Below, one piece after another: positions 1 through 64,000 of a stretch of DNA of 64,000 nucleotides. Source of the stretch: Methanomassiliicoccus luminyensis B10 (lineage in GTDB: Archaea > Thermoplasmatota > Thermoplasmata > Methanomassiliicoccales > Methanomassiliicoccaceae); NCBI RefSeq assembly GCF_000308215.1, contig NZ_CAJE01000015.1, positions 1 through 64,000 on the forward strand, read 5' to 3'. Numbering within the stretch: position 1 is the first letter of the stretch; each line of letters opens with the position of its first letter. The notes below the pieces were generated by a model. That model did not search any database and was not told where the DNA came from. It saw only the letters and a program-made list of their open reading frames with translations. A program made the position numbers and the translations under genes.

Positions 1-2
1 GC

Positions 3-854
3 TCAGCGGGAGCTTGTCCCGGCGAGCTCGGCGCTCAGTTCCCACAGCCGCTTCTGGTCCTCCTGATCATAGGACCGCCGGGAGGACCGGGCCTTCTTCC
101 GCCGCACATAATACCCGCCGGTGGCGCCTTCCACCTCCGGTGACGAGGCCAGGTATACCGTCGTCCTCGCCCCCTCCTCCGGGCCGATCATGATGGGGCG
201 GAGGAGGAGCATGACCGCGCCGAACCAGCCGCCCACACCCTTGGCGAAGTTGGTCCTGACTATGCCGGGATGGAGGCAGTTCGCGGTGACCCCCGTCCCC
301 TCCAGGCGGCGCGAGAGCTCGTAAGTGAACATGATGTTGGCCAACTTGGCCTGGGAATAGGCCCTCAGGGGATCGTACCCCCGCTCCAGCATGATGTCGT
401 CGAAGTGGATCCGCCCGAACACGTGAGCGACCGAGCTCACCGTCACCACTCTGGAGGGAGCGCTGGCCTTCAGCCGGCCCATAAGAAGGTCGGTCAGCAG
501 GAACGGGGCCAGGTGGTCCAGGGCGAAGGTATGCTCATACCCATCGGCGGTCAGCTCCCGTTTCCCGATGACCAGTCCGGCGTTGTTGACCAGTACGTCC
601 AACCGGTCGTACCGGTCCAGGAAGCGCGAGGCCAGGCCCCTCACCTCCTCCATGGAGGTGAGATCGGCCACCAGCGTGTCGGCGGTGCCGCCCCGGGATT
701 CTATCCCGCCCACTACCGTGCCCAGCCTGCCCTGGTCCCGGCCTACCAGGACCATGTGAGCCCCCATGCCGGCCAGCTCCACGGCCGCGGCCCTGCCGAT
801 CCCCGAGGTAGCCCCGGTCAGCAGCACCGTCTTTCCCGCCATCGGCTTATCCAT
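3..854 (-). CDS. SDR family NAD(P)-dependent oxidoreductase
   Basis: A classical short-chain dehydrogenase/reductase of about 283 residues, probably reducing or oxidising a carbonyl/alcohol with NAD(P)H. The N-terminal Rossmann glycine motif TGATSGIG follows directly after the start, NNAG lies near residue 90, and the catalytic YSQAK (Tyr-x-x-x-Lys) is preceded by a conserved Ser in VTVSS. The overall pattern resembles the retinol-dehydrogenase/WW-domain-oxidoreductase-like branch; substrate unknown. I start at the ATG at 854 rather than further upstream because GGGAGGG lies 5 nt before it and the upstream residues look non-coding. An AT-rich TATA-like stretch at about 911-927 fits a promoter. 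The gene ends 3 nt from the window edge, so its downstream neighbour is unseen. Confidence 0.85.
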   Translation of the reverse strand: MDKPMAGKTVLLTGATSGIGRAAAVELAGMGAHMVLVGRDQGRLGTVVGGIESRGGTADTLVADLTSMEEVRGLASRFLDRYDRLDVLVNNAGLVIGKRELTADGYEHTFALDHLAPFLLTDLLMGRLKASAPSRVVTVSSVAHVFGRIHFDDIMLERGYDPLRAYSQAKLANIMFTYELSRRLEGTGVTANCLHPGIVRTNFAKGVGGWFGAVMLLLRPIMIGPEEGARTTVYLASSPEVEGATGGYYVRRKKARSSRRSYDQEDQKRLWELSAELAGTSSR

Positions 855-1182
855 TGTCGCCCTCCCTTGCTTGCCGGTCGATCCGACCGTCCCCCATTTG
901 CTCCCTACGTTACATAATATACTATATGGGAACCCCGTAGGAAGACCCTCAAGGCTCCTCGGCACGGCCCCCGACGGCCGGCCCGCCCTCCTTTAGCAAA
1001 CGTTACAGAAACATCCAAGATACTATCATTTATCGACATATAGAACTGACTGGCTAATGATTTTTAATGAATATCAATTAGGATAACCAGATGAAAAATC
1101 ACTTCAAAGATAGGCGCGTCATTAGGTTTGCTCTGTCAGGCGGCATGCCGTGAGAGCGGCATAACCGACGACACGAGATGGG

Positions 1183-2538
1183 ATGGGTTTAGAAATGAAG
1201 TCTTTACCTAAATTAGCGATAGCTGTCCCGATAGCAGCGGTGCTGCTGCTGGGAGTGCTGCTGTCGTCCAATTTCGCGGCCGCTGCGGCCCCCACCCCCG
1301 AAGTAGGAAGGGTGACCGTATCTGGCCAAGAGATCCTGGTGGGCGGCCACAAGCCCGACGCGCCGTTCTTCGGCGTGGTGGACACGACCGTCCTCGCATT
1401 CGCAACTCAAGCTTACATCAACGGTGACAAGACCGTGGCCGGCAAGGGCTCGGTGTTCAACGCGCCGGATACGGGGACCCATGTCCCCGTGACGCCCAAC
1501 GACACTCCGGACGCGTTCTGGAACCAGTACTTCGCCCAGATGGCGCACTACGGCGTCAACCTGGTGCGCATCGGTCCCGGCGACAGCTGGGGTTCCGAGA
1601 TCCAGTACAATGCCTGGCTCAACCACCACGATGAGTACATGGACCTGATCGACTGCATGACATACTATGCTGAGGTCAACGGCGTGTACCTGGTGTTCGT
1701 GACCGGCGGCGTCCAGCACGAGACCCCCTTCGCCTACGGCGGTTCGGGCTCCGTGTTCGACCCCAAGTCCGAGGCCTTTGACAACTATGTCAAGTTCAGC
1801 CGCTCGATGATGACGTACCTGGACGACGAGAACATCGTCGCCTGGTACGATCTCTTCAACGAGCCGGACCACAACGGTGTCAACGAGGCTTACTGGCATG
1901 GCGACAAAGTCAAGTTCAACACCTGGGCCCGCGCCCTGGCCAGCGCCACCGCGGGCGCGTCGACGCACCCCCGGACGCTGGGTGTTGCTGGATACAGCAA
2001 CCTGTTCGGGTGGAGCCAGTCGGACTTCGATCTCTCCACCGGCAAGACCGGGTTCGAGATCGCGCACCGGCACTACTATGCCTCCGCCAACGACCCCAAG
2101 GTCTTCACCGAGCCTGAGCAGTGGGCCGACAACGACAACATGCCCCTGTACTGGGGAGAGCTTGCCAACAACGGCGAGTACCCCCTGAGCAGGTACACCT
2201 ACGGCGAAAAGACCATCTACGCCAACGGGGGGCAGGCCATTACCTCCATGGTACTGACCGGCACTTCCGATTACCCCTACAAGGGCGGCGTCGAGGCCAA
2301 GAACGTCGTAAGGGTCGACGACGGGCCTGTCAAGGTGAAGGTCCAGAACACTGATGCCAACGGCGCTTCCGCCAGCGGCGGCGTGTTCACCGGCGCCTCG
2401 TCCATCTATGGCGGGGCCTCCGCCGGCGCCATCGGCGCCTCCGGCGCTTCCGGCAGCTCTGTCATAGGCGCTCTCGGCCTGGCGGCCATGATCGGCCTGG
2501 TGATGTTCCTTTACTTCGACCGCCGCAGGCTTTGCTAA
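1183..2538 (+). CDS. Secreted, membrane-anchored GH5-like (clan GH-A) glycosidase homologue
   Basis: About 451 residues. A hydrophobic signal segment (residues 8-36) is followed by a domain that reads like a clan GH-A TIM barrel: FNEPD with Glu227 as the likely acid/base, HRHYY (His297) at the position of the usual H-x-Y, and YWGE with Glu326 as the likely nucleophile. A Gly/Ala/Ser-rich linker (about 395-430) and a C-terminal transmembrane helix ending in RRR would hold it outside the cell. Substrate unknown; a mannanase- or cellulase-like activity on host or community glycans, or self-glycan remodelling, are possibilities. It is a close paralogue of the gene at 4249, with long identical DNA tracts. 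An alternative start is the ATG at 1195. The 180 bp upstream is AT-rich and probably holds the promoter. Confidence 0.72.
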   Translation: MGLEMKSLPKLAIAVPIAAVLLLGVLLSSNFAAAAAPTPEVGRVTVSGQEILVGGHKPDAPFFGVVDTTVLAFATQAYINGDKTVAGKGSVFNAPDTGTHVPVTPNDTPDAFWNQYFAQMAHYGVNLVRIGPGDSWGSEIQYNAWLNHHDEYMDLIDCMTYYAEVNGVYLVFVTGGVQHETPFAYGGSGSVFDPKSEAFDNYVKFSRSMMTYLDDENIVAWYDLFNEPDHNGVNEAYWHGDKVKFNTWARALASATAGASTHPRTLGVAGYSNLFGWSQSDFDLSTGKTGFEIAHRHYYASANDPKVFTEPEQWADNDNMPLYWGELANNGEYPLSRYTYGEKTIYANGGQAITSMVLTGTSDYPYKGGVEAKNVVRVDDGPVKVKVQNTDANGASASGGVFTGASSIYGGASAGAIGASGASGSSVIGALGLAAMIGLVMFLYFDRRRLC

Positions 2539-2647
2539 GCTTGACGGGGCGAACCTCAAACCTCTTCCCCTGTTTTCTCTATTTCATCATCCTATTGGAC
2601 CAGTGACAACGGCACCCTGTCTCGACGGGGGCCATGATTCTGTGCGT

Positions 2648-4003
<1,356 letters not shown>

Positions 4004-4086
4004 TCGACACCTGCTAGGTCTATTGAAGCCGCATGCGAATGAACCTTTGCCGTGGTTATCCGAAACCGGCATTTTCCGGCCCGATA

Positions 4087-4181
4087 TTATCTAGAAGGAT
4101 AATTTATGCGATTTTTCCAGCCAGCATGATATTGTTATCTTTTTCGAGATAAAATCCAGTATGCACTATTATTCTAGATAA
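4087..4181. promoter_or_regulatory. Repeated TTATC/GATAA dyads upstream of second glycosidase gene
   Basis: Three short imperfect dyads lie in the AT-rich region before the gene at 4249: TTATC-6 nt-GATAA at 4087-4102, TTATCT-6 nt-AGATAA at 4135-4152, and a related TTATTCTAGATAA at 4169-4181. The spacing between centres is roughly 49 and 31 nt. They could be binding sites for a regulator of the glycosidase or of the divergent RibA-type gene, whose start lies about 90 nt away. AT-rich archaeal promoters can produce such patterns by chance. Confidence 0.35.
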
Positions 4182-4248
4182 CTGGAAAGATACCGCTTTT
4201 TACCATGCCTCTCGGTCTCCGAATGCTCTGTTTCGAGAGGTAATTTGG

Positions 4249-5838
4249 ATGGGTAGCAACACAACAAAGCTAGTAGTGATTTTGTCAGCCCTTGCGCTGC
4301 TACTACCCGGAGCTGTCATTTTGTTCGAGACCGATGGGGTCTCGGCGGCTCCAGCCTACGGACGGATCTCGGTATCCGGTTCCGACTTGACTGTCAACGG
4401 CGACGCTTCCGCCCAGTTTTTTGGTGTGGTCGATACCACTGCTCTTCAATTCGCGATCATGGCGTACATCAACGGTGACATGACCGTCGCCGGAAAGACC
4501 TCGGTGTTCAACGGGCCCGATACGGGCGGGGACATGCGAATGTCCCAGAACGCCAACGCCGAGGAGTTCTGGCACCAGTACTTCGCCCTGCTCGCCTACT
4601 ACGATTGCAACATCGTGAGGATCGGCGCTGGCGACACCTGGGGCACCGAGCTGCAGTACCAGGCCTGGCTGTATCACCATGACGAGTACATGAACCTGCT
4701 CAAGATCATGCTCGACGAAGCGTACGAGCATGGCGTGTGGGTGGTCCTGGTGCTCGCCGGTTCCCAGGGGGAATCGAACGCTCCCTACGGCTTCGGCGGT
4801 TCCGGCTCGGCCTTCGTGGCCGGCTCCAGCGCGTTCAACCGCTATGTCGAGTACTGCCGCGACGTTATGGGCGCTTTCGAGTACCATGACGCCCTGGGGT
4901 TCTACGACATGTGGAACGAGCCTGACCACAACATCGTCAACCAGAACTACTGGAAGAACGACAAGGTCAAGTTCAACACCTGGGCCAAGGCGGTCGCTGC
5001 GGCGACCGCCGGCGCGTCCACTCACCCCAGGACCATGGGGGTCGCCGGCTACGGCACCCTGTTCGGGTGGAGCCAGTCGGACTTCGATCTCTCCACCGGC
5101 AAGACCGGGTTCGAGATCGCCCACCGGCACTTCTATGCCCAGGCGGACGACGCGTACCTGTTCACCGACCCCGAGCAGTGGGCCGCCAATGACAACCTGC
5201 CCCTGTTCTGGGGAGAGCTGGCCAAGAACAACGTGTATCCCCTGGTAAGGTGGACGTTCGGCGAGAACACCATCTACGCCAACGGCGGGCAGGCCATCAC
5301 CTCCATGGTGCTGACCGGCACGACCAACTACCCGTACCGGGGAGGCACCCTGCCAGACCCAGTAAACCCTCCGGCCACGCCGGATCCGGCCGACCCGGAG
5401 CTGCCGCCCCTCGTGATAGCCATCACGCCTCCTGTGCAGGAGGTGTCGTACGGGGACGAGTATGTTTCCACTGTGACCGTCAGCGACACGGCGACCGTGA
5501 GCGTCACATACGACGCTCCCTTCCTGAGCTATGATCAACAGAGCCATACGCTCTCGGGAACGCCGGGCCAAGACGAGGTGGGGACATACAACATAAGCGT
5601 CACGGCGACGGCGTCGGACGGCAGGACGACCACCCAGGAATACCACTTGATAGTATCGGCCGGCGATGAACCGACCGATTCGGTCAACGTGACGGTCGTG
5701 CCGACCGTTTCCAACGCCGGGTACGTCCTGGGCGGGGGGTCCGGCTCGGCCTTCCTGACCCTCGTCATGGTCGGACTGGTGCTGTCGGCCTTGGGATGCA
5801 TACACATCTTCGGCGGAGCATACCGCCGCAAGAGGTGA
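4249..5838 (+). CDS. Secreted GH5-like glycosidase homologue with Ig-like domain and membrane anchor
   Basis: About 529 residues, paralogous to the protein encoded at 1183. Signal segment residues 7-34; clan GH-A-like barrel to about residue 365 with WNEPD (Glu224, acid/base), HRHFY (His294) and FWGE (Glu323, nucleophile). A proline-rich hinge (PDPVNPPATPDPADPELPP) leads to one putative Ig/cadherin-like beta-sandwich (about 388-475; the TYNISVTATASDG pattern is typical of He_PIG-type domains). A C-terminal transmembrane helix ends in RRKR. Domain order therefore is secretion signal, enzyme, spacer domain, anchor. The ATG has GAGAGGT 7 nt upstream. The Ig module is absent from the paralogue, so the two differ in how they present the catalytic domain. 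Confidence 0.72.
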   Translation: MGSNTTKLVVILSALALLLPGAVILFETDGVSAAPAYGRISVSGSDLTVNGDASAQFFGVVDTTALQFAIMAYINGDMTVAGKTSVFNGPDTGGDMRMSQNANAEEFWHQYFALLAYYDCNIVRIGAGDTWGTELQYQAWLYHHDEYMNLLKIMLDEAYEHGVWVVLVLAGSQGESNAPYGFGGSGSAFVAGSSAFNRYVEYCRDVMGAFEYHDALGFYDMWNEPDHNIVNQNYWKNDKVKFNTWAKAVAAATAGASTHPRTMGVAGYGTLFGWSQSDFDLSTGKTGFEIAHRHFYAQADDAYLFTDPEQWAANDNLPLFWGELAKNNVYPLVRWTFGENTIYANGGQAITSMVLTGTTNYPYRGGTLPDPVNPPATPDPADPELPPLVIAITPPVQEVSYGDEYVSTVTVSDTATVSVTYDAPFLSYDQQSHTLSGTPGQDEVGTYNISVTATASDGRTTTQEYHLIVSAGDEPTDSVNVTVVPTVSNAGYVLGGGSGSAFLTLVMVGLVLSALGCIHIFGGAYRRKR

Positions 5839-5872
5839 GCTCCGGACAAGCTCCGTTCAAACCTCTTAACCA

Positions 5873-5890
5873 ATCCTCTTTTTCTTCTCT
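5873..5890. terminator. Probable T-rich bidirectional terminator
   Basis: The 51 nt between the convergent genes ending at 5838 and 5890 end in CCTCTTTTTCTTCTCT on the plus strand. A pyrimidine/T-rich tract just after a stop codon is a typical intrinsic termination signal in archaea. Confidence 0.4.
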
Positions 5891-6246
5891 CAGCAGGTCA
5901 GGTGAAGTATCGCCACGAACCGCCTGCTCTCGCGGTTCATGATCTCGATGGCGTCCGAGGTCGACCTGACCACCAGATCGTACCTCTCCAGGACGGCCTT
6001 TGCCTGGGGGGTGAGGGGCATCATGCTCTTGTAGCCCGCGCCCACGATGACCACCTCCGGCCGCTCCCCGTCCAGGAACCCCAGCTCCCTTTCCGACAGG
6101 GGAGTGTGGAAATAGTCGGACCGGTAGTCCAGAGAAAGCTCGGTGGGGCGCTCCGTGACGCTTCCGTCCACGTGGACGATGACGTCCTTGACGTACTTCC
6201 TGCCGCCGACCCGGACCCATCCGAAATAACCATCCGCGCCGTCCAT
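5890..6246 (-). CDS. Mth938/NDUFAF3-like domain protein (DUF498)
   Basis: About 118 residues with the compact alpha/beta fold pattern of the MTH938/DUF498 family: YFGWVRVGGRKYVKDVIVH at the N-terminus, PEVVIVGAGYKSMMPL in the middle and the closing VAILHLTC. In this family the protein begins with a short strand and then 'I/V-x-G-K-x-Y', so ATG 6246 fits better than the longer reading frame starting at 6363. Archaeal members are of unknown biochemical role; the eukaryotic relative NDUFAF3 is an assembly factor for complex I. It is convergent with the glycosidase gene and divergent from the DUF116 gene, giving no operon partner. Confidence 0.7.
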   Translation of the reverse strand: MDGADGYFGWVRVGGRKYVKDVIVHVDGSVTERPTELSLDYRSDYFHTPLSERELGFLDGERPEVVIVGAGYKSMMPLTPQAKAVLERYDLVVRSTSDAIEIMNRESRRFVAILHLTC

Positions 6247-6413
6247 CTCGAGGGCCTTGATGGTCCCGGGGCGGGAATAAGGTTGCTGTAAGACCTTCCG
6301 CGGTTCTGGGCTTTGAGAGGCGGATCGGGCGATCGGGGGCGCCCTGACCCTACGAGGATACACGGGGGCTCAATGGGCTTACTATTTGTAGGAGCCCATC
6401 TTATGGGTTGGCA

Positions 6414-7142
6414 ATGCTCATCGATTCCCCCTCATGGAACGAGGCCATGAGGTTGATCGGCGAAGCCGCCATACTGCTCCTGCTTTTCCTGGTGGCGTTC
6501 AGCCTCACGCTGGTACTTCTCACGGTAGTTTCCATCAAGATGGGGAAGTTCATCTTCCCCCGCCTGCTCAAGCCTGGCCTGCTGATGATGGAGGGATTGG
6601 TGAGGGCCATCTGGAAACTTCTGGGGATCGACGACAAGGAGCTGACCGCGTTCTCCATACGCCTGCACAACATGATGATGAAGAAGAGGTTCGAGGCGGT
6701 GCCACCGGAAAAGCGGGCCATCTTCCTGCCCCAGTGCCTGCGCTCCAAGGAGTGCCCCGCTCATCTCAGCGACGAGGGCCTCATCTGCATGAAGTGCGGC
6801 CGGTGCGATATTGGCCCGAACATCGATGAGGTGCGGGCGGACGGCACCAAGGTGTTCATAGTCCCCGGTTCCACCTTCATCAAGAGGATGGTCAAGAGGT
6901 ACCGGCCGGAAGCGATCGTGGGCGTGGGGTGCCTGATGGAGGTCAAAGAGGGACTGGAGATGTGCGACCGCATGGGCGTGGTGGCGATGGGATTCGTCAC
7001 CCTGCGGGACGGGTGCGTGGAGACGGCCATGGACTGGGGCGACTTCAAGGACATGATGACCGGGAAGATCACCCCCCTCAAGCTTGCCAACCTCATCGAG
7101 CTGCCCGGGGAATGCAAGGTCCCCGAACCGACGATGAAGTAA
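6414..7142 (+). CDS. DUF116 family membrane-anchored cysteine protein
   Basis: About 242 residues: an N-terminal transmembrane helix (about residues 14-36), an amphipathic segment, and a cysteine-rich soluble domain with FLPQCLRSKECPA, CMKCGRCDIG, VGVGCLMEV and a final GECKVP. This cysteine pattern is typical of DUF116 proteins, which occur in anaerobic archaea and bacteria and are suspected metal or Fe-S binders; the function is unknown. Start choice is unclear: TTG at 6408 and ATG at 6414 are in frame, while the best Shine-Dalgarno (AGGAG at 6390) is spaced for an out-of-frame ATG at 6403. Confidence 0.7.
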   Translation: MLIDSPSWNEAMRLIGEAAILLLLFLVAFSLTLVLLTVVSIKMGKFIFPRLLKPGLLMMEGLVRAIWKLLGIDDKELTAFSIRLHNMMMKKRFEAVPPEKRAIFLPQCLRSKECPAHLSDEGLICMKCGRCDIGPNIDEVRADGTKVFIVPGSTFIKRMVKRYRPEAIVGVGCLMEVKEGLEMCDRMGVVAMGFVTLRDGCVETAMDWGDFKDMMTGKITPLKLANLIELPGECKVPEPTMK

Positions 7143-7149
7143 GGCGGCC

Positions 7150-7620
7150 TCAGGCCGGCGTCCTTGACCGGCAGTACCTCCTGACAGAGGGCAACATCAG
7201 CAGGATGAACATCAGCACCCCCAGGACCACAGTGAAGTACGTGGGCGGGGAGAGTTCGATGTCATATATGAAGTGCTCCACGAGGAGCCACACCAGCAGG
7301 ATGCCCAGCATCACCAGGGTGCCCTGCCAGGCCCAATGGATGCCCCCGGCCTTGCTTATCTCCCCGAGGAACAGCTGCTCCCGGGTCCACAGGCCATATG
7401 ACAAGGCTATCGGCGTGATCCCGTAGATCACGAACAGGAACAGGCCGACCAGAAAGTAGTTGTGGAACGGTATCCTGTCCAGGTACTCGGTCGGCAGGCC
7501 CAGCAGGGCGCCCGACGGGCTGATCATCAGCGCGAGGCCGCTCAGCACACCCATTATCCCGAACACCATCAACAGCGCGCTCAGTGCGGTCGCGCCCAGC
7601 GGACGTTTTCCCCCATCCAT
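7150..7620 (-). CDS. Small integral membrane protein, four predicted helices
   Basis: About 156 residues, with four hydrophobic segments (about residues 11-33, 53-75, 98-118 and 127-145) and a basic C-terminus (RRYCRSR). No catalytic motif is visible and I do not recognise the family with certainty. ATG 7620 is preferred over ATG 7626 because TGAGGTGA lies 6 nt before 7620 and directly abuts 7626. It is convergent with the DUF116 gene (7 nt between stops). Confidence 0.55.
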   Translation of the reverse strand: MDGGKRPLGATALSALLMVFGIMGVLSGLALMISPSGALLGLPTEYLDRIPFHNYFLVGLFLFVIYGITPIALSYGLWTREQLFLGEISKAGGIHWAWQGTLVMLGILLVWLLVEHFIYDIELSPPTYFTVVLGVLMFILLMLPSVRRYCRSRTPA

Positions 7621-7737
7621 TGTCATTCACCTCAGGCAGTCAGGCCACAGCGGGCATTTCTGACGCCCTGGATGGATTTCTACCTGGAAATAATTATCTC
7701 CGCTCATCATGTGGAAAAAAATAGAGGAGGGGGGGCC

Positions 7738-8643
7738 TCAGCGCTGCTGGACCACCTGCTGCTCGGGGCCGCGGGGGTCGGGCCCCGTTACCGTGGGGTT
7801 GTCGGGATAAGAGGACCATTCGGTGAAGGATCCCTCATAGATCCTGACGTCGGGATATCCGAGGTACCACTTGAAGAGGTTGAACTCGTTGGTGGCCTCC
7901 CTCCCCGTCCCGCAGGAGCAGATGATGGACCGGTCCGGGGTGGCCTCGACCTTGCCGATGATCTCCTGGATCTCCCCGTCGGGCTTGAGCTCGCGAGGGT
8001 TGTCCTTGCTCATCAGGGAGGCCCAGGGCAGGCTGATCGCGCCGGGTATGTGCCCTGCCTTCGGCCAGGCCCCCTTCCCCTCGTATACCGCGGCAGGCCT
8101 CGCATCCAGCAGGAGGACGTTGTCGTCGTCCTTGGTCCGCTTGAACTCGTCGTACCCGACGTAGAACTCCTTCATCTCCCTGCCGCGGAAGTCGCCCTCC
8201 TTGATCCGGGGGAACTGCTGGGTCGTCTGCCCCCCGTTGGCCTTCCATTTCTCCAGGCCGCCGTCCAGGATGAGCGCCTTGTCGTGGCCGCTCCGGGTCA
8301 GCCCGTACGCCATCATGGTCTGCTCGAGCCCGTCCCCCCATCCCTTGGAGGGACCCTTGCAGGAGTATACCAGCACCGGCCGGTCCATGGTGACCCCCAC
8401 CCGGTTGAAGTAGGGAGCGACCGCCTCCGGGGGCATGAACTGCCCCGGCAGGCCTCCCAAGGACGACCTCAGGAACTCCTGGTCCAGGTGCGCGGCCCCC
8501 GGGAGATGCTCGACGATGTAATCATGGATGTTGGGCTGGACGTCCAGAATGGCCATGTCGTCGTTCAGGTGGCCCTTCAGCCACTCGGTGTCCACCCACT
8601 TCACGCTCGAATTTCTTTGGGGATAGGGATAGTTCTTCTCCAT
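7738..8643 (-). CDS. Two-domain rhodanese (thiosulfate/3-mercaptopyruvate sulfurtransferase type)
   Basis: About 301 residues carrying two rhodanese domains. The first (about 15-135) contains LVYSCKGPSKGW; the second (about 155-285) contains the active-site loop CSCGTGRE with the catalytic Cys that carries the persulfide. Both domains keep a Cys at the loop position, whereas in many tandem rhodaneses the N-terminal one is inactive. It would transfer sulfane sulfur to cyanide or, physiologically, to thiol or cofactor acceptors. ATG 8643 follows GAGG by about 8 nt. Monocistronic by position. Confidence 0.85.
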   Translation of the reverse strand: MEKNYPYPQRNSSVKWVDTEWLKGHLNDDMAILDVQPNIHDYIVEHLPGAAHLDQEFLRSSLGGLPGQFMPPEAVAPYFNRVGVTMDRPVLVYSCKGPSKGWGDGLEQTMMAYGLTRSGHDKALILDGGLEKWKANGGQTTQQFPRIKEGDFRGREMKEFYVGYDEFKRTKDDDNVLLLDARPAAVYEGKGAWPKAGHIPGAISLPWASLMSKDNPRELKPDGEIQEIIGKVEATPDRSIICSCGTGREATNEFNLFKWYLGYPDVRIYEGSFTEWSSYPDNPTVTGPDPRGPEQQVVQQR

Positions 8644-8779
8644 ATGCAATCCTCATCTATTGTTAGGGGACCCATCCAATTTAATGATGATTGACCATGA
8701 AAGAAGCGGCGAGTGGCTCTAGTTCGTCCCGTTCATTATTAACTCAGAACGCCCATGAAGTTCCTGAGAGGGACAGGAC

Positions 8780-9484
8780 GTGGCCACCAGGAAGATCATC
8801 AAGATAGATGAAGCGAAATGCACCGGGTGCGGCCAGTGCGTGGACGCCTGCGCGGAGGGAGCCATCGAAATCAGGGGGGGCAAGGCCAAGGTCATCAAGG
8901 ACATGTACTGCGACGGCCTGGGCGCCTGCCTCGGCGAATGCCCGGAGGGCGCGCTGTCCATCGAGGAAAGGGAAGCTGAAGCGTTCGACGAGGAGGCCGC
9001 CAAGCGGCACGTCTCCGGGAGCAGGCGGCCGGAGCAGTGCGGCTGCCCCTCCGCGGCGCCCATGGTGCTCCGTCCCGCGGACGAGCCTTCCGCTCCCGCC
9101 GGGGAGGGTTCCGAGCTGAGCAATTGGCCCATCCAGATGAGGTTGGTCTCCCCCGGCGCCCCGTACTTCAAAGGGGCGCGCCTTCTCCTGGCCGGCGACT
9201 GCACCGCCTTTGCCTTCGCCGCGTTCCACCGGGACTTCATCAAGGGGCGGGTCACCGTCATCGGGTGCCCCAAGCTGGACGACCAGGGGGAGTTCGTCGA
9301 GAAGCTGTCCTCCATCCTCTCCGAGAACGGCATCAGGGACATCGCTCTCGTGCACATGGAGGTGCCCTGCTGCGGACAGATGAAGCGGCTGGTGTCCGAG
9401 GCGGTGAAGAGGGCAGGCGCCCAAGTGCCGGTGAAGAGCTATACTGTCAGGAGGAACGGCGAGCTCGTAGAGGACGCCGCGTAG
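8780..9484 (+). CDS. 4Fe-4S ferredoxin-domain protein with C-terminal extension
   Basis: About 234 residues. The N-terminal part holds two ferredoxin motifs: CTGCGQCVDAC (residues 14-24) and CDGLGACLGECPEGAL, the second with a widened first spacing. A Gly/Pro/Ala-rich hinge includes CGCPSAAP, and the C-terminal half contains GDCTAFAF, VIGCPKL and EVPCCGQM, suggesting extra metal or thiol sites. This layout is common in methanogens and clostridia as an electron-transfer or sensor protein of unknown partner. Start is GTG with GAGAGGGACAGG just upstream. Stop is TAG, one of the few in this window. Confidence 0.78.
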   Translation: MATRKIIKIDEAKCTGCGQCVDACAEGAIEIRGGKAKVIKDMYCDGLGACLGECPEGALSIEEREAEAFDEEAAKRHVSGSRRPEQCGCPSAAPMVLRPADEPSAPAGEGSELSNWPIQMRLVSPGAPYFKGARLLLAGDCTAFAFAAFHRDFIKGRVTVIGCPKLDDQGEFVEKLSSILSENGIRDIALVHMEVPCCGQMKRLVSEAVKRAGAQVPVKSYTVRRNGELVEDAA

Positions 9485-9503
9485 GGCGATCTCCACCAAA
9501 TTA

Positions 9504-9538
9504 TCCAATATCTGGACATTGTTGGATTATACCTCCAA
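9504..9538. promoter_or_regulatory. Two imperfect TCCA/TGGA dyads upstream of the ADH promoter
   Basis: TCCA-5 nt-TGGA at 9504-9516 and TTGGA-7 nt-TCCAA at 9522-9538 share half-site sequence with the perfect palindrome at 9592. They sit upstream of the TATA-like element at 9562-9568, where an activator or a cooperatively bound repressor could contact DNA. Confidence 0.4.
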
Positions 9539-9561
9539 TCGTGATTTCCCCTAAGCAATCG

Positions 9562-9568
9562 ATATATA
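9562..9568 (+). promoter_or_regulatory. TATA box of the alcohol dehydrogenase gene
   Basis: ATATATA lies about 27 nt upstream of the palindrome and about 64 nt before the ATG at 9629. Archaeal transcription starts 22-27 nt downstream of the box centre, which puts the start at about 9590. Confidence 0.5.
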
Positions 9569-9591
9569 CTCTTCCATTCTTTCGATGGAAT

Positions 9592-9614
9592 TGGTTGGAT
9601 GATACATCCAACCA
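9592..9614. promoter_or_regulatory. Perfect hyphenated palindrome, likely operator
   Basis: TGGTTGGATG and its exact reverse complement are separated by only ATA, a 10-bp perfect dyad. It lies at the predicted transcription start and just before the ribosome-binding site of the alcohol dehydrogenase gene, where a bound repressor would block transcription. The half-site core TTGGA recurs upstream at 9522. A short RNA hairpin acting on translation is the alternative. Confidence 0.55.
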
Positions 9615-9628
9615 GAGGAATGAAGGGA

Positions 9629-10651
9629 ATGAAGGCTGCCGTTCTGCGGTCCCCGGGGGACCTTGCCATCGAGGACGTCAAGGAGCCGGAACGCCCGAAA
9701 GGGGGCGCGCTCATAAGGGTGGACGCATGCGCCATCTGCCCCACCGACATCAAGATGGCCCGCCGGGGGCAACGGGACCTGGCATACCCGCGCGTCCTGG
9801 GCCACGAGGTGGTAGGGACCGTCGTGGACATCGACGGAGGCGAGGCGGCCGTGGGCGACCGGGTGCAGGTATGGCCGGGGATATGCTGCGGCACCTGCCG
9901 CTCCTGCCTCAAGGGGCAGGATAACATGTGCTCCTCCCAGGGCATCATCGGGTTCAACTATGACGGGGGCTTCGCCCAATACATGGCCGTTCCCCCGGGC
10001 AACCTCCGGCAGGGGGGCGTGAACGTGCTCTCGAAGGATGTGCCCTCGGAGCTGGCCTCGCTGGCGGAACCGCTGGCCTGCTGTGTGCACGGGCGGGACA
10101 TGGCCCGGACGGGGGAGGGCGACATGGTCCTCATCTTCGGGGCCGGGCCGATGGGGCTGATGAGCACGGCAGTGGCCAAGGCGGCCGGCGGAGTGCCCAT
10201 CGTGGTGGAGCCGTCGGCAGAGAGAAGGGCGGCGGCCGAAGCGATGGGCGCGGCCAGGACGCTGGATCCCGGAGAGGACGATATCTCTGCCGCGCTGCGC
10301 GACCTCGGAGGCGCCGACGTGGCGGTGCTGGCCTCGGCCCAGGCGGACATCGGCGACGGCCTCCTGAGGCTCATGACCCCGCGGGGACGGGTGTGCGTGT
10401 TCTCCGGCCTGCCCAAGGACGCCTCGAGCAGGACGCTGGACCTGAACCAGCTCCACTATCGCGAGCTGTCCCTGGTGGGAGCGTACGGGTGCACCAGCAC
10501 CAGCAACAGGGAGGCGGTGCGGCTCATATCGTCGGGCGCAGTGGACCTGCGCCCGCTGATCTCCCGCACCCTGCCCTTAGAGGAGCTGGAGTACGGGTTC
10601 AGGCTTATCGAGTCGCGGAAAGCGCTGAAGTGCGTGGTCACGAAGTTCTAG
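9629..10651 (+). CDS. Zinc-dependent alcohol/polyol dehydrogenase (MDR superfamily)
   Basis: About 340 residues of the medium-chain dehydrogenase family (threonine/sorbitol dehydrogenase branch). Catalytic zinc ligands are in CAICPTD (Cys) and GHEVVG (His-Glu), the structural zinc lobe is CCGTCRSCLKGQDNMC, and the Rossmann NAD(P) motif is FGAGPMGL. ATG 9629 gives the standard N-terminus MKAAVLRSPGDL. The gene is followed after 9 nt by the TrpD-like gene, with its TAG stop overlapping that gene's Shine-Dalgarno, so both are probably co-transcribed. A dyad operator at 9592-9614 suggests regulated expression. Substrate unknown. Confidence 0.85.
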   Translation: MKAAVLRSPGDLAIEDVKEPERPKGGALIRVDACAICPTDIKMARRGQRDLAYPRVLGHEVVGTVVDIDGGEAAVGDRVQVWPGICCGTCRSCLKGQDNMCSSQGIIGFNYDGGFAQYMAVPPGNLRQGGVNVLSKDVPSELASLAEPLACCVHGRDMARTGEGDMVLIFGAGPMGLMSTAVAKAAGGVPIVVEPSAERRAAAEAMGAARTLDPGEDDISAALRDLGGADVAVLASAQADIGDGLLRLMTPRGRVCVFSGLPKDASSRTLDLNQLHYRELSLVGAYGCTSTSNREAVRLISSGAVDLRPLISRTLPLEELEYGFRLIESRKALKCVVTKF

Positions 10652-10660
10652 AGGTGTGTG

Positions 10661-11782
10661 ATGATGGAAGAGAAGCTGAGGTATTTCGGAGCGAAGGTCA
10701 ACGGGCTTATCGGCGGCAGCGGGCTGTCCCGCGAGGACGCCAAGGAGATGTTTCGGCAGGTGCTGCTGAACGAGCAGCCGGACCTGCAGCAGGGAGCGTT
10801 CCTGGCGGCCATCACCGCGAAGGGGGCGACGCCGCAGGAGATCGCGGGGAGCTGGGAGGCCATCTACGAGATCGACACCGTCAAGGTCACCCCGCGGGCG
10901 GACGGGCCGCTGGTGGAGAACTGCGGCACCGGCATGGACGCCCTCAAGACCTTCAACATCTCCACCGCCGCATCGGTGGTCGCGGCCGCCGACGGCGTGC
11001 TCATGGCCAAGCACGGCGCCCGGGCCATCACCTCCCGCTGCGGCACCATTGACATGCTGGAAGCGCTGGGCCTTGACGTGGAATGCGAGGTCAGCGTGGT
11101 CAAGAGGTCCATCGAGACCGCCGGCATCGGCATCTTCAACGGAATGTCCCCCAAGGTCCACCCCGTGGCCCTGGGGAGGATTCTCTCGCAGATCCGCTTC
11201 GGGACCATCCTGAACATAGCGGCCTCCCTGGCCAATCCCGCGCTCCCGGCCATCGGGGCGAGGGGGGTGTATTCCCAGGCCATGATCATGCCGGCCCTGG
11301 AGACCATGAGGGAGATCGGCTTCAAGAGGGCCATGGTGTTCCATGGGCTCGGCGCCGACGGGAGCGCGGGCATGGACGAGATGTCCACCCTCGGCCGGAC
11401 CATAGTAGCGGAGATGGGGGAGGACGGGGCCGTCCGCTCCTACGAGATCGCCCCCCGGGACATGGGGCTCCAGACCGCCCGGGCGGAGGACATCTTGTCC
11501 TCGCCGGACCGGGAGCGCGAGGTGCTCCGCTTCCTGAGAGTGCTGGGCGGGGAGGAGGACGGGGCGCGCCAGGACATCGTATGCCTGAACACCGCCCCCA
11601 TGCTGTACATGACCGGGAGGGTCTCGTCCCTCGCGGAGGGGGTGGAGAGGGCGCGGTCCATCATCGCGGACGGAAGGGCGCTCGGCAAGCTCCAGGACTG
11701 GATAAAGGCGCAGAACACCGACCCGGCGGCCGGCCTCGAGAAGTTCGACGACCTGGTCAGCAGGGCCGACGCCGCCGCGTGA
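10661..11782 (+). CDS. TrpD-like phosphoribosyltransferase/phosphorylase
   Basis: About 373 residues of the anthranilate phosphoribosyltransferase fold (nucleoside phosphorylase-transferase family 3). The PRPP-binding signature ENCGTGMDALKTFNIST and AKHGARAITSRCGTIDMLEALG align with TrpD GTGGD and KHGNR-SS-SGSAD, but GTGGD is here GTGMD and the second motif has a Cys. No other trp gene is nearby; the partner is an alcohol dehydrogenase. It may therefore act on a different aromatic or base substrate, as do TrpD2-like proteins. GAGGTG lies 4 nt before ATG 10661. Confidence 0.72.
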   Translation: MMEEKLRYFGAKVNGLIGGSGLSREDAKEMFRQVLLNEQPDLQQGAFLAAITAKGATPQEIAGSWEAIYEIDTVKVTPRADGPLVENCGTGMDALKTFNISTAASVVAAADGVLMAKHGARAITSRCGTIDMLEALGLDVECEVSVVKRSIETAGIGIFNGMSPKVHPVALGRILSQIRFGTILNIAASLANPALPAIGARGVYSQAMIMPALETMREIGFKRAMVFHGLGADGSAGMDEMSTLGRTIVAEMGEDGAVRSYEIAPRDMGLQTARAEDILSSPDREREVLRFLRVLGGEEDGARQDIVCLNTAPMLYMTGRVSSLAEGVERARSIIADGRALGKLQDWIKAQNTDPAAGLEKFDDLVSRADAAA

Positions 11783-11828
11783 GAATAGAGCTGAACGGAG
11801 GGCCCGGCCCCTCGCCCGGCCGGCCCTC

Positions 11829-12197
11829 TCATCCTTTTACTTTCGCTTTTCTCTTGATGCCCTTGTGAACGTCATCCTCCGTCTCGGAGGTCAGGACCAC
11901 GGTGTACTTCTGGGGCTCCCCGTCGAACTCTATGACCGGGACCTTGGCCGCCTTCTCCAGCTTGAGGATGAAGTCCCTGAAGAACTCCAGGTCCTCGATC
12001 TCCACGGACGCGGGGAACTGGAGGTGGAACGCGTGGACCTCCGGTATGGCGTCGAAGAAGTAGCGCAGGTCGGCCTTCGACATCAGCTCGCGGAACCTCG
12101 CGGCATCCTTCTTGCGAGCGGACAGCTCGATCAAGCGGTCTGACCAGACATCGCCGGCCTTTATCACAACGGTCTCTGTTCCCAGCACCTTCCACAT
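11829..12197 (-). CDS. Conserved hypothetical protein, 122 residues
   Basis: A small soluble alpha/beta protein with a highly charged C-terminus (KGIKRKAKVKG). No recognisable catalytic motif, signal or membrane segment. It starts with ATG at 12197; a TATA-like CTTTATTAG lies about 25 nt upstream, which would make the transcript leaderless. It is downstream of, and in the same direction as, the FAD oxidoreductase gene, but separated by 49 nt with its own promoter candidate. Function unknown. Confidence 0.55.
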   Translation of the reverse strand: MWKVLGTETVVIKAGDVWSDRLIELSARKKDAARFRELMSKADLRYFFDAIPEVHAFHLQFPASVEIEDLEFFRDFILKLEKAAKVPVIEFDGEPQKYTVVLTSETEDDVHKGIKRKAKVKG

Positions 12198-12246
12198 GGT
12201 CCCGGGGAACCCGTTCTCGACTAATAAAGGCTATCGCGCGGACGCC

Positions 12247-13497
12247 TTACAGGGCGTCGGGCTGGGGGAGCTTGGCAATGTCGAAGTCCTTGCGCATCAG
12301 AAGGTCCTTGATGCCGGATATGTCGGCCTTCCGCTGTATCAGGCCGTTGAGCACCCCCGCGCAGGCTATGTCCCCCACGCAAACCGCACCCACCAGCACG
12401 TTCCCGCGTATCACCAGCTTGCGGTAGGTGCCCCCCTCCACGTCGCGGGAGGTGAGCACCTCCATGCCCGCCTCGTCCCGGGTGCGGCACTTGCCCATGC
12501 TGATGGCGGGGAGCCCGAAGAACTCCGCCGAGTTCATGCCCATGCCGCCGGTGTACTCCACTTCCTTGCCGGCCATGTTCATGCCCGCGATGTGGCCCTG
12601 CTCCACCGCGTTGGGCCAGATGGCATGGGTGTGGTTCCCCCCGTCCAGAAGGTCGGCCGCTTCGGCCACGTCCCCCGCGGCGTAGATGTTCAGGTCGGAA
12701 GTGCGCATGTGCCGGTCCACGGTGATGCCATAGTCAACGGCGAGCCCGGCGTTCTTGGCCAGGGTGACGTTCGGACGCACCCCCTTGGCCATGATGACCA
12801 TGTCGCCCGGTATCTCGGTCCCGTCCTCCAGGCGGACCCCGGAGACCCACTCGTCCCCGGTAATCTCCTGGACCGACGAGTTCATGAGCACCTTGATGCC
12901 GTTGCGCTCGACCGCCTCGCGGACCATCTCCGCGCCGGTCCGGTCCATGGTCTGGGAGAGCAGTTGGTTCGAGGCCACTATGATCGTCACGTCCATCCCC
13001 CTGGCGTGCAGCGCGTCGGCGGCCTTCATGCCCACCAGCCCGCCGCCCAGCACCAGGGCCTTCTCTCCCGGCGCGGCCTCCTCGGACACTTTCCTGGCGT
13101 CATCCCAGGTCCTCAGCAGGTGGGCGCCCGGCTTGTCGTTCCCGGGGATGTCGTACGGAAATGCGCCTGCCCCGGTGGCCAGGAGCAGTTTCCTGTACCC
13201 CACCACTGAACCGTCATTGAGCTCGACGATCCTCTCGCGGGGGTCCACCCGCACAGCCCGGCTGCCCAGAATGGCCTCGGCGTTCATGCGGGAATAGAAA
13301 TCGGAAGGCCGGAACAGCAGCAATCCCTCCGGCAGGTGGCCCGAGATGTAGTGAGTGATGAGGCACCGGGAGTACGCCAGCACCACCTCGTTGGAGATCA
13401 TGGCGATGGTGCCGGAACGGTCCACCTTGCGTATCCCCTCGCACCCGCCGACCCCAGCGGCGCTGTTACCGATAATAATGTAATCGTAGCGGCGCAT
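12247..13497 (-). CDS. FAD-dependent pyridine nucleotide-disulfide oxidoreductase
   Basis: About 416 residues of the NADH oxidase/ferredoxin reductase-like class. The first Rossmann motif IIIGNSAAGVGG binds FAD, VLGGGLVGMKAAD binds NAD(P)H, and IYAAGDVAEA is the second FAD motif. SRCLITHYISG contains a Cys near residue 44, where this class holds a redox-active Cys. The C-terminal domain carries extra Cys residues (CVGDIACAGV). It follows the CooF-like ferredoxin gene after 4 nt, so the pair probably forms an electron-transfer module between Fe-S carriers and NAD(P). Such pairs are known beside carbon monoxide dehydrogenase genes, but none is present here. Confidence 0.82.
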   Translation of the reverse strand: MRRYDYIIIGNSAAGVGGCEGIRKVDRSGTIAMISNEVVLAYSRCLITHYISGHLPEGLLLFRPSDFYSRMNAEAILGSRAVRVDPRERIVELNDGSVVGYRKLLLATGAGAFPYDIPGNDKPGAHLLRTWDDARKVSEEAAPGEKALVLGGGLVGMKAADALHARGMDVTIIVASNQLLSQTMDRTGAEMVREAVERNGIKVLMNSSVQEITGDEWVSGVRLEDGTEIPGDMVIMAKGVRPNVTLAKNAGLAVDYGITVDRHMRTSDLNIYAAGDVAEAADLLDGGNHTHAIWPNAVEQGHIAGMNMAGKEVEYTGGMGMNSAEFFGLPAISMGKCRTRDEAGMEVLTSRDVEGGTYRKLVIRGNVLVGAVCVGDIACAGVLNGLIQRKADISGIKDLLMRKDFDIAKLPQPDAL

Positions 13498-13501
13498 CCG
13501 G

Positions 13502-13996
13502 TCACCCTTCGACGGTCCCCTGCTCCCTGGCCGGGGCGGCGCTCACTGCATCGCTCTGAATGATGATGGCCTCGAACTTGCACGCCGAAACGCAGGCGGG
13601 GACCTCGCGCCCGGGGCACAGATCGCATTTCACCGCCACCCTGGCGGCCGCATTGCGGAACACCGCGCCGCTGTGGCAGCTCATCACGCACATCCAGCAG
13701 CCCACGCACTTCCGGGGGTCGTGCCGCACCACGCCGTCCTCGCCCTTCCTCAGAGCACCGGCCATGCATGCCGTGACGCACTTCGGATCATCGCAATGCC
13801 GGCAGCGCAACGGGAGAGGCCTTCCCTTCTTGCCAGAGCCGTCGCCCGGACCATATAGCACCTTGATCCGGGGCAATGGGGCGTCCACGGGGTCCGAGCT
13901 TGCGGGGCCCATGCTCAAGGTATGCTCGAGGGCGCACGCTCTCTCGCAAGCCCTGCACCCCTTGCACCGGTCTGGTATGATCACGATCCTGTTCAT
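13502..13996 (-). CDS. CooF/HycB-like polyferredoxin (4Fe-4S dicluster type)
   Basis: About 164 residues with four cysteine clusters: CKGCRACERAC, CRHCDDPKCVTAC, CVGCWMCVMSC and CDLCPGREVPACVSAC. This arrangement is that of the CooF/HycB/DmsB electron-transfer subunits with up to four 4Fe-4S clusters. It is first in a two-gene unit with the FAD oxidoreductase. A TATA-like CTTTAAATAC (about 14042-14052 on the minus strand) lies some 50 nt before the start. No TAT signal is seen, so it should act in the cytoplasm. Confidence 0.85.
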   Translation of the reverse strand: MNRIVIIPDRCKGCRACERACALEHTLSMGPASSDPVDAPLPRIKVLYGPGDGSGKKGRPLPLRCRHCDDPKCVTACMAGALRKGEDGVVRHDPRKCVGCWMCVMSCHSGAVFRNAAARVAVKCDLCPGREVPACVSACKFEAIIIQSDAVSAAPAREQGTVEG

Positions 13997-14247
13997 TCTC
14001 TGCCGCCGTGCGTTACCATATCAAGGCAGAAAATACCACGTATTTAAAGTCTGGTCATTATCTAAAATGCAACCGAAGGGTTTTGGCCTTACTCGCTCGC
14101 AAAGCTGCGAAATTCGTATATTCGGAGATAATCCTTCCACGACTTGACCCCATTCTGGTCTCACGGAAGAGAATCGTAAGGGTCAGCACCGGTGGGGGTG
14201 GCCCGCTACCAAATATTAATGTGCGGTGAGAGGTTTGGAGGACCGAT

Positions 14248-14448
14248 ATGCCGTCCGTACCCCTCCCCCCGCACCGGCACTGCAAGAGGTGCAAGGCGCC
14301 CATCCCCGAGGACAAGTGGTATTGCTCCGAGGAATGCGAGACCGCCGCCCGGGTCGATGAGAGAGGGTCGAGCCGCAAGATGCTGCTGTTCTACGGCCTG
14401 GCCATCGCCGCGCTGGTCGGCTTGTGGCTCCTGACGATCTTCATCTGA
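14248..14448 (+). CDS. Zinc-ribbon membrane protein (DUF2116-like)
   Basis: 66 residues: a short zinc ribbon CKRCKAPIPEDKWYCSEEC (CxxC...CxxxC, residues 12-30) followed by a single C-terminal transmembrane helix (about 45-65). This matches the small archaeal Zn-ribbon plus helix family DUF2116. Function unknown. GGTTTGGAGGACCGAT precedes the ATG, a good ribosome-binding site, and AATATTAATG at about 14213 may be the TATA box. The 3' end overlaps the convergent folP-like gene by 8 nt. Confidence 0.7.
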   Translation: MPSVPLPPHRHCKRCKAPIPEDKWYCSEECETAARVDERGSSRKMLLFYGLAIAALVGLWLLTIFI

Positions 14449-15601
14449 TCTCGGGGCGGCCGACCGCTTCCAGGACCCGGACCATATCGGCCGTCTCCCT
14501 CACGTCGTGCACCCTGATTATATCCGCCCCGTTGAGCACGGCCGCCGCGGCCGCGCCGAGGCTGCCGCCCAGCCTCCGATCCGGCGCTTCCCCCGTCAGC
14601 TTGCCGATGAAGCCCTTCCGGGACGCCCCCAGCAGCAGGGGGCGGCCGGCGGAGCGGAACTCCCTGCCACGCCGGAGGATCTCGAGGTTGTGCTCCATCA
14701 GCTTCCCGAACCCGATGCCGGGATCTATGATCACCTGCTCGCGGAGCACGCCTTCCTCGGCCGCGGCCTTGAGGCGCTCCTCCCAGTGCCACATTATGTC
14801 CCCGACCACGTCCTCGTAGGTTCCCGGGGACACCATATTCTGCATCACCGCCGGATCGTCCAGGGTGTGCATCAGGACTATGGGGGCGCCGGTGTCGCCC
14901 ACCACCCTTGACATCTCAGGGTCCTGAAGCCCCATCACGTCGTTGATGATGGACGCGCCGGCCTCCATGGCCGCCCTAGCCACCTCCGGCTTCCTGGTGT
15001 CCACGGAAATTGGCACGGCGAGCTTCGATGCCAGCTCCTCCACTATCGGGATGACCCGACGAAGCTCCTCCTCCGCCGGCACCGCCTGGGAGCCGGGGCG
15101 GGTCGACTCGCCGCCGACATCGATGATGTCGGCGCCCTCGGCAGCCATCTCCAGGCCACGCTTCACCGCGGCGTCCTTGCCGTAGAACCTTCCGCCGTCG
15201 GAGAACGAGTCGGGGGTGATGTTCAGAACGCCCATGACCAGGGGGCGGCCGAAGTCCATCCACCCGGCCGGCAGGGCGATGCCGGGCGTCCTCGTCGAGA
15301 AGTAGCCGTCCAGGGCATGGGCCACCGGGGTGGCCCGCGGCGATGAGCCCACGTCCCGAAGGATGCTGAGCGGCGCGTAGAGGAGGACCTTCGGCCTCCT
15401 GCCGGACAGCGAGAGGGACGCTCCCGCTCCCCTGCCCTCCGCGGCGCCGATGATCTTCTCCAGCTGCTCCTCCTCCCCCTCGACGTAAACGAACACCATG
15501 CCCGAGCGGACCTGGTCCGGCGACGGACCGGCGATGCCGAGCCGCCTCCACTCGGAGAAGGCCTCCTCCTCGGACCGGTACCGCCGGACCCGCGCGATCA
15601 T
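14441..15601 (-). CDS. Dihydropteroate synthase family protein with N-terminal extension
   Basis: About 386 residues. The C-terminal ~265 residues are a dihydropteroate synthase barrel: VMGVLNITPDSFSDGG (pterin/diphosphate loop), DVGGESTRPGS, ISVDTRKPEVA, IINDVMG, IIDPGIGFGK and LLLGASRKGFIG. A ~120-residue N-terminal extension has no motif I know. In methanogens such enzymes may join the pterin to the methaniline/arylamine precursor of tetrahydromethanopterin rather than to p-aminobenzoate. The start ATG overlaps the stop of the upstream Fe-S oxidoreductase gene (ATGA), so translation is probably coupled, and it is the last gene of the LarA operon. Confidence 0.85.
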   Translation of the reverse strand: MIARVRRYRSEEEAFSEWRRLGIAGPSPDQVRSGMVFVYVEGEEEQLEKIIGAAEGRGAGASLSLSGRRPKVLLYAPLSILRDVGSSPRATPVAHALDGYFSTRTPGIALPAGWMDFGRPLVMGVLNITPDSFSDGGRFYGKDAAVKRGLEMAAEGADIIDVGGESTRPGSQAVPAEEELRRVIPIVEELASKLAVPISVDTRKPEVARAAMEAGASIINDVMGLQDPEMSRVVGDTGAPIVLMHTLDDPAVMQNMVSPGTYEDVVGDIMWHWEERLKAAAEEGVLREQVIIDPGIGFGKLMEHNLEILRRGREFRSAGRPLLLGASRKGFIGKLTGEAPDRRLGGSLGAAAAAVLNGADIIRVHDVRETADMVRVLEAVGRPEIR

Positions 15602-16707
15602 GACAGCTGGCGGTCCACGAGTTCGACCAGGTCGATGATCTCGACCTTGGCCCCGGTGCGCTCCTTGCCCGCCTTCAGATTGGTAACGCAGAAGGGGCAC
15701 GAAGTGACCAGGATATCCGCGAAGCCGGCGTCGGCGACCCTGCGCGCGGCGATGTGCTCCGACAGCTCGGGGTACGCGGAGCGAACCCCGCCCCCGCCCC
15801 CGCAGCAGCGCGACTCGGAGGAGTTCTTGGCCATCTCCTTGAACTCCGCGCCGGGGAATTTCGCGAGGACCGCGCGGGGCGCCTTGTACACGCCGGAATG
15901 GCGGCCCAGGTGGCAGGGGTCGTGGTAGGTCAGCTTCTTCTCCAGGGGGGAGAGCTTGAGGTCCTTGTCGGCGAGGTACTCCGAGACATGGCGGACCTTG
16001 AACGGCACGTCCACGTGCTTGGGGTACTCCTCCTTGAACATGCGGTAGCAGCCGGCGCAGGAGAACACCGCCTCGTCCACGCCCTGGTCCTCCACCGCCT
16101 TGACGTTCTTCTCCATCTGGGCGACCACATCCTCCTCGTTCCAGCCAACGCGCTCCATCACGGAGCCGCAGCAGGTCTCGTTCAGAAGGGTGAAGTCCTC
16201 GCCCAGCTTGCCCATGATCGATATGGTCGCCTTCGCTGCCGCGGGGTTGCGATATGCGGCGGTGCACCCCACGAAGTAGCCGACGTCGGCGGTGCGGGGC
16301 TTCTGGCCCAGCGCCTGAGGGACCGATATCTTCTCGCCGTAGGGGTTGCCGTACTTCAGGATATTGTCCACGACCTTCCTGTGGCTGGGGAGCATCACGC
16401 CGCTGGCCACCATGTCCTTGCGGGCCCGCTCGACCACGTCCACCACTTTCACCTTGGAGGGGCAGCGGCGCTCGCAGTCCTTGCAGGTGGTGCACTGGTA
16501 CAGCGCTTCCACCACCGAATCGTCGGCGGGGATGTCCTTCTGCAGGAGGCCGTACGACAGCACCATCCTGCCCCTGGCCACGCCGGGGTCCCAGCCCACT
16601 CCCTCAAAGGCCGGGCATACACTCTTGCAGAACCCGCACATGGTGCAGGTCATCATCTCCTTCTTCAGTTCCTTAAGGTTCTTTCCCTCGACGTAAGTGG
16701 CGGCCAT
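15598..16707 (-). CDS. HdrD/GlpC-like Fe-S oxidoreductase with two CCG domains
   Basis: About 369 residues. Two N-terminal 4Fe-4S motifs (CTMCGFCKSVCP, residues 21-32, and CTTCKDCERRCP) are followed by two CCG cysteine-rich domains: VGCTAAYRN...ETCCGSVMER...CAGCYRM and HDPCHLGRHSGVY...RCCGGGGG...CPFC. This is the layout of heterodisulfide reductase subunit D and of GlpC/LldE/GlcF-type subunits. It could reduce CoM-S-S-CoB or serve as the electron-accepting subunit of a 2-hydroxyacid dehydrogenase. Its position directly after a lactate-racemase-type LarA gene (2 nt apart) favours the second idea, but no FAD dehydrogenase subunit is adjacent. Confidence 0.82.
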   Translation of the reverse strand: MAATYVEGKNLKELKKEMMTCTMCGFCKSVCPAFEGVGWDPGVARGRMVLSYGLLQKDIPADDSVVEALYQCTTCKDCERRCPSKVKVVDVVERARKDMVASGVMLPSHRKVVDNILKYGNPYGEKISVPQALGQKPRTADVGYFVGCTAAYRNPAAAKATISIMGKLGEDFTLLNETCCGSVMERVGWNEEDVVAQMEKNVKAVEDQGVDEAVFSCAGCYRMFKEEYPKHVDVPFKVRHVSEYLADKDLKLSPLEKKLTYHDPCHLGRHSGVYKAPRAVLAKFPGAEFKEMAKNSSESRCCGGGGGVRSAYPELSEHIAARRVADAGFADILVTSCPFCVTNLKAGKERTGAKVEIIDLVELVDRQLS

Positions 16708-16709
16708 TA

Positions 16710-17951
16710 TTAACCCACCCTCGGCACGGTGATGCTGCCGTCCATGTTGATCAGCACTTTGGCGCCCTTGTTCTCGGCCAGGGCAGCGTCCACCGCCTCC
16801 TGCACCGTGGCGAACGGACGCATGTTCGCCTTGCTGATAAGCTCGGGGTCCAGGCCGGTGACGGTCCATATGCGGCCCCAAACCGCGATCTCGGCCATCT
16901 TGGCCGCTTTGTGATATCCAAGCTTGTACTCCTTGGCCAGGTTCCTCAGGACCGCCTTGGGGTCGCTGGAGAGGGAGAGCTGCTGCAGGAACGTCTCATG
17001 ACCTATGCCCTCGCGGCACTTGGAGACCATAATGATGGTGCCCCCTTCCTTCAGCGCCCACTTGCCGTTGTCAAGCGCCTTCTGGGACTGATAGAGGTCC
17101 ACGTCCATTGGGTAAGGGGCCACCGATACCACCACATCGGCCTTCTCCTTGATGGCTACGGAGAAGACCTCGTTGGCGTGGTCCACCGCCGCGGCGAAGG
17201 AGGCGTGCAGGTCGCCGGCCTCCACGCGGTACACGCTCTGGTGCCGGTCCAGTACGATCTGGATGGCGAAGATGGGCTTGTCCCTCACCACCCTGAGAGC
17301 GTCCATCATGTCCTCGTGGACGGGGTTGCCGTCCAGGACCAAGGCCTGGGCCTCCTGCTTCATCGCCAGGAAGTGGTTCTGCTCGATGGTCTTGTACGAC
17401 GCGACCCCGGGCAGGAAGCTCTTCCTGCCACCGGTGTAGCCGGCGAAATAGTGCGGCTCCACCGAGGTGATGATGACCAGGCGGTCCGCGTTCACCGCGA
17501 TCTCGTTGACATGCATCTCGGTCCCGTTCTTCGACTTCCCCAGGAACACGCACTTGTCCTTCTTGGCGTCGTGGGCGTGGACCCGGTCCTTGAGCTTCCC
17601 GTACTGGCGGCCGAAGATGAACTCGTACTCCTCCTCGGTGGGCGCGCGGTGCGCCCCCGTTGCCACGAGGTACCTTGCCTTGGTGAGGTCCATCCTCTCG
17701 GCCAGGGCGTCAAGCACTTTGCAGGTCGGGGTAGGTCTGGTCCCATCGTTCACGATGAACACTATATCCTTCCCGCCCTCCAGGAACTTCTCCAGGTCCG
17801 GCCCGCCCACGGGGTTGGCCAGGGCCCTCCTGATCTCCGCCCGCTCGTCACCAACGTGGACGTCCTTCGGGTATATCGTTCCCGCGAAGTTCTCCTCCGG
17901 GATATTGAGGATCTGCTTCTCGTCCTTGCCGTATGGTATGGTGAGCTTCAT
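16710..17951 (-). CDS. larA: LarA-type nickel-pincer-dependent racemase/epimerase
   Basis: About 413 residues of the lactate racemase family, which uses a nickel-pincer nucleotide to move hydride at the C2 of 2-hydroxyacids. The known LarA residues are all present: NDGTRPTP (Asp69, Arg72), His101 in TGAHRAP, His167 in EPHYFAG, Lys177 in GGRKSFLPG (the Lys that binds the cofactor thioacid) and His193 in EQNHF. Relative to the Lactobacillus enzyme these four last residues keep a constant offset of 7, which makes a functional cofactor site likely. The substrate need not be lactate, as the family is diverse. A TATA-like CTTTCATATATTG lies at 17980-17992, giving a leader of about 10 nt. First gene of a LarA, Hdr-type, folP-like operon. 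Confidence 0.85.
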   Translation of the reverse strand: MKLTIPYGKDEKQILNIPEENFAGTIYPKDVHVGDERAEIRRALANPVGGPDLEKFLEGGKDIVFIVNDGTRPTPTCKVLDALAERMDLTKARYLVATGAHRAPTEEEYEFIFGRQYGKLKDRVHAHDAKKDKCVFLGKSKNGTEMHVNEIAVNADRLVIITSVEPHYFAGYTGGRKSFLPGVASYKTIEQNHFLAMKQEAQALVLDGNPVHEDMMDALRVVRDKPIFAIQIVLDRHQSVYRVEAGDLHASFAAAVDHANEVFSVAIKEKADVVVSVAPYPMDVDLYQSQKALDNGKWALKEGGTIIMVSKCREGIGHETFLQQLSLSSDPKAVLRNLAKEYKLGYHKAAKMAEIAVWGRIWTVTGLDPELISKANMRPFATVQEAVDAALAENKGAKVLINMDGSITVPRVG

Positions 17952-18172
17952 GTTCGGAACCGATTTGACATGAAAGAGGCAATATATGAAAGTTCGACCA
18001 GGACCGTCAAGGTGCCGGGAGGAGTACTGCCAGGGACCGGAACGGCGCTGCGGATACCGCAGTCCGGTCCAGCCTATGCTAAGGAACCGGACGGGCCCTT
18101 TCTCCCTCCGCCAGAGACGCAGGCAATGCATTCAGGCGGTAGCTTTATCGAGTGCATGAACGATTTTGCAGC
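17952..18172. promoter_or_regulatory. Divergent promoter region, larA versus methyltransferase
   Basis: This 221-nt region holds the minus-strand TATA-like box for larA (17980-17992) and a plus-strand box AGCTTTATCG at 18141-18150, centred about 27 nt before the ATG at 18173. Both transcripts would have very short or no leaders. No obvious dyad operator is seen in between. Confidence 0.45.
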
Positions 18173-19294
18173 ATGAGCTCCGACGTCGATGTCTTGCCTG
18201 AGCCGAGCAAGAAATGGCATGAGCACGCCCAGAAGCGGTTCGCCAGCCCGTTCACCGGCCAGAAGTTCGACCGCATTGACGTCGACGCCATGATGCTATC
18301 TCACGCGGCACTGATATCTGGGTTCACCATCAACGATTTCTATACCAAGCCCGAGCTGGGGGCGGCCTGCGTGGCCAACGCCTCCGAGATGTACGATCTG
18401 ATCCCGATGACCCACTGGTACTTCTCCCTCCCCTGGGTCGCGGAGCTGGGCGCGGAGATACAGTTCCAGCCTCTGCTCCCGCCGGTGGTCAGGACGCCCA
18501 CCATCACCGACCTGGAGATGGTCGACAAGATCGAGGTGCCCGACCTCAAGGAGATGGAAAGGGGGTTCACCGGCCAGCTGATGACCCGGGCCCAGGATTA
18601 CATACAGAAGAACACTCCCGAGAAGTTCGTGCCCATGACCTATACCTCCGATCTCACCGGGGGAGGAGCCCAGCTCTGCGGCATCGAGAATTTCGTAATG
18701 TGGACCCTGTCCGAGCGGGACGTGGTCCACCAGCTCATTCGGAAGTACACCGAGGCCGCGATCAACGGCGCCGAGCTCATGGCCGAGAGGTATGGGTCGG
18801 CGTTCATCTCTACCGGATCGGTGCTGGCCAACAACGATGTCCTGAGCGACCGTGACGTGGATGAGCTGTCAGCGAAGTATCTCCGCACCTTCGTGAACAA
18901 GGCGCTGAGGAAGGGGGCGGGACCTCAGGTGCTCTACCACCTGTGCGGAAATCACGAGACCGATTACAAGGTGTTCAAGGACCGGCTGGTGTTCACCCCG
19001 TTCACCATCATGCACGCCGGGTACATGGGGCGGGAGGTGTTCCCGTCGGACATCCTGATGAAGGAGTTCGGGGACGTGGCGACGATCATGGGCTCGGTCG
19101 ATACCAGGATCATGATCCTTCCCAACCCCAAGCGGGTCTACGAGCAGGCCAAGCAGCAGCTCCTGCGCGGCCGGGAGAGCAAGAACGGCTACATACTGGG
19201 GACCGCCTGCGAGCTGCCGCCAGACTCCCTGCCGGCCAACGTGTTCGCGCTGGTCCAGGCGGCCAGGGACTACGGCACCTATGGGGACTGGTGA
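18173..19294 (+). CDS. Methylcobamide:CoM methyltransferase-like protein (UroD family)
   Basis: About 373 residues of the uroporphyrinogen decarboxylase superfamily, in the branch with MtaA/MtbA, which move a methyl group from a methylated corrinoid protein to coenzyme M. The zinc-binding H-x-C...C signature is visible: YHLCGN near residue 260 and GTACELPPDSLP near residue 350. No corrinoid protein or substrate-specific methyltransferase is next to it, so its methyl donor is unknown; it could also be an O- or N-demethylase-type member. ATG 18173 lies about 27 nt after a TATA-like box, so the mRNA is probably leaderless. Confidence 0.78.
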   Translation: MSSDVDVLPEPSKKWHEHAQKRFASPFTGQKFDRIDVDAMMLSHAALISGFTINDFYTKPELGAACVANASEMYDLIPMTHWYFSLPWVAELGAEIQFQPLLPPVVRTPTITDLEMVDKIEVPDLKEMERGFTGQLMTRAQDYIQKNTPEKFVPMTYTSDLTGGGAQLCGIENFVMWTLSERDVVHQLIRKYTEAAINGAELMAERYGSAFISTGSVLANNDVLSDRDVDELSAKYLRTFVNKALRKGAGPQVLYHLCGNHETDYKVFKDRLVFTPFTIMHAGYMGREVFPSDILMKEFGDVATIMGSVDTRIMILPNPKRVYEQAKQQLLRGRESKNGYILGTACELPPDSLPANVFALVQAARDYGTYGDW

Positions 19295-19342
19295 GCGCCG
19301 CGGCAGCGGACGCAACAATATAAAATGGTTCAGAGGATAGAA

Positions 19343-19678
19343 ATGACATCCAAGGTAAAAGTGAACATGCGGCTGTGCGGCAAGACCCACATCATCACCG
19401 TGAACATGCGCGAGGACGGGGATCTGGACTGCAACATCGAGACCAACTGCGCCAACGTCAAGGAGTTCTCTGAAGGGCTCGAGAAGGTCTCAATGAACGA
19501 CCTCACCGACAAAGCCACCAGCGGCATCGTGGACCGCTACCGCGACTGCCGGATGTCTGCCAACTGCCTCGTTCCGGCCGGCCTCATCAGCGCGGGGTGG
19601 ATGGAGGTCGGCATGATCTCGCGCAATAACGCCAGGAAGAACAAGGCCAACGACGTGGAGTTCCTGTTCGACGACTGA
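19343..19678 (+). CDS. Small cysteine-containing protein next to the methyltransferase
   Basis: About 111 residues with dispersed cysteines (MRLCGKTH, LDCNIETNCANVK, YRDCRMSANCLVP). The C-N-I-E-T-N-C and C-x-x-x-x-x-C spacings suggest a metal or corrinoid/thiol-related role. I do not recognise the family with certainty. GAGG lies 7 nt before ATG 19343, so I use it rather than ATG 19325. It follows the UroD-type methyltransferase in the same direction after 48 nt, so a partner function is plausible. Confidence 0.6.
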   Translation: MTSKVKVNMRLCGKTHIITVNMREDGDLDCNIETNCANVKEFSEGLEKVSMNDLTDKATSGIVDRYRDCRMSANCLVPAGLISAGWMEVGMISRNNARKNKANDVEFLFDD

Positions 19679-19737
19679 GCCTCCAGCACCCTCAGGTCTC
19701 GGGAAAAGATATTACCCCTTATGGCCCTGTTCGGTCC

Positions 19738-20697
19738 ATGAAGACCCTAGCCGACCTGGGAGAGAAGGCTGTCGTAGCCTCGCTCATCGGGAGCATCAGG
19801 AGCACTGCCGCAGTGGGGCCGGGGGACGACGCCGCGGCCGTGGACATAGGCCCGCAGTATCTGGTAGCTACTTCCGACATCACTTCCCGGCTGTCGCACA
19901 TGCCCAAGGGGATGTCGTACTGGCAGACCGGATGGTATGTGGCCGCAGTGAACTTCAGCGATGTGGCGGCGATGGGGGCGAGGCCCATCGGCATACTCGC
20001 TTCCTTCGTACTGCCGAGAAGCATGCCAGTGGACGACTTCCTGAGCATCATGAAGGGAGTCCAGGACTGCGCGTTGTCGGTGGGCGCCGAGGTACTGGGA
20101 GGGGACACCAAGGAGGGGGACGACGTGGCCATCTCCGGCTGCGCCCTCGGCCTGGTCGATAAGGACAAGGTCCTGCTGCGGAGCGAAGCGGGGGAGGGGG
20201 ACCTCCTGGCCGTTACCGGCCCGATGGGGCTGTCCGCCGCCGGCTACTTCGCCATTACCCAGGGCATCGACGCCCCTCGGGCGCTGAAGGCGCTCCTGGA
20301 GCCGCAGCCCCGGACCAGGGAGGGCATGGTCCTGTCCTCGTCCGGTGCGGTCACCTCGTGCATGGACATCACCGACGGGCTGGCATTCACTATCAGCGAG
20401 ATCGGGAAGCGCAGCGGCGTCTCCTTCGAGGTCGACTGGAGCCGCATCCCCATCGACCCCGAGACGCTAGAGGTAGCGAAGCGGACCGGCGAGAGCGTCG
20501 AGGAGCTGGCCATGTACTACGGCGGGGACTACGAACTCCTGTTCACCTTCCGCCCGGAGGCGGAGGAGCAGCTGAGAGCGTCACTGGGGGAGCGGTTCCA
20601 CATCATCGGCAAGGCTGTGGGAAAGGAAAACATATTAATCAGGGACGGGGGAGTAGTCCCGATAGAGAACCGAGGATGGGAACACTTCAGGATGTAA
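19738..20697 (+). CDS. thiL: Thiamine-monophosphate kinase
   Basis: About 319 residues of the PurM/AIR synthase-like superfamily. GPGDDAAAVD and ATSDITSRLSHMP at the N-terminus, NFSDVAAMGARP, GGDTKEGD and CMDITDGLA are the ThiL acidic Mg-ATP and thiamine phosphate motifs. It phosphorylates thiamine monophosphate to the diphosphate cofactor. It is followed after 4 nt by amrS, so the two are probably co-transcribed. Confidence 0.9.
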   Translation: MKTLADLGEKAVVASLIGSIRSTAAVGPGDDAAAVDIGPQYLVATSDITSRLSHMPKGMSYWQTGWYVAAVNFSDVAAMGARPIGILASFVLPRSMPVDDFLSIMKGVQDCALSVGAEVLGGDTKEGDDVAISGCALGLVDKDKVLLRSEAGEGDLLAVTGPMGLSAAGYFAITQGIDAPRALKALLEPQPRTREGMVLSSSGAVTSCMDITDGLAFTISEIGKRSGVSFEVDWSRIPIDPETLEVAKRTGESVEELAMYYGGDYELLFTFRPEAEEQLRASLGERFHIIGKAVGKENILIRDGGVVPIENRGWEHFRM

Positions 20698-20701
20698 GGT
20701 T

Positions 20702-21745
20702 ATGCTGCACGAGGCCAGGTTCTGGGAATCGCAAGGCGAACGGATCAGGTGCCATCTCTGCCCCCAGAACTGCAGCATCTCCCCAGGCCGGCGGGGGATG
20801 TGCGGGGTCAGGGAGAACCGCGACGGCAAGCTGTACGCCATGAGCTACGGCAGGGCCGCCTCGATCAATATTGATCCCATCGAGAAGAAGCCTTTGTTCC
20901 ACTTCTACCCCGGGGAAAGGGTGCTGTCCCTCGGCAGCGTAGGATGCAATCTTCGCTGCCTCCATTGCCAAAACTATACCATATCCCAGGCCTCGCTCGC
21001 CGAGCTCACGTTGCGGGAAATGAGGCCGGAGGAGGTCTCGGACATGGCAGAAACGAGCTCGTGCCGCGGCATCGCCTTCACATACAACGAGCCGACCATC
21101 TGGCACGAGTTCGCGTACGACGCCATGAAGATCGCCAAGGAGCGCGGCCTGTTCACCGTGTACGTCACCAACGGGTTCATCCAAGAAGAGCCTCTGAGAG
21201 AGTTGAGCTCAGTGCTGGACGCTATGAACATCGACATCAAGGGGTTCAGCGAGCGCTTCTACGACAAGATCTGCAAGGCCGCCCTGGAGCCGGTGCTCGA
21301 AGCCACCAAGCTGGCGCACGAGCTGGGCATCCACATCGAGATCACTTACCTCATCATTCCCGGCGAGAACGACGGGGAGGACGAGATACGCAAGTTCTGC
21401 CGGTGGATGGCCGAGCTCAACCCCAAGGTCCCGGTGCATTTCACCAGGTTCCATCCGGACTACGAGATGCAGGACAGGGGACCCACGCCCATAGCTACGA
21501 TGGAGATGGCCAGAAGGGTGGCCGAGAAGGAGGGGCTCAAGTTCGTCTTCCTCGGGAACGTGTCGCTGCCGCACGGAGAGGACACAGTATGTCCGAACTG
21601 CGGCAACCTGGTGATCGAGAGGCAGGGGTTCCACATTCTCCGCAACGACGCCATAGATGGGAAATGCAAGGTCTGCGGGGAGGACCTCTACCTGGTGCAG
21701 CGAAGAGGGCTGGTAGAGCAGGCAGAGAGCAAGAGGGCTCGCTGA
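20702..21745 (+). CDS. amrS: AmmeMemoRadiSam-system radical SAM enzyme
   Basis: About 347 residues. The radical SAM cluster motif CNLRCLHCQN binds the 4Fe-4S/SAM centre. An N-terminal CHLCPQNCSISPGRRGMCGVR and a C-terminal zinc-ribbon-like CPNCGNL...CKVCGEDL frame the barrel; this is the AmrS (formerly PflA-like) layout. AmrS proteins co-occur with Memo-like and AMMECR1 proteins, not present here, and their substrate is not settled. AAGG precedes the ATG by 2 nt. Confidence 0.88.
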   Translation: MLHEARFWESQGERIRCHLCPQNCSISPGRRGMCGVRENRDGKLYAMSYGRAASINIDPIEKKPLFHFYPGERVLSLGSVGCNLRCLHCQNYTISQASLAELTLREMRPEEVSDMAETSSCRGIAFTYNEPTIWHEFAYDAMKIAKERGLFTVYVTNGFIQEEPLRELSSVLDAMNIDIKGFSERFYDKICKAALEPVLEATKLAHELGIHIEITYLIIPGENDGEDEIRKFCRWMAELNPKVPVHFTRFHPDYEMQDRGPTPIATMEMARRVAEKEGLKFVFLGNVSLPHGEDTVCPNCGNLVIERQGFHILRNDAIDGKCKVCGEDLYLVQRRGLVEQAESKRAR

Positions 21746-21779
21746 GCGTATGAAAGAGGTCGCACGTGCAAAGGAAAAT

Positions 21780-21809
21780 GTTAGACAATTATACTTAAAT
21801 ATGTCTAAC
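21780..21809. promoter_or_regulatory. Inverted repeat flanking the MFS promoter (MarR-type operator)
   Basis: GTTAGACA at 21780-21787 and its exact complement TGTCTAAC at 21802-21809 flank 14 nt that contain the TATA-like ACTTAAATA. The ATG of the exporter lies about 27 nt after the box centre. A dimeric regulator bound here would exclude TBP; the MarR-family gene downstream is the obvious candidate. Confidence 0.55.
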
Positions 21810-21823
21810 CTTTTCGGGCGGCC

Positions 21824-23263
21824 ATGAACGGGCCGATAACCGACCGCAGGGGTCAGAGGATGCTGCTGATAGCCGCGGCATTGGCCATGTTCATGGACGG
21901 GCTGGACGGTTCGATTGTCAACGTGGCCCTTCCCATCATCAGCGAGACCTTCGGAGGGGACGCCGGGTCCGTGTCATGGGTGATCACGATCTACCTCCTG
22001 ATGATGGCCGGGCTGATACTCATCTTCGGCAAGATCTCCGACAGCGGGGCGATAAAGAAGGTCTTCATCGTCGGGTTCCTGATATTCTCGTTGAGCTCGC
22101 TGGCCTGCGGACTGTCCGCAGGGCTGGAGATGTTGCTCATCTCCAGAGCGGCCCAGGGGGTAGGTGCGGCCATGCTGGCCGCCTCCTCGCTGATGCTGTG
22201 CGTCAAGTTCTATCCATCGGGCAGGCTGGGGTTCGCCCTTTCGGTGGTCATGCTGGGAATGACCGTCGGCGCGGCCATAGGGCCCGCCTTCGGGGGGTTC
22301 CTGGTGGAGCTGCTGTCCTGGCATTGGATATTCCTCATCAATGTTCCTATAGGACTGGTAGCGATCGGGTTCGCCCTCAAGGCCATTCCCGCGGACGAGG
22401 GCATCAAGGGAGCATCGTTCGACATCAAGGGGTCGGTGTTCCTGTTCGGCATCCTGGCGTCCGGGCTCTACCTGGTGGAGTCAGTGCCGTCGGCGGGGAT
22501 CGGCGGCCTCACAGTACCGGTGGCTTTGGTGTTCGTGCTGTGCCTGGCGCTGTTCCTCATCACCTACCGCAGGACCGCCGCCCCGGTCCTGAACCTCAAG
22601 CTGTTCAGGTTCAGGGGGTTCGTCGCCGCCCTCATCTCATACATGCTCATCAACGCCTGCTTCATGGGCGCGCTATACCTCGTCCCGTTCTACCTGGTCC
22701 GGGGGATGGGGTTCGACTCGATAACCAGCGGGCTGTTCCTCTTGATACCTTCGCTGGTCATACTTCCCCTGTCAGCGAAGGCGGGCAGGCTGTCCGACCG
22801 GACCGAGCGCAGGGCCTTCGTGGTGGCCGCCTGCGCCATGATGCTGGTGTTCATGCTCATCTACTCCATGATAGAGCCGGGGATGGGGTACCTCCCCCTG
22901 ATCGCTGCGCTGGCGGCCATGGGCATGATGTGGGCCCTCGGAGGGGGCGCCGCATCCAGCCGTATCGTGGAGAGCGTCCCCAAGAGCGAGAACGGGTCCG
23001 CGTCGTCCCTGATGTCGTTCATGATGTACTTCGGGAGCGCTCTGGGGACCGTGATATTCGCCGCGCTCTTCGAGGTCGGGTCCGGGGTAGGGAGCGTGGA
23101 CATATCCAAGATGCCGCTGGGGCCCTTCCTTGACGGGTTCCATTTCGCCATGATGGCCGGCGTAGCGCTGTCCCTTACCGCGCTGGCGCTGGCCGCGTCG
23201 TTCAATGAGAAGAAGCGGAGCCCCCGGCCCAGCGGGAGCACCCCTGTGAGCGAACCCGAGTGA
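21824..23263 (+). CDS. MFS drug exporter, DHA2 (EmrB/QacA-like) family
   Basis: About 479 residues with roughly 14 transmembrane helices. Motif D1 LDGSIVNVALP in helix 1 and the motif C-like GMTVGAAIGPAFGGFLVE in helix 5 mark the 14-helix DHA2 drug:H+ antiporters. It should extrude hydrophobic or toxic compounds. A charged C-terminal tail is cytosolic. The MarR-type regulator gene follows after 32 nt, and a dyad surrounds its TATA box, so it is probably derepressed by substrates. Confidence 0.85.
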   Translation: MNGPITDRRGQRMLLIAAALAMFMDGLDGSIVNVALPIISETFGGDAGSVSWVITIYLLMMAGLILIFGKISDSGAIKKVFIVGFLIFSLSSLACGLSAGLEMLLISRAAQGVGAAMLAASSLMLCVKFYPSGRLGFALSVVMLGMTVGAAIGPAFGGFLVELLSWHWIFLINVPIGLVAIGFALKAIPADEGIKGASFDIKGSVFLFGILASGLYLVESVPSAGIGGLTVPVALVFVLCLALFLITYRRTAAPVLNLKLFRFRGFVAALISYMLINACFMGALYLVPFYLVRGMGFDSITSGLFLLIPSLVILPLSAKAGRLSDRTERRAFVVAACAMMLVFMLIYSMIEPGMGYLPLIAALAAMGMMWALGGGAASSRIVESVPKSENGSASSLMSFMMYFGSALGTVIFAALFEVGSGVGSVDISKMPLGPFLDGFHFAMMAGVALSLTALALAASFNEKKRSPRPSGSTPVSEPE

Positions 23264-23295
23264 CAGTTAAATAAACAAAACCATCTCCCACAGCC

Positions 23296-23727
23296 ATGGA
23301 CCTGAAGAAGAGCTTCGCCAGACACTATTACGCTCGCACCCTGATGACGCTCAGGATGATGAGCCGCGTCCACGTCAATGAGAGGTTGACGTTCAACAGC
23401 GTGCTCTACATGGACCTCATAGCCTTCACCGAGAACTGCACCGTGTCCAAGCTGGCGGACATGCTTCATATCTCTAAATCGTCGGTCACCATCAAGGTCA
23501 ATGAACTGGTCGAGCAGGGATACGTCACCAAGACCAGGAGCGAGGCCGACGGGCGCATCTACTATCTATCCATCGCCCCTGAGGAGAACGAAGCTTACGA
23601 CGAGGACGAGCGCCAGGTCGGGAAGATGATCAATCGGCTGAAGGAAAAGTATTCTAAAGAAGAGCTGGAGAAGTTCGGCGAGATGCTGGACGAAACGGCG
23701 AGGTTCTGGGCGGAACAGTCCGTTTGA
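23296..23727 (+). CDS. MarR-family transcriptional regulator
   Basis: About 143 residues with a winged helix: TVSKLADMLHISKSSVTIKVNELVEQGYVTKTRSEADGR is split here only for reading, and contains the helix-turn-helix and the wing with the conserved D-x-R (ADGR). Flanking helices would form the dimer interface. It likely represses the upstream exporter through the dyad at 21780-21809. AGTTAAATAAAC at about 23265 may be its own TATA box, so it could also be transcribed separately, leaderless. Confidence 0.82.
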   Translation: MDLKKSFARHYYARTLMTLRMMSRVHVNERLTFNSVLYMDLIAFTENCTVSKLADMLHISKSSVTIKVNELVEQGYVTKTRSEADGRIYYLSIAPEENEAYDEDERQVGKMINRLKEKYSKEELEKFGEMLDETARFWAEQSV

Positions 23728-23748
23728 CGGACCCGGACGGACCGCCCC

Positions 23749-24633
23749 TCATCCCAGGAACAGGAAGAACACGTTGCCGACGACGGCCGAGAACAGCAGG
23801 GCGGCGGTGATGGGGATCAGGAACGGCACCTGCGGGGTGACCCATATCCTGTCGGCCCCGGCGGCCTCCAGCGCCTCCAGCTGGGCGGCGGTATCCTCGG
23901 CCCCCTTGGGAAACATGGTGAACTTACGAGCCCCTTCCTCGACCCGCTCCATGGGCCACACGAACTTCTTCTTGGCCTCGGCCAGCGGCATTTGGTGGCC
24001 GAGGAACATGGCCGGGAACTTCCTGTCGCCCCTCGCGAGGTTCAGGAAGAACAGGGCCACCGGGACCGCCAGGGACAGCAGGGCGGCGGTGAACAGCACC
24101 ACGATGGGGAATGGTATCACCAGCTGGCTCAGCCCGCTGGGCATGGCGATCAGGGGGAACGGCCCCATCACCGGGTACAGGGGGAACATGATGGACAGGG
24201 CGATGAGGGCCTTGGCATCGGCCCCGCCCTTGATGAGGTCGAGGTAGTACATGACCACGAAGATCACGAACAATATGGGGACGATCATCAGCTCCCAGAG
24301 GTACTGCTCCGAACCTTCCAGATAGACGAGCGCGCCGAGCGGCACCAGGGCGGCGGCGTACATGCCCAGCGGCACCGGGTTGATGCCATCCTCGAAAATG
24401 CCCTTGCGGTCCCAGAACAGGTCGTAGAACAGGATGGCGATGGGGATGAGGATGAGGAAGAACACCGCGTCGGCACCGTCAATGACCATCTGCGCTGCCA
24501 AGAACCCCAGGCCGGCGGTGCCGAGCACCAGCCAGTATGTGTCCGAGGCCTCCCGGTACTTCCAGTCGGAGCGGGAGGCCAGGATGAGGATGGCGAGGGA
24601 TATCGCGACCTTGGCGGCGGGCAGCCAGTCCAT
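23749..24633 (-). CDS. A24 family (prepilin/preflagellin) aspartic peptidase
   Basis: About 294 residues, polytopic, with the two catalytic aspartates of the A24 family: SRSDWKYRE near residue 25 and KGGADAKAL (the GxGD-like motif, here GGAD). It would cleave class III signal peptides of archaeal pilins or archaellins in the membrane. The C-terminal soluble loop of about 80 residues (rich in Glu, Lys) followed by a last helix is longer than in FlaK. ATG 24633 has GGAGG 6 nt upstream. No pilin genes are nearby. Confidence 0.72.
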   Translation of the reverse strand: MDWLPAAKVAISLAILILASRSDWKYREASDTYWLVLGTAGLGFLAAQMVIDGADAVFFLILIPIAILFYDLFWDRKGIFEDGINPVPLGMYAAALVPLGALVYLEGSEQYLWELMIVPILFVIFVVMYYLDLIKGGADAKALIALSIMFPLYPVMGPFPLIAMPSGLSQLVIPFPIVVLFTAALLSLAVPVALFFLNLARGDRKFPAMFLGHQMPLAEAKKKFVWPMERVEEGARKFTMFPKGAEDTAAQLEALEAAGADRIWVTPQVPFLIPITAALLFSAVVGNVFFLFLG

Positions 24634-24772
24634 GGCCGCCTCCAACCCTTACTCATGTAAAAATCCTTTCCTCATACATTCTGGTCGAGCCACTATCCCG
24701 CCCTGTGGTGCACGTTCCCCGAACGACTTCCAGCGGAGCGGGTAGCTCTTTGCCTTACTTAACGCGCCGCGT

Positions 24773-25525
24773 TCAGGCGGGGACCACCATAGGCCTCCCT
24801 CTGACCGTCTCCACGAATACCGGGATATCGTAAACGGTCTCGATGTTCTCGGGCGTGATGACCTCGACGCCGCCGGCCGCGTATATCACGCCGTCCTTCA
24901 GCATCAGGAACCTGTCCGCGTAGCGCAGGGCCAAGTTCAGGTCGTGCACCGTCATCACCGCGGTGAGATCGCTTCCCTTCACCACATCGACCACCGATCT
25001 CATGATCCGGTGCTGATTGCACAGGTCCAGGCTGCTGGTGGGCTCGTCCAGGAGCATGACCTTGGGTTGCTGGACCAGCGCCCGGGCGATCTGGACCTTC
25101 TGAAGCTCCCCGCCGCTGATCTCGTCGATGTACTTCAGGGATAGGGAGTCCAAACCCAGCGCACGGATGATGTCCTTGGTTACCTGGAGGTCCTTGCTGG
25201 AAACGTCCCAGGTTATGTGGGGCTTCCTCCCCAGGAGCACCGCGTCGAAGACCGTCATCTTCGAAACATCGGCCCGCTGAGGCACGTAGCCGATGCGCTT
25301 GGCCATCTCCACCCGGGTCATCTCGCGCAGGTCCTCCCCTTCCAGCAGTATCGTGCCGACCTTGGTCTTCAGCAGGCCGTTGATGCACTTCAGCAGGGTG
25401 GTCTTGCCCGCCCCGTTGGGACCGAGGATGGCCAGCACATCATTGACACCGGTGCCGAGGAGGATGTCCTTCAGCACCTCCCTGCCCCGGTAGGCGAACT
25501 TGATGCCCCTTATGTCCAGCATCAT
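24773..25525 (-). CDS. ABC transporter ATP-binding protein, FecE/BtuD type
   Basis: About 250 residues: Walker A GPNGAGKTT, Q-loop VPQRADVS, signature SGGELQKVQIARAL, Walker B VMLLDEPTSSLD and H-loop TVHDLN. It powers the importer with the permease encoded immediately upstream (4-nt start/stop overlap). Last gene of the five-gene CooC/importer operon. The subfamily transports iron-siderophores, haem, cobalamin or other metal chelates. Confidence 0.9.
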   Translation of the reverse strand: MMLDIRGIKFAYRGREVLKDILLGTGVNDVLAILGPNGAGKTTLLKCINGLLKTKVGTILLEGEDLREMTRVEMAKRIGYVPQRADVSKMTVFDAVLLGRKPHITWDVSSKDLQVTKDIIRALGLDSLSLKYIDEISGGELQKVQIARALVQQPKVMLLDEPTSSLDLCNQHRIMRSVVDVVKGSDLTAVMTVHDLNLALRYADRFLMLKDGVIYAAGGVEVITPENIETVYDIPVFVETVRGRPMVVPA

Positions 25526-26589
25526 CTCCTGTACCTCCGTATCAGAAGATAAAGGAACAACGGACCTCCCAGGAAGGAAGTGATGACCCCGACCGGAAGG
25601 ACCAATGGGGCGATTATCGTGCGGGCCAGAGTGTCTGAGCCCAGCAGGATGAGCGCTCCCAGGACGGCCGCTCCGGGGATGACGAACCGATGATCGGACC
25701 CTATGACCCTCCTGACAATGTGGGGCGCCAGCAGTCCAACGAAGCCGATGATGCCCATCAGAGAGACCACCACCGCCGCGATGACCGAGGCCAGGGTCAT
25801 TCCCACCATGGTCTGCGCGTTCACGTTAACGCCCAGGCTGCCGGCGGTATCCACTCCCGCATCGATGGCGTTGTAGTTCCATCGATTGTAAACGAAGAAT
25901 ATCATGATGGGGACGGAAAGGACCACGATGAGGGTGAGGCTGTCCCACGTCACCCTGCTCAGGTCCCCGAACGTCCAATATACTATCGAGGCGAGCTGGA
26001 CATCATTGGCGAAATATTGTATCGCGGTCAAGCCGGCCCCGAATATGGAGCCCATGATCACGCCCGACAGAATGATGGCCTCCGGCGATACCTTGGTGAG
26101 GCGGGAGAGGACCAGGACGACCCCCGTCGAAATCATGGAGAACAGGAACGCGCAGATGGTCACGGTATACTGGTTGCTGACCACCACAGCATCCTTGGCA
26201 TTGCTGTACATCGCCCCCGCTCCCAGCACAACGATGCCGAAAGCTGCCCCGAAGGCCGCCGCCTGGCTCAGGCCCAGAGTATAGGGTTCGCTGAGGGGAT
26301 TCTTCAGCAGACATTGCATGACCGTCCCGGCCACGGCCAGCGTGGATCCGGCCACTACCGCCACCAGCACCCTGGGCAGACGTATGCTCCAGACGATCCC
26401 GCTCTGGCTGGCCAATTGGTCAAATACCTGTGAGAGGGTGATCTGCGCCGCCCCTATGCACAAAGCCACCAGGGCGACCGCGAGGAGTATCAGGGAGCAT
26501 ATAATAATGAAGAGGACTTTCTTCCAGACATACTGATCATAGTCGGTCTCTTCCTTTGTTTGTTCAACGCTCCCATATTGCTCAGCCAT
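25522..26589 (-). CDS. FecCD/BtuC-family ABC transporter permease
   Basis: About 355 residues with ten predicted helices, typical of BtuC/FecCD importers: LPRVLVAVVAGSTLAVAGTVMQ near the start, NPLSEPYTLG coupling region, and GFVGLLAPHIVRRVIGSDHR near the C-terminus. It should form a homodimer with the FecE-like ATPase and accept cargo from the binding protein in the same operon. It overlaps the upstream methyltransferase gene by 8 nt. Confidence 0.9.
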   Translation of the reverse strand: MAEQYGSVEQTKEETDYDQYVWKKVLFIIICSLILLAVALVALCIGAAQITLSQVFDQLASQSGIVWSIRLPRVLVAVVAGSTLAVAGTVMQCLLKNPLSEPYTLGLSQAAAFGAAFGIVVLGAGAMYSNAKDAVVVSNQYTVTICAFLFSMISTGVVLVLSRLTKVSPEAIILSGVIMGSIFGAGLTAIQYFANDVQLASIVYWTFGDLSRVTWDSLTLIVVLSVPIMIFFVYNRWNYNAIDAGVDTAGSLGVNVNAQTMVGMTLASVIAAVVVSLMGIIGFVGLLAPHIVRRVIGSDHRFVIPGAAVLGALILLGSDTLARTIIAPLVLPVGVITSFLGGPLFLYLLIRRYRR

Positions 26590-27637
26590 CGATTACCGCC
26601 CCTGGGGCCGTCGACCTTTTGGCGAAGATCAATATGGACGCTTCGCCAGCGGGTACGATGGACGTTACCTCGAACCCGTTCTCATTCAGAGCGCGAAGAT
26701 ATTCCTCCTCCCCGGGGACGATATCGGAGGTGTGCCTTTTGCTGCCGATCTTCTTCCCTTCGAAGGTTATCAGGTTCCAGTCCAAGGTGTTCATGGCCTC
26801 GTCCTTCCCATTGTCCCTGAACCGGCGGATGATCAGCTCTCCTCCCGGGTTCAATGCCCGGAATATCCTGGGGAGGACAGAGGGGTCGTTCCCGCTCTGG
26901 TTGAAGGATGAGAATATGACGTCGTATCCGCTCCCGATGTCATCCTTGTAGAAATCACCGGGGATCGTCCCGACCCGGTCCGCCGCGTACAACTCGATGT
27001 ACTTCTTGGCCAAGGGGACCACCGTGGGGAGATCTAACACGAACGCTTCCAGTTCCGGGTTGAGGACGGTGAACGCGACCGAGTACAGGCCGTGCCCCCC
27101 GCCGAGGTCCAGCAATCGGCGCCATCGCATTACGTCCGTGCGCGCGGCGATCTCGCTCATGGCCTCCCTCACCGAGCCGGTCTCGGCCCATTCGGCGATC
27201 CCGGTTATCCAGCTGTCATCGAAGCGGTCTTTCCTCTCCATGACCATCGGGCCGTTCTTCAGGATGTTGCCAAGGCTCGCCCACCTCTCGTTGTTCCTCT
27301 TCAGGTTGGACATGGAGCTCCTCATACAATAGGGGGAGGCGGCGTCCAGGTAGGTACTGGCGAGCATCGAGTTGACATAACCCCGGCCCGACCTCTCCAA
27401 GAGGCCGGCCTCTGCCAGCGCCTCGCAGAACATCTTGGTCATCTGGGGGTGGCATCCCAGCTTCGCTGCCAGCGCCTCATGGCCGATGAGGGCGGTGGTC
27501 AGGTCGAACAGGCCTAGGTCCCACGCGGTCATGACAAGATGATATCGCCGGAGACCTTCCGACGACCTCTCCATCAGATCGGAGAACTCCCGAGAGCCGG
27601 GGCAGGCGGATGTAGTGAGATATTGAGCGTCTTTCAT
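26582..27637 (-). CDS. SAM-dependent methyltransferase (O-methyltransferase/dimerisation domain type)
   Basis: About 351 residues. An N-terminal winged-helix dimerisation-like region (about 15-100; LFDLTTALIGHEALAAKLG) precedes a class I fold with the SAM motif LLDLGGGHGLYS near residue 185 and VFSSFNQSGND later. The layout is that of plant/bacterial O-methyltransferases and hydroxyneurosporene-type enzymes. Its genes overlap those of a metal-chelate importer and follow a CooC ATPase, so the substrate may be a metallophore or tetrapyrrole/corrinoid-like ligand. ATG 27637 has AGAGGAC 8 nt upstream. Confidence 0.75.
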   Translation of the reverse strand: MKDAQYLTTSACPGSREFSDLMERSSEGLRRYHLVMTAWDLGLFDLTTALIGHEALAAKLGCHPQMTKMFCEALAEAGLLERSGRGYVNSMLASTYLDAASPYCMRSSMSNLKRNNERWASLGNILKNGPMVMERKDRFDDSWITGIAEWAETGSVREAMSEIAARTDVMRWRRLLDLGGGHGLYSVAFTVLNPELEAFVLDLPTVVPLAKKYIELYAADRVGTIPGDFYKDDIGSGYDVIFSSFNQSGNDPSVLPRIFRALNPGGELIIRRFRDNGKDEAMNTLDWNLITFEGKKIGSKRHTSDIVPGEEEYLRALNENGFEVTSIVPAGEASILIFAKRSTAPGAVIDG

Positions 27638-27758
27638 GATATCGTCCTCTTCTTGCGTATTGGGCCTCACCCGGCCCATTGAAAGATGTTTGCCCCCGAG
27701 CAGCTGGATAGCATGACACCCGCCGCCCGGGCAAAGGGGTTCAGTGGACGGTCCCCTC

Positions 27759-28874
27759 TCAGATCAAGCTCACCGGTCCGAAGGGGCCGTAAAGCTGTAC
27801 CATCTGATCATACAGCGGCGCACCGCAGAGGAAGGAGTAGATCTCGTCCGCCTTCTCGACCGGGTCCACGTCCTGGAACTGGTCGGGGTACAGCAGCTTG
27901 CCGACGTAGTAGGCATCGGTCAGCGCCGTGTCGTAGTTCAAAGTGTACCAGTTGTACCCCATCAGGCCGTAGACCTGACCGCTCTCGATGGCATCCAGGC
28001 CGTCAAATAGATCTGGACGGTTCTGAATATCCTGCCTGCATAGATCGAGGCCGTTGAAGTCCACGAATATTATTTGCGGGCTGAGGCCAGGAATGACCTC
28101 CAGGTCAATGTTGACAACCCCGACCGTGTTGCTGGTCATGGCCGCCGTCACAACGTTCTTGGAGTTGGTCAGCACGAACGGCGCGAAGAACGAGCTGGTG
28201 GAAGTTATGCCATGGTTGCCCCGGGAGGACAGCCCGCCTATGTAGGCCGTGGCCTTATCCGCGTCGGCCACGTTGGCAGTTCTGGTGGCCAGATCGGTGA
28301 TGGCCCCGCTCACGTATTCGATCACCTCTTCCGCCCTGTCCTCCTTGTGCATCACATCTCCCATGAGGGTCAGCCCCTGGTAGAACGCCTGGATGTTGGC
28401 CGGGGTGTCCAGGCCGCCATAGATTATCCCGACCACGGGGATCCCGGTCTGGGTCTGGAGCGCGTCGAGGTTCGATATCACTGCATCGGCGCTGAATATG
28501 ACGTCCGGTGCCGCCGCCGCGATCAGTTCGGGGTCACCGCCATGCTGCGGGCCGATTATCGGAAGGCTGGCATACTCTGGGTGGGCCATGGCGTAAGGCC
28601 TGCCGGTGAGGTCGGTTTCATGCTGCTCCACCCCGCACACCATTTCACTGGCGTTCAGATATGTGATCATCCTCAGCGCCCCCGCGCTCGTGCCGACCAC
28701 CTTGGTGACGGTCTCGGGTACGGCCACGGTCCGGCCGAGCATATCCTTGATCTGCCTGGTCCCATCCGCAGGACCGCCTCCGGAGGGTCTCATGTTGGCG
28801 ACCACAATGAGGCTGGCGATGACCAGTACGGCCACCACAGCGATCGTGGCCAGGGACCTTGTTTTCTTGTCCAT
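27759..28874 (-). CDS. ABC transporter substrate-binding protein (FecB/BtuF type)
   Basis: About 371 residues. A single N-terminal membrane anchor (about 8-28) and a Gly-rich linker precede a type III periplasmic-binding fold (TRQIKDMLGRTVAVPETVTKVV; IIGPQHGGDPELIAAAAPDVIF). It should capture the chelate outside the cell for the permease and ATPase in the operon. It starts 3 nt after the CooC-like gene. The 121 nt before the methyltransferase gene contain GGGCC/GGCCC dyad, possibly a processing or attenuation site. Confidence 0.87.
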   Translation of the reverse strand: MDKKTRSLATIAVVAVLVIASLIVVANMRPSGGGPADGTRQIKDMLGRTVAVPETVTKVVGTSAGALRMITYLNASEMVCGVEQHETDLTGRPYAMAHPEYASLPIIGPQHGGDPELIAAAAPDVIFSADAVISNLDALQTQTGIPVVGIIYGGLDTPANIQAFYQGLTLMGDVMHKEDRAEEVIEYVSGAITDLATRTANVADADKATAYIGGLSSRGNHGITSTSSFFAPFVLTNSKNVVTAAMTSNTVGVVNIDLEVIPGLSPQIIFVDFNGLDLCRQDIQNRPDLFDGLDAIESGQVYGLMGYNWYTLNYDTALTDAYYVGKLLYPDQFQDVDPVEKADEIYSFLCGAPLYDQMVQLYGPFGPVSLI

Positions 28875-28877
28875 CGT

Positions 28878-29660
28878 TCATGCCCTCCCCTCGGCGATCT
28901 TTTCCGTCACGAAGGACGATATGCCCGAAAGCCCCTGGATCGACCCATCCAGCGGTTCCCCGCTCAAGCCTTTCTGCTCCACCTCGCGGTCCCTCGGGAC
29001 GATGGCGATGACGTCGCTCCGGTCGAGCGAGCCTAGCAGCTTCTCGGACGATCCGTCTTCTACCTTGTTCAGGATAAAGTAGGCCGGTTTCCCCGCCTCG
29101 TGGGCCATTTCCTTGATCTTGCCGGAAAGCTTTATGGACTCGTATGAGGGGTCCAGAACGGCCAGTATCAGGTCCGCGCCTTTCTCCACCCCCCGCCCCA
29201 GATGCTCCACTCCCGCCTCGGTATCGATAATGGCGATGTCCTTCGGCCCAAGCCTTAGATGGTCCAGGAACTCCCTGGACAGGCCGCCCATAGGACAAGC
29301 GCACCCTTCTCCGAAATGCTTCACCTTGCCGACCTGCAGGAGGTACAGTTCGCCGTTCCGGGAGATGCAATCAGCGGGGATCTCATCTATGCTCCACGAC
29401 CGGTCGAACAACGGCATGGCCAGTTCCTTGGTGCCCTTGGCGAAAGCCGCGCGCATCTTCTCGCCGATGACCTTCTTCCCGCCGAGGTGATCCATGAGCT
29501 CCTGGCCACACTCCATCCCTAGCAGGGCCCCGAGGCCGTAGTTGGATTCATCGGCATCGACTATCAGTACGCGGTACCCTTTGCCGACAAGCTCCTTTGC
29601 CAAAAGGGAAGATATCGTGCTCTTCCCGCTCCCACCCTTTCCAGATATTATTATTTTCAT
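28878..29660 (-). CDS. CooC-type nickel-insertion/maturation ATPase
   Basis: About 260 residues of the SIMIBI/MinD P-loop class. The deviant Walker A GKGGSGKST (residues 7-15) has the signature Lys; VDADESN is the switch; GEGCACPMGG contains Cys120-x-Cys122, the dimer-interface metal site characteristic of CooC, the nickel-insertion ATPase of carbon monoxide dehydrogenase. No CODH gene is present in this window, and the gene leads an operon for chelate import and a methyltransferase. It could instead serve another nickel enzyme or a corrinoid/tetrapyrrole enzyme. Confidence 0.85.
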   Translation of the reverse strand: MKIIISGKGGSGKSTISSLLAKELVGKGYRVLIVDADESNYGLGALLGMECGQELMDHLGGKKVIGEKMRAAFAKGTKELAMPLFDRSWSIDEIPADCISRNGELYLLQVGKVKHFGEGCACPMGGLSREFLDHLRLGPKDIAIIDTEAGVEHLGRGVEKGADLILAVLDPSYESIKLSGKIKEMAHEAGKPAYFILNKVEDGSSEKLLGSLDRSDVIAIVPRDREVEQKGLSGEPLDGSIQGLSGISSFVTEKIAEGRA

Positions 29661-29985
29661 AGTTTTCCCCTTGTCGATCCCCCGTAAACGGGGTTAAGAA
29701 CCTAACGCGGTCATCGCTTAAAAACATTATTACGAATTTTAATTTCGTGTTACTGACCTCATGATCAATCGTTAATTCTCCCGAGCATCCTCCAGAACAT
29801 AGGCGAACAGGGCATGTCAATCAATGAGCAACGGTGAAACGGTCGTCCCGTGTTCCGCCGCCGCAAGGCTGACGACATTCGTGAACGGCGGAACAGCGTG
29901 TTCCGATCTCAGACCTATTTTTTACCAATGCGCAACCAGGTTCCATCGGGGAACGTTTTTATGCATCTAGCGGATGGGTCCGGCA
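29661..29985. other. Intergenic region with divergent promoters and an inverted repeat
   Basis: About 325 nt without a credible gene. AT-rich sequence near 29715-29775 probably holds the promoter of the CooC operon. TTTTTATG at 29956-29963 is a TATA candidate for the MscS-type gene. Between them lies the 10-bp inverted repeat at 29851-29895, annotated separately. Confidence 0.45.
29851..29895. repeat. Inverted repeat TGTTCCGCCG / CGGCGGAACA
   Basis: A perfect 10-bp inverted repeat with arms at 29851-29860 and 29886-29895 and a 25-nt spacer; TGTTCCG recurs once more at 29899. It may be a stem in RNA or a looped operator between the CooC operon and the channel gene. Confidence 0.5.
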
Positions 29986-31515
29986 ATGAGGAAGGGCCTT
30001 CTCGCTTTCATACTGCCATTGCTGTTGCTGTCGGTGCTGGCGGTACCGACGGTCTCCGCCGACCCTTTGTATGTGCACAGCGCCAGCGCCACCCAGGCGG
30101 ACGTGGACGCCGGGGAGAGCGCGCAGTTCCAGTGGGTGATCTACAACAATGACACCTCGCCGTACCTGCTGAAGGTGACCTCCGCCCTGGACCGCACCTC
30201 CGATGCTTGGGACGTCTCCCTCTCCCAGTACCCTCCGATCATCGAGCCCGGAGAATACGCTGTAGTAACGGCCACGGTCAACGCGCATCGCGACGTCGGC
30301 AACGAGGACCTGGTCCTGAGCATGGCCTTCGACCTGACCAAGCTCAACGGGGACCCATCCGCTTCCGTGCATCTGGAGAGGACCGCCCAGGTCACCCTGC
30401 ATGCCATGTTCGAGTCCACCGGCAACAGGATCTTCGGGATGTGGGCCAATGATCTTCCCTCCCCGTTCAACACCCTACTGTGGTCTTTCATCATCACCTT
30501 GGCCGTCTGGGTGGCCATCGCTGCGGCCATATACTTCGTGGTGAACCCCCTGATCCACCAGTTCACCAAGAAGACCAGGACAGACCTGGACGACCGCATC
30601 GTGCAGATCGTCAGGATGCCCATGTTCATCCTCATAGTCCTGTTCGGCCTGGTGGACTCGCTATCCATTGTGAACATCCCCACCGAATGGCACATACGGA
30701 TCTGGCAAGCCTATCAGATCATCGTCGCGCTGGTCGCAACCTGGATCGCCTACCGCGTATTCGACCGGGTGGTCATCCACTACGCCGACAAGTGGGCCAA
30801 GAAGAGCGATACCGAGATCGACGACGTCCTCGTCCCCTTGCTACACAAGGTGGGGATCATTGCAATCCCCGTGGTGGGCGTCGGCCTGGTGCTTGACGTG
30901 GTGGGCGTGGACCTCACCCTGCTGGTGGCCGGCATGGGGGTGGTCGGCCTGATCGTGGCCTTCGCCGCGCAGGAGACCTTGGGGAACGTGTTCTCCGGCA
31001 TCCAGCTCCTATTGGACCGTCCCTTCAAGGTCGGGGACCTCATCGAGCTTGACACCGGAGAGGTCTGCGAGGTCAAGAGAGTGGGCATTCGCTCCACCCA
31101 GCTGTACAACACCTATGACCACGAGATGATCATCGTCCCCAACAATGAGGTCGCCAACAAGAGGGTCATCAACCACTCCAGGCCGGACAACCACCGCTGC
31201 GTGTACGCCGACGTCAGGGTGGTCTACGGCACCGACCTGGACAAGGCCAGGGCCATCCTCATGGACATCGTGAGCAAGCACCCCGACGTGGTCAGGCAGG
31301 AGGGGCAGCTCCCCTTCCTCCGCCTGGCCAAGCTGGGCGAGTCGGCCGTGGAGTTCAGGCTGTGGTTCTGGGTCGACCATGTCAGGAAGCAGTGGAGGGT
31401 GGCCACCGAGATCAGGACGGAGATCTACAAGAAGTTCCGGGAGGAAGGCATCGAGATCGCGCTGCCCCAGGAAATGGTCACCTTCAGGAACGCCCCGCCT
31501 ACGGACGGGCCGTAA
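29986..31515 (+). CDS. MscS-family mechanosensitive channel with N-terminal extracellular domain
   Basis: About 509 residues. A signal peptide (to about 26) is followed by an Ig-like beta domain (about 27-140, NEW3/CARDB-like pattern), then four to five helices and the MscS core: GVVGLIVAFAAQETLGNVFSGIQLLLDRPFKVGDLIEL covers pore helix and beta domain start. The C-terminal vestibule continues to residue 505. It should open under membrane tension and release solutes on osmotic downshock; the outer domain may contact the cell surface. ATG 29986 lies about 26 nt after the TATA candidate; ATG 29974 is the alternative. Confidence 0.85.
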   Translation: MRKGLLAFILPLLLLSVLAVPTVSADPLYVHSASATQADVDAGESAQFQWVIYNNDTSPYLLKVTSALDRTSDAWDVSLSQYPPIIEPGEYAVVTATVNAHRDVGNEDLVLSMAFDLTKLNGDPSASVHLERTAQVTLHAMFESTGNRIFGMWANDLPSPFNTLLWSFIITLAVWVAIAAAIYFVVNPLIHQFTKKTRTDLDDRIVQIVRMPMFILIVLFGLVDSLSIVNIPTEWHIRIWQAYQIIVALVATWIAYRVFDRVVIHYADKWAKKSDTEIDDVLVPLLHKVGIIAIPVVGVGLVLDVVGVDLTLLVAGMGVVGLIVAFAAQETLGNVFSGIQLLLDRPFKVGDLIELDTGEVCEVKRVGIRSTQLYNTYDHEMIIVPNNEVANKRVINHSRPDNHRCVYADVRVVYGTDLDKARAILMDIVSKHPDVVRQEGQLPFLRLAKLGESAVEFRLWFWVDHVRKQWRVATEIRTEIYKKFREEGIEIALPQEMVTFRNAPPTDGP

Positions 31516-31683
31516 ACCTCTTCCATTCCCTCTTTCCCCGATCGATCGGCGAACATGAAAGGGGAGGCTCGCGGCCGCTTCCAATAATGAACGAGATAGA
31601 GGCTCCGACGGCGGAGAGGGTACCCAACTTTTTTTAATCGCGAGCTGGATATTCGGCCTGAGAAGAGAGTTGGAGGAGCCGCC

Positions 31684-32184
31684 ATGGACGTTACCACCGC
31701 CATCAAGGGAAGAAGGAGCATTCGAAAGTACGTAAAGAAGGACCTGCCCGAGAAAACCCTCAGCGAGGTCCTGGAGGCGGCAAGGGCGGCCCCCAGCGCG
31801 GCGAACCGGCAGTCCTGGGAGCTGGTAGCGGTCAAGGGCCCTGAGCTAAAGGCCGAGCTGGTCGCGGCGTGCAAGAACCAGAAGTTCGTGGAGGATTGCT
31901 CGGTGTTCTTGGCGGGCATCGAGGACCCCCAGCAGAAGTGGGGCAAGGTCGACCTGACCATCGCCATCGACCACATCACCCTGGAAGCGCACGCCAGGGG
32001 CCTAGGCACCTGCTGGATCGGGGCGTTCGACCCCGCTAAGGTCGGAGAGATACTGGGAGTGCCGGCCAACCGCCAGGTGGCGGTTTGCCTGACGCTCGGA
32101 TATCCTGATGAGGCCCCGGAGGCCCGGACCAGGAAGCATCTCAACGAACTGGTGCACTACGACAGGTACGGGACCAGGCAGTGA
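31684..32184 (+). CDS. Nitroreductase-family flavoprotein
   Basis: About 166 residues, short for the family. The FMN-binding start RRSIRKY and GLGTCWIGAF are typical. It would reduce nitro compounds or quinones with NAD(P)H, or a cofactor intermediate; substrate unknown. GGAGGAGCC precedes the ATG by 3-8 nt; TTTTTTTAATC at 31629-31639 is probably its TATA region and also a T-tract after the MscS gene. Confidence 0.87.
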   Translation: MDVTTAIKGRRSIRKYVKKDLPEKTLSEVLEAARAAPSAANRQSWELVAVKGPELKAELVAACKNQKFVEDCSVFLAGIEDPQQKWGKVDLTIAIDHITLEAHARGLGTCWIGAFDPAKVGEILGVPANRQVAVCLTLGYPDEAPEARTRKHLNELVHYDRYGTRQ

Positions 32185-32307
32185 ATCTCCGAGGAGGGGG
32201 CGAAGCCTGATGCTGCTGACGTCCACGTCCAAAGATTTAATCCTCCTGCGGGCTTTCGTCGCACAGGGGGCGCGATGATGCACCGACCAGCCCAAGGAGA
32301 GGCATTG

Positions 32308-33267
32308 ATGCCAGCTTGCAGCACCGAAGTCGATATCGCGGCCCTGGTATACGAGGCCACCTCGCAGATACCAAGGGGGATGGTCTCGACATACGGGGAC
32401 ATCGCCTCCGCGCTGGGCGACAAGGTGGCCGCCAGGGCGGTGGGCGAGATACTGTGCCACAACCCCACCCCCATCGTCGTCCCCTGCCATCGTATCGTCT
32501 ATTCCGACGGATCGGTAGGGTGGTACGACGGCTACGGCAAGGGAAGGGAGCGCAAGGTCCAGCTCCTACATTCCGAGGGAGTGGAAGTGGATGGTGAACG
32601 CGTCGCCTCCTTTGACGCCATCAGGTTCAGGGGATTCCGCATCCCCCCGGTGCTGAAACAGCTGCGCCAGGAGCAGGAGCTAGTGCGGGAGCGCATCGCG
32701 GACAGGGACGACTTCGGAAAGCTCCGCAGGGTGGCCGGGCTGGACGTATCCTATGAGGGGCAGAGGGCCTTCAGCGCCATCGCGATCTACGATTGGGAGA
32801 GCGGCGAGCTGGTGGAAGAGAGGACCATGGAGAGCACGGTGAAGTTCCCGTACATCCCCACCTATCTCACGTTCAGGGAGATGCCGGCCCTGCGCCCGCT
32901 CATCCGGCCGGAAGACGGGACCGTATATCTCATTGACGGGCAGGGGGTCCTGCACCCCCGGGGCGCGGGCATCGCCTCGCACATCGGCACCTGCCTGGGG
33001 ATACCTACGGTCGGGGCGGCCAAGAGCTTGCTGGTCGGAAAGGTCGAACGGCCGGAGGCGGAGAGCTCGCCCATAATTCTGGACGGACAGGTGGCCGGGC
33101 ATATGCTCAGGGAAGGAAAGAAGGCGACGTACGTGTCCGTGGGCACGGGAGTATCGCTGGGCACGGCCACGGAGATCTGCTCGCAACTCCTGGACCGGGG
33201 CATCCCCAAGCCCCTGAGGAGGGCGCACGATCTCGCCAACAAGGCGAGGAAGGATGCCCCCGCGTGA
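32308..33267 (+). CDS. O6-methylguanine-DNA methyltransferase / endonuclease V fusion
   Basis: About 319 residues joining two DNA repair enzymes. The N-terminal Ogt/AGT part (to about 100) has the acceptor Cys in VPCHRIV. The C-terminal part is endonuclease V: VAGLDVSYEG (catalytic Asp), FPYIPTYLTFREMPAL (wedge motif PYIP) and LIDGQGVLHPRGAG. It would remove alkyl groups from guanine and nick DNA next to deaminated inosine. The same fusion was biochemically described in Ferroplasma acidarmanus, another Thermoplasmata member. AAGGAGAGG lies 6 nt before ATG 32308, favoured over 32275. Confidence 0.9.
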   Translation: MPACSTEVDIAALVYEATSQIPRGMVSTYGDIASALGDKVAARAVGEILCHNPTPIVVPCHRIVYSDGSVGWYDGYGKGRERKVQLLHSEGVEVDGERVASFDAIRFRGFRIPPVLKQLRQEQELVRERIADRDDFGKLRRVAGLDVSYEGQRAFSAIAIYDWESGELVEERTMESTVKFPYIPTYLTFREMPALRPLIRPEDGTVYLIDGQGVLHPRGAGIASHIGTCLGIPTVGAAKSLLVGKVERPEAESSPIILDGQVAGHMLREGKKATYVSVGTGVSLGTATEICSQLLDRGIPKPLRRAHDLANKARKDAPA

Positions 33268-33381
33268 GAGCACGGGCGGGCGAGCAAAGCCGACCGGCCG
33301 CGCGCCTGTCCCCGCCCCTGATGGCCGGCGCCGGGGAGCGAGCCCGTACATTTATTCTCTCCATTTCCCCATGTATCCCTC

Positions 33382-33849
33382 ATGAAGCTTAAGGAGGACG
33401 TGATCACCGACCGGGAAGAGATGGAGGAACTGCTCAGGAAGGAGAAGGTGTGCCGCTTCGCCATGTGCGATGACCGCGGCCCCTATGTGCTCCCCACAGC
33501 GTACGGCTATCGGGACGGGCGGCTGTACCTGCACTCGTCCAGGGAGGGCAGGAAGATCGAGGCCTTGAAGCGGGACCCCCGCGTATGCTTCGTCGTGGAC
33601 ACCGGCTACGAGATGGTCCCGGGGTCCCCCGGCGGCCCCCACAGGATCGCCTTCAGGTTCAAGAGCGTGATCGGGTCCGGAAGAGCTCGGTTCGTGGAGG
33701 ACCCCGAGGAGAAGCGCGAGGCTATGGACATCATCGTGGAGCAGCAGTTCGGCAAGGCCGGGTTCAATTACAGCGGACAAGGCCTGGAGAACATGGCCGT
33801 CATCAGGGTGGACCTGGAATCCCTCACCGGAAAGAGGGTTGGCTACTGA
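33382..33849 (+). CDS. Pyridoxamine 5'-phosphate oxidase-related flavin protein
   Basis: About 155 residues with the split beta-barrel FMN-binding pattern: KVCRFAMCDDRGPYVLPTAYGY (NimA/PPOx-like), LYLHSSREGRKIEAL and the C-terminal MAVIRVDLESLTGKR. Related to nitroimidazole-resistance NimA-like flavoreductases; physiological substrate unknown. ACATTTATTCTC about 27 nt upstream of the ATG makes it probably leaderless. Confidence 0.82.
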   Translation: MKLKEDVITDREEMEELLRKEKVCRFAMCDDRGPYVLPTAYGYRDGRLYLHSSREGRKIEALKRDPRVCFVVDTGYEMVPGSPGGPHRIAFRFKSVIGSGRARFVEDPEEKREAMDIIVEQQFGKAGFNYSGQGLENMAVIRVDLESLTGKRVGY

Positions 33850-34019
33850 CCTCTGGACCGGGCCCGGCCGGAATACAAGGTTCGTTGCGATATGCGGCTT
33901 CCGCATCCCCCTGATTCGCAGTGGAGCCTCCCTCTTACACAAAGTTTAATAATAATACCCCGTTATCATCAAAAACCGCAGGGAAAATCGTAAAAGTCTT
34001 GCAAAAGGAGAGAAAGCCT

Positions 34020-34442
34020 GTGATAGATTACTTGGACGAAAAGATAATAGAGATACTTAAGAGGGACTCTCGCCGCCCCTTTGTAGATATCGCGAACCAG
34101 CTGAAGGTTTCCGAGGGGACCATTCGAAGCAGGGTCAGGAAGCTGGTCGACGACAACGTCATCCAGTGCTTCACCATAAAGACCTCCAGCAAGAACGTCA
34201 AGGCCATCATCGAGATCAAGATCAACGTCAACGTCAACACCTCCGATGTCTCCACCAAGATAGCGACGTTCGAAGGAGTGTCCGAGGTATTCGAGGTCAC
34301 GGGAGAGGAGGACGTAGTGGCCATTATCGATGTGACGTCGTCCCCTCAGCTCAACGAAATCATCGAGCGCATCCGCCGCTTCGACAACGTTCAATCCACC
34401 AGGACCAGGCTGATCCTGAAGGAGCACTTCGGGGGCTCGTGA
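34020..34442 (+). CDS. Lrp/AsnC-family regulator, probable lysine-operon regulator
   Basis: About 140 residues: winged helix (DEKIIEILKRDSRRPFVDIA; VSEGTIRSRVRKLVDD) and RAM/ACT-like ligand domain (KAIIEIKINV, FEVTGEEDVVAIIDV). Start is GTG 34020, which follows AAGGAG by 9 nt and gives the family N-terminus. It is the first gene of the lysine operon, 1 nt before dapA, so it probably senses lysine or an intermediate and controls its own operon, as LysM does in Sulfolobus. TATA-like AAAGTTTAATAATAAT lies at 33939-33954. Confidence 0.85.
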   Translation: MIDYLDEKIIEILKRDSRRPFVDIANQLKVSEGTIRSRVRKLVDDNVIQCFTIKTSSKNVKAIIEIKINVNVNTSDVSTKIATFEGVSEVFEVTGEEDVVAIIDVTSSPQLNEIIERIRRFDNVQSTRTRLILKEHFGGS

Positions 34443-34443
34443 G

Positions 34444-35316
34444 ATGTTCTCCGGATGCGCCACCGCCATCATCACTCCGATGAGAAGGGACGGGGCGATC
34501 GATGAGGATGGCCTGAGGGAGCTGGTCAGGTTCCAGGAGGACAACGGCATCAGCATGCTGGTGCCTTGCGGCACCACCGGCGAATCGGCCACCTTGGACT
34601 ACCAGGAGCACCTCAGGGTCATCGAGATCGTGGTCGACGAGGCCAAGAGAGCGAGGGTCGTCGCCGGCACCGGGGCCAACGCCACCAGCGAGGCCGTTCA
34701 TCTCAGCAAGGCGGCCCAGGACCTGGGAGCGCACGCCCTGCTCTCCGTCTCGCCATATTATAACAAGCCCACCCCGGCCGGCGTCGTGAAGCACTTCGAG
34801 GCCATCGCCGGCGCGGTCGATATCCCCATCATAGTGTATAACATCCCGTCGAGGACTGGGTCCAACATAAACGCCGCCACCATGCTGAAGATGGCGGAGA
34901 TCCCCGGCATCGCGGGAGTGAAGGAAGCGTCCGGCGACCTGGCCCAGATGGCCGCCATAGCCGCCAGCGCGCCCAAGGACTTCACGGTCCTGTCGGGCGA
35001 CGACGCGCTCACCGTGCCGGCCATGGCCGTGGGCGCCAAGGGCGTGATATCGGTCGTGTCCAATATCGTCCCGGACAGGGTGGTCTCCCTGGTCAAGGCC
35101 ATGAACGCGGGGAAGCTGGAGGAAGCGAGACGGCTCAACGCTGACCTGATCCCCCTGGTCGCCGCGATGTTCATCGAGACCAACCCCATCCCGGTCAAGA
35201 CAGCCCTCCGCGTCATGGGCAAGCCGTCCGGTCCGTTCCGCCTGCCGCTGTGCGACATGAGCGAAGCGAACCTCGATTCCCTCAGGAAGACCCTGTCATC
35301 ATATGGGCTCATCTAA
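34444..35316 (+). CDS. dapA: 4-hydroxy-tetrahydrodipicolinate synthase
   Basis: About 290 residues. Condenses pyruvate with aspartate semialdehyde. CGTTGESATL binds the substrate carboxylate, VYNIPSRTG has the catalytic Tyr, and GVKEASGD has the Schiff-base Lys. The gene begins 1 nt after the Lrp stop. Confidence 0.94.
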   Translation: MFSGCATAIITPMRRDGAIDEDGLRELVRFQEDNGISMLVPCGTTGESATLDYQEHLRVIEIVVDEAKRARVVAGTGANATSEAVHLSKAAQDLGAHALLSVSPYYNKPTPAGVVKHFEAIAGAVDIPIIVYNIPSRTGSNINAATMLKMAEIPGIAGVKEASGDLAQMAAIAASAPKDFTVLSGDDALTVPAMAVGAKGVISVVSNIVPDRVVSLVKAMNAGKLEEARRLNADLIPLVAAMFIETNPIPVKTALRVMGKPSGPFRLPLCDMSEANLDSLRKTLSSYGLI

Positions 35317-35331
35317 AAGCGTGGTGAAAGC

Positions 35332-36117
35332 ATGATCAGGGTCGCAGTGGGCGGGGCCACCGGAAAGCTCGGTGGCCTGGTGTGCAGGCTGGTGTCCGAA
35401 CAGGAGGACATGGAGCTGGTGGCCGCGATAGTCTCTGAGGGCAGCGCCAGCGTGGGGAAGGAGGTCGCGCCGGGCGTCGCGGCGGTCGGAGCGGACAGGC
35501 TCGCCGAGGCCACCAAGGACGCTGACGTGTACGTCGACCTCACCTCCCCCTCCGCGGCGGAGGGCAACCTCCCCAAAGTGCAGAGGAAGGGATTGAACAT
35601 CGTGGTCGGGACCACCGGCATTTCTCCGCAGAGCATGGAGGCTTTCCGCGAGAAGCTCCGGACAACCGGCTCGGCTGCGGTGGTCGCTCCCAACTTCTCG
35701 ATCGGCGTGAACGTGTTCTTCAGCGCCTGCCGGCAGCTGGCCGCGAACCTGAAGGACTATGAGGTCGAGATAATCGAGGTGCATCACGATCAGAAGAAGG
35801 ACGCTCCCTCGGGCACGGCCAAGAAGGCCGCCGAGATCATAGCCCAGGCTACCGGAGTAGAGAAGATGGTGTACGGCCGGCAGGGGAACGTGGGAGCGAG
35901 AGGAAGGGAGATAGCGATCCATTCCGTCCGCGCCGGCGACGTGGTGGGCGAGCATACCGTCATCTTCGCCGGCCACAAGGAAAGGATCGAGCTCACCCAC
36001 CGCGCCCACTCCCGCGAAGCGTTCGCGGAGGGCTGCGTCCTGGCCATCAGGTGGGTGGCGGACAAGCGCGATGGCCAGATACACTCCATGGACGGGGTTT
36101 TGGGGCTGGGAACATGA
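35332..36117 (+). CDS. dapB: 4-hydroxy-tetrahydrodipicolinate reductase
   Basis: About 261 residues. N-terminal NAD(P) motif VAVGGATGKLGGLV, the catalytic EVHHDQKKDAPSGTA (His pair and Lys), and GERIE-like VIFAGHKERIELTHRAHSRE at the C-terminus. Second step of the lysine branch. GTGGTGAAAGC precedes the ATG. Its stop overlaps the aspartokinase start (ATGA). Confidence 0.94.
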   Translation: MIRVAVGGATGKLGGLVCRLVSEQEDMELVAAIVSEGSASVGKEVAPGVAAVGADRLAEATKDADVYVDLTSPSAAEGNLPKVQRKGLNIVVGTTGISPQSMEAFREKLRTTGSAAVVAPNFSIGVNVFFSACRQLAANLKDYEVEIIEVHHDQKKDAPSGTAKKAAEIIAQATGVEKMVYGRQGNVGARGREIAIHSVRAGDVVGEHTVIFAGHKERIELTHRAHSREAFAEGCVLAIRWVADKRDGQIHSMDGVLGLGT

Positions 36118-37469
36118 TAAAGGCGATGAAATTCGGGGGCACCAGCGTGGGCAGCGTGGACGCGCTGGAGAGGATGACCTCCATAATCAAGAACGAACCG
36201 GCAAAGAAAGTAGTGGTGGTCTCCGCCATGTCCGGGGTCACCAATTCGCTGATAGCTTGCATAAGGGACCGCCCCGACACCGGCGAGTTCGTCGGCCAGG
36301 TGCGCACCAAATACGCTTCCGCGGGCAAGATCCTCATGAAGCCCGATGTCTTCGAGAGGTACGGGAAGGCGCTGGACGAGAGCATCGGCGGTTTGTCCAA
36401 AGCTTTGGACGCGAGGAAGAAGGCCGACGCGGACCCGGTGCTGGACGATCTCATCTCCTCATGGGGGGAGAGGCTTTCCACCATCACCGTAGCGCATATA
36501 TTGCAGAGCCGCGGCGTGGACGGCATCGCCGTATCCTCCGAGGAGTCCGGCCTGATCGCCGAAGGCACGCCGGGCAACGGCTCCGCCAATCTCGAGGCGA
36601 CATACCGCAACATGAAGAAGAACATCATCCCCCTGCTTGAGGAGGGCAAGACCCCCGTGCACACCGGATACTACGGCGTTGACCGCAAGGGGGTCCCCAT
36701 GACCTTCGGCAGGGGCGGCTCGGACTACTCCGGCTCCGTGGTCGCCTTCGGCCTGGACGCTAATATGTGCGAGATCTGGACCGACGTCAACGGGTTCATG
36801 ACCGCCGACCCCCGGGCAGTTACGGGCGCGAGGACCATCGACGAGATGGACTACAGCGAGGCGGCCGAGCTTGCCTACTTCGGCGCCAAGGTCCTGCACC
36901 CCCGCACCATCGAGCCGGTGAGGAAGAAGAACATACCGCTCACCGTCAAGAACACCTTCAACCCCGAGGCCCCCGGGACGCTCATCAGGAGGCAGAAGTC
37001 CGACGGCGGCGACCTGCTCAGGTCCGTGGCCGTGAAATGCGACCTCTCCATCGTGAAGATCTATTCCTCGGAGATAGTCTACCAGCCCGGCCTCATCTCC
37101 AGGCTCATCGGCTCCATCTCCGACGCTGCCGTGAACACTTACGCGGTGTCCACGTCCCTCTCCACTCTGGCGGTGGTCGTGCCGACCACCGCGGTGGACG
37201 AGGTCATCAGGCGCATCAGCGCCCTGAACGAGCCGCAGATCGAGAAGCTCACCGTGAAAGGTAATGTATCTCTGATATGCTGTGTCGGGGACAACATGAT
37301 AAACATGCCCGGCGTTGCCGCGAAGGTGTTCGCCAACGTCGCCGAGATCGGCGCCAATATCGAGATGATATCCGAGGGCGCCTCGGACGTGGCGCTGAAC
37401 TTCGCGGTGCCCAGCGAGAAGGCCCTGGACGCGGTCCGGAGCATTCACAACACATTCATAGGTGGTTAA
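36114..37469 (+). CDS. lysC: Aspartate kinase
   Basis: About 451 residues. N-terminal KFGGTSV, GRGGSDYSGS and FGAKVLHP motifs of the kinase, then two C-terminal ACT-like segments (SIVKIYSSEIVYQPGLIS; LICCVGDNMINMPGVAAKVF) that would give feedback inhibition by lysine or threonine. Position in the lysine operon suggests lysine sensitivity. Aspartate-semialdehyde dehydrogenase, which is needed between this and DapA, is not in the window. Confidence 0.93.
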   Translation: MIKAMKFGGTSVGSVDALERMTSIIKNEPAKKVVVVSAMSGVTNSLIACIRDRPDTGEFVGQVRTKYASAGKILMKPDVFERYGKALDESIGGLSKALDARKKADADPVLDDLISSWGERLSTITVAHILQSRGVDGIAVSSEESGLIAEGTPGNGSANLEATYRNMKKNIIPLLEEGKTPVHTGYYGVDRKGVPMTFGRGGSDYSGSVVAFGLDANMCEIWTDVNGFMTADPRAVTGARTIDEMDYSEAAELAYFGAKVLHPRTIEPVRKKNIPLTVKNTFNPEAPGTLIRRQKSDGGDLLRSVAVKCDLSIVKIYSSEIVYQPGLISRLIGSISDAAVNTYAVSTSLSTLAVVVPTTAVDEVIRRISALNEPQIEKLTVKGNVSLICCVGDNMINMPGVAAKVFANVAEIGANIEMISEGASDVALNFAVPSEKALDAVRSIHNTFIGG

Positions 37470-37470
37470 G

Positions 37471-38730
37471 ATGAGAAAGTTCGAGCACGTTGACGGCCAG
37501 ATGCTCATCGGCGGGGCCAGGGCCGTCGACATCGTCAAGAGGTTCGGCTCGCCGATATATGTCACCGATGAGGACGCGGTAAGGGAGAACTACCGCGCGG
37601 TGTACGGTGCCTTCGCCAAGCGGATGCCGACCCGCATCAACTACGCCTGCAAGGCCAACACCAACCTGGCCATACTCCGCATACTTGAGCAGGAGGGCAG
37701 CTGCATCGACGCCGTGTCCATCGGGGAGGTGGAGACCTGCCTGCGCGCTGGATTCTCTCCGGACCGCATACTCTACACCGGCGTCAACGTCTCCAACGAC
37801 GAGCTCAGGGCAGTGTCGTCAAAGAGGGTGCCGATAAACGTGGACTCGCTGTCCGAGCTGGAAAGGCTGTCCAAGATCACCACCGAGCTCCCGCTGTCGT
37901 TCCGGGTGAACCCAGAAGTGGGATCGGGGCACAGCGAAAAGGTCATCACCGGGGCCAAGTCCACCAAGTTCGGGGTGCCCAAGCACCAGATCATCGACGC
38001 CTACGCCAGGGCGCTGGAGCTGGGCTTCCGGCCCAAGGGGCTTCACGCCCACATCGGCTCCGGCGGACAGGCGGTGGAGCCGTTCATCCGGATGACCGAG
38101 GTCCTGGTGACCATAGCCCAGGAGCTGGAGTCCAAGCTGGGCATCGAGCTGGAGTTCATCGACATCGGCGGCGGCATCGGCATTCCGTACCGCCCCGAGG
38201 AGAGCGTTATGGACCTTGACCTCCTGGCGGAAGAGGTTACCGGAAGGATCAAGGCCGGCACCACCGCTAGGACCATCGTGGTGGAGCCGGGCCGCTACAT
38301 CATCGCCGACAGCACCGTGCTCCTAGCGACAGTGGTCGACCTCAAGGACACCCCCGATAAGAAGTTCGCCGGGACCGACGCGGGGTTCAACAACCTGGTC
38401 CGCCCGGCCTTCTACGGCTCCTACCACCGTGTCGCGGTGGCCAACAAGTTCGACAGGCCGGCCGAGGCGAAGTACGACATCGTCGGCCCGATATGCGAGA
38501 CGGGGGACCACATCGCCAAGGACCGGGAGCTGCCGAAGCTCGACGAGGGCGACATAATCGTGGCCTACGATGCCGGCGCGTACGGGTTCACCATGTCCTC
38601 CAACTACAACATGCGCCCGCTGTGCCGCGAGGTGCTCGTGCACAAGGGCGAGATGAACCTCATCCGGGAGAAGCAGACCCTGGAGGACCTGCTCCGCCAG
38701 GTGAAGGTGCCCTCGAGGCTATTGGTATGA
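37471..38730 (+). CDS. lysA: Diaminopimelate decarboxylase
   Basis: About 419 residues of the PLP fold III decarboxylases. YACKANTNLAIL carries the PLP Lys, FRVNPEVGSGHSEKVITG and HAHIGSGG bind phosphate, and DAGAYGFTMSSNYNMRPLC is the C-terminal substrate motif. Last step to L-lysine. AGGTGGT lies 6 nt before ATG 37471, 1 nt after the aspartokinase stop. Confidence 0.94.
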   Translation: MRKFEHVDGQMLIGGARAVDIVKRFGSPIYVTDEDAVRENYRAVYGAFAKRMPTRINYACKANTNLAILRILEQEGSCIDAVSIGEVETCLRAGFSPDRILYTGVNVSNDELRAVSSKRVPINVDSLSELERLSKITTELPLSFRVNPEVGSGHSEKVITGAKSTKFGVPKHQIIDAYARALELGFRPKGLHAHIGSGGQAVEPFIRMTEVLVTIAQELESKLGIELEFIDIGGGIGIPYRPEESVMDLDLLAEEVTGRIKAGTTARTIVVEPGRYIIADSTVLLATVVDLKDTPDKKFAGTDAGFNNLVRPAFYGSYHRVAVANKFDRPAEAKYDIVGPICETGDHIAKDRELPKLDEGDIIVAYDAGAYGFTMSSNYNMRPLCREVLVHKGEMNLIREKQTLEDLLRQVKVPSRLLV

Positions 38731-39560
38731 CGGTCTTCTGGAAGTACCATGGCCTGGGGAACGATTTCATCCTCTTCGAGGACCTCGATTCCCAGGTGCC
38801 CACGGACCCCGAGTTCGTGCGGTCGCTCTGTGACCGCCGCTTCGGCATCGGCGGGGACGGCATATTGTACGTGCGCGCCGACCGGGACGCCGACGCGTAC
38901 ATGAAGATCATGAACTCCGACGGCAGCGAGGCGGAGATGTGCGGCAACGGGATACGATGCGTCGCCAAGCACCTCTACGACTACGCCATCGCCCGGCAGG
39001 AGGAGATGCGCATCAACACCCTGGGCGGCATGAAGGGCATCAGGGTGAAGGCGCACGAGGGCGAGGTGACCGAGGCCACCGTGGACATGGGAGCGCCCCG
39101 GCTCGACTGCAAGGACATCCCCATGAAGTGCGACGGCAGGTTCATAGACGGGACCATCGACGTCGGCGGAACGAAGGTCCAGGGGACCGCGGTCAGCATG
39201 GGGAACCCCCACTTCATCACATTCCAGCCGCTCATCGACGCGCAGGTCCGGGAGCTCGGTCCGCAGATAGAGGCGCACCCCATGTTCCCCCGGAAGACCA
39301 ATGTGGAGTTCGTGCGCCCCCGGGACGGTGTGCTCAATGTCTCGGTGTTCGAGCGCGGCGCGGGGTGGACCCACGCCTGCGGCACCGGCGCGTGCGCCAC
39401 CGCGGTGGCGGCGGGGCTGAAAGGCGTCGCGCCGCTGGGCGAGGACGTCAAGGTGCGCCTTCCCGGCGGGGACCTTACCATCAATGTGAAGAAGGACCTC
39501 TCCACCGTGCACATGACCGGGCCGGCGGTGAGGGTGTTCCAGGGCGAGATAGACTGGTGA
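38727..39560 (+). CDS. dapF: Diaminopimelate epimerase
   Basis: About 277 residues. The two active-site cysteines are in EMCGNGIRC and HACGTGACAT. Converts LL- to meso-diaminopimelate, the substrate of LysA. The ATG overlaps the lysA stop (ATGA), so these are translationally coupled. Confidence 0.94.
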   Translation: MTVFWKYHGLGNDFILFEDLDSQVPTDPEFVRSLCDRRFGIGGDGILYVRADRDADAYMKIMNSDGSEAEMCGNGIRCVAKHLYDYAIARQEEMRINTLGGMKGIRVKAHEGEVTEATVDMGAPRLDCKDIPMKCDGRFIDGTIDVGGTKVQGTAVSMGNPHFITFQPLIDAQVRELGPQIEAHPMFPRKTNVEFVRPRDGVLNVSVFERGAGWTHACGTGACATAVAAGLKGVAPLGEDVKVRLPGGDLTINVKKDLSTVHMTGPAVRVFQGEIDW

Positions 39561-39564
39561 TCAT

Positions 39565-40719
39565 ATGGCTTACGAGTTCGCAGACCGATTGAAGAACATA
39601 CCTCCGTACATCTTCGCGCAGATCGAAGAGAGGGTGGAGCGCAAGAAGGCTGAAGGCGTGGACGTCATCGACTTCGGGGTAGGGGACCCCGACCTGCCCA
39701 CCCCGAAGCCCATCGTGGACGAGATCAAGAAGCAGCTGGACGATCCCGACAACCATCGGTACCCGTCCTCGACCGGGGAGAGGGACGCCCGGGTCGCAGT
39801 GGCGGAATGGTATGCCCGGCGCTTCGGCGTGGAGCTGAACCCCGACCGGGAGGTCGTCATACTCCTTGGCAGCAAGGAAGGCCTCGCCAACATCGCCCGC
39901 GCGTTCATCAACCCCGGCGACAAGGTGCTGTGCCCCGACCCCGCCTATCCGGTGTACGCGCAAGGCGCTACGATGCTGTGCGACGCCCAGCCGGCGAAGT
40001 TCCCCCTGTACGCCGGGGACGATTTCCTGCCGGACATCGACTCGCTCCCCCAGGACGCCAAGATGCTGTACCTGAACTATCCCAACAACCCCACCGGGGC
40101 GGTCGCGACCCCGGGGTTCCTGAAGAAGGCCATGAAGTGGTGCGCCGACACGAAGACCATCATGTGCTACGACGCGCCGTACTCCGAGATGACCTTCGAC
40201 GACTACGTCGCCCCGTCCATCCTGGAGTTCGGCCGCCAGGCCGTCGAGTTCGGCTCTCTGTCCAAGACGTTCAACATGACCGGCTACCGCATCGGCTACG
40301 CCGTGGGCGACGCCAACCTCATCACCGGGCTGAAGAAGATCAAGACCCAGATTGACTCCGGCGCGCCCAAGTTCATCCAGAAGGCCATGCCCGTGGCCCT
40401 CGGGGAGTACAAGGGGCGGAAGAGGCCCCAGATGGTGCAGGACTGCGTGGACGTATACGAGGCGCGCCGGAACGTCATGGTCAAGGGCCTCCGGAAGCTG
40501 GGCTTTGATGTCAAGATGCCCAAGGGCACCTTCTACCTGTTCTTCGACGTGGGCGGAAGCGAGGCGGAGTTCTCCAACAAGATGCTCGACGCCGGCGTAG
40601 TGGTCACGCCCGGAGGCGGCTACGGGAAGAACGGGGAAGGCTTCGTCAGGATGGCCCTGACCCAGCCGAAGGAAAGGATCGAAGAGGCGCTGGAACGGAT
40701 GAGGAAGGTCCTGGTTTAG
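39565..40719 (+). CDS. dapL: LL-diaminopimelate aminotransferase
   Basis: About 384 residues of the aspartate aminotransferase fold. YPNNPTGA and SLSKTFNMTGYRIG (PLP Lys) are clear. Together with DapA/B/F and LysA it gives the one-step DapL variant of the pathway, which bypasses succinylase or acetylase steps and is common in methanogens. The TAG stop overlaps the convergent pgk gene by 4 nt. Confidence 0.9.
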   Translation: MAYEFADRLKNIPPYIFAQIEERVERKKAEGVDVIDFGVGDPDLPTPKPIVDEIKKQLDDPDNHRYPSSTGERDARVAVAEWYARRFGVELNPDREVVILLGSKEGLANIARAFINPGDKVLCPDPAYPVYAQGATMLCDAQPAKFPLYAGDDFLPDIDSLPQDAKMLYLNYPNNPTGAVATPGFLKKAMKWCADTKTIMCYDAPYSEMTFDDYVAPSILEFGRQAVEFGSLSKTFNMTGYRIGYAVGDANLITGLKKIKTQIDSGAPKFIQKAMPVALGEYKGRKRPQMVQDCVDVYEARRNVMVKGLRKLGFDVKMPKGTFYLFFDVGGSEAEFSNKMLDAGVVVTPGGGYGKNGEGFVRMALTQPKERIEEALERMRKVLV

Positions 40720-41936
40720 GCCTTCTTCCCGTTCTTCAGCGCTTCCAGCGCCGGCAGCGGCTTGCCCAGGATAAAGGTCTCCAGGGCGCCGCCTGCCGTG
40801 CTCACATAAGAGAACTTCTCTGTAAGTCCGAACCTCTCGGCCGCTCCCACGGTGTGACCTCCGCCGATCAACGTGAAGGCCTTGGAGTGCACCATGGCGT
40901 TCATCAGCTCCCTGGTCCCCAGGGCGAACTGCTCCTTCTCAATGAGGCCGGCAGGGCCGGACATGAACGCCGTCTTGGCGGGGCCGAGCACCTTGGCGAA
41001 CTTGGATATGGAGGATTTGCCGATGTCGTAGATGGGCACATTGGCCGGGAGATCGCCGACCATCATGTCCTGCCTCTGCCCGTCGACCTCCACCGCCACG
41101 TCGAACGGCAACAGGATGCGGTCGCCGTGCTCCTTGAACAGCTGCTTGGCGGCCTCCAGGGTCTCGGGGGTCAGCTCGCTCGCCAGGATCTTGGTGGACG
41201 GTTCGCCCAGCTTCACTCCCCGGGCGGTCAGGAAGGCGTTGGCGCTCAGCCCCACCAATATTACCCAGTCGGCGGTGCCGCTCTTCAGCAGCCTCTCGAT
41301 GACCTTGATGGAATCGCCGAACTTCGCTCCCCCCAGGATGAACACGGAGGGGTGCCCGGGATCGTCGAACACCGACTGCAGGGCAGTGAGCTCCTTCTCC
41401 ATGAGACGCCCCACCGCGGACGGGAGCACCACCGGAAATCCGACCAGCGAGCATTGGGAGCGGTGGGCGGCGGCGAATGCATCGTTGACATAGTAATCAG
41501 CTAGGGGGGCAAGCACGGTCACCAGCTCGCAGAGGGCGTGCTGGTCCATGCTCTTCTTCTCCTGCTCGTACGGCAGCTCCCGCACGTTCTTGAGCATGAT
41601 GACGCTGCCGCGGGGCATGGCCTTGATCTCCGCGGCAGCGGTCTCGCCCACGATGTCGTCGACGTACTTGACCTCCAGGCCGAGGTACTTGGAAAGGTGG
41701 CGGGCATGCTGAGTCAGGTCAGTGAAGTCCCAGTCCCCCGGGCGGCCCTGGTGGGCCAGGACGACCACCTTGGCCCCCTTGTCCACCATCTCCCTGACAG
41801 TGGGGACTATCTGCCGGATGCGGTTGTCGTCAGTGATCTCCAGAGTCTCCTTGGACATGGGGCAGTTTATATCCACCCTCAGCAGGACGGTCTTGTTCTC
41901 GAACTGAAAATCATCCAACGTGTTGTACTGCTTCAT
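40716..41936 (-). CDS. pgk: Phosphoglycerate kinase
   Basis: About 406 residues of the archaeal type. LLRVDINCPMS, AHQGRPG, VNDAFAAAHRSQCS, FILGGAKFGDSI and IGGGHTVGAAERFG are substrate and nucleotide motifs. Interconverts 3-phosphoglycerate and 1,3-bisphosphoglycerate with ATP; gluconeogenic in a methanogen. AGATTTAACTTTC at about 41990-42002 is the likely TATA box; GGGGAGATAG precedes the ATG. Confidence 0.93.
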   Translation of the reverse strand: MKQYNTLDDFQFENKTVLLRVDINCPMSKETLEITDDNRIRQIVPTVREMVDKGAKVVVLAHQGRPGDWDFTDLTQHARHLSKYLGLEVKYVDDIVGETAAAEIKAMPRGSVIMLKNVRELPYEQEKKSMDQHALCELVTVLAPLADYYVNDAFAAAHRSQCSLVGFPVVLPSAVGRLMEKELTALQSVFDDPGHPSVFILGGAKFGDSIKVIERLLKSGTADWVILVGLSANAFLTARGVKLGEPSTKILASELTPETLEAAKQLFKEHGDRILLPFDVAVEVDGQRQDMMVGDLPANVPIYDIGKSSISKFAKVLGPAKTAFMSGPAGLIEKEQFALGTRELMNAMVHSKAFTLIGGGHTVGAAERFGLTEKFSYVSTAGGALETFILGKPLPALEALKNGKKA

Positions 41937-42040
41937 CTATCTCCCCGTTCCACAGCTCTCCCAAGCTTTGCGGTACCGCCATATTGGAAGTGAAAGTTAA
42001 ATCTTTGCGGCGGCTGGGGCCGCGCCAGGGAAAGCGGGGT

Positions 42041-42433
42041 TCAGCGATGGTGCGCCCTGTTGGGGGCCGGGGAGAGCGACATCACGACCTTCCTCAGCGA
42101 TTCCAGGAAGCCCGCTCCCATGTCGTTCTTGTAGACCATCGGCACTCCCTCTTTGAGAACGAAGCGCCGCACTCGGTCCGTGGGCGGGTACAACGCCACC
42201 AGGACGAAAGGGATATCGGAATCGAGGTTCCTGACGGCCGCATATAGGTCAATGCCGCTGCCCGGGCGCAGATCGTTGTCGACGATCAGCACGTCCACTT
42301 CCTTGGAGGCTACCAGGCGCAGGACCTCCAGCTCATCCCTGGTGGTATGAAGATCTATGCAAAGTTCATTTTGAAAATACGACCTGACCAGTTCTAATAC
42401 TTCGAACGAATCGTCAACGAAAAGGGGTTTCAT
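42041..42433 (-). CDS. Receiver-only response regulator
   Basis: About 130 residues containing only a CheY-like receiver. PLFVDDSFEVL has the acidic pair, VLIVDNDLRPGSGIDL the phosphoacceptor Asp, and VYKNDMGAG the conserved Lys. No output domain, so it acts by protein contact. ATG 42433 is preferred to longer alternatives since it gives the canonical N-terminus and lies about 40 nt after the TATA box CTTTTATATATGG (42469-42481). No kinase is adjacent; the nearest is 7 kb away. Confidence 0.8.
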   Translation of the reverse strand: MKPLFVDDSFEVLELVRSYFQNELCIDLHTTRDELEVLRLVASKEVDVLIVDNDLRPGSGIDLYAAVRNLDSDIPFVLVALYPPTDRVRRFVLKEGVPMVYKNDMGAGFLESLRKVVMSLSPAPNRAHHR

Positions 42434-42572
42434 GGGTTTCGCCTGCTGTTTTCCGGGCAAAATGGTATCCATATATAAAAGTTGTTGAATCTGTGACAGC
42501 GTGGTCAACGGCCCGGGGGAGGACGGCGCGAGGCGGACAAAATTAAGCCACGGCATGCCCTTGCCCGGGCGG

Positions 42573-43316
42573 ATGAGGATGCGCCCCTGCCGCCACAGGC
42601 TGGTCCCGGAGCGGGAGAGCTACTGCTGGCTGGGCACGAACCGCCTGGTGGGGGAAGGGGAGGCGGCCCTGGTCTTTCACGGCAGCTCGGAGACCCGGCC
42701 GATCATGTGCGATGCCGAGCTGGCCGACGCCTGCCCATGGAGGGAATGGGACGGGGATGCGGTGAGGCTCCCGACGGTGCCGTGTCCCTGCTGCGGACGA
42801 AGGCACCGGGCGGGATCGAACTCCCAGCGCCTGTGCGAGGAGTGGCATAGCGCGAAGGAGGTTCTGAAGCGGATGCGCCAGGAGCTCCCCGAGGGCTCCA
42901 GGTACTACCCGGAAGGAACGACCCAGCTCCCCTATTCCGACGATACTCCCGACCTGATCAGGCGGCTCATCTGGACCAAGCTCAAGACCGCCGTGCTGCG
43001 CCGGGACCGCTACCGCTGCCAGGACTGCGGGGAGGACTTCAAGGCCAGGCGCAGGAAGGTGTACGACGCCTCGCTGCGCCGGGGCAGAGGCGGCTACCGC
43101 TGGGAGTCGCTGGAGGTCCATCACATCATCGCCCGGTCGAGCGGCGGGTCCGATCACCCCGGCAACCTCAAGACGCTGTGCCCGCGGTGCCATCGGGAGT
43201 ACACCGCCGAGCAGGCCGTCAAGCGCACCGCCGAGGGCAGGATCAGGAGGGAGGAACTTTGCCGTCTGGCGGAGGCAGGGTACTCCGACGATGCCGTGGA
43301 CGACCCCCGGGACTGA
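42573..43316 (+). CDS. HNH endonuclease with N-terminal zinc-finger-like region
   Basis: About 247 residues. The C-terminal HNH module has CQDCG...LEVHHIIARSSGGSDHPGNLKTLCPRCH, i.e. two zinc-binding CxxC pairs with the HH and N of the catalytic core. The N-terminal part contains CPCCGRRH and CRHR patterns suggesting extra zinc or DNA-binding sites. It may be a restriction-type, homing-type or repair nuclease; no methylase or mobile element is beside it. Start uncertain (ATG 42555, 42573 or 42579); CAAAATTAAG at 42539 favours a leaderless 42573. Confidence 0.75.
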   Translation: MRMRPCRHRLVPERESYCWLGTNRLVGEGEAALVFHGSSETRPIMCDAELADACPWREWDGDAVRLPTVPCPCCGRRHRAGSNSQRLCEEWHSAKEVLKRMRQELPEGSRYYPEGTTQLPYSDDTPDLIRRLIWTKLKTAVLRRDRYRCQDCGEDFKARRRKVYDASLRRGRGGYRWESLEVHHIIARSSGGSDHPGNLKTLCPRCHREYTAEQAVKRTAEGRIRREELCRLAEAGYSDDAVDDPRD

Positions 43317-43354
43317 GCTGGGCGCGAGATCTTTCGCCGCTCTCTAGCAATAAC

Positions 43355-43363
43355 CTATATATT
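43355..43363 (+). promoter_or_regulatory. TATA box of the terC-like gene
   Basis: CTATATATT lies about 80 nt before the ATG at 43438. It predicts a transcript starting near 43385 with a leader of about 53 nt, which would begin with the hairpin at 43393-43424. Confidence 0.5.
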
Positions 43364-43392
43364 CAGAAGATTTAGGGGCCCAAAGTACTAAA

Positions 43393-43424
43393 TGGGTGAT
43401 GGAGGCTGAACGGCCTCGAACCCA
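43393..43424 (+). promoter_or_regulatory. Nested leader hairpin upstream of terC
   Basis: TGGGT (43393-43397) pairs with ACCCA (43420-43424), and inside it GAGGC (43402-43406) pairs with GCCTC (43413-43417), leaving a 4+2 internal loop and a 6-nt loop. The stem sits at the 5' end of the predicted leader, 14 nt before the ATG. TerC genes in bacteria are often under the manganese yybP-ykoY riboswitch; this element is too short to be that. Confidence 0.4.
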
Positions 43425-43437
43425 GGGACGGTGCACA

Positions 43438-44505
43438 ATGGCCGACGTGAGCGCTACCGCGTGGATCATTTTCCTTGTGAGCATCTTCGTACTTCTGGCC
43501 ATGGACCTGGGAGTCTTCAACCGCAAGGCTCACGTGATCAAGCCCAAGGAAGCCTTGATGCAGGTGGCATTCTTCATCTCCGCCGCGGTGGTGTTCAACC
43601 TCGGCATATACTGGTTCATGGGCCCCCAGACCGGCCTGGAGTTCACCACCGGCTATATCATGGAGCTCATGCTGAGCGTCGATAACCTGTTCGTGTTCGT
43701 CCTGGTGTTCGCATCGTTCTGCGTACCGGAGAAGGACCAGCACAAGGTGCTGTTCTTCGGAGTGCTGGGAGCGCTGGTGTTCCGGTTCGCGTTCATCCTC
43801 GCCGGCGTCACCCTGGTGGAAGCGTTCGACTGGGTGCTGTACATCTTCGGGGCCTTCCTGATCTTCACCGGCATAAGGATGGTGGTCAAGAAGGAGGAGA
43901 AGGTTTCCCATCCCGACCAGAACGTGATGGTCCGGCTCTTCCGGAAGTTCATGAACATCACCAGCGGCTACGAGGGCGACAAGTTCTTCGTCCGAAAGCC
44001 GAACTCCGCGGGGAAGATGGTGCTGTGGGGCACGCCGATGTTCATAGCCCTGATCGTGGTGGAGACCACCGACATCGTGTTCGCGGTGGACTCGATACCG
44101 GCCATTCTGGGCATCACCACCAATGCGTTCATCGTGTTCAGCTCCAATGCGTTCGCCATCCTCGGCCTGAGGTCGATGTACTTCGCTCTCGCGCACATCA
44201 TGAACCTGTTCTGCTATCTCAAGTACGGCCTCGCGGGGATCCTTTCCTTCGTGGGCATAAAGATGCTTATCGCCGACATCTACCACGTTCCGGTGGAGAT
44301 CTCGCTGCTCATCATCGTCCTGATACTAGGCGTGGCGATCATCGCGTCCTGGCTGAAGACCAGGAAGACCGGCACCTGCCCGGTGGTGGAAGACGCGGCG
44401 GCCGGCGGCTCCTGCCCCGCCCTGCGCGAGCTGGAGGGCGATGAGGAGAAGGAGGGCGAAACCTGCCCGGCGCTCCAGGAGCTTGAGGAAACGGAGAAGA
44501 AATAA
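43438..44505 (+). CDS. TerC-family integral membrane protein
   Basis: About 355 residues with seven to nine helices. The paired acidic motifs ELMLSVDNLFVF and ETTDIVFAVDSIPA are characteristic of TerC/Alx proteins, associated with manganese export or metal handling. An unusual cytosolic C-terminal tail repeats CPALRELE and CPALQELEE, together with TCPVV, so three Cys-Pro motifs might bind metal. ATG 43438 gives the family N-terminus. Followed by a strong hairpin. Confidence 0.85.
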   Translation: MADVSATAWIIFLVSIFVLLAMDLGVFNRKAHVIKPKEALMQVAFFISAAVVFNLGIYWFMGPQTGLEFTTGYIMELMLSVDNLFVFVLVFASFCVPEKDQHKVLFFGVLGALVFRFAFILAGVTLVEAFDWVLYIFGAFLIFTGIRMVVKKEEKVSHPDQNVMVRLFRKFMNITSGYEGDKFFVRKPNSAGKMVLWGTPMFIALIVVETTDIVFAVDSIPAILGITTNAFIVFSSNAFAILGLRSMYFALAHIMNLFCYLKYGLAGILSFVGIKMLIADIYHVPVEISLLIIVLILGVAIIASWLKTRKTGTCPVVEDAAAGGSCPALRELEGDEEKEGETCPALQELEETEKK

Positions 44506-44516
44506 GCGAGGACGTT

Positions 44517-44539
44517 CCCGGCCCTTTTTACGGGCCGGG
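44517..44539. terminator. Hairpin with T-rich loop between convergent genes
   Basis: CCCGGCCC and GGGCCGGG form a perfect 8-bp stem around TTTTTAC, between the stops of terC (44505) and the GAPDH gene (44582). A second smaller dyad GGCGC/GCGCC follows. Probably separates the two convergent transcripts. Confidence 0.5.
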
Positions 44540-44581
44540 CACGGCGCCTGCGCCGCTGTGATGAGAGAAGAGCGAAGAAGT

Positions 44582-45598
44582 TTATTTGCCGATGCCCATG
44601 GTCTTGTCCGTGGTGCGAATGGACGTCATGGCGTCCGGTTCGAGCTTCATCATGGACCGGATGCAGTCGATGCTCTCCGGCACCACGTCGCTCTCCTGGT
44701 GCACCGCCTGGTAGTAGAACAGGGTGTTGCCCTTGACCTTCACGCCGTCCTGCCATACCACGATTTCGTTGAAGTCGCCGCGGGAGCGGCCCAGGTCCTT
44801 GGCGAACTCCATGACCTGGGCGGTGCTCTTGATGCCATGCTTGCCGCTGACGAACTTGACGCGGGGGACGTTGTCCCACACCGCCAGGATATCCTGGTCC
44901 TTGGCCGGCTTCTTGAGGTCGGCGACGATGCAATGCAAGTGCATCAAGGTGGTAGGTGCCTTCACGGCCATGGTGGTGATGTTGAGCCACGGCATGATGG
45001 TCTGAACATCGGGACCGTGGTGGGTGGGGAGCTTCAGCGCGGGTTCCAGAGCGTTAAGCGCGGAGCCCTTGTTGTCCGAGGGATCGGCGCCCCTCCTCAC
45101 GATGGTGGCGGCGACCTTCTCCAGGCCGAAGGCCTTGTCCAGAGGGAATAAGGTCCGCACGAGTCCGGTGGTGTTGCAGGAGACGACGCGGACGAACTGC
45201 GCGCCCCAAGCCTCGCTGTAGTTGGCGTAAGCGTTAAACGATATGCCCGCCAGTCCGTGGTCCTCTCCACCCTGGAAGACGGCCTTGACCCCGGCCTTCT
45301 CGTACTTGGCCTTGTAGTCCCCTCCCACCCCGCCGGGGGTGGCGTCCACGATAATGTCCACCTTGCCCAGCAGGTCCTCGATGGTCCCTTCCACCTTGAT
45401 GCCTTCCTTCTCGAAGGCGGCGGTCTGCTCCGCGCTCGCGGTGTAGAGAGGGAAGCCTTCCGCGCCTGCCAAGCGGGCCTCGTAAGACGGCCTCGTCTTG
45501 GTGACCCCAATGATCTCCATATCATCCTGCGCCTTCACCGCGCACGCGACCCTTTTGCCGATGGTCCCATAACCGTTGACGCCGACTCTGACTTTCAT
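44582..45598 (-). CDS. gap: Glyceraldehyde-3-phosphate dehydrogenase, archaeal type II
   Basis: About 338 residues. VGVNGYGTIGKRV binds NAD(P), and VSCNTTGLVRT holds the catalytic Cys; the overall sequence is of the archaeal phosphorylating class. Works with the nearby Pgk in gluconeogenesis. AT-rich sequence 45617-45645 contains TATA-like elements. Confidence 0.93.
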   Translation of the reverse strand: MKVRVGVNGYGTIGKRVACAVKAQDDMEIIGVTKTRPSYEARLAGAEGFPLYTASAEQTAAFEKEGIKVEGTIEDLLGKVDIIVDATPGGVGGDYKAKYEKAGVKAVFQGGEDHGLAGISFNAYANYSEAWGAQFVRVVSCNTTGLVRTLFPLDKAFGLEKVAATIVRRGADPSDNKGSALNALEPALKLPTHHGPDVQTIMPWLNITTMAVKAPTTLMHLHCIVADLKKPAKDQDILAVWDNVPRVKFVSGKHGIKSTAQVMEFAKDLGRSRGDFNEIVVWQDGVKVKGNTLFYYQAVHQESDVVPESIDCIRSMMKLEPDAMTSIRTTDKTMGIGK

Positions 45599-45659
45599 TC
45601 TGAACTCTCCTCCGTTCTGTCAAATATAACTGGAATATTTTAATATGTATCCCCGAAAA

Positions 45660-45681
45660 CCCACCTTTGACCAAAGGTGGG
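45660..45681. repeat. Perfect palindrome, possible IS605 left-end hairpin
   Basis: CCCACCTTTG and CAAAGGTGGG are separated by AC. Hairpins just inside the ends are the recognition structures of IS200/IS605 elements. It lies about 130 nt before the TnpB-like remnant and about 60 nt from the GAPDH start. Confidence 0.4.
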
Positions 45682-45789
45682 ATTGCATGTAGCCAGAAAT
45701 ACCAATTGTATCGTCGCTGATCTCTCACCAGATGTTCCTCACAATCTCGATACGCTTGTAGCGCACTCAACCAGGCGTGCCGGCGTATC

Positions 45790-45996
45790 TTGGATCGAGG
45801 TCAGGAGAACAGGGACCATGCTAAGTATATGGACGCCGACTTGAACGCCTCAAGGAACATCGCCGCCTTCTCTACGCGGGAAGGCGGCAGGCTCCGCGTC
45901 AGCGAGCCGAACGCAGCGAATGATGAGGCCGAAGGTCATTGGACAATCGAGGCTGATCTCAGCTGCATGCTCACGAGTTTAATAGTGGGCGGCTGA
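45790..45996 (+). pseudogene. TnpB (IS200/IS605) C-terminal remnant
   Basis: The 68-residue frame contains YMDADLNASRNIA, matching the last RuvC motif of TnpB/IS605 OrfB (D-x-N-A-A-N-I with preceding acidic residues). Intact TnpB has about 380-420 residues and a CxxC zinc finger directly before this motif; here it is missing. Only the C-terminal end survives. The 3' end and the following hairpin correspond to where the guide RNA of TnpB systems would be encoded. Most likely inactive. Confidence 0.6.
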
Positions 45997-45997
45997 C

Positions 45998-46026
45998 GAC
46001 CCTTGTGGTATGCTACCCGCAGGGTC
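45998..46026 (+). repeat. Imperfect hairpin after the TnpB relic
   Basis: GACCCT (45998-46003) pairs with AGGGTC (46021-46026), with a further imperfect GTGGT/ACCCGC stem inside. Its position just after the relic stop is that of the right end and guide-RNA scaffold in IS605 elements. Confidence 0.35.
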
Positions 46027-46132
46027 ACGAGAGCAGATGGCCCAGGGATTAGTCGTTGTCGGAAGAGGCCGATAGGCGTGCTTTTTTCAAGCCAGTACAC
46101 GAATTTTCGACACTGCCAGCCCATAGCATGAG

Positions 46133-46142
46133 TATTTATACC
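46133..46142 (+). promoter_or_regulatory. TATA box of the ilv operon
   Basis: TATTTATACC is centred near 46137. Start of transcription is expected at about 46162-46166, only 5-9 nt before the leader-peptide ATG at 46171 and about 120 nt before ilvB. Confidence 0.5.
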
Positions 46143-46170
46143 ATTGCCTTTATTTGGGTTAGCGATATCG

Positions 46171-46236
46171 ATGACCACCACTAACCGCGCCACCGTTTCT
46201 TTGCTTCTGGGCGTAGTGGTAGTCTTGATTAGGTAG
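46171..46236 (+). CDS. Putative ilv leader peptide (attenuator uORF)
   Basis: A 21-codon frame, ATG to TAG, lies between the TATA box and ilvB. The second half reads LLLGVVVVLIR: three Leu, four consecutive Val (GTA GTG GTA GTC), then Leu and Ile. These are exactly the products of the downstream pathway, as in the bacterial ilvB and ilvGMEDA leader peptides. The predicted transcription start is 5-9 nt upstream, so translation would begin almost at the mRNA end. Codon composition alone can occur by chance in hydrophobic peptides, but position, length and operon match make a regulatory leader likely. Ribosome stalling at scarce Val-/Leu-tRNA could alter folding of the following RNA or expose the ilvB ribosome-binding site. 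Confidence 0.6.
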   Translation: MTTTNRATVSLLLGVVVVLIR

Positions 46237-46237
46237 A

Positions 46238-46261
46238 GGCATCCAGCAGATTTGGGTGTCC
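46238..46261 (+). promoter_or_regulatory. Hairpin between leader peptide and ilvB
   Basis: GGCATCC (46238-46244) can pair with GGGTGTCC (46254-46261), allowing one bulged T and one G-T pair, around a 9-nt loop. There is no T-tract after it, so it would act on translation or elongation rather than as a classical terminator. The leader also has the competing pair ACCACTA (46177-46183) with TAGTGGT (46214-46220), the latter inside the Val codon run. Confidence 0.4.
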
Positions 46262-46287
46262 TCGCTCATTGATAAAAAGGTGATTTG

Positions 46288-47958
46288 TTGAGAGGTTCAA
46301 AGGCCGTTCTCACACTGTTAGAGCAAGAAGGGGTCGAGGTCATGTTCGGGTACCCCGGGGGCTCCACCCTCCCGCTGTATGACGATATGCTCTCGTCCAA
46401 CATACGCCATGTGCTGGTCCGCCATGAGCAGTGCGCCGCCCACATGGCCGACGGGTACGCAAGAGCGAGCGGAAAGATCGGGGTGTGCGACTCCACCTCC
46501 GGTCCCGGCTCCACCAATCTGGTGACCGGCGTCGCCACCGCTTATGTCGACTCGTCCCCCATGCTCGTTCTGACCGGCCAGGTCACCACCTCCGCCCTGG
46601 GCAACCAGGCGTTCCAGGAGGCCGACTCATTCTCCCTGATGATGCCCATCACCAAGCACAACTTCCGCGTCCTCAGCCCCCGGGACATCCCCGAGGCGGT
46701 CAAGAGAGGAGTGGCCATCGCCACCAGCGGAAGGATGGGGCCAGTGCACATCGACCTGCCGTCGGACGTGCAGAAGGCGGAGGTACCAGAGGACGCCTAC
46801 AAGGCCGACTTCTCCGCCCCGCCCGCCCTGGAGGACTTCTCGGCCCTCTCTGACGCCATCAAGATACTCAAGAGCGCGGAGCGGCCGATGCTGCTGGTCG
46901 GCGGCGGGGCCATATGGTCCAACGCCGGGCCGGAAGTGATGAAGCTCGCCGAGATGCTGATGGCGCCGGTCGCCACCACCATCATGGCCAAGGGGATCAT
47001 CCCCGAGGACCATCCGCTGTGCCTCGGCATCATCGGGATGCATGGCAGGGAATCAGCGCGCAAGGCGTTCCTGGAGGCCGACACCATTCTGGCGGTCGGG
47101 ACCAGGTTCTCCGACCGCAGCGCCGGGAACCAATCGGAGCTGCCGCTATCCACCAAGATCATCCATATCGACATAGACCCCGGCGAGGCCGGCAAGTCCG
47201 CCCGCACCCAGGTGCGCCTGGTGGGGGACGCCAAGAGGGCCCTCGCCGCCATCATAGACAGCCTAGCCGCCCAGAGGGGCGAGAGCGCCTGGACCGAGAG
47301 GGTGGCCGAGATGGTGGCCAACTGCTCCTGCGAGATCGACCTCACCTCGTCGCCGGTCCTGCCGCAGAGCGCCATCTGCGAGATCAATCGCACCCTGCCG
47401 CACGACGCCATCGTGCTCACTGAGGTCGGTCAGAATCAGATGTGGGCGGCGCACTTCTTCAAGGCCAAGTATCCGAGGCAGTTCATCACCTCGGGCGGCT
47501 TCGGCACCATGGGCTTCGGGTTCCCCGCGTCCCTGGGCGCCAAGTGCGCGTTCCCCGAGAAGACCGTCGTTGATATCGCCGGCGACGGCAGCATCCAGAT
47601 GGTCGCCCATGAGTTCGCCACTGCGGTGTCGGAGAACCTCCCGGTGGTGGTCTGCGTGTTCAACAACGGCTGGCTGGGCATGGTCAAACAGTGGCAGAAG
47701 CTGTTCAACAATGCCCGCTACAGCGGGACGCAGCTCAACAACAACCCCGACTTTGTCAAGCTAGCGCAGGCGTACGGCGCGGACGGGGTCCACGTCGAGC
47801 GCTCGTCCGAGCTGAAAGAGGCGCTGACCAATGCGTACAAAGCAGGAGTCCCGTACCTGGTCGACATTCATCTTGAAGCGGAGGAGGACGCCCTCCCCAT
47901 GATCCCCGCGGGCGGGGGCGCCCACGATGTCATAAGAGGTAGGTGCACATGGAAGTGA
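46288..47958 (+). CDS. ilvB: Acetolactate synthase, large (catalytic) subunit
   Basis: About 556 residues of the thiamine diphosphate enzymes. VEVMFGYPGGSTLPLYD (catalytic Glu region) starts the protein, and GDGSIQMVAHEFATAVSENLPVVVCVFNN is the ThDP/Mg motif. Makes acetolactate or acetohydroxybutyrate for Val, Leu, Ile. No ATG is available; TTG 46288 (or 46285) follows a perfect AAGGTGAT Shine-Dalgarno at 46277-46284. The spacing is short. Preceded by the putative leader peptide; first structural gene of ilvBNC. Confidence 0.93.
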   Translation: MRGSKAVLTLLEQEGVEVMFGYPGGSTLPLYDDMLSSNIRHVLVRHEQCAAHMADGYARASGKIGVCDSTSGPGSTNLVTGVATAYVDSSPMLVLTGQVTTSALGNQAFQEADSFSLMMPITKHNFRVLSPRDIPEAVKRGVAIATSGRMGPVHIDLPSDVQKAEVPEDAYKADFSAPPALEDFSALSDAIKILKSAERPMLLVGGGAIWSNAGPEVMKLAEMLMAPVATTIMAKGIIPEDHPLCLGIIGMHGRESARKAFLEADTILAVGTRFSDRSAGNQSELPLSTKIIHIDIDPGEAGKSARTQVRLVGDAKRALAAIIDSLAAQRGESAWTERVAEMVANCSCEIDLTSSPVLPQSAICEINRTLPHDAIVLTEVGQNQMWAAHFFKAKYPRQFITSGGFGTMGFGFPASLGAKCAFPEKTVVDIAGDGSIQMVAHEFATAVSENLPVVVCVFNNGWLGMVKQWQKLFNNARYSGTQLNNNPDFVKLAQAYGADGVHVERSSELKEALTNAYKAGVPYLVDIHLEAEEDALPMIPAGGGAHDVIRGRCTWK

Positions 47959-48314
47959 TAAAGATCGTCGGCAACGACTCCCAAGGGCTCATCCAAAGGG
48001 TCCTCGTGGAGCTGGGAAGGAGAAAGATCAGGGTCGAGAAGACCTTCATGGCAAGGACCAAGGGCACCATCACCATCATCATCGAGGCGGACACCGGCTC
48101 CATGAACGGACGGCTGCTCCACGCCATGATGGCGCTGCAGGACGTGAACACCGCGGAGTACATCGAGGACGATTACTTCTGCTTCTGGGAGTCGTCACCC
48201 ACCAAGGGCTCCGACTTCATCATCGCGTGCGGCGGGGACAAGAGCGCTGGCGAGATGCAGAAGGCGGCCGAACATTGTTTATACAAAAGTCCTGATAAGG
48301 ACGGCAAGAACTGA
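47949..48314 (+). CDS. ilvN: Acetolactate synthase, small (regulatory) subunit
   Basis: About 121 residues. An N-terminal ACT domain (VIKIVGNDSQGLIQRVLVELG; residues 1-75) that would bind valine and control the large subunit is followed by a short, unusual C-terminal tail with FIIACGGDKSAGEMQKAAEHC rather than the full second domain of IlvN/IlvH (~160 residues). Starts at ATG 47949, overlapping the ilvB end by 10 nt. Confidence 0.78.
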   Translation: MEVIKIVGNDSQGLIQRVLVELGRRKIRVEKTFMARTKGTITIIIEADTGSMNGRLLHAMMALQDVNTAEYIEDDYFCFWESSPTKGSDFIIACGGDKSAGEMQKAAEHCLYKSPDKDGKN

Positions 48315-48329
48315 GAGCCGGTGTTTAGC

Positions 48330-49319
48330 ATGGCTACCAAGATCTATCATGATTCCGACGCTGACCTGAACATATTGAAGGGAAAGAAGATCGCAGTCAT
48401 CGGCTACGGCAACCAGGGACGCGCGCAGGCGCTGTGCCTGCATGATTCCGGGCTTGATGTCGTTGTCGGCGCCCGCAGGAACGGAGAGTCCTGGGGGCAG
48501 GCCTCCAGCGACGGTCTCAAGGTCGCCGAGATCCCCGCTGCCGTGAAGGGCGCGGACGTCGTAATGGTCCTTTTGCCCGACGAAGTGCAGCCGGGCGTAT
48601 ACAAGCAGCAGATCGCTCCCAACCTCAAGGAGGGCGCGGCCCTGGAGTTCGCCCACGGCTTCGCCATCACCTTCAAGTGCATTGCCCCGCCGGCCAAGAA
48701 CGACGTCATCATGGTCGCTCCGAAGTCGCCGGGACGCATGGTCCGCCAGACCTATCTGGAAGGGTTCGGTGTTCCTTCGCTCATTGCAGTGCAGCAGGAC
48801 GCTACAGGAAAGGCGAAGCAAGTAGCCCTGGCCCTGGCGAAGGGGCTTGGCTCCACCAAGGCCGGCGTTCTGGAGACCGACTTCCGCGAGGAGGCCACCT
48901 CTGACCTGTTCGGCGAGCAGGCCGTCCTGTGCGGCGGTGTGACCGCTCTGATCGAGGCGGGGTTCGAGACCCTTGTCAAGGCCGGTTACAAGCCGGAGAT
49001 CGCGTACTTCGAGGTCCTTCACGAGCTGAAGCTTATCGTCGACCTTATCCAGGCCGGCGGAATGATGCATATGTGGGACTCCGTTTCCAACACCGCCGAG
49101 TTCGGCGGACTGACCAGGAGGGACGCGGTCATCAACGACGAGTCCAAGAAGGCCATGAAGAAGATCCTCGAGGACATCAACTCCGGGAAGTTCGCCAAGG
49201 AGTGGTCTGAGGAGTGGAAGGTCGACCTGAAGAACATGAAGCGGCTCGAGAAAGAGGAGTCGGAGAAGCAGGTCGAGGCGGTCGGCAAGGATATCCGCGC
49301 GCTCTTCGAGAGGAAGTAA
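48330..49319 (+). CDS. ilvC: Ketol-acid reductoisomerase, class I
   Basis: About 329 residues. Rossmann motif GYGNQGRAQALCLHDSG, then MVAPKSPGRMVRQTYLEGFGVPSLIAV, and the knotted C-terminal domain with LFGEQAVLCGG and MWDSVSNTAEFGGLTRRD. Converts acetolactate to the dihydroxyacid with NAD(P)H and Mg. The dihydroxyacid dehydratase gene is not in the window. Confidence 0.94.
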   Translation: MATKIYHDSDADLNILKGKKIAVIGYGNQGRAQALCLHDSGLDVVVGARRNGESWGQASSDGLKVAEIPAAVKGADVVMVLLPDEVQPGVYKQQIAPNLKEGAALEFAHGFAITFKCIAPPAKNDVIMVAPKSPGRMVRQTYLEGFGVPSLIAVQQDATGKAKQVALALAKGLGSTKAGVLETDFREEATSDLFGEQAVLCGGVTALIEAGFETLVKAGYKPEIAYFEVLHELKLIVDLIQAGGMMHMWDSVSNTAEFGGLTRRDAVINDESKKAMKKILEDINSGKFAKEWSEEWKVDLKNMKRLEKEESEKQVEAVGKDIRALFERK

Positions 49320-49325
49320 AACCCT

Positions 49326-51170
49326 TCATTCCGTTCTTTTCCATTTCCCGGGGCAGGACCTCTTGCGGTACGACCCCGGGGGAACCACTATCTCGAAGCG
49401 GGCCCCTGTTCCTTCCTGGCCCGTTTCCCTTATTGACATCCCGGTGATGTTCAGCACCTCGCGGATGAAATGCAGGCCGTGCCCCGAGCGCCCCTGGTAG
49501 TTCCATTCGAACACCTTCTCCTTGTCATGAGCGGGGATGCCTTTCCCGTCGTCCTGCACCGATATTACCAGCCCGTTATCGCCCTCCCGCCCCTGCACCG
49601 TGATCTCGCGCACGGTTCCCCCGTGCTTGATGGAGTTCTCCACCATGTTCCTGACACAGCTGATGAACAGAGGGTCGGCCAGTATCTCGTCATCAGGAAG
49701 GTCCAGCGACAGCGCGGCCCCTCCCAGCTCCATGCCCTCCAGCTCATTGCGGATGGCCCGGACCTCGATCCACTCCGGCTCCACGGTCCCGAGGCGCTGG
49801 TACTCGCGGGTGAGATCCATCTGCCGATTTATCCCCTCCAGGGCCTGCTCCGCCCTCTCTAAGTACCTCTTGGTCGCGTCATCCGAACTGTGGGCCTGGG
49901 CCAGCTGGAGGTTGCCCGAAAGCACCGTGACGAGGTTCAGGACGTCGTGCCGGGTGAGGCTGCCGAACAGCACCAGCTTGTGGGATGCCAGGGCCAACTG
50001 CTCCTCTACCTTCTTCCTCTCGGTGATATCGGAGCAGGAGACCAGCAGCGCTTTGGAGCCGTCGTACTCGAACTCCCTCAACGAAAGATAGCCCCAGACC
50101 CGGCGGCCGGCGGCGTCCCGGAGCAGGACCTCGCTCACCTCCATATCTTTCCCGGGGTCCAGAGCGGTCTTGGTGAGCGCGGGGAAGAAGGATTCGTCCA
50201 TATAATCGATGAACTTGCCCGGTTCCTCCCCCTCCCTCAGCGAAAGGAACCGCCGGGCCATCTCGTTCATGTACAGCACCTGGGTGTCGGGCGCCAGGAT
50301 GAAGATGGGAGTGGTGACCGCTTCCACCAAGGTCCGGTACCTCTCCTCGCTCCGCCTGAGCTCCTCCTCCAGCTCCTTCTTCCAGGTGACGTCCCTGACT
50401 ATCAGGAATATCTTCTCCGGGTCGCCGGACCGGTCCCGCACCAGGCCCGCGGCGACCTCCACCCTCATCCTATGGCCGAGACCGTCGATCGCCTGAAGCT
50501 CATGCTCCCCCAGCTCTTCCCCGCTGATCACCCGGGCGATCAGCGCCCGGGCATGGTCGCGCTGCTCGGGGACCACGAAGCGCAGGATGTCCTGCCCCAG
50601 AAGGGCGTTCTCGGGCCAGCCGATGAACCTCACCCCCGCGTCGGAGATGAACTCGATCCTTCCCTCGAGGTCCGTTATGGCCATTAGGTTCGGCGATACG
50701 GTCACGGTGGTCCGGAACAGCCTCTCGGACTCCCCCAGCCTGGCCTCTAGCTCCTGCTTCTGGCGCAGGGAGGCGGTGAGGCCGGCGTAGGCGTCGGTGA
50801 AATCGCCCAGGTACGCGACCTCCTGGGAGTAATCTCCCGCGGCGATGCGGTCCAGGTTCCACAACAGGTGGCGCAGGTTCGCGTGGAGCTGCTTGCACGG
50901 CCCCATCATCGGGACGTTCCTGGGAGGGTCCTGGTCCAATCTTCCCTCGGACAGAGCGTTCAGGAAATCGAACGTCAGGACCATCTGTTCGGCCAGGGCG
51001 ACCGCCGACCCGGCCAGCTCCCTGGAGCCCCCGTCATCGGGCGCCCAGCCCTTTAGCCGGTCCAGGAGGGCTTTGCTATCGTCAAGGCGGCCTGAGCTGA
51101 GGGCCCGCAAGAGGGCGGTGACGTCATCTAGGCTTGCCTTGTCATCTCTCAGAGGCCCGGCCTCCCTCAC
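49326..51170 (-). CDS. Cytosolic PAS-domain sensor histidine kinase
   Basis: About 614 residues without transmembrane helices. A HAMP-like linker region (about 95-150, ending in coiled coil) leads to two PAS domains (about 150-265 and 275-385), a dimerisation helix with LTRHDVLNLVTVLSG (His about 408) and an HATPase domain with NMVENSIKHGG, DDGKGIP and GRSGHGLHF. Start is GTG 51170, overlapping the stop of the V4R gene in GTGA, so the two proteins should be made together. No response regulator is adjacent; the receiver-only protein at 42041 is a candidate partner. Confidence 0.85.
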   Translation of the reverse strand: MREAGPLRDDKASLDDVTALLRALSSGRLDDSKALLDRLKGWAPDDGGSRELAGSAVALAEQMVLTFDFLNALSEGRLDQDPPRNVPMMGPCKQLHANLRHLLWNLDRIAAGDYSQEVAYLGDFTDAYAGLTASLRQKQELEARLGESERLFRTTVTVSPNLMAITDLEGRIEFISDAGVRFIGWPENALLGQDILRFVVPEQRDHARALIARVISGEELGEHELQAIDGLGHRMRVEVAAGLVRDRSGDPEKIFLIVRDVTWKKELEEELRRSEERYRTLVEAVTTPIFILAPDTQVLYMNEMARRFLSLREGEEPGKFIDYMDESFFPALTKTALDPGKDMEVSEVLLRDAAGRRVWGYLSLREFEYDGSKALLVSCSDITERKKVEEQLALASHKLVLFGSLTRHDVLNLVTVLSGNLQLAQAHSSDDATKRYLERAEQALEGINRQMDLTREYQRLGTVEPEWIEVRAIRNELEGMELGGAALSLDLPDDEILADPLFISCVRNMVENSIKHGGTVREITVQGREGDNGLVISVQDDGKGIPAHDKEKVFEWNYQGRSGHGLHFIREVLNITGMSIRETGQEGTGARFEIVVPPGSYRKRSCPGKWKRTE

Positions 51171-51688
51171 TGCCCGACTGCCTTGACCTCGAAGCGGCAG
51201 GTCTTGGCCCCGGTGGCCCAGCAGTCCACCTCTCTGACCGATAACTTCCTGCCCAGGTAGTGCTCCGCTATCGCCGCGATGAAGCCCTCGTCGAAGGTGC
51301 ACACCGGTTTTCCGGTGATGGGCAGGCCCGAGCAGTCCAGGTCCTCCGAGACGGTCAGAACGAACTCGAGCTTCTCCAGGTCCGCTTTCTCTATCCGGAG
51401 TATCCCCACCTTCAGATCTGCCAGCTTCCTCTGCAGGTCGGCAACGTACTCGAAGAACGGCTTGTCCTTGTCCAGCTGGCTGGCGGCGAAGGCCCTCCCG
51501 GCGACCTCCCCGGCCTCCCTCATCAGCTCCTCGGTGCGCTCGATGCCCAAACGGTCCTCCAGGACGTGGCGGACCGAGAATTGGAACAGGCGGTACACCA
51601 TCACATCGGTCCCGGTGCCCATATTGGGACGCCCGACCCCCAGGTCTCCCAGGTTCACCCAGGTGATTCCCTTGGAACTCTCGGACAT
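51167..51688 (-). CDS. V4R domain (4-vinyl reductase-like) sensor protein
   Basis: About 173 residues. The C-terminal portion has the V4R pattern (RKLSVREVDCWATGAKTCRFEVKAV), in which conserved Cys residues may bind metal and a hydrophobic pocket binds small molecules. In sensors such as XylR and DmpR this domain detects aromatic compounds. Here it is translationally coupled to the PAS histidine kinase, so it probably supplies the input signal. CCTAAATTAAC about 20-25 nt upstream suggests leaderless mRNA. Confidence 0.8.
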   Translation of the reverse strand: MSESSKGITWVNLGDLGVGRPNMGTGTDVMVYRLFQFSVRHVLEDRLGIERTEELMREAGEVAGRAFAASQLDKDKPFFEYVADLQRKLADLKVGILRIEKADLEKLEFVLTVSEDLDCSGLPITGKPVCTFDEGFIAAIAEHYLGRKLSVREVDCWATGAKTCRFEVKAVGQ

Positions 51689-51926
51689 GGATAAGGGATT
51701 ATTACCCTGTTAATTTAGGTTATCGATACCAAGTAGTTCAGGCGATTCTGATCGAGCCTTACGGTCCGCAAGGCGCCGCGGGCCCGCGGCGACGAAAAGG
51801 ACTATTAACACTCCGCCGATACTCCCACAGGCATTGTTTCGCCGTTGCCAGCCTGCCAATCCAGGAAACGGTCACCGGGAGGATCGAGGATTGGCAGCAC
51901 GCGTCAGGGCCGACAAGGACAGGGCG

Positions 51927-53324
51927 ATGGGGTTCCGCTGGCAGCACTACCACACCGTATGGCTGTGGCTGTTCCTGGCCTGGATGTTCTGCTACATCGA
52001 CCGCAGCCTCACCGGGCCGGTGGTCTCCTGGATGATCGGGCACAACGTCGCCTTCCTTTCCGACGCCCCCATGCCCCACGCGCTGGGCGGCCTCATCGAC
52101 GGCATGTTCTTCGCCGGGTACATGCTCACCCAGTTCCCCGCGGGGTACCTGGGCGACAAATATGGCCGCAAGGTCATGATCGTCCTGAGCACGGCGCTGG
52201 CCTCGATCACCACGCTCATCACTGGACTCGCCCGCTCGCTGGTCGCCTTCGTAGCCGCCAGGGTGCTCACCGGCCTGGTGGAAGGCGCCTACTATTCCAA
52301 CGACCGCGCCCTCCTCACTTCGGTGACCCCGGAGCGGGTCCGGGGGCTGGCCCAGGGAGTGATCTTTGCCGGGCTGGCCGTCGGCCTGACCGTCGCTACG
52401 GTAGCCACGCCGGTCATGCTGGACGCCTTCGCATCATGGTGGGGCGCGGAGAGTTCGTGGTTCCTGCCGTTCATCATATTCGCCGTTCCGACCGCCCTGG
52501 TCGCCCTGGGGGTGTGGAAATTCGTCAGGGACCCCCACGGAGGCTCCGGGTACCTAAGACCGCTCTCTCGCCTCCTGGCCATCTGCGCGGTGTTCCTGGC
52601 CGCCATCATGGCCGCGTTCTATCTGACCCTCGACCTCCGGCTCGGCGATGTTGCCCAGGCAGCCGTCGTCCTCGCCGTGGCCGGCGTGCTCATCGCTGTC
52701 ATCTACGTTTTCCTGGGCGCGAAGAGCTCGGCGGTGCTGAAGGACCGCAACCTGGTGCTGATGTACGTATCGGCAATCCCGATCCTGTACACGCTGTGGT
52801 TCTTCGGGTTCTGGGCCCTGCTCCTGGTGTCCGAGTCCGCGAGCTTGGGCATCTCCGGAGCGGCCCTGTACGCCGGCTTCTTCGGCGTCGCCAACGTGGC
52901 TGGCTATCCCCTGGGCGGGAGGATCTACGATCGCGCCAGGGCGCGAGGGGGCGCCAGGACACGGCCGTACGTGCTCCTGTGCTCGGCGGTCGCCGCGCTG
53001 GTCCTCCTGCTGGGCGCGTACCTGCACCTGGGAGGCGCCGACCGCCTCGTCCTCGGGGTGCTGATATTTGCCATCGGGGTGCCGTTCGCAGCCATGCAGA
53101 CGGTGCACATGACCCTCACCGCGGACCTGGCCCCCCTCGGCTCAATGGGACAGGCGTTCGGCATGTGGAACCTGGTGGCGGAGATCGGCGCGCTCCTCTC
53201 GCCGGTGGTGTCGGGAGCGCTGCGCGACCTCACCGGGGGATGGGCCGCCCCCGCCGTGCTCAACGGGGCCCTGCTGCTGATCAGCGCGGCGCTGGTGCGG
53301 TCGGTCCGGAGGAAAAATAATTAA
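51927..53324 (+). CDS. MFS transporter
   Basis: About 465 residues with about 12 helices; GYLGDKYGRKVMIVLS is the motif A loop between helices 2 and 3. CYIDRSLTGPVVSW in helix 1 has acidic and basic residues likely to contact an anionic substrate, as in ACS-type carriers. Substrate unknown. ATG 51927 is used; TTG 51891 has the better Shine-Dalgarno (GGAGG) and would add 12 residues. The 239 nt upstream holds ACTATTAAC near 51797 as TATA candidate. Confidence 0.82.
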   Translation: MGFRWQHYHTVWLWLFLAWMFCYIDRSLTGPVVSWMIGHNVAFLSDAPMPHALGGLIDGMFFAGYMLTQFPAGYLGDKYGRKVMIVLSTALASITTLITGLARSLVAFVAARVLTGLVEGAYYSNDRALLTSVTPERVRGLAQGVIFAGLAVGLTVATVATPVMLDAFASWWGAESSWFLPFIIFAVPTALVALGVWKFVRDPHGGSGYLRPLSRLLAICAVFLAAIMAAFYLTLDLRLGDVAQAAVVLAVAGVLIAVIYVFLGAKSSAVLKDRNLVLMYVSAIPILYTLWFFGFWALLLVSESASLGISGAALYAGFFGVANVAGYPLGGRIYDRARARGGARTRPYVLLCSAVAALVLLLGAYLHLGGADRLVLGVLIFAIGVPFAAMQTVHMTLTADLAPLGSMGQAFGMWNLVAEIGALLSPVVSGALRDLTGGWAAPAVLNGALLLISAALVRSVRRKNN

Positions 53325-53354
53325 CGGCGATGTCCCGTTCCTGACGACGATACC

Positions 53355-53729
53355 ATGTCCCGCAGCATCCTTCTCCTCATCGGCGACCTCGACTTCGAGG
53401 TGGAGCTGAACGATACCGACACCGCGAACGCCATCTGGCTGGCGGCGCCGTTCGATGCCCGCACCAACGCCTGGGGCGAGGAGATCTACTTCGAGATACC
53501 GGTGGACGTCACCAGGCTGGAGAACGGCAGGAAGGTCCTGGAGCCGGGAGAGGTGGCGTACTGGCCCACCGGCCGGGCCCTGTGCGTTTTCTACGGCCCC
53601 ACCCCGGCGAGCAAGGACGGCGCCCCCGAGGCCATATCGGACGTGACACCGGTGGGCAGGCTGCTCGGCGACCCCCGCCGCTTCGAGGCGGTAGGGGACC
53701 GCATGAAGGTGATGGTCAGGAGGCCGTGA
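53355..53729 (+). CDS. Cyclophilin-like fold protein
   Basis: About 124 residues of the small single-domain cyclophilin-like family (TM1367-like). VAYWPTGRALCVFYGPTPASK is the family signature. Peptidyl-prolyl isomerase residues are not conserved; function unknown. It begins 30 nt after the MFS stop and is followed after 4 nt by another small gene. Confidence 0.72.
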   Translation: MSRSILLLIGDLDFEVELNDTDTANAIWLAAPFDARTNAWGEEIYFEIPVDVTRLENGRKVLEPGEVAYWPTGRALCVFYGPTPASKDGAPEAISDVTPVGRLLGDPRRFEAVGDRMKVMVRRP

Positions 53730-53733
53730 GGAC

Positions 53734-54246
53734 ATGCGGCCCGCGATCGCGACCGCCTTCCTCATCTCCGCCCCTTCGAGAAGGAAGGACGACATCATCA
53801 ACAAGGGCGACCACATCATTTACTCCGTCACCGGGACCGTCGGCGACAAGGAGGTCAAGGGCGCGATAGGGGTCAAGGTCATCTCCAAGAAGGACCACGA
53901 GTACGAGATCGAGGTCACTCCCAAGGGCGTGCCGTTCATGAAGAAGGCCCGCCTGAAGTTCCCCTGGAACGGGAGCAGCCTCGCCGACCTGGGCGGCATC
54001 GTGGCCGGCTGGTCGGTGCTCCATGACGGCGAGAGGATCGGGAAGGAAAAGGTGCCCACGCCGTTCGGGGAGCGGGAGGTGGAGAGGTACATGCGCATCG
54101 AGCAGCGGCCCGAGGGCACGCTGAAGACCGAGCAGTTCGTGGACCTCGAGCATCATTTTCCGTTCGGCGCGCGCATGTCCGGCATGAGCGGCGATGTCCT
54201 GTTCGGCATCATGGAGACGAACATCAAGTGGATCAAGGGAGCTTAA
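53734..54246 (+). CDS. Conserved hypothetical protein, about 170 residues
   Basis: A mainly beta-strand, lysine- and glutamate-rich protein (DHIIYSVTGTVGDKEVKGA; EYEIEVTPKGVPFM). No motif or membrane segment recognised. GAGG precedes the ATG by only 3 nt, so the true start could be an internal codon; the first 15 residues look unlike the rest. It is probably co-transcribed with the cyclophilin-like gene. Confidence 0.55.
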   Translation: MRPAIATAFLISAPSRRKDDIINKGDHIIYSVTGTVGDKEVKGAIGVKVISKKDHEYEIEVTPKGVPFMKKARLKFPWNGSSLADLGGIVAGWSVLHDGERIGKEKVPTPFGEREVERYMRIEQRPEGTLKTEQFVDLEHHFPFGARMSGMSGDVLFGIMETNIKWIKGA

Positions 54247-54321
54247 AGAGGAAAGGCTGAGGTCGGCGTAAGGGCATAAGCCGCTGGACCTCTTGGAGAA
54301 ATGGTCGGTCGGCATCGCTGA

Positions 54322-55719
54322 TCATGGTGAGCTGCCATATCTGAAAGGATGTGGACTGATCGAAGGAGCCCCCACCAGCTCCAGGCCGTCGAACACCATC
54401 GAGGGCACGATGACCGACCCGACCGCTTCGGGGTCGTTCCCTATCTCCAGCACATTCCTCAGCGCCTCGTACATGTTGCCCACCAGCAGGGCGTGCTTGA
54501 AGTGCGAGACGACGGAGCCGTTCTTGACCAGGTGCCCCAGCCTCACCTCCAGCGCGAACGCGCCGGAGATGCCGTTGACGTCGGGATGGGCGAACTTCTC
54601 CACCACCGCCCCCTCGTCGAGCGAAGCGATCATCTCGTCCCGGGACCTCGCGCCGGGCTCCACCACCAGGTTTAAGTGCCCCGCGGTCAGCGGGAACTGG
54701 AACTGGTACTGCGAGTTCACCGCGCTCCGCCTCACCCCGTTGCCGGACGGCCTCTTCCCGGCCACCGCGGCGTTGTAGCTGTCGTACAGGAAGGTCCTCA
54801 GGACCCCGTCCTCGATGATCTTCTTCGGCGAGGCGGGCACCCCCTCGTCGTCGTACGGCGCGGAGAGCACTGCCCTCGGGTCAGTGGGGTCATCGAGCAC
54901 GGTGACGCTCCTCGACGACACCTCCTTTCCCTCCATCCCGGTCCACGGAGAGCGCTTCTTGTTCACGCTCTCGCCGCTGGCGGCCGTGCCCACGGAGAGG
55001 TCGAACATCTCTCCCAGCTCGCCGGGGCATATCAGCACCGGCAGCCTCGATGAACCTTTCAGGGCCTTGGCGTCCCTTGCCGCCTTGGCCTGCTCCGCCA
55101 GCTCGGCGCCGAGCTTCGTAGGGTCGAGGTCGGACAGGCGGGGCGAGGTGAAGTTCTTGACCCCCTCGCCCGGGGACGGGCCGTCGGCCATGGAGCCGAA
55201 CTCCGAGTACACCAGGGTGTTGTCGTGGGCGATGTCCACCCCGTTGGAGTTGAGGACCAAGGTGGTCACGCTTCCCGCGCGGACCATGCCTTTGGGCACC
55301 TTGACCCCGCGGTCCGACGCCGCGGCGGCCACTTCCATGGCGATCTCGTTCAGCTCCCCGGCCTGGAGGTCCACTACCCTGGGGTCGAGATTGTTCACGC
55401 CCGCTGCTGACGATAAGGGGTGCGGCAGCGAATCATAGGCGCGCGAGGCGGGGGTGAGGTCGGCGAGGCGGGATGCCGCTCGGGCGCACCGCTCCGCTTC
55501 CTCCGCCGATATGCAGGTCGAGGAGGCCTGCGCGATCTTCCGTCCCTTCAGCGCCCTCACCGCGATCCCCTGGTCGCTCTTTTCCTCGGCGTTCTTGATG
55601 CGGCCGTCGTCGACGTACACGCTCACGGTCCGCGCCACGGAGGCGAAGACCTCGGCCTGCGACGCCCCGCTCCTCCCGGCCTCCTTCAAGGCTGCCTCCG
55701 CCAGCTCCCGGAGGTCCAT
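54322..55719 (-). CDS. tldE: TldE/PmbA-like metalloprotease-family subunit
   Basis: About 465 residues. GIAVRALKGRKIAQASS and DDPTDPRAVLSAPYDDEGVPA (TldE-type) with GARSRDEMIASLDEGAVVEKF are typical. TldE lacks the HExxxH zinc motif of its partner TldD and forms a heterodimer with it that cleaves unfolded peptides. It starts next to the TldD stop without a gap. Confidence 0.88.
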   Translation of the reverse strand: MDLRELAEAALKEAGRSGASQAEVFASVARTVSVYVDDGRIKNAEEKSDQGIAVRALKGRKIAQASSTCISAEEAERCARAASRLADLTPASRAYDSLPHPLSSAAGVNNLDPRVVDLQAGELNEIAMEVAAAASDRGVKVPKGMVRAGSVTTLVLNSNGVDIAHDNTLVYSEFGSMADGPSPGEGVKNFTSPRLSDLDPTKLGAELAEQAKAARDAKALKGSSRLPVLICPGELGEMFDLSVGTAASGESVNKKRSPWTGMEGKEVSSRSVTVLDDPTDPRAVLSAPYDDEGVPASPKKIIEDGVLRTFLYDSYNAAVAGKRPSGNGVRRSAVNSQYQFQFPLTAGHLNLVVEPGARSRDEMIASLDEGAVVEKFAHPDVNGISGAFALEVRLGHLVKNGSVVSHFKHALLVGNMYEALRNVLEIGNDPEAVGSVIVPSMVFDGLELVGAPSISPHPFRYGSSP

Positions 55720-57096
55720 TCAATCGCCCCCTACTGTGATGCGGGAGCGGCAGTACGGTCCTCCTGACGAGACCGGCACGAAATCCTCGTTGCCCTTGCC
55801 GCAGGTGCCGGCGTCGAGCTGGGTCCTGTCCCCCACTGCATCGGTGGTCCTCAGTATGTCCAGCGCCTTTCCCGTCAGCGTCATGGAGCGCACCGGCCTG
55901 GTCACCTCGCCGTTCTCGATAAGGAAACCGCGCAGCGACTTCGCTTCGAAGCCCCCGCCCACGGGGTCCTCCATGCCGTTGACCATCTTGTCGGTGACGA
56001 CGCCGAACTTCACATCCTCGATCATCTCCTCCAGCGTCCATTCCCCGGCCTCGAAGAAGGTGTTGGTCATGCGCACCCACATCCTCCGTCCGAAATCCTG
56101 GGCGCGGCCGTTCCCGGTGGGAGGGACCCCCATCTCGGCGGCGGTCTCCAGAGAATGCATGTAGCCGTGGTAGACCCCGTCCTCGATGATGAGCGTACGC
56201 GATGACGGGGTGCCCTCGTCATCGAACCGCAGGGTGCCGTAGGCGCCCTCCACGGTCCCGTCGTCGACCATGGTGATCTGCTCGTTCGCCACTTCATTTC
56301 CCACCATGTCGGTGAGGAACGAGCGGCGTTTCACGATCTCGTCCCCTTCCGAGGCATGGCCCATGACCTCATGGGCGAGAAGCCCTGACACCACGGGGTC
56401 GGTGATGCAGGTGACCTCTCCCGACGGAGGCTTGACGGCCCCGAGCTGCACGATGGCCTCCTTGGCCGCGGAGGAGCCCATCTCATTGACGTCGCACTGC
56501 CGGAGCAGCTCCATTCCCCCAGTACCGTCGGTGAAGTTCCAGTACATCTCCTTGCGCCCGCCGTCGGAGGCGATGCTCATCGCCATCAGGCGGATGCGGG
56601 AGTCCTCCCATCTCAGCCGGGAGCCGAAGGAGTTGACCAGCACGGTGGTCCTGGCCCCCTCGAGATAGGTGGAGTTGGTGTTGATGATCTTAGGCGAGGT
56701 CCTCTGCGCCTTGTCCAGGTCCCTGACGAGAGCGAGCTTCTCTTCCACCGGCACCGAGGACGGGGGGATGCGCGCCTTGGCCTGGTACGTCCCGGTCCTG
56801 GCCAGCTGCTCCGGTATCCCCTTTCCCGGGCTGGTGCCGGAGCGGGCCGATGCGACGGCTTCTTCCGCCAATTGAAGGAGCGTCCTCCGGTCCGTCCTCA
56901 CCGCGGAGGCGTAGCCCCAGGAACCGCCCACGCGGGCCCGGAGGCATACGCCGGCCAGCCGGCTGTCCGCCAGGGTGCGGACCTCCCGATCTGACATCCT
57001 TATCGACAGGCCGGAACTGTCCTGGAACCGGGCATCGCAGAACCCCGCCCCCAGGTCGCGCATCCTCTCCACCGCCTTCTCCAGCACGTCCTCCAT
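55720..57096 (-). CDS. tldD: TldD-like zinc metalloprotease subunit
   Basis: About 458 residues. HEVMGHASEGDEI (His242, Glu243, His247) is the zinc site, and GTCGKGNEDFVPVSSGGPYCRS near the C-terminus the conserved Cys motif. Forms the active site of the TldD/TldE protease. ATG 57096 overlaps the preceding stop by one nucleotide (TGATG). Three-gene unit: PepQ-like, tldD, tldE, all peptide degradation. Confidence 0.9.
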   Translation of the reverse strand: MEDVLEKAVERMRDLGAGFCDARFQDSSGLSIRMSDREVRTLADSRLAGVCLRARVGGSWGYASAVRTDRRTLLQLAEEAVASARSGTSPGKGIPEQLARTGTYQAKARIPPSSVPVEEKLALVRDLDKAQRTSPKIINTNSTYLEGARTTVLVNSFGSRLRWEDSRIRLMAMSIASDGGRKEMYWNFTDGTGGMELLRQCDVNEMGSSAAKEAIVQLGAVKPPSGEVTCITDPVVSGLLAHEVMGHASEGDEIVKRRSFLTDMVGNEVANEQITMVDDGTVEGAYGTLRFDDEGTPSSRTLIIEDGVYHGYMHSLETAAEMGVPPTGNGRAQDFGRRMWVRMTNTFFEAGEWTLEEMIEDVKFGVVTDKMVNGMEDPVGGGFEAKSLRGFLIENGEVTRPVRSMTLTGKALDILRTTDAVGDRTQLDAGTCGKGNEDFVPVSSGGPYCRSRITVGGD

Positions 57097-58184
57097 CAGA
57101 TCACCCGCAGCTCCCTCTTCGCCGAGGTCAGCACCTCGCATCCGTCCTTTGTCACCCTGACATCATCCTCGATCCTGACGCCTCCCACACCCGGCAAGTA
57201 CACTCCCGGCTCCACCGTCATGATCATGTTCTCCTCCAGCACCAGGTCGATGTTGGGCGCCAGCCTCCCGCCGTCGTGGACGTTGAGGCCAAGGCCGTGG
57301 CCGGTGGAGTGGATGAGCCTCCCCTTGAACTCGGTGGAATCTATGTACGACCGCGCGGCGGCGTCGACATCAGAGCCGGCCACGCCGGCGCGCACCGCTC
57401 CGATCGCTCTCCTCTGCGCTTCCAGCACCACCTCGTACATGCGCCTGGCCTGCTTCTCCTGGTAAGCGGCGAGGAAGGTCCGGGTGATGTCCGAGCAGTA
57501 CCGGCGGTACTTGCACCCGAAGTCGAACAGCGCCGGGTCCCCGGCCTCCAGCCTGCGGTCCCCGGGCACATAGTGCGGCTCCGCGGACCCGGGACCGAAC
57601 GCGGCGATGGTATCGAAGGAGACGGACGACGCCCCCATCTTCTGCATGCGGTACCCGATCTCGGCGGCGGCCTCGTACTCGGGCATGCCGAGCCGGAGGA
57701 AGTCGGGGATCTGGTCCGCCACCCTCGACGCGATGCGGCAGGCCTCCCGGATGTTCTCCACCTCCTTGCGGTCCTTGATCATCCGGGCCCTGCCGATGGC
57801 CTGCTCGACATCCACGAACCTCGCCTCGGGGACGGCCTTCTCCACCGCCCTCATCCCGCGGCAGGTGATCCCCGGCCCGTTGATGCCAAGTCTCTTGACA
57901 CCCTTCAGCGCCTCCTGGAGAAGCGCCTCCCGTTCGGCCGAGGAGAAGAACACCTGGATGTCCGCCGACGAGGCCCTCGCCGAGGTCTCTTCCAACCGGG
58001 AGGTGAGGAGCTGAACCCTGCCGTCCGGCCACAGGATGGCCGGACACTCTTCGAACAATCCTGACTCGACACCGGCGGCGTAGAAGAACCCCGCGTCGGC
58101 CATAGGCTCCTGGTCGTTCATCAGCAGAATAGCGTCCACCGGCTCGGCGAGGTTCGAGAAGATGCGCAAGACCCTTTCTTTCAT
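57096..58184 (-). CDS. M24 family aminopeptidase (Xaa-Pro dipeptidase-like)
   Basis: About 362 residues. N-terminal creatinase-like domain and C-terminal pita-bread domain with the metal ligands FDFGCKYRRYCSDITRTF (two Asp), HSTGHGLGLNVHD (His), VEPGVYLPG (Glu) and VRIEDDVRV (Glu). Removes residues before proline in peptides. ATG 58184 lies about 35 nt after TATA-like GATTAAGTATT. Confidence 0.88.
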   Translation of the reverse strand: MKERVLRIFSNLAEPVDAILLMNDQEPMADAGFFYAAGVESGLFEECPAILWPDGRVQLLTSRLEETSARASSADIQVFFSSAEREALLQEALKGVKRLGINGPGITCRGMRAVEKAVPEARFVDVEQAIGRARMIKDRKEVENIREACRIASRVADQIPDFLRLGMPEYEAAAEIGYRMQKMGASSVSFDTIAAFGPGSAEPHYVPGDRRLEAGDPALFDFGCKYRRYCSDITRTFLAAYQEKQARRMYEVVLEAQRRAIGAVRAGVAGSDVDAAARSYIDSTEFKGRLIHSTGHGLGLNVHDGGRLAPNIDLVLEENMIMTVEPGVYLPGVGGVRIEDDVRVTKDGCEVLTSAKRELRVI

Positions 58185-58270
58185 GGGTTCACTCGCTTCA
58201 TGATTGACCCTTGCTCGGAAATACTTAATCACGAACGTGTGGCATCGCCGGAACGGTCCGAATTCTAAGC

Positions 58271-58280
58271 ATTTATATAC
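58271..58280 (+). promoter_or_regulatory. Strong TATA box
   Basis: ATTTATATAC closely matches the archaeal consensus TTTATATA. The predicted start is at about 58302 and the leader of about 20 nt ends with AAAGGTGA, 6 nt before ATG 58323. Both signals are near-ideal, so high expression is expected. Confidence 0.65.
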
Positions 58281-58322
58281 AAAGCCGGAATGTTATATCA
58301 ATTGCAATAAAAGGTGAATCAC

Positions 58323-58682
58323 ATGGTCACACTTGGAACCGCATTCGAGGACCTGGACAATGAGATGGAGAGCATGCTTGACATGGTGTCGGAAGCCCTT
58401 GACCTGCTGGACAAGGGGAAGAAGGACGAGGCCGTGACCATCCTTACCGACCTGGAGGATGCCATGCTGGACTTCCTCGACTACGAGGAGGTCGATGAGG
58501 AGGAAGAGGTCGAGGTCGTGGAGGTCGAGGCGCCCAAGAAGGCTACCAAGGCTGCCAAGCCGGCCGCGAAGCCCGCTGCCAAGAAGGCGGCCGCCGCGCC
58601 CAAGAAGGCGGAGGCGAAACCCAAGGCCGCTCCGAAGGCCCCTAAGGCTCCGAAGAAGCCAGCCGCGAAGAAGAAAAAGTAA
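58323..58682 (+). CDS. Acidic protein with histone H1-like Lys/Ala/Pro tail
   Basis: About 119 residues with two opposite halves. Residues 1-60 are acidic and helical (FEDLDNEMESMLDMVSEAL), ending in a run of Glu/Asp/Val (VDEEEEVEVVEVE). Residues 65-119 are almost only Lys, Ala and Pro in AAK, KPAAK and APKAPK repeats, as in eukaryotic histone H1 tails and in some bacterial H1-like proteins. The tail should bind DNA or RNA; the acidic half may dimerise or mask it. A strong promoter suggests an abundant chromosomal or ribosome-associated protein. Function is inferred from composition only. Confidence 0.65.
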   Translation: MVTLGTAFEDLDNEMESMLDMVSEALDLLDKGKKDEAVTILTDLEDAMLDFLDYEEVDEEEEVEVVEVEAPKKATKAAKPAAKPAAKKAAAAPKKAEAKPKAAPKAPKAPKKPAAKKKK

Positions 58683-58734
58683 GCCCTTCTCCGCTGAAAT
58701 CCCCGCAAACCTCTTCCTGTTCTTTACCGTCCGC

Positions 58735-59553
58735 TCAGACGCCGATCCACACGTTGCCTAGGATGCGCTTTATCGCCGCCACCGCCGACAGCGCGGCCAG
58801 GTAGCTGGTGGCGGGGTTCTTCGGCGACGGCAGGTTCTGCGTCTCGCACCGGAGCTCACCGAAGTCGCCCTTCACTATCAGGGTGTGGGAGTTCTTCTCC
58901 GCGGTGGGATCGCAGATGATGGTGACCTTGGTCTCATCGAAGCCGACCCCGAGGAGCGAGATGGTCGCCGCCACGTTGAGGTTCTTGGGGAACTGGGACG
59001 AGGCGTCGCGGGCGTTGCCCTCGAACACCACTGCCGGTTCGGTCAGCGAGTCGACGTCGATGCCCCGCATCGCGAGGCCGGGAGCGCCGCGAAGGCCTTT
59101 GGGCCCCTTGCGGGTGATCAGGCGCACCTCGCTGATGCCCGCCGCCGCAGCGGAGTGCAGGCCGTCGGTGCCGCAGATGGCGCCGGAGGGGACGTAGATC
59201 CTGGAGCGGTGCTTCTTGGCCAGGGTGAAACATTTCTCCCTGAAGGCGTCGTCCGAGAACGCCCCCACGCTCATGACCATGATGTCCGCGCCGTTCTCCA
59301 GTACGAACGGCACGTACTTCTTGGCCGCCTCTTGGGTGGCGGCCTCTACCGCCAGGTCCACCTCTCCCAGGACCTTCGCGAGCTGCCCGTTGGTGTGGTC
59401 CACGTACTGCGCCTTCTCCAGCGACTCGATCAGGTGGACCGCGTAGTCCCTGCTCTGGTCGGTGACGTAGACCCTGTCGACCTCTGGCATATCATGCACA
59501 GCCTTGGCCAGCACCGAGCCGATGGACCCGGTGCCGATGATCAATATGCGCAT
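58735..59553 (-). CDS. nadX: L-aspartate dehydrogenase
   Basis: About 272 residues. N-terminal Rossmann motif IIGTGSIGSVLAK; SGAICGTDGLHSAA and NLNVAATISLLG are typical active-site parts of NadX, with a conserved His in the catalytic centre. Oxidises aspartate to iminoaspartate for NAD biosynthesis, replacing NadB in anaerobes. GAGGTATATACATC (59573-59587 minus strand) lies about 25 nt upstream, so probably leaderless. Confidence 0.88.
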   Translation of the reverse strand: MRILIIGTGSIGSVLAKAVHDMPEVDRVYVTDQSRDYAVHLIESLEKAQYVDHTNGQLAKVLGEVDLAVEAATQEAAKKYVPFVLENGADIMVMSVGAFSDDAFREKCFTLAKKHRSRIYVPSGAICGTDGLHSAAAAGISEVRLITRKGPKGLRGAPGLAMRGIDVDSLTEPAVVFEGNARDASSQFPKNLNVAATISLLGVGFDETKVTIICDPTAEKNSHTLIVKGDFGELRCETQNLPSPKNPATSYLAALSAVAAIKRILGNVWIGV

Positions 59554-59635
59554 TAGGTGGCCTCATCGCTAGAGATGTATATACCTCTGTCCCCGGCGGC
59601 AAATAATTTATCATCCCAGGCTACGATTGGGACGC

Positions 59636-60040
59636 ATGAGGTACGAGAGGCTCGAGCACACCGCCGACGTCATGGTGAAGGCCCACGGCTCCACCCTGAA
59701 GGAGTGCTTCGAGAACGCCGCGTACGCGATGACGGATACCATGCTGGACGCTTCCAGGGTCGAGGCGAGGGATAGTACGATCATCGAGGCCGAGGGCGAC
59801 ACCATGGAGGACCTCCTGTACAGCTTCTTGTCCGAGGAACTGTTCATCTTCGACGCCAGGCGCCTCGCGCTGGTGGAGTTCGAGGTCGAGCTCGGCGACA
59901 AAAAGCTCCGGTGCCGGGCGAGGGGGGAGCCCTTCGACCCTGCCAAGCACGAGCCGAAAACAGAGATAAAGGCGGTGACCTATCATATGTTGGAGGTCGA
60001 CGTGACCGAGCCGTCGGTCACCGTCCTATTTGATGTATGA
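59636..60040 (+). CDS. Archease
   Basis: About 134 residues. YERLEHTADVMVKAHGSTLKE and DTMEDLLYSFLSEEL with the closing KAVTYHMLEV are the conserved archease motifs; the acidic residues bind Ca. Activates the RtcB-type RNA ligase for tRNA splicing. Overlaps the next gene by 4 nt (ATGA). AAATAATTTATC about 25-30 nt upstream fits a leaderless mRNA. Confidence 0.9.
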   Translation: MRYERLEHTADVMVKAHGSTLKECFENAAYAMTDTMLDASRVEARDSTIIEAEGDTMEDLLYSFLSEELFIFDARRLALVEFEVELGDKKLRCRARGEPFDPAKHEPKTEIKAVTYHMLEVDVTEPSVTVLFDV

Positions 60041-60996
60041 AAGCTTCCGCCGCCGCCCACCCCATCCAGGGATTGATCAAGTACCACGGCCTCAGGGACG
60101 AGGGGCTCAGGCTCCCGTTCCACGATTCCATTTCTGTCTGTACCGCCCCCATGCACACCCATACCACCGTGGAGTTCGGTCATGAGCACGACCACGCCAC
60201 CATCGACCGGGTACAGGCCTCGGAGCGGGACATGGAGCGCATCCGGGACGTCATCGACCCTCTGCGCGAGGAGGCCGGCGAGCGCTCCGGGATGAGGATG
60301 GTGTCGCTGAACGATTTTCCGTCCAACATCGGGCTGGGGGCATCGGCCTCGGGCTTCGCCGCGCTGACCGTCGCTGCCGCTGCCGCGCTTGGTCTTGAGC
60401 TATCGCTCGAGGAGCTATCCCGCTATGCCCGCCGGGGAGCGGGCTCGGCGTCCCGCGCCGTGACCGGAGGGTTCTCCCGGTGGTACGCGGGGACGGGGGA
60501 CCGGGACTCCATATCCAAGGAGGTCCCCCATCCCGGGGACATGGACCTCGCCATGCTGGTGGCGCTGGTCCCGGCGCACAAGTTCACCGAGCTGGCGCAC
60601 AAGGACGTCCTCAGCTCCCCGTTCTTCAAGGCCCGGCTGGAGTACGTGCCGACGGTCCTGGACAGGATGGAGGATGCCGTCCGCAGGGGGGACGTGGACG
60701 AGATGGGCAGGCTGGCCGAAACGGACACCTTGCTCCTGCACGGCATCACCATGACCGGGGCGGACGAGATGGTGCTGTGGCGCCCGGAGACGGTGAAGGT
60801 GATCCTCGAGGTCAAGGCGATGCGGCAGGAAGGGGTGAGGTGCTACTTCTCCATCGATACCGGGGCGACGGTCTACATCAACGCCCACGCCGCCGACGTG
60901 GACCTGATCCGGGGGAGGATCGAAGGCTTGGGCATCAGGACCATGACCTGCTCGGTGGGCGGCCCCGCCAGGGTTGAGGCGCAGCACCTGTTCTGA
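60037..60996 (+). CDS. Mevalonate (di)phosphate decarboxylase-like GHMP-family protein
   Basis: About 319 residues. NDFPSNIGLGASASGFAAL is the GHMP phosphate loop, GAGSASRAVTGGFSRW the substrate loop, and SIDTGATVYI corresponds to the DAGPN motif of mevalonate diphosphate decarboxylase with the catalytic Asp kept. Thermoplasmata use variants of this family (mevalonate 3-kinase, bisphosphomevalonate decarboxylase), so the exact isoprenoid substrate is open. Translationally coupled to archease. Confidence 0.8.
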   Translation: MKASAAAHPIQGLIKYHGLRDEGLRLPFHDSISVCTAPMHTHTTVEFGHEHDHATIDRVQASERDMERIRDVIDPLREEAGERSGMRMVSLNDFPSNIGLGASASGFAALTVAAAAALGLELSLEELSRYARRGAGSASRAVTGGFSRWYAGTGDRDSISKEVPHPGDMDLAMLVALVPAHKFTELAHKDVLSSPFFKARLEYVPTVLDRMEDAVRRGDVDEMGRLAETDTLLLHGITMTGADEMVLWRPETVKVILEVKAMRQEGVRCYFSIDTGATVYINAHAADVDLIRGRIEGLGIRTMTCSVGGPARVEAQHLF

Positions 60997-61078
60997 GATC
61001 GCCTGCATCTCTGCGGACCCCCGGCGGGGACCGTCATCACCCAACGTATTTTAAACAGCATTTGATTAGGTCCATTTC

Positions 61079-62041
61079 ATGGACGTCATCGGAGTTGGAG
61101 CCCTGAACGTGGACCTGTTCTACGAGGTTCCCGACCTGAGCATCGCGGGCCGCAGGTTCGAGCCGGGCGGCCAGGCGTTCCTGGATGAAGCTTCCTTCAC
61201 CGAGGTTTCCGACGACCTGGGCAGGCGCGGCAAGCTGGTCGGCCGCAGCGGGGGCGGATCCGCCGCGAACACCGTCGCCGCGCTGTCCCGCATGGGCTAC
61301 GATACCGGGTTCCTCGGCGTGGTGGGCAAGGACGACCATGGGAAGTTCCTCCTCAGGTCCATGGAGGGAGCGGACACCTCCCGGGTCAAGAAATTCCAAA
61401 AATCCGGCATGTGCGTTTCCATGCTGCACGGCGGGGACCGCTCATTATTGGTCCTGCCGAACGCCAATGAGTATTTCTCCTTCACCGAGGACGATGTCGG
61501 GTTCCTCAACTCCTCCAAGTTCGTGCACCTCAGCTCGTTCGCCGGGGACAATCCCCTCAACGCGCAGAAGCGCCTGGTGGAGCAGCTGGACGACCAGGTG
61601 TACGTGTCATTTGCTCCGGGGGAGAGGTACGCCAGGAGGGGCCTGAAGCAGATGCGCGATCTCGTCGCCAGGTCGCGCATCCTGTTCGTCAACGACCGGG
61701 AGGTCGAGCTGCTGACCGGCCTGGGGCCCAAGGAAGGGAGCAGGGCGCTGCTGGACGTGGGACCGAACGTGGTCGCCTGCACTCGGGGGGAGAGGGGCTC
61801 ATGGATCATCACCAAGAACTCCGAGATCGAGGTGCCGGCGAAGAGGACCGTGGTGGTGGATAAGACCGGAGCGGGGGACGTGTACGCGGCGGGGTTCCTG
61901 GCCGGATACCTCGACGGCGCCACCCTAGAGGTGTGCGGGGAAATCGCCTCGGCCGCCGCCGCGCTGAGCATAGCGTCATATGGCCGCAGCGGATACCCTG
62001 ATGAAAGGTTCCTCAGGAGATATGCCTCGGAGCTGGCGTAG
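61079..62041 (+). CDS. PfkB-family carbohydrate/nucleoside kinase
   Basis: About 320 residues. Ribokinase-type features: GGGSAANTVAALSRMG (N-terminal signature), VNDREVELLTG, and DKTGAGDVYAAGFLAGYL with the catalytic Asp. Substrate (sugar, nucleoside) not identifiable. ATTTTAAAC lies about 27 nt before the ATG. Ends in TAG. Confidence 0.86.
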   Translation: MDVIGVGALNVDLFYEVPDLSIAGRRFEPGGQAFLDEASFTEVSDDLGRRGKLVGRSGGGSAANTVAALSRMGYDTGFLGVVGKDDHGKFLLRSMEGADTSRVKKFQKSGMCVSMLHGGDRSLLVLPNANEYFSFTEDDVGFLNSSKFVHLSSFAGDNPLNAQKRLVEQLDDQVYVSFAPGERYARRGLKQMRDLVARSRILFVNDREVELLTGLGPKEGSRALLDVGPNVVACTRGERGSWIITKNSEIEVPAKRTVVVDKTGAGDVYAAGFLAGYLDGATLEVCGEIASAAAALSIASYGRSGYPDERFLRRYASELA

Positions 62042-62198
62042 ATGCGGCGGCCCGGACGAGAGGATGTTACCAGCATGTCGCTCCCCCATAGAAAAATTCA
62101 ATTAACGGATGCGTGTCTGTACGGTGGAGGGAAGGACCAGATGAACCTGAGGCCCGTCCCGGAAAGGACGCGGAGCGGAAGGACCAAGGAGGCTCACA

Positions 62199-63320
62199 AT
62201 GGACTTTGACGGGCTCGAGGACACCCTGGCGGGCGGATGGAGACAGTTCATCAGCAACGGCGAGGGACCCATCACCAAGAATGACAATGCCTTCGAGCTG
62301 TGCAGCGAGTTCATCGAGAACGGGGACGAGTTCTTCAAGATCGTCAGCAAGTACGACGACATCCTCTCCGACGTGTTCCAGCGGCCCAACTACAAGGCGG
62401 GCGATACCCTGAAGCTGGTGCTGCCGTTCCTCCGGGCTTGCGGGGTCACCGACTCCAACATGCTGGAGTTTTCCCGCAAGAACATCCTCACCGTGCCGGG
62501 GGCCAAGAAGACCATGCGCTTCGTGCAGGAGTTCATGACCCCTTTCATAGTCGCCACCTCCTACGAGCATTATATCACCGCGGTATGCGACGCCATCGGA
62601 TTTCCGCTGGAGAACACCTACTGCACCGCCCTGGACATGGACTCGGTGAAGATGGATCCGTCGGAGGGCGACATCCTCAAGAAGTACGCCCACGAGATCT
62701 CGCGGATGAGCTTGATGCACATTCCCGAGGGAGCGAAGACCATCGAGGACTTCAGCCGCCAGGACCAGGAGACCATCCGCCGGCTGGACGCCATCTTCTG
62801 GGAGGAGCTCACCGATATGTCCACCTACCAGTTCGTGCTGGAGGTGAACCCCGTGGGAGGGGAGGAGAAGGCCTCGGCGGTCCTGGACATAAGGAGGCGC
62901 ACGGGCATCGGCCTCGAGGACACCATGTACGTCGGGGATTCGATCACCGACGTACAGGCGTTCCAGCTGGTGCGCGAGGGCGGCGGGCTGTCGGTGTCGT
63001 TCAACGGCAACGAGTACGCACTGAGGGAGGCGGAGGTCGCGGTCATATCCGACAACACCGTGGTCACCTCGGTGCTGGCCGAGACGTTCCACAAGGCCGG
63101 CATGGAGGGGATCAACAACCTCGTGGACGACTGGAGCATGAGCAGCCTCAAGCGCGCCGGCGTGGCCAACGAGTACCTTTTGAAGGAGTTCGAGAAGGTG
63201 TTCCCGCACAACCTGCCCACGGTGGCGCGGGTCACCCCGAAGAACATGAAAAGTTTGGTCCGCCAGAGCATGGCGCTCCGGCGCTCGGTGAGGGGCGAGG
63301 TCGTGGGCACCCTGGGCTGA
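62199..63320 (+). CDS. HAD-like archaeal protein (COG4030/EhaR-like) with altered motif I
   Basis: About 373 residues. FISNGEGPITKNDNAFELC (residues 17-35) corresponds to what I recall as FISDCEGPISKNDNAFEL in the archaeal HAD family that includes proteins annotated as EhaR; here the nucleophile Asp is Asn20. The later VGDSITDVQAF is HAD motif IV. A phosphatase activity is therefore doubtful, or a different residue takes over. AAGGAGG precedes the ATG by 7 nt, so the start is well supported. The HAD cap lies between, about 60-230. Confidence 0.7.
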   Translation: MDFDGLEDTLAGGWRQFISNGEGPITKNDNAFELCSEFIENGDEFFKIVSKYDDILSDVFQRPNYKAGDTLKLVLPFLRACGVTDSNMLEFSRKNILTVPGAKKTMRFVQEFMTPFIVATSYEHYITAVCDAIGFPLENTYCTALDMDSVKMDPSEGDILKKYAHEISRMSLMHIPEGAKTIEDFSRQDQETIRRLDAIFWEELTDMSTYQFVLEVNPVGGEEKASAVLDIRRRTGIGLEDTMYVGDSITDVQAFQLVREGGGLSVSFNGNEYALREAEVAVISDNTVVTSVLAETFHKAGMEGINNLVDDWSMSSLKRAGVANEYLLKEFEKVFPHNLPTVARVTPKNMKSLVRQSMALRRSVRGEVVGTLG

Positions 63321-63707
63321 TCAGGACGCATCCTCCACGGCCTTCCCCATCACCTCGGCCAGCTTGTTCCATTCGTCTTCCCTGACCTCCGGGAACACGA
63401 AGCTGGCGCAGCTCCCGCACTTGCCAAGCTCGCGGCCCACCACGTCGTCGAGGACCACGGACACTCTTGGCCCCATCCCGGCCCGTTTCATCAGGATCTC
63501 GGAGCACTTGTTTCGGCAGCCGTTCACCGCCACGGTGTGCGCGGCCTCCACTCCGCTCATCTCCAGGATGATCGGCGACGCCGCCACCGTGCACGCCGAG
63601 AACTGCAGGGTGCGGTCGAAGTACTTCTTGGAGTACTTCTCCACCGCCTTCTCGATTATCGCGGCCCTCTCCCCGTTGGCGCCGCATACGACGACCGCGA
63701 CCCTCAC
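63321..63707 (-). CDS. DGC-type putative zinc-binding protein
   Basis: About 128 residues. VVVCGANGE at the N-terminus, VAVNGCRNKCSEILMKRAG (DGC-like core with Asn for Asp) and GKCGSCASF are Cys motifs of the DGC domain family. Function unknown; these proteins occur in anaerobes often near methyltransferases. Starts with GTG 63707, overlapping the preceding gene stop by 4 nt. Convergent with the HAD-like gene without gap. Confidence 0.65.
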   Translation of the reverse strand: MRVAVVVCGANGERAAIIEKAVEKYSKKYFDRTLQFSACTVAASPIILEMSGVEAAHTVAVNGCRNKCSEILMKRAGMGPRVSVVLDDVVGRELGKCGSCASFVFPEVREDEWNKLAEVMGKAVEDAS

Positions 63708-64000
63708 GGCCCCACCTCCTTCAGGGCGGCCAGGATGCGCTCCTCCGCATCGGCCACGGCCTTGTCGTCCACCGCCGCAATCTTCTCCATGACCACCAGC
63801 TGGGACGGCGAGACGCCGGCCTGCAGCAGCGTCTGCATGCCGCAGCAGGCCTCGCAGCCCTCCACCGCGATGGTCCTGGCGGGGTCAAGGTCCTTCAGCT
63901 CCTCGATGTACTTGGAAAGGCCGGCCCCCGCCGGGCAGGGGGTGATGACCAGAATGTCGGCCCTCTCGGAGACTTTGCGCAGGGCCTTTCGCACCATCCG
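63704..64000 (-). CDS. Second DGC-type protein, partial at window end
   Basis: At least 98 residues are visible. ILVITPCPAGAGLSKYIEEL and VEGCEACCGMQTLLQAG resemble the same Cys-centred family as the next gene, so a tandem duplication followed by divergence is likely. The frame has an ATG at 63997, but family length and alignment suggest it continues beyond the window. Confidence 0.6.
   Translation of the reverse strand, partial: RMVRKALRKVSERADILVITPCPAGAGLSKYIEELKDLDPARTIAVEGCEACCGMQTLLQAGVSPSQLVVMEKIAAVDDKAVADAEERILAALKEVGP

What the first reader, a model, noticed from the sequence alone, without database searches (positions are those of the whole stretch)
1183..5838. Two secreted glycosidase paralogues with different anchors and near-identical DNA tracts
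The two proteins share the catalytic motifs but differ in linker and the Ig-like module. At DNA level 2001-2063 and 5058-5120 are identical for 63 nt, far above the surrounding similarity, with another near-identical tract near the C-terminal part (ATCTACGCCAACGG...CTGACCGGCAC). This suggests gene conversion or strong constraint. Secreted carbohydrate-active enzymes are unusual for a methanogen and may act on host or microbial glycans.
Basis: partly seen in the sequence, partly recalled or inferred. Interest (0 to 1): 0.6.

Follow-up and report, generated by a model that had tools for sequence, protein, structure and literature searches.

The report
Gene-converted GH5-like surface glycosidase paralogues
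A gut methanogen carries two neighbouring genes for surface-anchored sugar-cutting enzymes, and one has had the second half of its catalytic domain overwritten by copying from the other, a kind of copying also seen in three related genomes; the enzymes' target sugar is unknown.

Summary
Observation confirmed. Gene A (1183-2538) and gene B (4249-5838) are paralogues with 62% identical catalytic domains. They share one exact 63-nt tract (2001-2063 = 5058-5120).

Gene conversion, not a recent duplication or constraint, explains the tract. A's N-half belongs to an old clade with the same gene neighbourhood in other Methanomassiliicoccus species. Its C-half is sister to B (99/99). AU tests reject the alternatives (p 3.5e-5 and 4e-4). 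Four of 28 within-genome paralogue pairs share tracts of 63-206 nt; none of 387 between-genome pairs below 80% identity exceeds 43 nt. Tracts sit at different positions in different genomes. The tract's silent-site permutation test alone is modest (p = 0.02).

The catalytic domain matches no Pfam or NCBIfam model directly, but one homologue passes the Pfam GH5 cut-off. The predicted fold is a (beta/alpha)8 barrel whose best PDB hits are GH5 enzymes, and both catalytic glutamates are invariant. Both proteins have signal-like and C-terminal membrane helices; only B has an Ig-like module.

The family occurs in all 15 genomes of its taxonomic family examined, rarely elsewhere. Substrate and a role on host glycans are unproven.

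The parts
1183..2538 (+). Gene A, 451 aa: signal-like N-terminal helix, GH5-like catalytic domain, Gly/Ala/Ser-rich linker, C-terminal membrane helix
   Evidence: homology
4249..5838 (+). Gene B, 529 aa: signal-like N-terminal helix, GH5-like catalytic domain, Pro-rich linker, He_PIG Ig-like module, C-terminal membrane helix
   Evidence: model of the catalytic domain
2001..2063 (+). 63-nt tract in A identical to B (recent conversion tract; A residues about 273-294)
5058..5120 (+). 63-nt tract in B identical to A
1888..2292 (+). C-half of A's catalytic domain (residues 236-370), groups with B; older or eroded conversion tract, true left breakpoint somewhere in residues 171-236
1300..1887 (+). 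N-half of A's catalytic domain (residues 40-235), groups with the A clade of other genomes
1861..1863 (+). Codon of E227 in NEPDH, predicted acid/base of A
   Evidence: invariant; role by analogy with GH5
2158..2160 (+). Codon of E326 in WGE, predicted nucleophile of A
   Evidence: invariant; role by analogy with GH5
4918..4920 (+). Codon of E224 in NEPDH, predicted acid/base of B
5215..5217 (+). Codon of E323 in WGE, predicted nucleophile of B
2461..2517 (+). C-terminal membrane helix of A (residues 427-445), followed by a short basic tail ending DRRRLC
   Evidence: hydropathy 2.36
5410..5655 (+). He_PIG Ig-like module of B (residues 388-469)
   Evidence: Pfam PF05345, E 2.2e-7, above cut-off
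5755..5811 (+). C-terminal membrane helix of B (residues 503-521), followed by a short basic tail ending YRRKR
   Evidence: hydropathy 2.32
2648..4072 (-). GTP cyclohydrolase II (RibA)-like gene between A and B; not part of the enzyme system, but separates the two copies
   Evidence: Pfam PF00925 E 3.2e-64
3..965 (-). Short-chain dehydrogenase gene, divergent neighbour of A; same neighbour and orientation beside A-clade genes in other genomes
5890..6363 (-). DUF498 gene downstream of B; lies directly downstream of the A-clade gene in locus L044

Best explanation
A and B are old paralogues of one family of surface-anchored, GH5-like (clan GH-A) retaining beta-glycosidases found mainly in the Methanomassiliicoccus family. 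They are exported by an N-terminal signal, held in the membrane by a C-terminal helix, and are predicted to cut beta-linked glycans outside the cell with E227/E326 (A) and E224/E323 (B). Shown by computation: A descends from the clade whose members sit beside the same SDR gene elsewhere, but the second half of its barrel (about beta5-beta8) was overwritten by sequence from a B-type gene, and more recently a 63-nt piece was copied again, most likely B to A. This is ectopic gene conversion by homologous recombination between similar genes 3 kb apart. Similar tracts arose in three other genomes, including between unlinked copies. Inferred, not shown: enzymatic activity, substrate (beta-mannan- or beta-glucan-like linkages are the first guess, from the best structural matches) and biological role (envelope or extracellular glycan remodelling or attachment, since the cell lives only by H2-dependent methylotrophic methanogenesis).
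For: Conversion: longest exact match is 63 (G000 A/B), 63 (G009), 119 (G006 d/e) and 206 nt (G001) in four of 28 within-genome pairs; of 387 between-genome pairs under 80% identity none exceeds 43 nt. N-half tree places A in the A clade (99/97) and C-half tree places A with B (99/99). AU tests: A with B in N-half p = 3.5e-5; A with A clade in C-half p = 4e-4, and p = 0.018 with the 63-nt tract removed. Synteny: SDR gene divergent and directly upstream of the A-clade gene in L043 and L044, DUF498 downstream in L044, as around A and B here. A carries B-type residues in the tract (GWSQSD, EIA) where its clade has GM and EIL, giving the direction. G006 d and e lie on two different contigs, each over 130 kb from the contig ends (contig lengths). 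Enzyme: model of B pLDDT 79.5, pTM 0.84, eight core strands alternating with helices; Foldseek best hits all GH5 and GH1, first 8d89 GH5 E 2.2e-9 with TM about 0.6; family member L022 passes the Pfam GH5 cut-off (26.3 against 23.5 bits); R129, N226-E227-P228, H297-x-Y299 and E326 invariant in 26 sequences and in a wider set of 13.
Against: The silent-site-only permutation test gives p = 0.02 for A/B, not significant after correction for 28 pairs (G001 and G006 d/e are). AU tests used groups chosen after seeing trees. The short segments 171-235 and 236-295 do not decide A's position on their own. G001 and G009 are metagenome-assembled genomes. A and B themselves match no Pfam GH5 model, the model of A is poor (pLDDT 61), TM of about 0.6 leaves the subfamily open, and the GH5 beta8 tryptophan and beta3-end histidine were not found by eye. 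No activity or expression data.
Confidence: 0.8

Rival explanations
1. Strong purifying constraint at the DNA or protein level keeps the 63-nt tract identical in both genes, with no copying.
For: The tract lies in a well-conserved stretch of the barrel (beta5-beta6 region); amino-acid conservation is high there.
Against: Homologous sites vary in other copies: C13 and C19 are 84% and 79% identical to the tract; between-genome pairs at similar identity never exceed 33 nt; in other genomes the identical tracts are at other positions (residues 172-263, 77-116, 329-350).
Confidence: 0.07
2. Simple tandem duplication of one gene, followed by uneven divergence, without conversion.
For: The two genes are 3 kb apart in the same orientation.
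Against: The halves of A have different sister groups (AU p 3.5e-5 and 4e-4). A's neighbourhood is that of the A clade in other genomes. Silent identity is uneven along the gene, 0.39 to 0.90 at fourfold sites.
Confidence: 0.04
3. The GH5-like domain is a catalytically silent glycan-binding adhesin rather than an enzyme (compatible with gene conversion).
For: No activity data; domain partners (Ig, PKD, Big) are typical of adhesin-like proteins; the organism cannot live on sugars.
Against: Both predicted catalytic glutamates and the surrounding R, N, H-x-Y residues are invariant in 26 homologues, which is not expected for a binding-only fold.
Confidence: 0.15
4. The C-half of A was acquired by recombination with a B-type gene from another strain or species (horizontal), not from B next to it.
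For: In segment 296-370 A is as close to other B-type members as to B (A+B neither shown nor rejected).
Against: The 63-nt tract is identical to the B gene in the same genome, and no such run is shared with any other genome sampled; nearest neighbour of A in residues 236-295 is B.
Confidence: 0.12

Closest known systems
Glycoside hydrolase family 5 (clan GH-A), especially endo-beta-mannanases and endo-glucanases
   Same: Predicted (beta/alpha)8 barrel, N-E-P at beta4, H-x-Y at beta6, G-E at beta7, Arg in V-R-I at beta2; one family member passes Pfam PF00150; best structure hits are GH5.
   Different: A and B are below Pfam detection, B is 12-15% identical to the best structures, and no subfamily can be assigned; the usual GH5 beta8 Trp was not seen.
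mtrA-1/mtrA-2 in methanogens (PMC4632066)
   Same: Domain-restricted gene conversion between paralogues with different membrane tails, recurring in several lineages.
   Different: There a core methanogenesis enzyme is homogenised over the whole domain; here surface enzymes are converted in patches while overall divergence stays high.
Recurrent concerted evolution in prokaryotes (PMC6053082)
   Same: Paralogues in one genome become more alike than orthologues.
   Different: That survey reports 26 genes, mostly key members of important pathways; here only segments are homogenised and the genes are peripheral surface proteins.
Adhesin-like proteins of gut methanogens (PMC7883539)
   Same: Exported, anchored, with Ig-like modules, in the same organisms.
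   Different: These have a conserved glycosidase-type catalytic domain.

Membership tests
GH5 / clan GH-A | (beta/alpha)8 barrel fold | tested here: met
   Model of B pLDDT 79.5, pTM 0.84, and Foldseek hits to GH5; model of A weaker
GH5 / clan GH-A | Two catalytic Glu at the ends of beta4 (NEP) and beta7 (GE) | tested here: met
   E227 and E326 invariant, at predicted strands 4 and 7; geometry not measured
GH5 / clan GH-A | Score above the curated GH5 profile (PF00150) | tested here: inconclusive
   A and B no match; homologue L022 passes, 26.3 against 23.5 bits
GH5 / clan GH-A | Other conserved GH5 residues (Arg, His, His-x-Tyr, Trp) | tested here: inconclusive
   R129 and H297-x-Y299 present and invariant; beta3-end His and beta8 Trp not recognised by eye in the alignment; no structural superposition available
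GH5 / clan GH-A | Retaining beta-glycosidase activity | not testable with these tools
   needs enzyme assays
Gene conversion between paralogues | Identical tract unusually long for the pair's divergence | tested here: met
   63 nt against at most 33 in 135 matched pairs; codon shuffle p 5e-5; stricter silent test p 0.02
Gene conversion between paralogues | Different sister groups for different segments of one gene | tested here: met
Gene conversion between paralogues | Paralogues older than the conversion, shown by orthologues or synteny | tested here: met
   A-clade members in other genomes and shared SDR neighbour
Adhesin-like proteins | Export signal, cell-surface anchor, repeat or Ig modules | tested here: met
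   (hydropathy only, no dedicated signal predictor)
Adhesin-like proteins | Adhesion function | not testable with these tools
   needs binding assays

The most novel reading that the evidence does not exclude
Repeated conversion between paralogues acts as a natural half-barrel swap: the acid/base half from one lineage is combined with the nucleophile half from another, generating new substrate specificities in anchored surface enzymes of Methanomassiliicoccus while the anchor stays fixed.
Probability: 0.15. Interest if true: 0.65.

Novelty: new member of a known kind. Interest (0 to 1): 0.42.

Why it matters
It documents patchwise, recurrent gene conversion in a surface-enzyme family of a human-gut methanogen, with a clear natural chimera of a (beta/alpha)8 barrel. 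It also identifies a lineage-wide GH5-like family that profile annotation misses in this genome. If active, these enzymes would add extracellular glycan processing to an organism known only for methylotrophic methanogenesis. The chimera gives a direct test of whether barrel halves carry specificity.

Tried and rejected
Direct Pfam, NCBIfam and PDB sequence searches with A: nothing significant. PDB profile search: only a weak GH5 mannanase hit, E 0.045, aligned at NEP. PDB search with L022: chance hits only. Viral, phage and plasmid origin: no relatives. First structure model, of A, too weak in its C-half, so B was modelled with a slightly deeper alignment. Strong constraint and simple duplication rejected (see rivals). 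Papers on half-barrels and gene conversion together: no relevant hit. First ORF extraction read minus-strand loci in the wrong orientation and was redone.

Full report
Observation. The two ORFs and the 63-nt identity are exactly as described. The catalytic domains are 62% identical in protein and about 71% in DNA. Both proteins begin with a hydrophobic signal-like helix and end with a hydrophobic helix plus basic residues. B alone has a He_PIG Ig-like module.

Origin of the window. It is contig 15 of a 2,620,233-base, 26-contig genome. Relatives recovered by protein are named Methanomassiliicoccus and allied archaea. M. luminyensis B10 is deposited as 26 contigs (PMC4153887), so the genome is very probably that strain (inference).

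Family and distribution. The genome has two more copies, on contigs C13 and C19. All 14 other genomes of the same family examined carry the gene, as do 2 of 19 genomes of one other family of the order (f3) and none of 19 of another (f2). In a sample of 390 genomes of the phylum only members of the own family matched. No viral, phage or plasmid relative was found. That distribution speaks against a gut-specific role; the clade with M. luminyensis is described as generalist (PMC7883539).

Is it a glycosidase? A and B match no family model over the catalytic domain, and PF00150 finds nothing in the whole genome. The homologue L022 passes the PF00150 cut-off. The catalytic domain of B was predicted with pLDDT 79.5 and pTM 0.84, with alternating strands and helices of a (beta/alpha)8 barrel. 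Its best PDB matches are GH5 enzymes, several of them beta-mannanases. R129, N226-E227-P228, H297-x-Y299 and E326 (A numbering) are invariant in 26 homologues and in a wider set of 13. From knowledge of GH5, these are the expected acid/base, nucleophile and supporting residues. Substrate is not determined.

Gene conversion. Three lines agree. (1) Run length: four of 28 within-genome paralogue pairs share 63-206 nt exactly, whereas 387 between-genome pairs under 80% identity reach at most 43 nt. Pairs are not independent, so this is a strong contrast rather than an exact probability. (2) Topology: residues 40-235 of A group with the A clade (99/97), residues 236-370 with B (99/99). AU tests reject A+B in the N-half (3.5e-5), A+A-clade in the C-half (4e-4), and the latter still at 0.018 without the 63-nt tract. 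Short segments 171-235 and 236-295 do not decide alone, while 296-370 rejects the A clade at 0.026. (3) Synteny: the SDR gene stands divergently upstream of A-clade genes in L043 and L044, and DUF498 follows in L044, as around A and B here. A is thus the positional orthologue of the A clade, with RibA and B lying between it and DUF498.

Layers and direction. Fourfold-site identity between A and B runs 0.40, 0.58, 0.60, 0.39, 0.90 and 0.70 along the gene. This suggests an older, partly eroded conversion of the C-half plus a recent 63-nt one. The tract in A carries B-type residues not found in the A clade, so B to A is the likely direction.

Recurrence. G001 copies a and b (adjacent) share 67 + 206 nt separated by one mismatch, residues 172-263. 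G006 d and e share 119, 32, 37 and 47 nt within residues 77-176 on two contigs more than 130 kb from their ends. G009 a and b share 63 nt at residues 329-350 on two contigs. The different positions argue against a conserved DNA element.

Weak points. The silent-only permutation test gives p = 0.02 for A/B, 0.003 for G009, and the minimum attainable 0.0003 for G001 and G006 d/e; about 1% of sampled between-genome pairs fall under 0.01. Clades for the AU tests were named after seeing trees. Two of the genomes with tracts (G001, G009) are MAGs (names from the matching contigs). The activity, surface location and role are inferred.

Comparison. Conversion limited to one domain of paralogues with different membrane tails is known for mtrA in methanogens (PMC4632066) and concerted evolution of paralogues is known in other prokaryote genes (PMC6053082). 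The enzyme fold is known. The combination in this surface family was not found in the papers searched. Verdict: real, well explained, moderately interesting.

Noticed in passing
L049:5875-8779 (G001): Adjacent A-type and B-type copies share about 274 nt with one mismatch, while their N-terminal parts are only about 43-51% identical in protein: the strongest conversion case seen.
   Followed up: yes
L003:1379-2854 (contig C13) and L004:1450-2553 (contig C19): Third and fourth copies in the genome. C19 ends right after the catalytic domain and C13 has an Asp/Thr/Gly-rich tail without a membrane helix, so these may be released rather than anchored.
   Followed up: partly
L015, L016, L017: A-clade proteins of one genus have a conserved tail of about 80-90 residues after the membrane helix, presumably cytoplasmic; absent from A and B.
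   Followed up: no
L027 (G060:C36), L039 and L070 (G002:C24), L058 (G006:C4): Some family members have in-frame TAG or other stops or are split; decay, or pyrrolysine for TAG since the order encodes it, not resolved.
   Followed up: no
L041, L042: Distant relatives of the catalytic domain are fused to BspA-type leucine-rich repeats (L041) or a right-handed beta-helix (L042).
   Followed up: partly

Follow-up and report, generated by a model that had tools for sequence, protein, structure and literature searches.

A putative leader-peptide attenuator upstream of ilvB in Methanomassiliicoccus luminyensis B10 and other Thermoplasmata

Introduction

Leader-peptide attenuation is a textbook bacterial mechanism. 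In Escherichia coli, the leader peptides ilvL and ivbL, encoded 5' of genes for acetolactate synthase, contain consecutive Val/Leu/Ile codons. The archaeal element described here has such a codon run too, whereas the E. coli leaders are bacterial, are not leaderless and act by terminator-based transcription attenuation. T-box elements work without a leader frame, by direct binding of tRNA. Their likeness to the present element, as far as the accessible text of PMC2494555 goes, is that they sense tRNA charging for amino acid genes.

The ilvBNC attenuator of Corynebacterium glutamicum, as described in the available part of PMC11857589, shares with the B10 element a Val/Leu/Ile leader peptide (MTIIRLVVVTARRLP in C. 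glutamicum), leaderless initiation (predicted for B10), the same operon and a hairpin over the leader start. According to the same excerpts (PMC11857589), this bacterial system has three hairpins, with an antiterminator and a terminator, whereas B10 has two hairpins and neither a terminator nor a competing helix was found there. In ermC translational attenuation, a ribosome stalled on the leader reshapes the hairpin governing a downstream Shine-Dalgarno, an action of the kind proposed here for B10; ermC is bacterial and responds to erythromycin, not to amino acid supply (PMC10219788, accessible part). Of these known systems, the C. glutamicum attenuator is nearest in anatomy and ermC in proposed action.

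The accessible part of PMC10219788 makes the general statement that attenuation by uORFs extends to archaea and gives no archaeal example. For Methanosarcina mazei, a Ribo-seq study reports small frames within 5' UTRs that annotation had missed; its available text lacks the strings 'attenuat' and 'ilv' (PMC11456600). The authors of a 2010 survey, in the part of it available, knew of no case shown outside Proteobacteria and Actinobacteria, ermC apart, before their own from Firmicutes (PMC2965389). No archaeal leader-peptide attenuator is described in the literature that we searched, most subscription papers being beyond reach and some sources available only in part. Here we describe an element before the ilvB operon of M. 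luminyensis B10 that, judged from its sequence and that of its relatives, is quite likely a ribosome-mediated attenuator that senses branched-chain amino acid supply in Archaea.

Layout of the ilvB locus

The locus lies in the first 64,000 nt of contig NZ_CAJE01000015.1 (the window), from a B10 assembly of 2,620,233 bases in 26 contigs. The relevant features, in window coordinates, are:

46135-46141, + strand: TATA-like promoter element TTTATAC (from sequence and from box-to-start spacing in relatives)
46171-46236, + strand: leader peptide frame, MTTTNRATVSLLLGVVVVLIR, 21 codons from ATG to TAG, kept 5' of ilvB in relatives
46177-46183, + strand: core of the 5' arm of hairpin H1, ACCACTA, in codons 3-5 (from folding)
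46213-46230, + strand: branched-chain codon run Val4-Leu-Ile (codon and frame statistics), its final codon beginning 8 nt before H2
46214-46220, + strand: core of the 3' arm of H1, TAGTGGT, within the Val codons (folding and pairing tests)
46236-46263, + strand: hairpin H2, GAGGCATCCAG ... TTGGGTGTCCTC, with a bulged U, starting in the leader stop codon (folding, covariation)
46278-46284, + strand: ilvB Shine-Dalgarno AGGTGAT (from sequence), 14 nt 3' of H2
46285-47958, + strand: ilvB, acetolactate synthase large subunit, TTG start at 46285 or 46288 (Pfam TPP_enzyme N/M/C and TIGR00118 above cut-off)
47943-48314, + strand: 123-aa frame in the place of ilvN, a divergent ACT-like candidate without a Pfam family
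48321-49319, + strand: ilvC, ketol-acid reductoisomerase (Pfam KARI_N/KARI_C, TIGR00465)

The preliminary description of this DNA had reported a 21-codon ATG-to-TAG frame with a Val/Leu/Ile-rich end between a TATA box and ilvB, and this frame is present at 46171-46236, with 48 nt between its stop codon and the ilvB TTG start in the B10 sequence. AGGTGAT was also matched to the expected sequence of the 16S tail. The TATA-like box ends about 29 nt before the leader start, which makes B10 one of 7 exceptions to the 22-24 nt found in 33 of the 40 leaders with readable sequence. At this spacing the B10 transcript could plausibly begin a few nt 5' of the ATG, and its leader frame would then be leaderless or nearly leaderless.

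By its domain matches, the B10 IlvB is a biosynthetic acetolactate synthase. The 123-aa frame between ilvB and ilvC has a weak ACT-domain match (E 0.053, below cut-off) and is a candidate for a divergent regulatory subunit. An Rfam scan of 44000-47000 returned no family at the gathering score; one sub-threshold match fell inside ilvB and none in the leader.

Conservation of the leader within Methanomassiliicoccales

We sought ilvB in 61 genomes of the source organism's order. At a cut-off of E 1e-80, 55 of them gave matches, which amounted to 89 rows, and we read 68 of the 89 upstream regions (28 loci and 40 stretches). These 68 comprise 41 tabulated leaders, 23 regions from family f2, and G054b, G027b, G001b and G012, the last without upstream sequence. 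Outside this first reading were L023 (masked), L032 (11 nt upstream), seven partial matches and 12 rows at about 29-35% identity; family f5 (G018, a partial match) is outside all counts.

The preliminary description had proposed that, in related genomes, a genuine leader would retain its Val/Leu/Ile codons amid drifting flanks. The comparison gives this pattern: in 41 leader frames tabulated 5' of ilvB, from four families (f1, f3, f4 and f6), the N-terminal halves drift widely and the terminal Val/Ile/Leu run is kept. Endings directly before the stop codon include VVVVLIR, AVVIIIS, VIVVLG, TVVVVL, GVVVVI and SVQVLVV. The frames start with ATG or GTG and stop with TAG (24), TGA (16) or TAA (1). 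The five f6 first copies have a box-to-ATG spacing of 29-32 nt and an in-frame GTG 9 nt (four) or 6 nt (one) 5' of the ATG, so the true start of these leaders may be the upstream GTG. The f3 and f4 leaders have their GTG start inside a small conserved hairpin, CCGUG...CACGG, visible in the alignment, that could keep the leader start closed; as its pairs show almost no variation, they are little informative.

Some f6, f4 and f3 genomes contain second ilvB copies with leaders of their own (L122, L123, L130, L136, L143 and L115). The base of the following hairpin in these second copies is GGGG or GGGT in f6 and f4 (for example after the leader MNAALIFVNSSLLVSVQVLVV) and GAGG in f3 (L115).

Nearly all f2 regions were read as lacking the element, with a probable leader by eye in 1 of 23 (G047b, ending in SVVVM before the stop). 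G054b has a probable leader whose start is not clear-cut, and no leader was found in the upstream regions of G027b and of G001b, a 44% identical paralogue. Four additional regions (three of the seven partial matches and one row from the class search below), which enter no statistic, yielded leaders in G025b, G056 and G178 (f8) and none in G057b (f2).

Branched-chain codons are frame-specific and tied to ilvB

Val, Ile and Leu make up 232 of the 328 final codons (71%) when the last eight codons of the 41 leaders are read in frame, compared with 26/328 (8%) and 66/328 (20%) when the reading is shifted to either of the alternative frames. With the final V/I/L codon as reference (V/I/L by definition), the first, second and third codons before it encode V/I/L in 41, 40 and 38 of 41 leaders, and the codons used vary.

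We further applied a strict criterion: a frame of 15-40 aa within 200 nt upstream, with at least 8 V/I/L among the final 12 residues. It was satisfied by 31 of 45 ilvB regions, which consist of 40 tabulated leaders, G027b, G054b, G001b and the two copies of G047, an f2 genome; the tabulated leaders that fall short have fewer V/I/L in the final 12 residues. Dinucleotide shuffles (60 sets) gave a mean of 0.12 per set of 45 and a maximum of 2, and arbitrary 200-nt windows gave 3 of 2476. None of 20 f2 regions and none of 59 control genes qualified (leuA-like 0/22, ilvD 0/14, trpE 0/8, hisG 0/15).

A scan of relatives for leaders cognate to other pathways, covering 23 of 30 leuA-like loci, 14 of 15 ilvD, 10 of 10 trpE-like and 15 of 15 hisG, found no conserved cognate leader at the loci scanned. 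Lone scattered frames did occur, such as MYCDLGRGPLLLLREL (then stop) in L158, and several had two Trp or four His.

Two hairpins and their register with the codon run

The minimum-energy fold of the B10 leader region contains H1 and H2 together. The preliminary description had reported competing hairpins near the Val codons; both hairpins exist, but they do not compete, since one minimum-energy fold holds both. The whole fold is weakly better than shuffles in B10 (z -1.52, with 20 of 200 shuffles as good), and the case for the hairpins is therefore comparative.

A hairpin at or just past the stop codon was found in all 41 folds, with a mean z of -2.81 (range -5.92 to -0.70; B10 -2.70). RNAalifold on our first alignments recovered ten H2 pairs in A1, four start-codon pairs in A2 and none in A3. 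Because MAFFT had set families out of register after the stop in A2 and A3, we used an H2-only alignment of 35 first copies. The base of H2 is nearly constant in first copies (GAGG:CCUC). Upper-stem covariation in the 35 was 0.384 against 0.224 in shuffled sequences, and paired cells amounted to 88.4% against 77.1%; neither value was reached by any of 500 shuffles. Two of the six pairs change on both sides, a count reached by 472 of 500 shuffles and so without excess over them, and the 35 sequences are related to one another.

For H1, pairing between the early codons and the run had a mean z of -1.92 (s.e.m. 0.21) over 41 leaders. By group, z was -2.51 in f1 (13) and -2.69 in f8 (15), and among first copies it was -1.77 in f6 (5) and -1.14 in f3 (16); H1 was unsupported by this test in f6 second copies (+0.46, 4 leaders) and in two Archaeoglobaceae (-0.58 and +1.09). 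When all pairs of six segments were tested across the 41 leaders, H1 (-1.92) and H2 (-2.46) stood out, the next values being -0.53 and -0.46, and no third, competing helix appeared among them. A short CATTG-like motif lies 3' of H2 in many relatives (46264-46272 in B10) and found no partner in this segment test.

In 36 of 41 leaders, 8 nt separate the last V/I/L codon from the base motif of H2; the separation is 9 nt in four and 10 nt in one (sd 0.42; this measure was chosen after the sequences had been inspected). The distance from the stop codon to H2 is 1, 2, 5 or 6 nt in the same 41 leaders (sd 1.63). The run-to-H2 spacing is thus nearly fixed while the stop moves, which indicates that H2 is registered to the codon run and not to the stop. 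With a ribosome footprint that extends to about +12 nt, placing the last V/I/L codon in the A site should bring the leading edge of the ribosome onto the first 3-4 nt of H2. A ribosome stalled on the upstream codons of the run would not reach it.

Distribution beyond the order

In the wider class Thermoplasmata, 56 of 200 genomes gave a match at E 1e-150 or better, and 32 upstream regions were read. Family f8 has leaders in 15 of 16 regions by the criterion and in the sixteenth (L231) by eye only; leaders were also found in f24 (2/2), f22 (1/1) and f18 (1/1). In f13, 2 of 7 regions satisfied the criterion and 6 of 7 have a frame by eye, L254 having none. No leader was found in this set in f27 (0/2) or f2 (0/3), where an 11-residue frame in G218b was not counted. 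Peptide sequences differ among Thermoplasmata families and V/I/L richness stays.

The mean z of the post-stop hairpin is -2.40 in f8 (15), -3.00 in f24 (2), -2.48 in six f13 loci and +0.07 in f22 (1). At four f13 loci (L249, L251, L253 and L255) this hairpin (z -2.49 to -4.11) extends into the GGGAG before ilvB, and in L251, L253 and L255 it also takes in part of the codons 5' of the stop. The predicted stem in L248 and L250 also touches a GAGGG and is not significant (z -0.66 and +0.12).

A phylum search, with matches at 1e-140 in 22 of 194 genomes, added one further genome, whose upstream region has no leader by eye. In a named collection of 80 loci, a loose criterion found frames in the Archaeoglobaceae L055 and L069, in Thermoplasmata/Euryarchaeota MAGs L035 and L036 and in the DHVE2 archaeon L066, with weak TTG matches in L093, L098 and the bacterial L106. 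The strict criterion retained 2 of 28 archaeal loci (L055 and L066) and 0 of 51 bacterial ones, one locus being too short. L035, L036 and L066 are not independent cases, since the class set contains the identical frames, in L235, L243 and L256. In Archaeoglobus L055, a hairpin and six Ts follow the leader stop, an intrinsic-terminator-like arrangement directly 5' of the ilvB Shine-Dalgarno.

How the element could act

By the comparisons above, conservation extends to the frame, its branched-chain composition, both hairpins and the run-to-H2 register, and all of these go with ilvB. From these features we infer that the leader frame is translated and that a ribosome dwelling on the run would change ilvB output. 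In the mechanism that we propose, the leaderless or nearly leaderless short frame would be translated first. Its last third, the Val/Ile/Leu run, is predicted to pair with its own early codons (H1) and ends 8 nt before H2, a stable hairpin adjoining the ilvB ribosome-binding region. Under a shortage of Val-, Leu- or Ile-tRNA the ribosome would dwell on the run; with the last run codons in its A site it would open the H2 base (GAGG:CCUC) and so help ribosomes to load at ilvB. With ample charged tRNA the leader ribosome would move off fast, H2 would refold and less ilvB would be translated. Opening of H2 by a ribosome on the last run codons, with a rise in ilvB translation, is the most likely output step, although we place its chances a little under even; sensing as a whole is the better supported claim, by the comparisons.

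Classical attenuator logic would assign the states differently. A ribosome stalled on the run would leave H2 intact (ON), and a ribosome at the stop codon would cover the 5' arm of H2, so that the 3' arm, UCCUC, masks the ilvB Shine-Dalgarno. This would agree with the geometry, given that a ribosome at the stop would cover the 5' arm on the same footprint and that most run codons are too far 5' to touch H2, and with the nearly constant first-copy base, as CCUC is complementary to Shine-Dalgarno sequences. The pairing tests nonetheless make it unlikely: the H2 3' arm against the ilvB start region showed no excess over shuffles (mean duplex z -0.13, fold z +0.25), no third helix emerged from the segment pairs, and f6 second copies have CCCC at the H2 base before GUGAGG-type Shine-Dalgarnos. 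Three-state folding (leader free, ribosome on the run, ribosome at the stop) gave no clear mean change in Shine-Dalgarno accessibility, with values of 0.36/0.41/0.36 in f1, 0.45/0.48/0.41 in f3, 0.38/0.39/0.38 in f6 and 0.25/0.46/0.53 in the two f4 sequences. Shuffling the downstream sequence left the openness of the Shine-Dalgarno region about the same (0.43, against 0.45 unshuffled). An anti-Shine-Dalgarno switch through the H2 3' arm thus found no support in three-state folding, in duplex and fold scores or in all-against-all segment pairing.

Nor does H2 as a whole appear to pair with the Shine-Dalgarno region in the 41 Methanomassiliicoccales leaders; in B10 it stops 14 nt upstream. The preliminary description had also suggested that the ilvB Shine-Dalgarno pairs with CACCGTTTC (46191-46199) inside the leader. 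This pairing can be drawn in B10, yet across the 41 leaders there is no preference for pairing between leader and Shine-Dalgarno region (mean z +0.37). With neither a third helix nor a U-tract nor leader:Shine-Dalgarno pairing found in these tests, the element does not resemble a bacterial terminator-type attenuator. The null results for pairing, accessibility and T runs therefore leave direct ribosome action on H2, or else factor-dependent termination or mRNA stability.

In a transcriptional version, ribosome position would set premature, perhaps factor-dependent (FttA/aCPSF1), termination before ilvB. Archaeal transcription and translation are coupled, and Archaeoglobus L055, with its hairpin and six Ts past the leader stop, has the arrangement that such control might use. 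We consider this version improbable, given that a T run of at least 5 between H2 and ilvB is absent from 40 of 41 leaders and that the sole intrinsic-terminator-like site near the B10 leader (46056-46075) is upstream of it, none lying between leader and ilvB. An intrinsic terminator was accordingly rejected as a candidate: B10 has no U-tract before ilvB, as the preliminary description had noted, and the one T run of 5 among the 41 leaders is the exception. The preference of that description for translational over termination control fits the missing U-tract and the four f13 loci with a hairpin into the Shine-Dalgarno; the translational output itself is a prediction.

A ribosome stalled near the 5' end could, together with H2, shield ilv mRNA from 5'-3' decay. 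H1 and H2 are close to the 5' end of the predicted leaderless transcript and ermC-type stabilisation is known in bacteria, but protection of this kind would leave the fixed 8-nt register unexplained, and we regard it as very unlikely. A last alternative, in which the branched-chain codons are incidental to a structured RNA or to a small membrane peptide with a function of its own, might be suggested by the H1 constraint on the Val codons and by the hydrophobic peptide end. It is highly implausible, because the V/I/L composition is confined to the leader's own frame and persists through codon changes and the drift of the N-terminal half, V/I/L richness stays as sequence differs between families, and the element is tied to ilvB and was not found at control genes.

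Opening of H2 by the leader ribosome remains our preferred reading, and the element would class as a variant of leader-peptide attenuation. The sensing features that sequence can address are present: codons for the product amino acids in a short frame before the biosynthetic operon, control codons kept while the remainder drifts, and RNA structure that a ribosome reading those codons could reach, given the footprint above. Mutually exclusive structures, a further feature of attenuation, are absent in that H1 and H2 share one fold, and the U-tract hairpin before the first structural gene that marks terminator-type attenuation is likewise missing. The evidence is evenly balanced on whether the element represents an ancient archaeal attenuator class, spanning several Thermoplasmata families and Archaeoglobaceae, in which a leaderless frame is followed by two non-competing hairpins and the ribosome would act directly on the hairpin beside the ilvB ribosome-binding site, without a terminator or alternative fold. 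If the element works, ribosome position would report amino acid supply in Archaea as well, through leaderless initiation and with no terminator switch, and the coupling of translation to gene control in Archaea would become testable on one short, well-bounded element.

A separate observation concerns the leader stop codon. These methanogens read TAG as pyrrolysine, and TAG is the stop in 24 of the 41 leaders, including that of B10 (46234-46236), where read-through would take the ribosome through H2 up to a TGA at 46270-46272.
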